From Prolixibacteraceae bacterium (GTDB lineage: Bacteria > Bacteroidota > Bacteroidia > Bacteroidales > Prolixibacteraceae): DNA of 14,729 bases. The stretch is from NCBI GenBank assembly GCA_016788685.1, contig JAEUSS010000380.1, positions 1 to 14,729 of the forward strand, written 5' to 3'. The notes beneath the pieces were generated by a model, which was not told the DNA's origin, made no database searches, and saw only the letters and a list, made by a program, of their open reading frames with translations. Shown piece by piece: positions 1 through 14,729 of this stretch. The position numbers were made by a program, and so were the translations under genes. How positions within the stretch are numbered: position 1 is the first letter of the stretch; the number at the start of each line of letters is the position of its first letter.

Positions 1-338
1 GCATTGTGGCTTTAGCTGGAACCAATGCCTGGGCACAAGAGAAAGAGACGAAAGTCAGGAATTCTGAAAAAAAGGAACTGAAAGAAGGAAAGAAACAGGC
101 AAAAACGAAGAAAGAAAAAAAAGAAGCTGAAGCCAAACAGAAACAACAAAGCCCCGAACAAAAAGCGAAAACTGACAATCAAAACACGGGAAACGCCTAC
201 GGTAAAGACAAAGGCCAACTGCAGAAGAAAGAATTCGGCCAGTCTCAGGCTGAAAAAGCCAAACTGAATAAAGAAGAAGATAAAGCAAGTGCACCCAAAG
301 CCGGGAAGAAAACAAAGAAAGCCGAGAATAAAAAATAA
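1..338 (+). CDS. Exported Lys/Glu/Gln-rich protein, 5' end missing
   Basis: The reading frame is already open at the window edge. A GTG at position 6 is available, but the first visible residues (IVALAGTNAWAQ) read as the end of a signal-peptide hydrophobic core followed by an AWA-Q type I signal peptidase site. The true start is therefore probably upstream of the window. The remaining ~100 residues are almost entirely Lys, Glu, Gln, Ala and Asn, with no hydrophobic core and no recognisable domain. This suggests a soluble, disordered or coiled-coil protein in the periplasm or outside the cell. I do not recognise a family and assign no function. A strong hairpin follows 70 nt after the stop. 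That the frame is coding is fairly sure; the function is unknown. Confidence 0.6.
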   Translation, partial: IVALAGTNAWAQEKETKVRNSEKKELKEGKKQAKTKKEKKEAEAKQKQQSPEQKAKTDNQNTGNAYGKDKGQLQKKEFGQSQAEKAKLNKEEDKASAPKAGKKTKKAENKK

Positions 339-410
339 CAATAAATAATAGGCCGTTTCTGAAAAGACAGGAAGAAATAATTTGTTGCCTTTACATAAAC
401 CAGAGCACCT

Positions 411-451
411 GTCTGTACCTGTATTGAACTTCGATCAATGCAGGTACAGAC
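411..451 (+). terminator. Long perfect hairpin after the Lys-rich gene
   Basis: Arms 411-427 and 435-451 pair over 17 bp, with one G-U pair in RNA and no mismatch, around a 7-nt loop (ACTTCGA). The sequence after the stem is only moderately T-rich (CATTTAATCATTT), so this is not a textbook intrinsic terminator. Its place after the Lys-rich gene makes a 3'-end or terminator role most likely. A protein-binding inverted repeat or a small mobile repeat unit are alternatives. Confidence 0.5.
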
Positions 452-772
452 CATTTAATCATTTGTAAAACAAAAACAGCGGAATTATGGAACTATTTTA
501 ATGAAAATCCGGGTGAAGGAGACAAAGTTCAGTCGTGCTTTTCAATTACCCAAAACCTTCCCGACAATTCAAAACACAAAACCGTTGACAACCAACAGCC
601 CCCGGAATCCGAATCTGATGAAACAACGACAGCAAAATGCGTAAAAAGTGGGAGTGTGATTTAGTCTATGACAAACTTAAGATTTCGAAACCCGCTAAAA
701 AATTTTGCAATTTAATTTGATTTGTTGTATTTGTTCTTCGGACTTTCAAAATACACTTAGATTGAAAATTTA

Positions 773-812
773 CATATTATTTGATTCTCTGAACTTTATT
801 CAAAATAATATG
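773..812. repeat. AT-rich inverted repeat upstream of the membrane-protein gene
   Basis: Arm 773-784 (CATATTATTTGA) pairs with 800-812 (TCAAAATAATATG), leaving one bulged A, around a 15-nt loop. It ends 32 nt before the ATG at 845, so it lies in the promoter or 5' leader of the membrane-protein gene. It could be an operator, but such repeats also arise easily in AT-rich DNA. Confidence 0.35.
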
Positions 813-844
813 TTTCAAGAATTCAAAAACAAAATCTTATTCAG

Positions 845-1618
845 ATGACTAAACTAACTCTAAACAAAATGATGAAAAAATATCTTCAGGAAATTTGGTT
901 TTTGAAGTACTATATTGTAGTAGTTGTACTTGCCATTGGATTTAGCTATTCTGTTTATTACTTTCTTGACCCGGAAACTGTAGCTTACATTGGGGATGAA
1001 GACCATTTTTTTGAATGGGCAACAGCTATTTCGTTATTTCTTTCTTTTAGCATCCTCTTAACTCTTTTCTTAAAGACAAAGAATATTTTCTACCTATTCT
1101 TATCTGTTCTATTCTTTTGGGGTGCAGGCGAGGAAGTCTCCTGGGGACAGCGTATTATTGGATTTAAAACTCCTGAGTTAATGCAGGAAATTAACGTTCA
1201 AAATGAATTAAGTCTTCATAACATTGAAATTTTTAATACCCACGATTTTCAACAGAACACAAAGAAGGGATTTGCAAGGTTATTGGAGATTAATTTTCTA
1301 TTCCGGATTTTTATGATGTGTTTTGGCATACTCCTTCCTTTTCTGGCATATCATTCTCTGACCGTTCGAAAGTTGACTGAGTGGGCAAAACTTCCGATTC
1401 CCCCAATTTCCATCGGCATCTTCTTTTTAATCAACTGGATAACTTTTAGAATATTGTTTGTATATGTCCTCTCGCCCCAACATGGCATTCAATATTTAGA
1501 CACTGACAGTGAAATATTTGAATGTTTAGGCGCATTCATATTTTTCGTGATTAGTGCATATTTCTATTTGAATAGGGAAAGAATTATTCCCGGGAAAGAC
1601 ATAAAGACTGTTATATAA
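845..1618 (+). CDS. Polytopic membrane protein with GEEVSWGQR signature
   Basis: This 257-residue protein has about six predicted membrane helices, near residues 21-41, 58-76, 80-95, 150-170, 186-210 and 224-242. Between helices 3 and 4 is a conserved-looking polar segment: GAGEEVSWGQR (93-103), then FKTPE (107-111) and NELSLHN (120-126). I have the impression this EE-SWGQR plus LHN arrangement recurs in uncharacterised bacterial membrane proteins, but I know of no assigned function. Glu pairs and His/Asn near membrane helices are seen in CPBP/PrsW-type intramembrane proteases. The spacing here (EExxxxxR) does not match the usual EExxxR motif, so that is only an analogy. ATG 845 is used; M9/M10 is an alternative start. 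The gene is visibly more AT-rich than its neighbours, which hints at separate acquisition. Confidence 0.75.
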   Translation: MTKLTLNKMMKKYLQEIWFLKYYIVVVVLAIGFSYSVYYFLDPETVAYIGDEDHFFEWATAISLFLSFSILLTLFLKTKNIFYLFLSVLFFWGAGEEVSWGQRIIGFKTPELMQEINVQNELSLHNIEIFNTHDFQQNTKKGFARLLEINFLFRIFMMCFGILLPFLAYHSLTVRKLTEWAKLPIPPISIGIFFLINWITFRILFVYVLSPQHGIQYLDTDSEIFECLGAFIFFVISAYFYLNRERIIPGKDIKTVI

Positions 1619-1689
1619 ACAAAAATCCTACGATTTATAAAGTTTTTGCACTCCCCCGCAATTAACTAGAGAGACCAATTTCAAAACAA

Positions 1690-1718
1690 AAGCAGCACGG
1701 CTAAACGCCGTGCTGCTT
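1690..1718 (-). terminator. Intrinsic terminator of the outer-membrane protein gene
   Basis: A 12-bp GC-rich stem (1690-1701 with 1707-1718) encloses a 5-nt loop. Read on the minus strand it is followed by TTTGTTTTGAAA, a U-rich tract. This fits termination of the minus-strand gene ending at 1740. It may also block plus-strand transcription from the gene ending at 1618, although that side has only CAAACAAAC after the stem. Confidence 0.75.
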
Positions 1719-1739
1719 CAAACAAACTAACCTGGCCGG

Positions 1740-2210
1740 TTAAAAGATATACCGGATTGAAATGGCACCGCCGTCGCCATAAAAGCCCGATGATTGCGTA
1801 ATGTTGAATGCTGGTTTCCAGTCAATACTTAAATTAAAAGGAATCTCTTTAAAATTGTATTCCAACCCCAGAATTCCGTCAACACCAATTACTGTATAAT
1901 TCGTATCATCATTGTAATCACGATAATGTTTGCCATCCCAGAAACCAATATGACCACCAACTCCGTAATAAAAATTTAAACGATCAACATCAAAAGCGGG
2001 GGTGTGAATCTCATACAATCCGGTGATTCCGATTCCATGCCAGCGCGAGTCCAAAATACCTTCAACAGCAGCTTTCTGATTCAGAAAATGTTTAACTGTC
2101 AACCCGGTGCCCCAGCCTCCGCGAAGACCAATTCCGGTGTTGTAATCCTGGGCTTTGGACTCAAATCCTAAAAATAAGGCAATTAGCAAAACGAACAATA
2201 GTTTTTTCAT
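1740..2210 (-). CDS. Small outer-membrane beta-barrel protein
   Basis: The 156-residue product begins with a clear signal peptide (MKKLLFVLLIALFLGFESKA, predicted cut before Q21). It then alternates short aromatic/glycine-rich strands typical of an eight-strand-type barrel: GIGLRGGWGTGLTVKHFL, FYYGVGGHIGFWDG, VDGILGLEYNF, LSIDWKPAFNI. It ends in IRYIF, and a C-terminal Phe is the usual signal for outer-membrane insertion. Length and pattern fit the small barrel-domain proteins common in Bacteroidota; the exact role is unknown. It appears to be monocistronic, with its own terminator at 1690-1718 and hydF divergent upstream. Confidence 0.8.
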   Translation of the reverse strand: MKKLLFVLLIALFLGFESKAQDYNTGIGLRGGWGTGLTVKHFLNQKAAVEGILDSRWHGIGITGLYEIHTPAFDVDRLNFYYGVGGHIGFWDGKHYRDYNDDTNYTVIGVDGILGLEYNFKEIPFNLSIDWKPAFNITQSSGFYGDGGAISIRYIF

Positions 2211-2514
2211 GGTAATAAATTTTAATTGTTTTTAAAGTTTTCATTGTAACACGTATACATAACAGCTTGTTCAGATTGTTATGTTTCAATCTGCGTTACC
2301 TGAAGAGGCTGAGATCCGGATATTACAATCAACACTCTATAGGTTCCGATAGCTATTAACGTTTTTTTACCAAAATATTTTATGTCATCCGAAAAAAATA
2401 TTCGTCTCGCCAACGGTTTCTTATTCTCTTTCAGGCTTCGCCCCAGATTTATTTGCTCCTGCTTGCATTTCATCTCCACTTGTGTGTAATTTGCAGTCAC
2501 AAAATATTCACTAT
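2211..2514. other. Divergent intergenic region before hydF
   Basis: This gap separates the minus-strand barrel gene from hydF and must hold both promoters. I see no canonical TAnnTTTG element with a well-spaced TTTG on either strand. The nearest on the plus strand is TAATTTG at 2487-2493, one base short of consensus, 22 nt before the ATG at 2515. A 64-codon minus-strand frame (2473 to 2279) lies here but has no supporting signature. Confidence 0.35.
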
Positions 2515-3741
2515 ATGATGCGGTCTCCAAAATCATTCCGACTCCATATCGGCCTTTTCGGGCGCCGAAACTCAGGCAAATCATCCATCCTGAATGCCCT
2601 GACCAGCCAGGAAGTGTCCATTGTTTCCGAAATCGCCGGAACAACCACCGATCCGGTAGAGAAACCGATGGAGCTGCTCCCGCTCGGCCCGGTACTTTTT
2701 ATCGACACCGCCGGAGTGGATGATACAGGAGCATTGGGTGAAAAACGAATCCAAAAAACCATGCAGGTTTTCGACCGGACTGAACTTGGACTGATTATTT
2801 CCAAATCAGATGAGTGGGGCGATTTTGAGGAAGATATACTGAAAGAACTGAAGGATCGGGCAATTCCGGTAATTGTTGTATTCAACAAATGCGATCTGAC
2901 TCCGGCAAATCGTTGTCAGCCAACAGGTTTTTCAGGAGAAAAGATTCCGGTAGTAGAAACCTCGGCTCTTACCGGAAAGGGAATTCAGGATTTACGGCAG
3001 GCCATACTCAATCACGCTCCTGACGACTTTATCAATCGCCCCGCCATTGTCTCCGACCTGGTTGGCCCGGGCGAGATGGCCGTGCTGGTAGTGCCGATTG
3101 ACAAGGAAGCACCCAAAGGGCGGCTTATCCTGCCTCAGGTTCAGGCTATCCGCGATTTGCTCGATGCCAGTTCGTTCTGTGTCGTAGTCAAAGAGCGCGA
3201 ACTTTCTGAAGTCTTTACCCGCTTTACCAAGCCGCCCAAACTGGTGGTCACCGATAGTCAGGCATTTCAGAAAGTGGCTGCCGACACACCTCCCGAGATA
3301 CCACTGACCAGCTTTTCCATCCTTTTTGCCCGTTTCCAGGGCGATCTTCAGGAAATGGTTAAAGGCGCAATGACGATCAGCCAATTGAAGGCGGGCGACA
3401 AAGTGCTTGTTGCCGAAGCCTGCTCGCACCACCCGATTGGCGAAGACATCGGTACTGTAAAAATCCCTCGCTGGCTCAACCAGTATGTTGGCGGGCAACT
3501 GGAATTTGTCCATCACCGCGGACACGACTTCCCGTCCAACCTGTCGGAATTTAAGCTGATTATTCACTGCGGCGCCTGTATGTGGAACCGGCGCGAAATG
3601 CTTTCACGGATTATGCGTGCGAAATCAGCGGGTGTCCCTTTGACCAATTATGGATTAACAATTGCTTACTCATTGGGCATTTTCGAACGCGCACTTCAAC
3701 CATTTCCGGCTGCACTGGAAATGTATCGGGCAACCCGCTAA
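2515..3741 (+). CDS. hydF: [FeFe]-hydrogenase H-cluster maturation GTPase HydF
   Basis: HydF is the scaffold/carrier that assembles the 2Fe subcluster made by HydE and HydG and transfers it to the [FeFe]-hydrogenase. Numbering from ATG 2515 (408 residues, normal for the family), the GTPase domain shows the P-loop GRRNSGKS (16-23), switch T43-T45, DTAG (64-67) and NKCD (124-127). The C-terminal cluster-binding motif is intact: C303-S-H305, 45 residues, then H351-C352-G-A-C355, matching CxHx(~45-53)HCxxC. An in-frame GTG at 2482 would add 11 residues, but it overlaps the likely promoter. ATG 2515 or 2518 leads straight into the conserved FRLHIGLFG strand. No hydE, hydG or hydrogenase gene is in the window. 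A second cytosolic GTPase such as Der/MnmE is excluded by the Cys/His motif. Confidence 0.95.
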   Translation: MMRSPKSFRLHIGLFGRRNSGKSSILNALTSQEVSIVSEIAGTTTDPVEKPMELLPLGPVLFIDTAGVDDTGALGEKRIQKTMQVFDRTELGLIISKSDEWGDFEEDILKELKDRAIPVIVVFNKCDLTPANRCQPTGFSGEKIPVVETSALTGKGIQDLRQAILNHAPDDFINRPAIVSDLVGPGEMAVLVVPIDKEAPKGRLILPQVQAIRDLLDASSFCVVVKERELSEVFTRFTKPPKLVVTDSQAFQKVAADTPPEIPLTSFSILFARFQGDLQEMVKGAMTISQLKAGDKVLVAEACSHHPIGEDIGTVKIPRWLNQYVGGQLEFVHHRGHDFPSNLSEFKLIIHCGACMWNRREMLSRIMRAKSAGVPLTNYGLTIAYSLGIFERALQPFPAALEMYRATR

Positions 3742-3998
3742 TCACTGCACGGAGCAAAACGCAAGCAGCGTGGAATTGATTTATTTACAGACAGCTGGTT
3801 GACCTTGAAATTAAAGAAAAAAAATGCCGGACAAGCTCATTTATCATGGCAACATTACCGTAACATATTCTTTTTCAATCAGAATCCAGATTTAAGAGCC
3901 ATTTGATATTGATTGTCGGATTAATAACTAAATTCGCGCCGTTAACACAAAGGCGAATCAAGCTAAATTTGATTCAAAAGCCTTTCCAAATTATAACG

Positions 3999-5315
3999 AT
4001 GTCATTTGAAAAATTAGATTTGATTGAGCCCATCCAAAGGGCTTTGAAAACAGAAGGTTACGAAAAACCAACCCCCATCCAGGAACAAGCAATCCCCATC
4101 ATACTTCAGCGAAAAGACTTACTTGGTTGTGCTCAGACAGGAACCGGAAAAACAGCAGCTTTTGCCATTCCGATCATCCAAATCCTGCATAACTCACAGA
4201 ATCCGGCCAAAGGGAAACGTAAAATCAAAGCCCTGATTGTAACTCCGACCCGAGAACTGGCGATCCAGATAGGCGAAAGTTTTTCGGCTTACGGGCGGCA
4301 TGCCGGGCTGAGGCATACCGTTATTTTTGGCGGCGTGGGCGAACGTCCGCAAACCGATGCACTCCGCCAGGGAATTGACATCCTGATTGCCACTCCGGGT
4401 CGTCTGCTCGACTTGATGAACCAAGGATACATCGATCTGCGCAATCTCGAACTGTTTGTTCTTGATGAGGCCGACCGCATGCTCGACATGGGCTTTATTC
4501 ATGATGTAAAACGTATTATTGCCGAACTTCCAAACGAAAGGCAATCGCTGTTCTTCTCGGCCACGATGCCGTCAGACATCGTAAAACTGTCTCAAACCAT
4601 CCTGAATAATCCGGAAAAGGTTGAAGTTACTCCTGAATCGACCACCGCGGAAAAGGTCGAACAGTGGATATTTATGGTCAACTATGCCGATAAACGCAGT
4701 TTACTGCTTCATTTGCTCCGGAAACCCGAGATTGTTTCGGCACTGGTATTTACACGAACCAAACATGGCGCCGACAAAGTCGTTCAGTTTTTACAGAAAA
4801 ACGGACATCAGGCACAGGCTATTCACGGCAACAAGTCGCAGAATGCCCGCCAGAAAGCCCTTTCGGACTTTAAAAGCGGAAAAATACGCGTGTTGGTGGC
4901 TACTGATATTGCCGCCCGCGGAATTGACGTAGACGATTTGTCGCACGTGATCAATTACGAAATCCCGAATATTCCGGAAACATATGTACACCGGATCGGG
5001 CGTACCGGCCGCGCAGGACAAAGCGGAATCGCGTTCTCGTTTTGCGACAACACCGAAATCCTGTTCCTGCGCGACATTCAACGGTTAATCTCACAGACTA
5101 TTCCGGTTGTTGAAGATCATCCGTACCCGCTGACTGATTTTACTCCGGTTAAGGCTCCGGCCAAAGTTACCCGCAAACCCATCCGGCGCGAGCACAACGG
5201 CCAGGCAGTGAGGGAAACGTCGAACAACAGAGAGAACAGGCCGTCCAGCCATACTTCAGCACATCCGGAGCAAAAGCCTGCCCGGCGATTCTGGAGTAAA
5301 AGGCCAGGGCAATAA
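3999..5315 (+). CDS. rhlE: DEAD-box ATP-dependent RNA helicase, RhlE type
   Basis: The product unwinds RNA duplexes using ATP, probably in ribosome assembly, RNA decay or cold adaptation. From ATG 3999 (438 residues) all helicase motifs are present: Q motif GYEKPTPIQ (20-28), motif I AQTGTGKT (45-52), Ia PTREL (83-87), Ib TPGR (132-135), II DEAD (156-159), III SAT (187-189), V ARGID (306-310) and [10 protein letters not shown] (331-338). The last ~60 residues form a basic, low-complexity tail typical of RhlE-like proteins and probably contact RNA. The frame is open back to 3903, but MSFEKLDL at 3999 is the family-typical start. The gene stands alone, with a ~257-nt gap after hydF and a strong terminator behind it. 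RhlE versus another DEAD subgroup rests on overall pattern only. Confidence 0.93.
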
Positions 5316-5351
5316 AAACACGAAATTCAACAAAATCAATACATTTATCCG

Positions 5352-5385
5352 GAAACCTCATGCTCAATGAGGTTTCTCTTTTTTT
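5352..5385 (+). terminator. Intrinsic terminator of the DEAD-box helicase gene
   Basis: A perfect 10-bp stem (GAAACCTCAT 5352-5361 with ATGAGGTTTC 5367-5376) has a 5-nt loop and is followed directly by TCTTTTTTT. It lies 37 nt after the helicase stop codon and separates this gene from the hemerythrin/LuxR pair. Confidence 0.9.
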
Positions 5386-5449
5386 GTCCGTATGAACTTT
5401 TTCCCGAAAATATTGTCATCTTTAGTTCATCAACCATTTTATTCAGGGT

Positions 5450-6181
5450 ATGGAATTGTTTAATGAAAACAGCAAATTAGCAGCAGTCATTCTCAGAGAC
5501 CATTCGTTGTTGCCGGTCATCAACCGGCTGGGCATCAAACTGGGATTCGGAGATAAAACCATCCGGAACATCTGTGAAGAGAAAGGAATAGACATTAATT
5601 TTTTCGTTGAAACCATTAACGTCTTCCACTACGAAGCCTATTTCCCGGAAAAGCGGCTGCTCGATTTTTCTGTTTCGATGGTGATTGAGTACCTGATGAA
5701 AACCCACCAGTATTACGTCAATTACCTTATTCCGGAAAACGACAGGCTGATTGAAATGTTTCTTTCGGCCACACCCGATGAAAGTTCGGAAAATGAATTG
5801 GTCCGTAAGTTTTATACCAAATTCAATGACGAGTTTGTCATTCACATCAACTTTGAGGAACGTGAAATGTTTCCGTACATCCTCGAGCTGAATGAAGCCA
5901 TCTCAAATCCGGCGCACCGCAGCCGTTTCAGGCAGAAATACCCCGGATACTCGATCGAAGGATTCGAGAAAGAACACTCGAACATGGACGATAAAATGGA
6001 CGATCTGAAAAACATCATCATCAAGTATTTACCGCCCAACTACGACCAGAACCGCGGGAATGCCTTTCTGGCAAACCTGTTCATGTTTGATAAAGACCTG
6101 AAAAACCACTCGCGTATTGAAGACCACCTTTTAATTCCAAAAGTAAAACAACTCGAAAAGCTCTTGCAAAGCTATGAATAA
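5450..6181 (+). CDS. Hemerythrin-domain protein, RIC/ScdA-like with Cys-less N-domain
   Basis: This 243-residue protein combines two parts. Residues ~10-57 resemble the ScdA_N (DUF542) domain of the RIC family (repair of iron centres, YtfE/ScdA). Where that domain carries a Cys-Cys pair (IDxCCGG-K-T), this one has IKLGFGDKT (29-37). Residues ~80-240 form a hemerythrin-like four-helix bundle with candidate iron ligands H86, H132/E136 (HINFEERE), H176 (EKEHSNMDD) and H220/E224 (HSRIEDH). Known RIC proteins are di-iron proteins that help restore Fe-S clusters after nitrosative or oxidative damage. Because the Cys pair is absent, the role here may instead be oxygen or NO sensing; that is inference. 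The stop overlaps the start of the LuxR gene by 8 nt, so the two are almost certainly co-translated. Confidence 0.85.
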   Translation: MELFNENSKLAAVILRDHSLLPVINRLGIKLGFGDKTIRNICEEKGIDINFFVETINVFHYEAYFPEKRLLDFSVSMVIEYLMKTHQYYVNYLIPENDRLIEMFLSATPDESSENELVRKFYTKFNDEFVIHINFEEREMFPYILELNEAISNPAHRSRFRQKYPGYSIEGFEKEHSNMDDKMDDLKNIIIKYLPPNYDQNRGNAFLANLFMFDKDLKNHSRIEDHLLIPKVKQLEKLLQSYE

Positions 6182-6776
6182 CAGTCCGAACAAATCCGTT
6201 GTTTTGATCAGTCCGTCGGACGTCATTCTGGCAGGCTTCTCCGAAATTCTGAAAGGAAGTGTCTCGGGAGAAATTATCCGGTTGCATCGCGGTGACGAAA
6301 TCATTGACTACCCGGAAATGTCGGGCAATATCCTGATTGTTGCCCCGTCCGAAGAAATCGAAAAAAGCGGGGAACTGATCCGTCAAATCCTGTCGGCCGC
6401 CGGAAATGTCTTGTTTATGGTCCTTCTTCCCGAAATCAGTGCAACCCACTCCGCCCCTTCAGTAAACCTCTATGATTCGCCCGCTCTGATCTGCTACAAG
6501 ATAAATGAACTGTTTAATTCTCTGGCAAACCATGCCGCCAAAGAACACGACACAGAACTCACCCGACGTGAAATAGAAGTTTTACAGCTGGTTACCAAAG
6601 GCCATTCAAATAAAGAAATCGCCGATCAGTTGTTTGTAAGTACTCACACAGTCATCTCGCACCGCAAAAATATATCCGAAAAAACGGGCATCAAATCGGC
6701 CTCAGGGCTAACGATGTATGCCATCCTGAAAAAAATTATCGATGTAACCGATATCAATCCTGACGATCTGATTTAA
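6174..6776 (+). CDS. LuxR-family transcriptional regulator with pseudo-receiver domain
   Basis: The C-terminal third (residues ~128-190) is a clear LuxR/FixJ helix-turn-helix: LTRREIEVLQLVTKGHSNKEIA, then the recognition helix VSTHTVISHRKNISEKTGI. The N-terminal ~115 residues look like a receiver fold (VVLISPSDVILAGF, ILIVAPSEEIE, VLFMVLLPE). The strand that should end in the phosphorylated Asp reads ILIVAPS (53-59), and no acidic pocket follows strand 1. It is therefore probably not controlled by ordinary phosphotransfer. The ATG lies inside the end of the hemerythrin gene (ATGAATAA arrangement), so the two form an operon. I infer that the regulator acts with, or downstream of, the hemerythrin protein. 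The promoter of mnmA begins right after the stop. Confidence 0.88.
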   Translation: MNNSPNKSVVLISPSDVILAGFSEILKGSVSGEIIRLHRGDEIIDYPEMSGNILIVAPSEEIEKSGELIRQILSAAGNVLFMVLLPEISATHSAPSVNLYDSPALICYKINELFNSLANHAAKEHDTELTRREIEVLQLVTKGHSNKEIADQLFVSTHTVISHRKNISEKTGIKSASGLTMYAILKKIIDVTDINPDDLI

Positions 6777-6778
6777 AC

Positions 6779-6810
6779 TTTGGAATAGTTTCCTGTTTTC
6801 CATACTTTTG
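6779..6810 (+). promoter_or_regulatory. Bacteroidota-type promoter ahead of mnmA
   Basis: TTTG at 6779-6782 (-33 element) is separated by 20 nt from TACTTTTG at 6803-6810, a full match to the TAnnTTTG -7 element of the Bacteroidota primary sigma factor. Transcription would start near 6817, giving mnmA a leader of about 140 nt. Confidence 0.65.
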
Positions 6811-6959
6811 CAAACCAAATATTTTGAACGCCGGCGGCCTGAATCAGTGTTCTAATTCGTTCTGAAAGATGAACTTCGCGAATACTAATACTGAAAAACG
6901 GGATCACAAACCGCGGCCGGATATCTGGAACTTTGAAACTGAAACTTTGAACGATCAGA

Positions 6960-8138
6960 ATGAGTCGAGTTGTAATAGGATTGTCGGGAGGTGTTGATTC
7001 GAGTGTTGCGGCATATCTGCTGAAACAGCAGGGGCATGATGTGGTGGCACTGTTTATGGTAAACTGGCACGATCGTACCGGAACCATTACCTCTCGCTGT
7101 ACATGGGAAGACGATGCCATGATTGCCGAAATGGTGGCCAAAAAACTGGAAATTCCGTTTCACATCGTCGACCTCAGCAAAGATTATAAGCAGCGTGTGG
7201 TTGATTACATGTTTGCCGAATACAGCAAAGGACGTACTCCCAATCCGGATGTACTGTGCAACCGCGAAATCAAATTTGACATTTTCCTGGACGAATGCAT
7301 GAAGTACGATGCCGACTTTGTGGCAACAGGCCATTATTGCCGGAAATCGGAATTCGAAAAAGACGGACAAATTATCCATCAACTTCTGGCCGGAAAAGAT
7401 AACAACAAAGACCAGAGCTACTTCCTGTGCCAGCTGAATCAGTTTCAGCTGTCGAAAGCCTTGTTTCCGATCGGGCATCTGGAAAAACCAGAAGTGCGCG
7501 AGATCGCCCGCCAACAAAACTTGCCGACAGCCGAACGTAAAGATTCGCAAGGCATTTGCTTTGTTGGCAAAGTCGATCTGCCCACCTTTCTTCAGCAGCA
7601 ACTGGAACCTAAAACCGGCAACGTGATTGAAATTCCGGCTGACTTCATCGCGAAGAAAAAGAACATCGAAAAAACCGAAGCAAACTTCCGTAAACTTTGC
7701 TCGCCATTCCCATATAAACCATGGAACGGCGAAGTAATCGGCGAACATCGCGGAGCTCATTATTATACCGTTGGCCAGCGCAAAGGCCTGAACATCGGCG
7801 GTCATCAGGATCCGCTGTTTGTTATCGGGACCGATGTTAACCGCAACATTTTATATGTCGGCGAAGGAACCGAACATCCGGGACTTTACCGCCCCGGACT
7901 TTTTGTACCGAAGGAAGAAACGCATTGGATACGGACCGACCTGACGATGAACCCGGGAGAATGCCGCAGATACGACCTTCGCATCCGTTACCGGCAGCCG
8001 CTCGAAAAAGCAACCATTTACCAGCGGGAAGAAGGCATGTACATCATTTTTGATGACGAACAGCGCGGCATCACTTCCGGCCAGTTTGCTGCCTGGTATG
8101 AAGGCGATGAGTTGATTGGTTCAGGAGTGATTGCCTGA
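6960..8138 (+). CDS. mnmA: tRNA 2-thiouridylase MnmA
   Basis: MnmA adenylates U34 of tRNA-Lys, -Glu and -Gln and exchanges the oxygen for sulfur delivered by a persulfide relay. The 392-residue product has the PP-loop SGGVDSS (9-15), the catalytic Cys in VLCNREIKF (C100) and the second catalytic Cys in SQGICFVG (C200). TGHY (123-126), KDQSYFL (150-156) and GQRKGLNIGG further on are also family hallmarks, followed by the C-terminal beta-barrel. ATG 6960 directly precedes the first strand (RVVIGLSGG), so the start is well supported. Many Bacteroidota carry more than one mnmA homologue, and the window cannot show whether this is the only one. It appears to be transcribed from its own promoter at 6779-6810. 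Confidence 0.95.
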   Translation: MSRVVIGLSGGVDSSVAAYLLKQQGHDVVALFMVNWHDRTGTITSRCTWEDDAMIAEMVAKKLEIPFHIVDLSKDYKQRVVDYMFAEYSKGRTPNPDVLCNREIKFDIFLDECMKYDADFVATGHYCRKSEFEKDGQIIHQLLAGKDNNKDQSYFLCQLNQFQLSKALFPIGHLEKPEVREIARQQNLPTAERKDSQGICFVGKVDLPTFLQQQLEPKTGNVIEIPADFIAKKKNIEKTEANFRKLCSPFPYKPWNGEVIGEHRGAHYYTVGQRKGLNIGGHQDPLFVIGTDVNRNILYVGEGTEHPGLYRPGLFVPKEETHWIRTDLTMNPGECRRYDLRIRYRQPLEKATIYQREEGMYIIFDDEQRGITSGQFAAWYEGDELIGSGVIA

Positions 8139-8243
8139 AGCCTGCCCCGGCCGATGATGCAAAATACAACATGCCCGATTTGACTTTTTTTACCTTTTGA
8201 CTGCATTTTTTACTCTATCTTTAGAGACTAAAAACGATAATTT

Positions 8244-9122
8244 ATGATCAGATCAATGACTGGGTTCGGGAAAACCGAATTCGAAGTAGGAAATAAAAAA
8301 ATAACCCTCGAAATTAAGTCGCTCAACAGTAAACAGCTCGACATAAATACCAGGATTCCTGCCATGTACCGTGAAAAGGACATTGAAATCCGGCGTTTAA
8401 TTTCGGAAATGCTTACCCGTGGGAAAGTTGATTTTGCTCTCTATCTCGACAACCTGGGGGCCGAAAGTACTTCCCGGATCAATGCGGCAATTATCAAAGA
8501 TTATTACAACCAACTCGTTGAAGTGCATCAGGAACTTGGACTTCCGATCAACGAAACCATTATGCAGAGCATCCTGCGATTGCCCGAAACCGTAAAGATG
8601 GTGTACGACGAACTTGATGAAACAGAATGGCTGATGGTGCGCGAAAACCTGGTTAAAACACTCACTGAGCTTAACCGCTTCCGCGATCAGGAAGGGCTGG
8701 CCCTTAAAGCCGATATTTCAGGCAACATCCAAAACATTCTGGATTTGCTGAAACAAGTGGAACCATTCGAAAATCAACGGATCGAAAACGTAAAGGCTAA
8801 AATCACAGACAGCCTCAACGAACTGCAGTTAAACGGCAACATCGACAAAAATCGTTTCGAACAGGAACTGATTTATTACATGGAAAAACTCGACATCAAC
8901 GAAGAGAAAGTCCGCCTGTCTAACCATTGCAGCTATTTCACCGAAACAATGATGGACGAAACCGAACCTTCGGGACGAAAGCTGGGTTTCATTGCTCAGG
9001 AAATTGGCCGCGAAATCAACACCCTCGGCTCAAAAGCCAACGAAAGCAACCTTCAGCGCATCGTGGTTCAAATGAAAGACAACCTTGAAAAAATTAAAGA
9101 ACAGGCACTTAACGTATTGTAG
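8244..9122 (+). CDS. yicC: YicC-family endoribonuclease
   Basis: The 292-residue product begins MIRSMTGFGKTE, the near-invariant start of YicC/YloC proteins. It continues with EIKSLNSKQLDINTRIP (24-40) and the charged RGKVDFALYL segment. The C-terminal DUF1732 part ends with FIAQEIGREINTLGSKAN and KDNLEKIKEQALNVL. Known members cut RNA and influence small-RNA turnover in E. coli. The order yicC-gmk-nadD is common in Bacteroidota and links the gene to its right-hand neighbours. A 121-nt gap with an inverted repeat separates it from gmk, so co-transcription is possible but not shown. Just upstream is TATCTTTA (8216-8223), one base off the -7 consensus. Confidence 0.94.
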   Translation: MIRSMTGFGKTEFEVGNKKITLEIKSLNSKQLDINTRIPAMYREKDIEIRRLISEMLTRGKVDFALYLDNLGAESTSRINAAIIKDYYNQLVEVHQELGLPINETIMQSILRLPETVKMVYDELDETEWLMVRENLVKTLTELNRFRDQEGLALKADISGNIQNILDLLKQVEPFENQRIENVKAKITDSLNELQLNGNIDKNRFEQELIYYMEKLDINEEKVRLSNHCSYFTETMMDETEPSGRKLGFIAQEIGREINTLGSKANESNLQRIVVQMKDNLEKIKEQALNVL

Positions 9123-9151
9123 AAACACCCTTTAAAATAAAATATTTAAAC

Positions 9152-9216
9152 ACGAAGACACTGACTTTCCTGATAAAATCAGAATTGAATCCCGGTAATT
9201 CTTGTTGTGTCTTCGT
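9152..9216. repeat. Intergenic inverted repeat between yicC and gmk
   Basis: ACGAAGACAC (9152-9161) is the exact reverse complement of GTGTCTTCGT (9207-9216). The 45 nt between them contain two smaller, overlapping stems: CTGAT/ATCAG (9170-9174 with 9178-9182) and AGAATT/AATTCT (9181-9186 with 9197-9202). CACGAAGACAC-type palindromes are, to my recollection, frequent in intergenic DNA of Bacteroidota and other phyla, so this may be one copy of a dispersed repeat family. It lies in the 5' region of gmk and would fold in the transcript. Confidence 0.5.
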
Positions 9217-9243
9217 CGCTTTGTGTTTATAATCTTATAACCT

Positions 9244-9816
9244 ATGCACGGTAAACTCATTATATTTTCGGCGCCATCGGGTGCAGGCAAAACAACCATT
9301 GTTCGACATTTGCTCGAACAGGATTTGAACCTCGAATTCTCCATCTCGGCAACCAGCCGCGGGATGCGCCACACCGAAACTGACGGGAAAGACTATTATT
9401 TTCTGACTCCCGAAGAATTTAAACGGAAGATTGACAACAACGAATTCCTGGAATGGGAGGAAGTTTACGCCGGAGACTTCAAAGGAACATTGAAGTCTGA
9501 AATCGAGAGAATCCGCAACGCGGGTAAACATGTAATTTTTGATGTCGATGTAGTTGGCGGATGCAACATCAAGAAATATTACGGCGATGAAGCATTAGCC
9601 GTATTTATACAGCCCCCTTCGGTTGAAGAACTGCGCAACCGCCTGGTTTCCAGATCAACAGATTCTCCTGAAGTAATTGAGAAACGAGTAGCAAAAGCGG
9701 CCTACGAGTTGACTTTCGCCAGCCAGTTCGACTGCATTATCGTTAACGAAGACCTGACGAAAGCTTTTGAAGAAGCCGAAAACTGCATTCGGGAATTTAT
9801 AAATAAACAACCATGA
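9244..9816 (+). CDS. gmk: Guanylate kinase
   Basis: Guanylate kinase converts GMP plus ATP to GDP plus ADP in the cytosol. The 190-residue protein has the usual length, the P-loop APSGAGKT (10-17), the GMP-binding SATSRGMR (35-42, with R39 and R42), the EFLEWEE segment (67-73) and the lid region with RLVSRSTDSPEVIEKR. One oddity is that the family's Tyr-Gly-(Thr/Ser) element reads F79-K80-G81-T82. A Lys stands where I expect a phosphate-contacting Tyr (Tyr78 in the yeast enzyme). The rest of the active site looks intact. nadD starts inside the last codons (ATGA overlap), giving translational coupling. Confidence 0.95.
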   Translation: MHGKLIIFSAPSGAGKTTIVRHLLEQDLNLEFSISATSRGMRHTETDGKDYYFLTPEEFKRKIDNNEFLEWEEVYAGDFKGTLKSEIERIRNAGKHVIFDVDVVGGCNIKKYYGDEALAVFIQPPSVEELRNRLVSRSTDSPEVIEKRVAKAAYELTFASQFDCIIVNEDLTKAFEEAENCIREFINKQP

Positions 9817-10391
9817 TTAAAACCGGACTCTACTTCGGATCATTCAACCCCATCCATGTCGGACACATGGCCATTGCCAATTTTATGGTCGAGTACACCG
9901 AAATCGATCAGTTGTGGTTTGTGGTAAGTCCGCAGAATCCGCTGAAAAATAAAAAAACGCTGCTCGACGACTACCAGCGGCTCGAACTTGTAAACCGCGC
10001 CATTGGCGATGATTTACGATTCCGGGCCTCAAAAGTCGAGTTCAATCTGCCCAAACCGTCGTACACCATCGATACCTTGACGTACTTGTCCGAAAAATAT
10101 CCGACCCATCAGTTCTATATCCTGATGGGGTCCGACAATCTGGAGAGCATTCATAAATGGAAAAATGCCGATGTCCTGCTGGCCAATTACGACATTATTG
10201 TTTATCCGCGACCGGGCTTCAATCCTGAAAATATAAAAAAATATCCGCGCGTTCAGGTTGCCAATGCACCGCTGATGGAAATCTCTTCAACCTTTATTCG
10301 CGACTCGATCAAGGCTGGCAAAGACATTCGTCATTTTCTCCCCTATCGCACCTGGGATTATCTGCACCAGATGAATTTCTACAAACGATAG
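9813..10391 (+). CDS. nadD: Nicotinate-nucleotide adenylyltransferase
   Basis: NadD joins nicotinate mononucleotide and ATP to make deamido-NAD in NAD biosynthesis. The 192-residue product has the nucleotidyltransferase signature GSFNPIHVGH (9-18, His15 and His18 of the HxGH motif). It also has SPQNPLKN in the substrate loop, ILMGSDNLESIHKW in the middle, and ISSTFIR (157-163), the second ATP-binding motif. Length and start are normal. The 4-nt overlap with gmk makes them one transcript. It ends only 14 nt from the convergent hydrolase gene. Confidence 0.95.
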   Translation: MIKTGLYFGSFNPIHVGHMAIANFMVEYTEIDQLWFVVSPQNPLKNKKTLLDDYQRLELVNRAIGDDLRFRASKVEFNLPKPSYTIDTLTYLSEKYPTHQFYILMGSDNLESIHKWKNADVLLANYDIIVYPRPGFNPENIKKYPRVQVANAPLMEISSTFIRDSIKAGKDIRHFLPYRTWDYLHQMNFYKR

Positions 10392-10405
10392 ACTTTTTCA
10401 GGAGG

Positions 10406-11587
10406 TTACCTGAGAAAACCGGCCACTTTATCAAACACCAGTCTGAAACTTGCATCTACCTGATCATAAATCCGTTCGTTGCCTGTCGGGAACGGGATTT
10501 CGTGAGTATAAGAGTACGGAAAGTCAATAATTTCCACCCGGGTAGGTATGTCCTTCTGCGGGTTCTGTAAAGTAGCCAGGATATCCGCCGGCGGGAAAAC
10601 GGTGTCGCGCGCCAGACCGATAGCGAAAATCCGGTTCCCGACTTTATTCAGCACCTCATTACGCTCCTGCTGCCCTTCTTTCAGGAAAGTCATATACCAC
10701 AAGGTTTTCCAGATACTTTTTAACTCCGGAAGGCAAATCGGCCTCAGATATGCTCTCAGCCGCCGGAAATTTCCGGATGTTGCCAGCCCGTTGAGCCTCC
10801 GGAAAGCCCTGTTATCCATAATGAAGCGTGAAACACCGTTCATGCGGTCGAACGTTGCTCCCCCGCAAAAAAGACATAATTTTGTCTGGTCAAAAAGTTT
10901 TAAGGGGTTGCGCATGATCAACAGCTCCGATAAAAAAGCGCCTATCGAATACGAAAAAATATTAAGCCGGGTATTGCGGGCAAACAGCGGGTGTCTTCCT
11001 TCTTTCAGGGTCAGCGCAAACTGAACCACATCCAGATAACTCTGCATCCCGGAGAGTATAAACTGCTCCGGATAGTTTTCCAAACGGACACTGAGTGCCG
11101 CATTCAGGTAGCTCGAGTCTCTCAGGTCATTGAAACTAGCCTTCCGCTGTGCCGAAACTACCGACATGACCCTCGGATCATTCCATGCCCCGGGCGACCG
11201 GTTCATATGAAAAGCCAGCGGAAAAAGAATCACCGCCTGTCCGGTCTGTTCCGAAAGATATTTGGCCCACACCAGGTATTTGCTCCACGAACGTTCGTTT
11301 AAACCATGCAGCAGCAAAATGGCTTCATCGTTCTTAACTTTCTCTCCGGAAAGAATGATTGGATAAGTAAAACTGTCATTTAACTGAAGTTTAGCTTCCA
11401 TGAGTCCCGCATCAAAGCATCTCCATATCGGTTGTTTTTCCGGAGCAACCACTGCCGGGAAATGGGAATCAAACCGGCAATTGATGATTTCTGTCGACAA
11501 ATCATCAATCCGGATATTAGCCTGATCCATACGAAAACACTGGCTCAGTATTTTTTGCTGAAACGGAAAACTCATCACCTTCACCAT
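10406..11587 (-). CDS. Alpha/beta-hydrolase-fold protein, DUF6051-like
   Basis: The 393-residue product carries an oxyanion-type LLLHGLNERSW (91-101) and a nucleophile elbow FSYSIGAF with Ser214. It has a candidate acid, Asp328 (GLARDTVFPP), and a candidate base, His362 (YSYTHEIPF). The order Ser-Asp-His fits the alpha/beta-hydrolase triad. The elbow reads S-Y-S-I-G rather than G-x-S-x-G. From memory the length and the ~80-residue N-terminal extension resemble the Bacteroidota family DUF6051. There is no signal peptide, so it is probably cytosolic; the substrate is unknown. MVKVMSFPF offers two starts, M1 at 11587 or M5. The gene is convergent with nadD and divergent from the LytTR gene. Confidence 0.8.
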   Translation of the reverse strand: MVKVMSFPFQQKILSQCFRMDQANIRIDDLSTEIINCRFDSHFPAVVAPEKQPIWRCFDAGLMEAKLQLNDSFTYPIILSGEKVKNDEAILLLHGLNERSWSKYLVWAKYLSEQTGQAVILFPLAFHMNRSPGAWNDPRVMSVVSAQRKASFNDLRDSSYLNAALSVRLENYPEQFILSGMQSYLDVVQFALTLKEGRHPLFARNTRLNIFSYSIGAFLSELLIMRNPLKLFDQTKLCLFCGGATFDRMNGVSRFIMDNRAFRRLNGLATSGNFRRLRAYLRPICLPELKSIWKTLWYMTFLKEGQQERNEVLNKVGNRIFAIGLARDTVFPPADILATLQNPQKDIPTRVEIIDFPYSYTHEIPFPTGNERIYDQVDASFRLVFDKVAGFLR

Positions 11588-11861
11588 AGCATCAAAACAT
11601 TAAATATCAAATAATTACACAAACAAAATCAATTTTGAAATTCGAAAAATAAAAATGGTGCTAATCTCCCGATGCAGGGACGAAATAGAAGAAGAGGGAT
11701 GGAAACTGCTATTGCGGGGTGAAATTCAGGAGCCACTCTCAGCCCCTTCGACACGGCAGCACCCTGATTTTGAGTACCCGCCAGAAAATTAGGGCTTCAG
11801 CTCCAAACGCCTGAAAAATATGGTTACTTTTATAGTCAGAACAAACCAACAGGACAATTGC
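11588..11861. other. Divergent intergenic region between the hydrolase and LytTR genes
   Basis: This region should contain back-to-back promoters. The hydrolase-proximal half is AT-rich and includes a short palindrome, CAAAAT-CA-ATTTTG (11624-11637), followed by another A/T-rich partial palindrome; it is a candidate operator. A 45-codon plus-strand frame (11655-11792) is present but shows no family signature or ribosome-binding site. I could not place a convincing TTTG/TAnnTTTG pair for either gene. Confidence 0.35.
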
Positions 11862-12734
11862 ATGGAAAAGGTACAGCGGGAAATACCTGATTTCTTTATC
11901 AATAAAAAAAATACCGTGATCCAGATTGTTTTCACTACGGTATTTGCTTTCGTATTCATCAATATTTACAAACCTTTTGGTTCTCAACACTGGTATAATA
12001 TTACCCAACTGCAGTTTTTTTTCTTCTCCGGATTATTAGTTTTACAAGGCATGCTGGTTGTTCTGCTAAGCCGCGTCATTCTTTTCAGGATCAAAAAATA
12101 CTGTTCGGTTACCATCCGGGATTATGCGCTGATGATAGCGCTCGAAATTATTGTGATGGCCGCATTCTACGCCACCTACGAAAAGCTGATCATCAAAGAT
12201 TCGCGTTCGTTCTTAATGCTGTGGTACGTAGCAAGCGGCAACACTTCACTGATCCTGCTTTGTCCGTACCTGATCAGCTCGCTCTATTTTGCCTGGGAAG
12301 ATAAAAAACATAAGCTCGAAAAGCTGATAAAAGAAAAAAACAGCGCGAACCCCATACCTTTTATTTCATTTTACGACGAAAAAGAAGCCTTAAAACTGAC
12401 CATCAAAACTACCAACCTTCTTTATATTGAGTCAAGCGACAATTACGTTACGATACATTATGCCAACGGCTTTGCCCTTGAAAAATATCTGTTACGCAAT
12501 AGCCTGAAACAGATGGAAAAGATGCTTTGCAAGTACCCCGTAATCCGGTGCCACCGGTCATTCATGGTCAGTATCAGCCAGATAAAGAAAGTCCGAAAAG
12601 GCAAAAAGGGTTACGAAATTGAAATGAATATGCCCGACCGCAAGGTTCTTCCGGTTACAAAAACCTACGAACAAGAAGTCCTGCAATGTTTTCATCCGGG
12701 ACGAAAGCCGGCCCAAAGCCGTGAAAATGAATAA
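11862..12734 (+). CDS. Membrane-anchored LytTR DNA-binding regulator
   Basis: Taking ATG 11862 (MEKVQREIPD), the protein has 290 residues. Four membrane helices near residues 18-36, 50-72, 88-106 and 118-145 are followed by a short charged linker (KKHKLEKLIKEK). A LytTR domain follows at ~176-275, with LLYIESSDNYVTIHY (187-201), VIRCHRSFMVSISQIKKV (227-244) and the final LPVTKTYEQEV. LytTR domains bind direct-repeat promoter sites. The four-helix membrane version is common in Bacteroidota and probably senses a membrane or extracellular signal without a separate kinase. A further in-frame ATG at 11820 would add 14 polar residues (VTFIVRTNQQDNC) and looks less natural. No partner sensor kinase is adjacent. 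The target genes are unknown; self-regulation or control of the divergent hydrolase is possible. Confidence 0.88.
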   Translation: MEKVQREIPDFFINKKNTVIQIVFTTVFAFVFINIYKPFGSQHWYNITQLQFFFFSGLLVLQGMLVVLLSRVILFRIKKYCSVTIRDYALMIALEIIVMAAFYATYEKLIIKDSRSFLMLWYVASGNTSLILLCPYLISSLYFAWEDKKHKLEKLIKEKNSANPIPFISFYDEKEALKLTIKTTNLLYIESSDNYVTIHYANGFALEKYLLRNSLKQMEKMLCKYPVIRCHRSFMVSISQIKKVRKGKKGYEIEMNMPDRKVLPVTKTYEQEVLQCFHPGRKPAQSRENE

Positions 12735-12813
12735 TTTTGCCAAACGACAATTCAAATCCGGTTCTTTAAAATCAGACACATTTCCTGCAAAAACAACAAG
12801 AACCATCTAGTAA

Positions 12814-12829
12814 TATATTTGTATATTTG
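12814..12829 (+). promoter_or_regulatory. Candidate -7 element(s) of the molybdenum-cofactor operon
   Basis: TATATTTG occurs twice in tandem (12814-12821 and 12822-12829), each matching TAnnTTTG. No TTTG sits at the expected -33 distance, so support is partial. Initiation near 12836 would place the whole structured leader in the transcript. Confidence 0.45.
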
Positions 12830-12838
12830 CATGTATTG

Positions 12839-12982
12839 AAAACTCCGAGTTTTGAAGGCTAAGTTCACCGGATATGCCTTCACAACCATTGGGCCGAAAG
12901 CGGAAACGTTTCGGCCTCCCGATTTCCGCAGTGGCGGAATGAATCCGGAAAGGAGCAGTTGTAAGCCGTCATCCGGCCTGCT
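12839..12982 (+). promoter_or_regulatory. Molybdenum-cofactor (Moco) riboswitch aptamer
   Basis: The leader of the MobB-like/moeA operon contains GGGCCGAAA (12891-12899), which pairs with TTTCGGCC (12909-12916) through CG pairs and a GAAA tetraloop (12903-12906). It is followed at once by TCCCG and then by GGAAAGG (12947-12953). The GGGC-GAA...TTCG-CCTCCCG...GGAAAGG order matches the Moco riboswitch as I remember it from the E. coli moaA leader. Upstream, GAAGGC (12854-12859) pairs with GCCTTC (12876-12881). An extra hairpin (12923-12929 with 12934-12940) sits between CCCG and GGAAAGG. A closing helix may be CTCC 12843-12846 with GGAG 12952-12955, or AACT 12841-12844 with AGTT 12957-12960; I could not decide. 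The downstream genes are Mo-cofactor genes, which supports the call independently. Confidence 0.85.
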
Positions 12983-13021
12983 GTTAATGCCTCTTTCCAA
13001 CAAATTTTGAAAGGCATTAAC
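12983..13021 (+). promoter_or_regulatory. Riboswitch expression platform hairpin hiding the ribosome-binding site
   Basis: Positions 12983-12997 (GTTAATGCCTCTTTC) pair over 13 bp, with a 2-nt bulge, with 13009-13021 (GAAAGGCATTAAC). The 3' arm contains the only Shine-Dalgarno-like sequence, GAAAGG (13009-13014), and ends on the base before the ATG at 13022. The same CTTTCC (12993-12998) can instead pair with the conserved GGAAAG of the aptamer (12947-12952), so the two folds exclude each other. This points to translational rather than transcriptional control; there is no U-tract after the hairpin. Confidence 0.75.
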
Positions 13022-13570
13022 ATGACGCAAACTTCGAAAAATATTCTGTTGGTTTCGGGCTCCGGACAAAATGTCGGTAAAACAAGTTTCATTTGCCGGA
13101 TGATCACTCAGTACACCAACCGTCAGCCCGTTGCAATAAAAATCACCCCGCATTTTCATCACCCGTCCGATGGGCTACGGCCGGTAATCGTTACCGACAA
13201 CTACCGGATTTTTCAGGAAACAGATCCGAATACAACGAAAGACAGCTCGCGTTTTTTACAAGCCGGCGCCAAACTCGTTTTTTACATTCAGACAACCGAT
13301 GCTTTTCTGAAAGAAGCTTTTATGCTGACAAGCCGGCAAATCGCACCTGACCAACCTGTTATTATTGAGTCTGCGGCATTACGGAAATTTATCACCCCCG
13401 GACTTTATCTTTTTATTCAGAAAAAATATGAAGAGGTTAAACCTTCGGCTCTCGAAATGCAAAAACTGGCCGATGCCACTGTTTTTTCAGACGGAGAATG
13501 TTTCAGCATTCAACCTGAACGGATAATTTTTGATCAAACCTGGAAAATAAAACATGATGATAACGCTTGA
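13022..13570 (+). CDS. MobB-like P-loop NTPase of molybdenum-cofactor metabolism
   Basis: The 182-residue protein has a P-loop GSGQNVGKT (13-21) after the first strand. It continues with a KITPHFHH segment (40-47), and TTKDSSRFLQAGAKLVFYI (71-89) resembles the DSxRxxxAGA stretch of MobB. PVIIES then sits where MobB carries its conserved acidic strand. MobB binds GTP and assists MobA in attaching GMP to molybdopterin. The fit is good in layout but the P-loop is divergent (QNVGKT rather than SGSGKTT), so I give no gene symbol. ATG 13022 is chosen over the in-frame TTG at 13007 because that TTG lies within the regulatory hairpin. The gene follows the Moco riboswitch and overlaps moeA by 17 nt. 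Confidence 0.82.
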   Translation: MTQTSKNILLVSGSGQNVGKTSFICRMITQYTNRQPVAIKITPHFHHPSDGLRPVIVTDNYRIFQETDPNTTKDSSRFLQAGAKLVFYIQTTDAFLKEAFMLTSRQIAPDQPVIIESAALRKFITPGLYLFIQKKYEEVKPSALEMQKLADATVFSDGECFSIQPERIIFDQTWKIKHDDNA

Positions 13571-14729
13571 ACAAGCCATTGCAATTGCTTTTCGGGAAGC
13601 CCGACCGATGGACACCGAAACCATTCCGTTTATGCAGTCGTCGGGCCGCATTCTGGCGCAGGATGTATTTGCAGATGCCGATATGCCGCCCTTCAACAAA
13701 TCGGCGATGGACGGATACGCATGCCGGCACGAAGACTTGGGTAAAGAACTTATCCTGCTCGAAGTTATTCCGGCAGGAAAAACTCCCGACCAGCCTGTCG
13801 AACCCGGTTACTGCTCCAAAATCATGACCGGAGCACAGGTTCCGGAAGGTGCCGATACGGTTTTTATGGTAGAATATTCAGCAGAGACGCCTTCGGGTAA
13901 AATTCGTTTTACCGGCGAAAAAACCAATCCGAACATTTGTGTCCAGGGCGAAGACCTGAAAAAAGGCGACACGGTTTTAACTGCCCGCACCGAGCTCAAA
14001 CCGCAGCACATTGCCATACTTGCATCGGTTGGATGCGTTGCTCCCACGGTATACCAAATGCCGGTTTTGGGGCTGATCTCAACCGGCTCGGAGCTGGTAT
14101 CCCCTGAAGACAAACCGGAACAATCACAAATCCGGAACTCGAACGGCCCTCAACTTTCTGCTCAGGCGGCAAAATACGGGTTCCCGGTCAATTATTACGG
14201 AATTGTGCCCGACAACAAACCCCTGACCTCCCGGATTATTCAACGATCGGTAGACGAAAGCGATGTGACCATCCTTTCCGGGGGAGTTTCGGTGGGCGAT
14301 TTTGATTTTGTGCCCCGGATTATCCGGGAGTTGGGCTTCGAAATCCACTTCAGCAAAATCGCCATTAAACCCGGACAGCACACTACTTTTGCGTCAAAAG
14401 ACGGCAAATACATCATCGGCTTGCCCGGCAACCCCGTTTCATCGTTTATCCAGTTTGAAGTTTTTGTGCTCCCTTTTCTCCGGAAACTGATGAACTACGA
14501 ACAGCGGGAGATTCGCCTGCCGCTGCCTGCAAGTCAGGATTTCAGACGAAAAAAATCGGACCGGGAAGAATGCCTCCCGGTTTGCATTACGGATCAAAAC
14601 GAAGTACAATTAATTGACTATCACGGATCAGCCCATATCCATGCCTACCACCAGGCATTCGGGTTTATCAATATTCCGGCGGGAAAAACTGAAATAAAAA
14701 AAGGAGAACTGGTGTATGTTCGACCGCTT
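13554..14729 (+). CDS. moeA: Molybdopterin molybdenumtransferase MoeA, 3' end outside the window
   Basis: MoeA inserts molybdate into adenylylated molybdopterin, the last step of Mo-cofactor formation. The 392 visible codons carry the family signatures PPFNKSAMDGYA (45-56), MTGAQVPEGADTV (91-103), STGSELV (176-182), NSNGPQL (195-201), SGGVSVGD (242-249) and GLPGNPVSSF (289-298). They reach the C-terminal beta domain (KKGELVYVRPL). No stop codon occurs before the window ends, but family length suggests only a few residues are missing. Two adjacent ATGs (13554 and 13557) are possible starts; both lie inside the MobB-like gene, so translation is coupled. Control by the upstream riboswitch would therefore extend to moeA. 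A tungsten-specific paralogue cannot be excluded from sequence alone. Confidence 0.95.
   Translation, partial: MMITLEQAIAIAFREARPMDTETIPFMQSSGRILAQDVFADADMPPFNKSAMDGYACRHEDLGKELILLEVIPAGKTPDQPVEPGYCSKIMTGAQVPEGADTVFMVEYSAETPSGKIRFTGEKTNPNICVQGEDLKKGDTVLTARTELKPQHIAILASVGCVAPTVYQMPVLGLISTGSELVSPEDKPEQSQIRNSNGPQLSAQAAKYGFPVNYYGIVPDNKPLTSRIIQRSVDESDVTILSGGVSVGDFDFVPRIIRELGFEIHFSKIAIKPGQHTTFASKDGKYIIGLPGNPVSSFIQFEVFVLPFLRKLMNYEQREIRLPLPASQDFRRKKSDREECLPVCITDQNEVQLIDYHGSAHIHAYHQAFGFINIPAGKTEIKKGELVYVRPL

Follow-up and report, generated by a model that had tools for sequence, protein, structure and literature searches.

Does the leader ahead of two molybdenum-cofactor genes in a Prolixibacteraceae genome belong to the Moco riboswitch family, which metal form of the cofactor would it sense, and how would it act on the genes downstream? 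A sequence-only reading of the stretch of DNA analyzed here (the window, 14,729 nt) had placed such a riboswitch at 12839-12982, and had suggested a covariance-model search. The search was run, and RF01055 (Rfam; Molybdenum/Tungsten riboswitch aptamer) matches positions 12831-12971 of the plus strand at 60.8 bits, well above the gathering score of 36 (E 8.7e-13), over the full length of the model (1-135 of 135). The same aptamer searched on 501 bases alone gives E 3e-14. The match is the only one at gathering level within the 14.7 kb, and the genome (3.76 Mb, 654 contigs, 97.9% complete) carries a single RF01055 copy. The element reported earlier is real, its borders being shifted by about 10 nt relative to the model match, and the GAAA-capped stem and the core strands it was recognized by are present in the sequence, with coordinates checked. 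None of the plasmid records matched the leader. At the sequence level, the leader RNA is confirmed as a genuine member of the Moco riboswitch family, P3-less type, in a Bacteroidales genome. The aptamer is made up of the following parts:

12831-12971, plus strand: Moco riboswitch aptamer, P3-less type, from the RF01055 model match
12843-12846, plus strand: 5' strand of P1, CTCC, pairing with GGAG at 12952-12955
12843-12849, plus strand: CTCCGAG element, read in the sequence
12849-12859, plus strand: 5' strand of P2, pairing with 12876-12886 (10 of 11 pairs)
12876-12886, plus strand: 3' strand of P2, partner of 12849-12859
12887-12890, plus strand: P2-P4 junction CATT, 4 nt, at the usual place of P3, the P3 model positions being deleted
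12891-12917, plus strand: P4 with the GAAA tetraloop at 12903-12906, from model alignment and sequence
12915-12921, plus strand: CCTCCCG core element, read in the sequence
12947-12955, plus strand: GGAAAGGAG, conserved 3' strand of the aptamer, from model alignment and sequence

The P3 hairpin is deleted from the window RNA in the model alignment, P2 and P4 being joined by 4 nt. All 25 RNAs detected in the order lack P3, 24 residing in the family of the window (f1, probably Prolixibacteraceae) and one in another family. The P2-P4 junction measures 2-5 nt in 23 of them at the first placement of P2; in the remaining two, L094 and L109, P2 forms 8 and 9 of 11 pairs once the junction is held short. 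The repeat placement, restricted to junctions of 2-5 nt with the best one kept, carries a mild bias, and six loci (L094, L109, L079, L081, L082 and L085) are read from it. Among 20 more distant Bacteroidota loci 14 read as P3-less, five carry an insert of 25-52 nt, and one (L087 in genome G074, 33.2 bits, no CTCCGA) is unreadable and was excluded from the junction reading; a further RF01055 match (G285, 30.2 bits) was set aside, its core being unreadable. Ten of the 14 are P3-less by first placement, and L079, L081, L082 and L085 by the short junction, with 6-8 of 11 pairs, L082 fitting only 6. The inserts of L083 and L084 are less certain, because in both a short junction, too, lets P2 form 9 of 11 pairs; P2 of L083 forms 11 of 11 pairs with the insert kept, and Rfam aligns a P3 in L084. 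Two hairpins (38-52 nt) are found between P2 and P4, where a single P3 is usual, in L069, L071, L076 and L083.

Covariation in the stems, a check suggested along with the model search, was found among the relatives. Across the 25 Bacteroidales loci, 243 of 275 P2 cells are in standard pairs, a percentage somewhat biased by placing the 3' strand by best pairing within narrow limits. Each of P2 positions 4-10 features 4-6 standard pair types, a diversity of sequence that the placement bias does not explain, and P4 positions 3-7 feature 3-5 types. The GAAA tetraloop is invariant in the 38 aligned sequences of the 39 RNAs read as P3-less (L080 being left out).

Upstream and downstream of the aptamer the window holds these elements:

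12814-12829, plus strand: two TATATTTG copies, at 12814-12821 and 12822-12829, fitting the consensus TAnnTTTG
12978-12998, plus strand: putative anti-aptamer strand, CTGCT at 12978-12982 and CTCTTTCC at 12991-12998, from complementarity
12982-13022, plus strand: hairpin, 12982-12992 plus 12995-12997 pairing with 13009-13022, from folding against shuffles
13022-13570, plus strand: MobB-like P-loop protein, 182 aa, from profile searches and a structure model
13557-14729, plus strand: moeA, incomplete at the contig end, with PF03453, PF00994 and PF03454

The MobB-like gene and moeA overlap by 14 nt, and the contig of the window stops inside moeA. The presence of two molybdenum-cofactor genes behind the RNA, noted already from sequence alone, holds for the window and for the whole set, the pair lying downstream of the RNA in 25 of 25 loci; in L090, L091, L093, L105 and L110 another gene or two precede it. 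The notion that the RNA serves moeA instead of moaA had to be given up: in a relative (G416) the same row runs on after moeA into a short moaA, moaC and a MOSC-mogA fusion. The MoaA encoded there (L096:3890-4684) is 265 aa long and scores 282.3 bits with TIGR02666, just below the cut-off of 284.05, its C-terminal domain being only partly matched.

A canonical MobB is not reached by sequence, PF03205 matching the protein of the window at 18.8 bits (E 0.0016), below the Pfam cut-off of 26.6. The same model matches 8 of 12 relatives at E <= 1, at best 2.7e-4. Alignment with E. coli MobB by hhalign, a single comparison, gave 26.8% probability and E 6.8e-4, the aligned parts being the P-loop, an IK..H stretch and KDS...AGA. 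The structure model (pLDDT 92.8) is that of a P-loop NTPase, with MobB, HypB and UreG among its matches. MobB-like seems a fair label for the 13022-13570 product, membership in MobB proper lying below the Pfam cut-off.

Other genes of the window include HydF, the [FeFe] hydrogenase maturation GTPase, at 2482-3741 (560.2 bits), and, between nadD and the riboswitch (10406-12734), a minus-strand gene for a DUF6051 protein (PF19519, 348.5 bits) and one for a LytTR protein. In G405 nadD and the riboswitch are direct neighbors.

RF01055 elements were monitored in 61 relatives and found in 25: the window's own family contributes 24 of its 37 genomes, the other families of the order 1 of 24; the RF01055 search found no Moco RNA in 13 of the 37. 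Genomes drawn over the phylum carry matches in 21 of 395 cases, 19 above cut-off. Among 14 named control genomes, Bacteroides ihuae included, only E. coli and Thermus composti gave matches. No report of a Moco riboswitch in Bacteroidota was recognized in the literature searched, and an earlier listing of Bacteroidota members in Rfam is possible. The abstract of Regulski et al. 2008 does not name Bacteroidetes (PMC2408646), and passages of a 2013 survey give Bacteroidaceae only two RNA regulogs and call the Moco RNA 'sporadic' outside gamma-Proteobacteria (PMC3766115). The sequence-only reading expected an extension of range beyond Proteobacteria, Firmicutes and Actinobacteria. The Bacteroidota member stands, but it is not the first such case, a Calditrichaeota one being already published (PMC5317091). 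The Moco riboswitch is little described in this bacterial group; the present data give it a firm place in one Bacteroidales family, where the gene row behind it is conserved.

The Bacteroidota -7 promoter has the consensus TAnnTTTG. Of the 25 Bacteroidales loci, 18 have a motif of this type (17 TATATTTG, 1 TATTTTTG) at a distance of 7-17 nt upstream of the aptamer; a scan for sigma-70-type sites gave 2 sites vs. 0.7 expected. By its sequence the upstream TAnnTTTG fits a Bacteroidota promoter, and a transcript from this putative promoter would start at about the first bases of the aptamer.

CTGCT and CTCTTTCC of the putative anti-aptamer strand are complementary to AGCAG at 12954-12958 and GGAAAG at 12947-12952, respectively. 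In the predicted fold, the ribosome-binding region and the first base of the ATG lie within the 12982-13022 hairpin, which has -16 kcal/mol and z -4.24; none of 200 shuffles did as well. In a wider frame the values are z -2.84 and p 0.015, the whole AUG being 0.65 unpaired, and 7 of 23 leaders have a significant hairpin at the start. These 23 leaders are related, not independent, in all counts given here; their start codons were picked by eye, that of L093 being one base off, and L105 and L110 were left out because the start codon adjoins the aptamer. In folding, P1 is favored with the aptamer alone in 23 of 23 leaders, and disfavored in 22 of 23 once the leader is extended to 20 nt short of the start codon. 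The values for P1 of the window are +4.6 kcal/mol (aptamer alone), -1.7 (to 20 nt before the start) and +1.2 (full leader). Compared with shuffled tails, the shift of P1 goes beyond the shuffle mean in 22 of 23 leaders (mean z -1.37; p < 0.05 in 7 of 23); that of the window is not distinct (p 0.33). For 16 of 23 leaders the best site of anti-aptamer pairing is 30 to 38 nt upstream of the start, and the pairing reaches p < 0.05 against shuffles in 3 of 23, the window giving p 0.07. At equilibrium, the ribosome-binding region of the window is covered with or without P1 (0.23 vs. 0.25 unpaired). Folding, by these three comparisons, did not show switching for the window leader. With this region covered whether or not P1 forms, a switch of the kind proposed below would have to be kinetic.

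No terminator was found in the window leader. A hairpin followed by a T-run, terminator-like by eye, is found in L092, L094, L101, L106 and L111, and L105 and L110 have their start codon directly next to P1. A single conserved platform was dropped, RNAalifold having given no consensus on the downstream regions of 13 relatives.

It is highly probable, in our judgement, that the leader is a Moco-family riboswitch working as a feedback OFF switch for the molybdenum-cofactor operon, an explanation in which the molybdenum ligand is the more likely one. Family membership, absence of P3, the conserved gene row and the hairpin are demonstrated here; the ligand, the direction of control, the strand exchange and the promoter we infer. 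Transcription would begin at or beside the aptamer. At low cofactor, the downstream CTGCT/CTCTTTCC strand would capture the conserved GGAAAGGAG during RNA synthesis, and with GGAAAGGAG captured the ribosome-binding region would remain free. With the cofactor bound, P1 and the core would be held and the downstream strand would pair with GAAAGGCATTAACA; the hairpin so formed would cover the ribosome-binding region together with the first base of the start codon, and lower translation. Cofactor binding would thus probably let the hairpin over the ribosome-binding region of the first gene persist. In relatives the same logic seems to operate through a terminator-like hairpin followed by T's, or through a ribosome-binding site beside P1. 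A degenerate aptamer that has lost its switch function would agree with the folding results for the window, yet is very improbable: across the family the core and the GAAA tetraloop have been kept and P2 shows covariation, which needs selection.

Regulski et al. linked P3-less Moco RNAs to the tungsten cofactor, 17 of 19 organisms with such RNAs in their 2008 survey having tungsten genes, with tupA/tupB and wtpA as markers (PMC2408646). AOR (PF01314) was added here as a tungsten marker. AOR is found in 5 of the 61 relatives and WtpA above cut-off in 4 of the same 5, and the RNA is absent from all five AOR and all four WtpA genomes. The 25 RNA-bearing genomes have no AOR (0/25) and no above-cut-off WtpA (0/25; the one sub-cut-off match, in G420, overlaps its ModA), while ModA is found in 17 and a PF00384 enzyme in all 25. 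The latter enzyme is found in 21 of 36 relatives lacking the RNA (Fisher p 1.3e-4, kinship uncorrected), and the association of AOR with absence of the RNA gives p 0.07. Four large PF00384 proteins of RNA-bearing genomes were scanned, and three of them (in G405, G422 and G398) were confirmed as NarG. Distant RNA-bearing genomes are similar as to tungsten markers (AOR 0 of 20; above-cut-off WtpA 0 of 19, with one weak match), ModA being found in 3 of 19.

The genome of the window has ModA (183.7 bits) and ModB (227.0 bits), both above cut-offs, a partial ModC-like protein below cut-off, and a DMSO-reductase-family enzyme which adjoins 4Fe-4S and NrfD-type proteins and has PhsA as best match, below cut-off (476.9 vs. 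694 bits). Profile searches found neither AOR nor WtpA in this genome, which is 97.9% complete, so that a gene may have been missed. It has no TupA-like PF12849 protein, the two matches being PstS (337.7 bits) and a LysR regulator; in the other 24 RNA-bearing genomes two PF12849 loci were viewed, and both lie, by eye, beside phosphate-type permeases. Matches to MOT1 (PF16983) occur in 27 of 61 genomes, 13 above cut-off, all of them weak, at 21-34 bits, the frames being 416-588 aa long. The match in the window's genome (28.0 bits) is below the cut-off of 30. The matching proteins are presumably sulphate-permease-like.

With AOR and above-cut-off WtpA missing and ModA common in the 25 RNA-bearing genomes of the order, the rule that P3-less means tungsten fails here by genomic markers, and in our reading absence of P3 is not a mark of tungsten use in this clade. 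The same markers make the molybdenum form the more likely ligand. Tungsten can, in some organisms, also be handled by molybdenum transporters and by enzymes of the DMSO reductase family. A tungsten-cofactor (Tuco) riboswitch would be in line with the lack of P3 in 25 of 25 RNAs of the order and with the 2008 survey, and the 24 RNA-bearing genomes other than the window's may have TupA. We consider it improbable nevertheless, in view of the distribution of AOR and WtpA (with AOR alone at p 0.07), of ModA and ModB and the identity of the PF12849 matches in the window's genome, and of the NarG proteins. Somewhat less improbable, while still unlikely, is an RNA sensing both metal forms, or metal-free molybdopterin, with P3 contributing stability and not metal choice. 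In its favor, Bacteroidota RNAs differ in having P3 or not while AOR and WtpA do not change accordingly, and in G148 different operons are headed by RNAs of two kinds, one P3-less and the other with a P3-like insert; against this, the E. coli RNA is reported to discriminate against Tuco, but it has a P3 (PMC2408646). As a tentative proposal, held with slightly more doubt than trust, P3-less Bacteroidota RNAs sense the molybdenum cofactor, so that P3 is not the Mo/W discriminator of 2008; the P3-less RNA is perhaps the plain form of the aptamer, to which P3, or two hairpins as in the four distant loci, were added. The 39 RNAs read as P3-less, from genomes in which no AOR or above-cut-off WtpA was found, make discrimination of molybdenum from tungsten directly testable, and provide a test case for metal recognition.

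Genes of a different type follow the RNA in eight distant loci (L068, L072, L073, L075, L077, L078, L079 and L081), where a P3-less RNA heads a row in which genes for two membrane proteins, the first predicted to have 5-6 helices and the second 2-4, are followed by one for a TonB-dependent receptor (639-668 aa; PF00593 and PF07715 in 8 of 8 cases). The row is a candidate for an uptake system under Moco control. Pfam scans of its two membrane proteins gave one weak match (PF09819) in L072, and none in the three other loci covered, L073, L075 and L077. G148 hosts two Moco RNAs, the P3-less one (L072) heading a TonB row, the one with a P3-like junction of 25 nt (L084) heading a row with MOSC and MoeA genes.

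The window RNA shares with the E. coli moaA Moco riboswitch P1, P2 with its inner stem, P4 with the GAAA tetraloop, the CCTCCCG and GGAAAGG core, and a location ahead of Moco biosynthesis genes. The E. coli leader keeps P3 and scores 103.6 bits with RF01055 as a control, whereas the window RNA, lacking P3, scores 60.8. The ribosome-binding site seems to lie within P1 in E. coli (PMC2408646), whereas in the window the ribosome-binding region is in a separate downstream hairpin. A 2025 paper reports that the E. coli riboswitch modulates transcription termination (PMC12121620). With the P3-less RNAs of Regulski et al. (58 of 176; PMC2408646) the Bacteroidales RNAs have in common the absence of P3 and the rest of the aptamer; they differ in that 17 of 19 of those organisms had tungsten genes, whereas the genomes analyzed here have ModA (17 of 25) and neither AOR nor above-cut-off WtpA. 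The Moco RNA of Caldithrix abyssi likewise belongs to a Moco biosynthesis locus of a non-classical phylum, though a different one, and a gene for a MOT1-type molybdate transporter follows 1130 nt downstream of it (PMC5317091).
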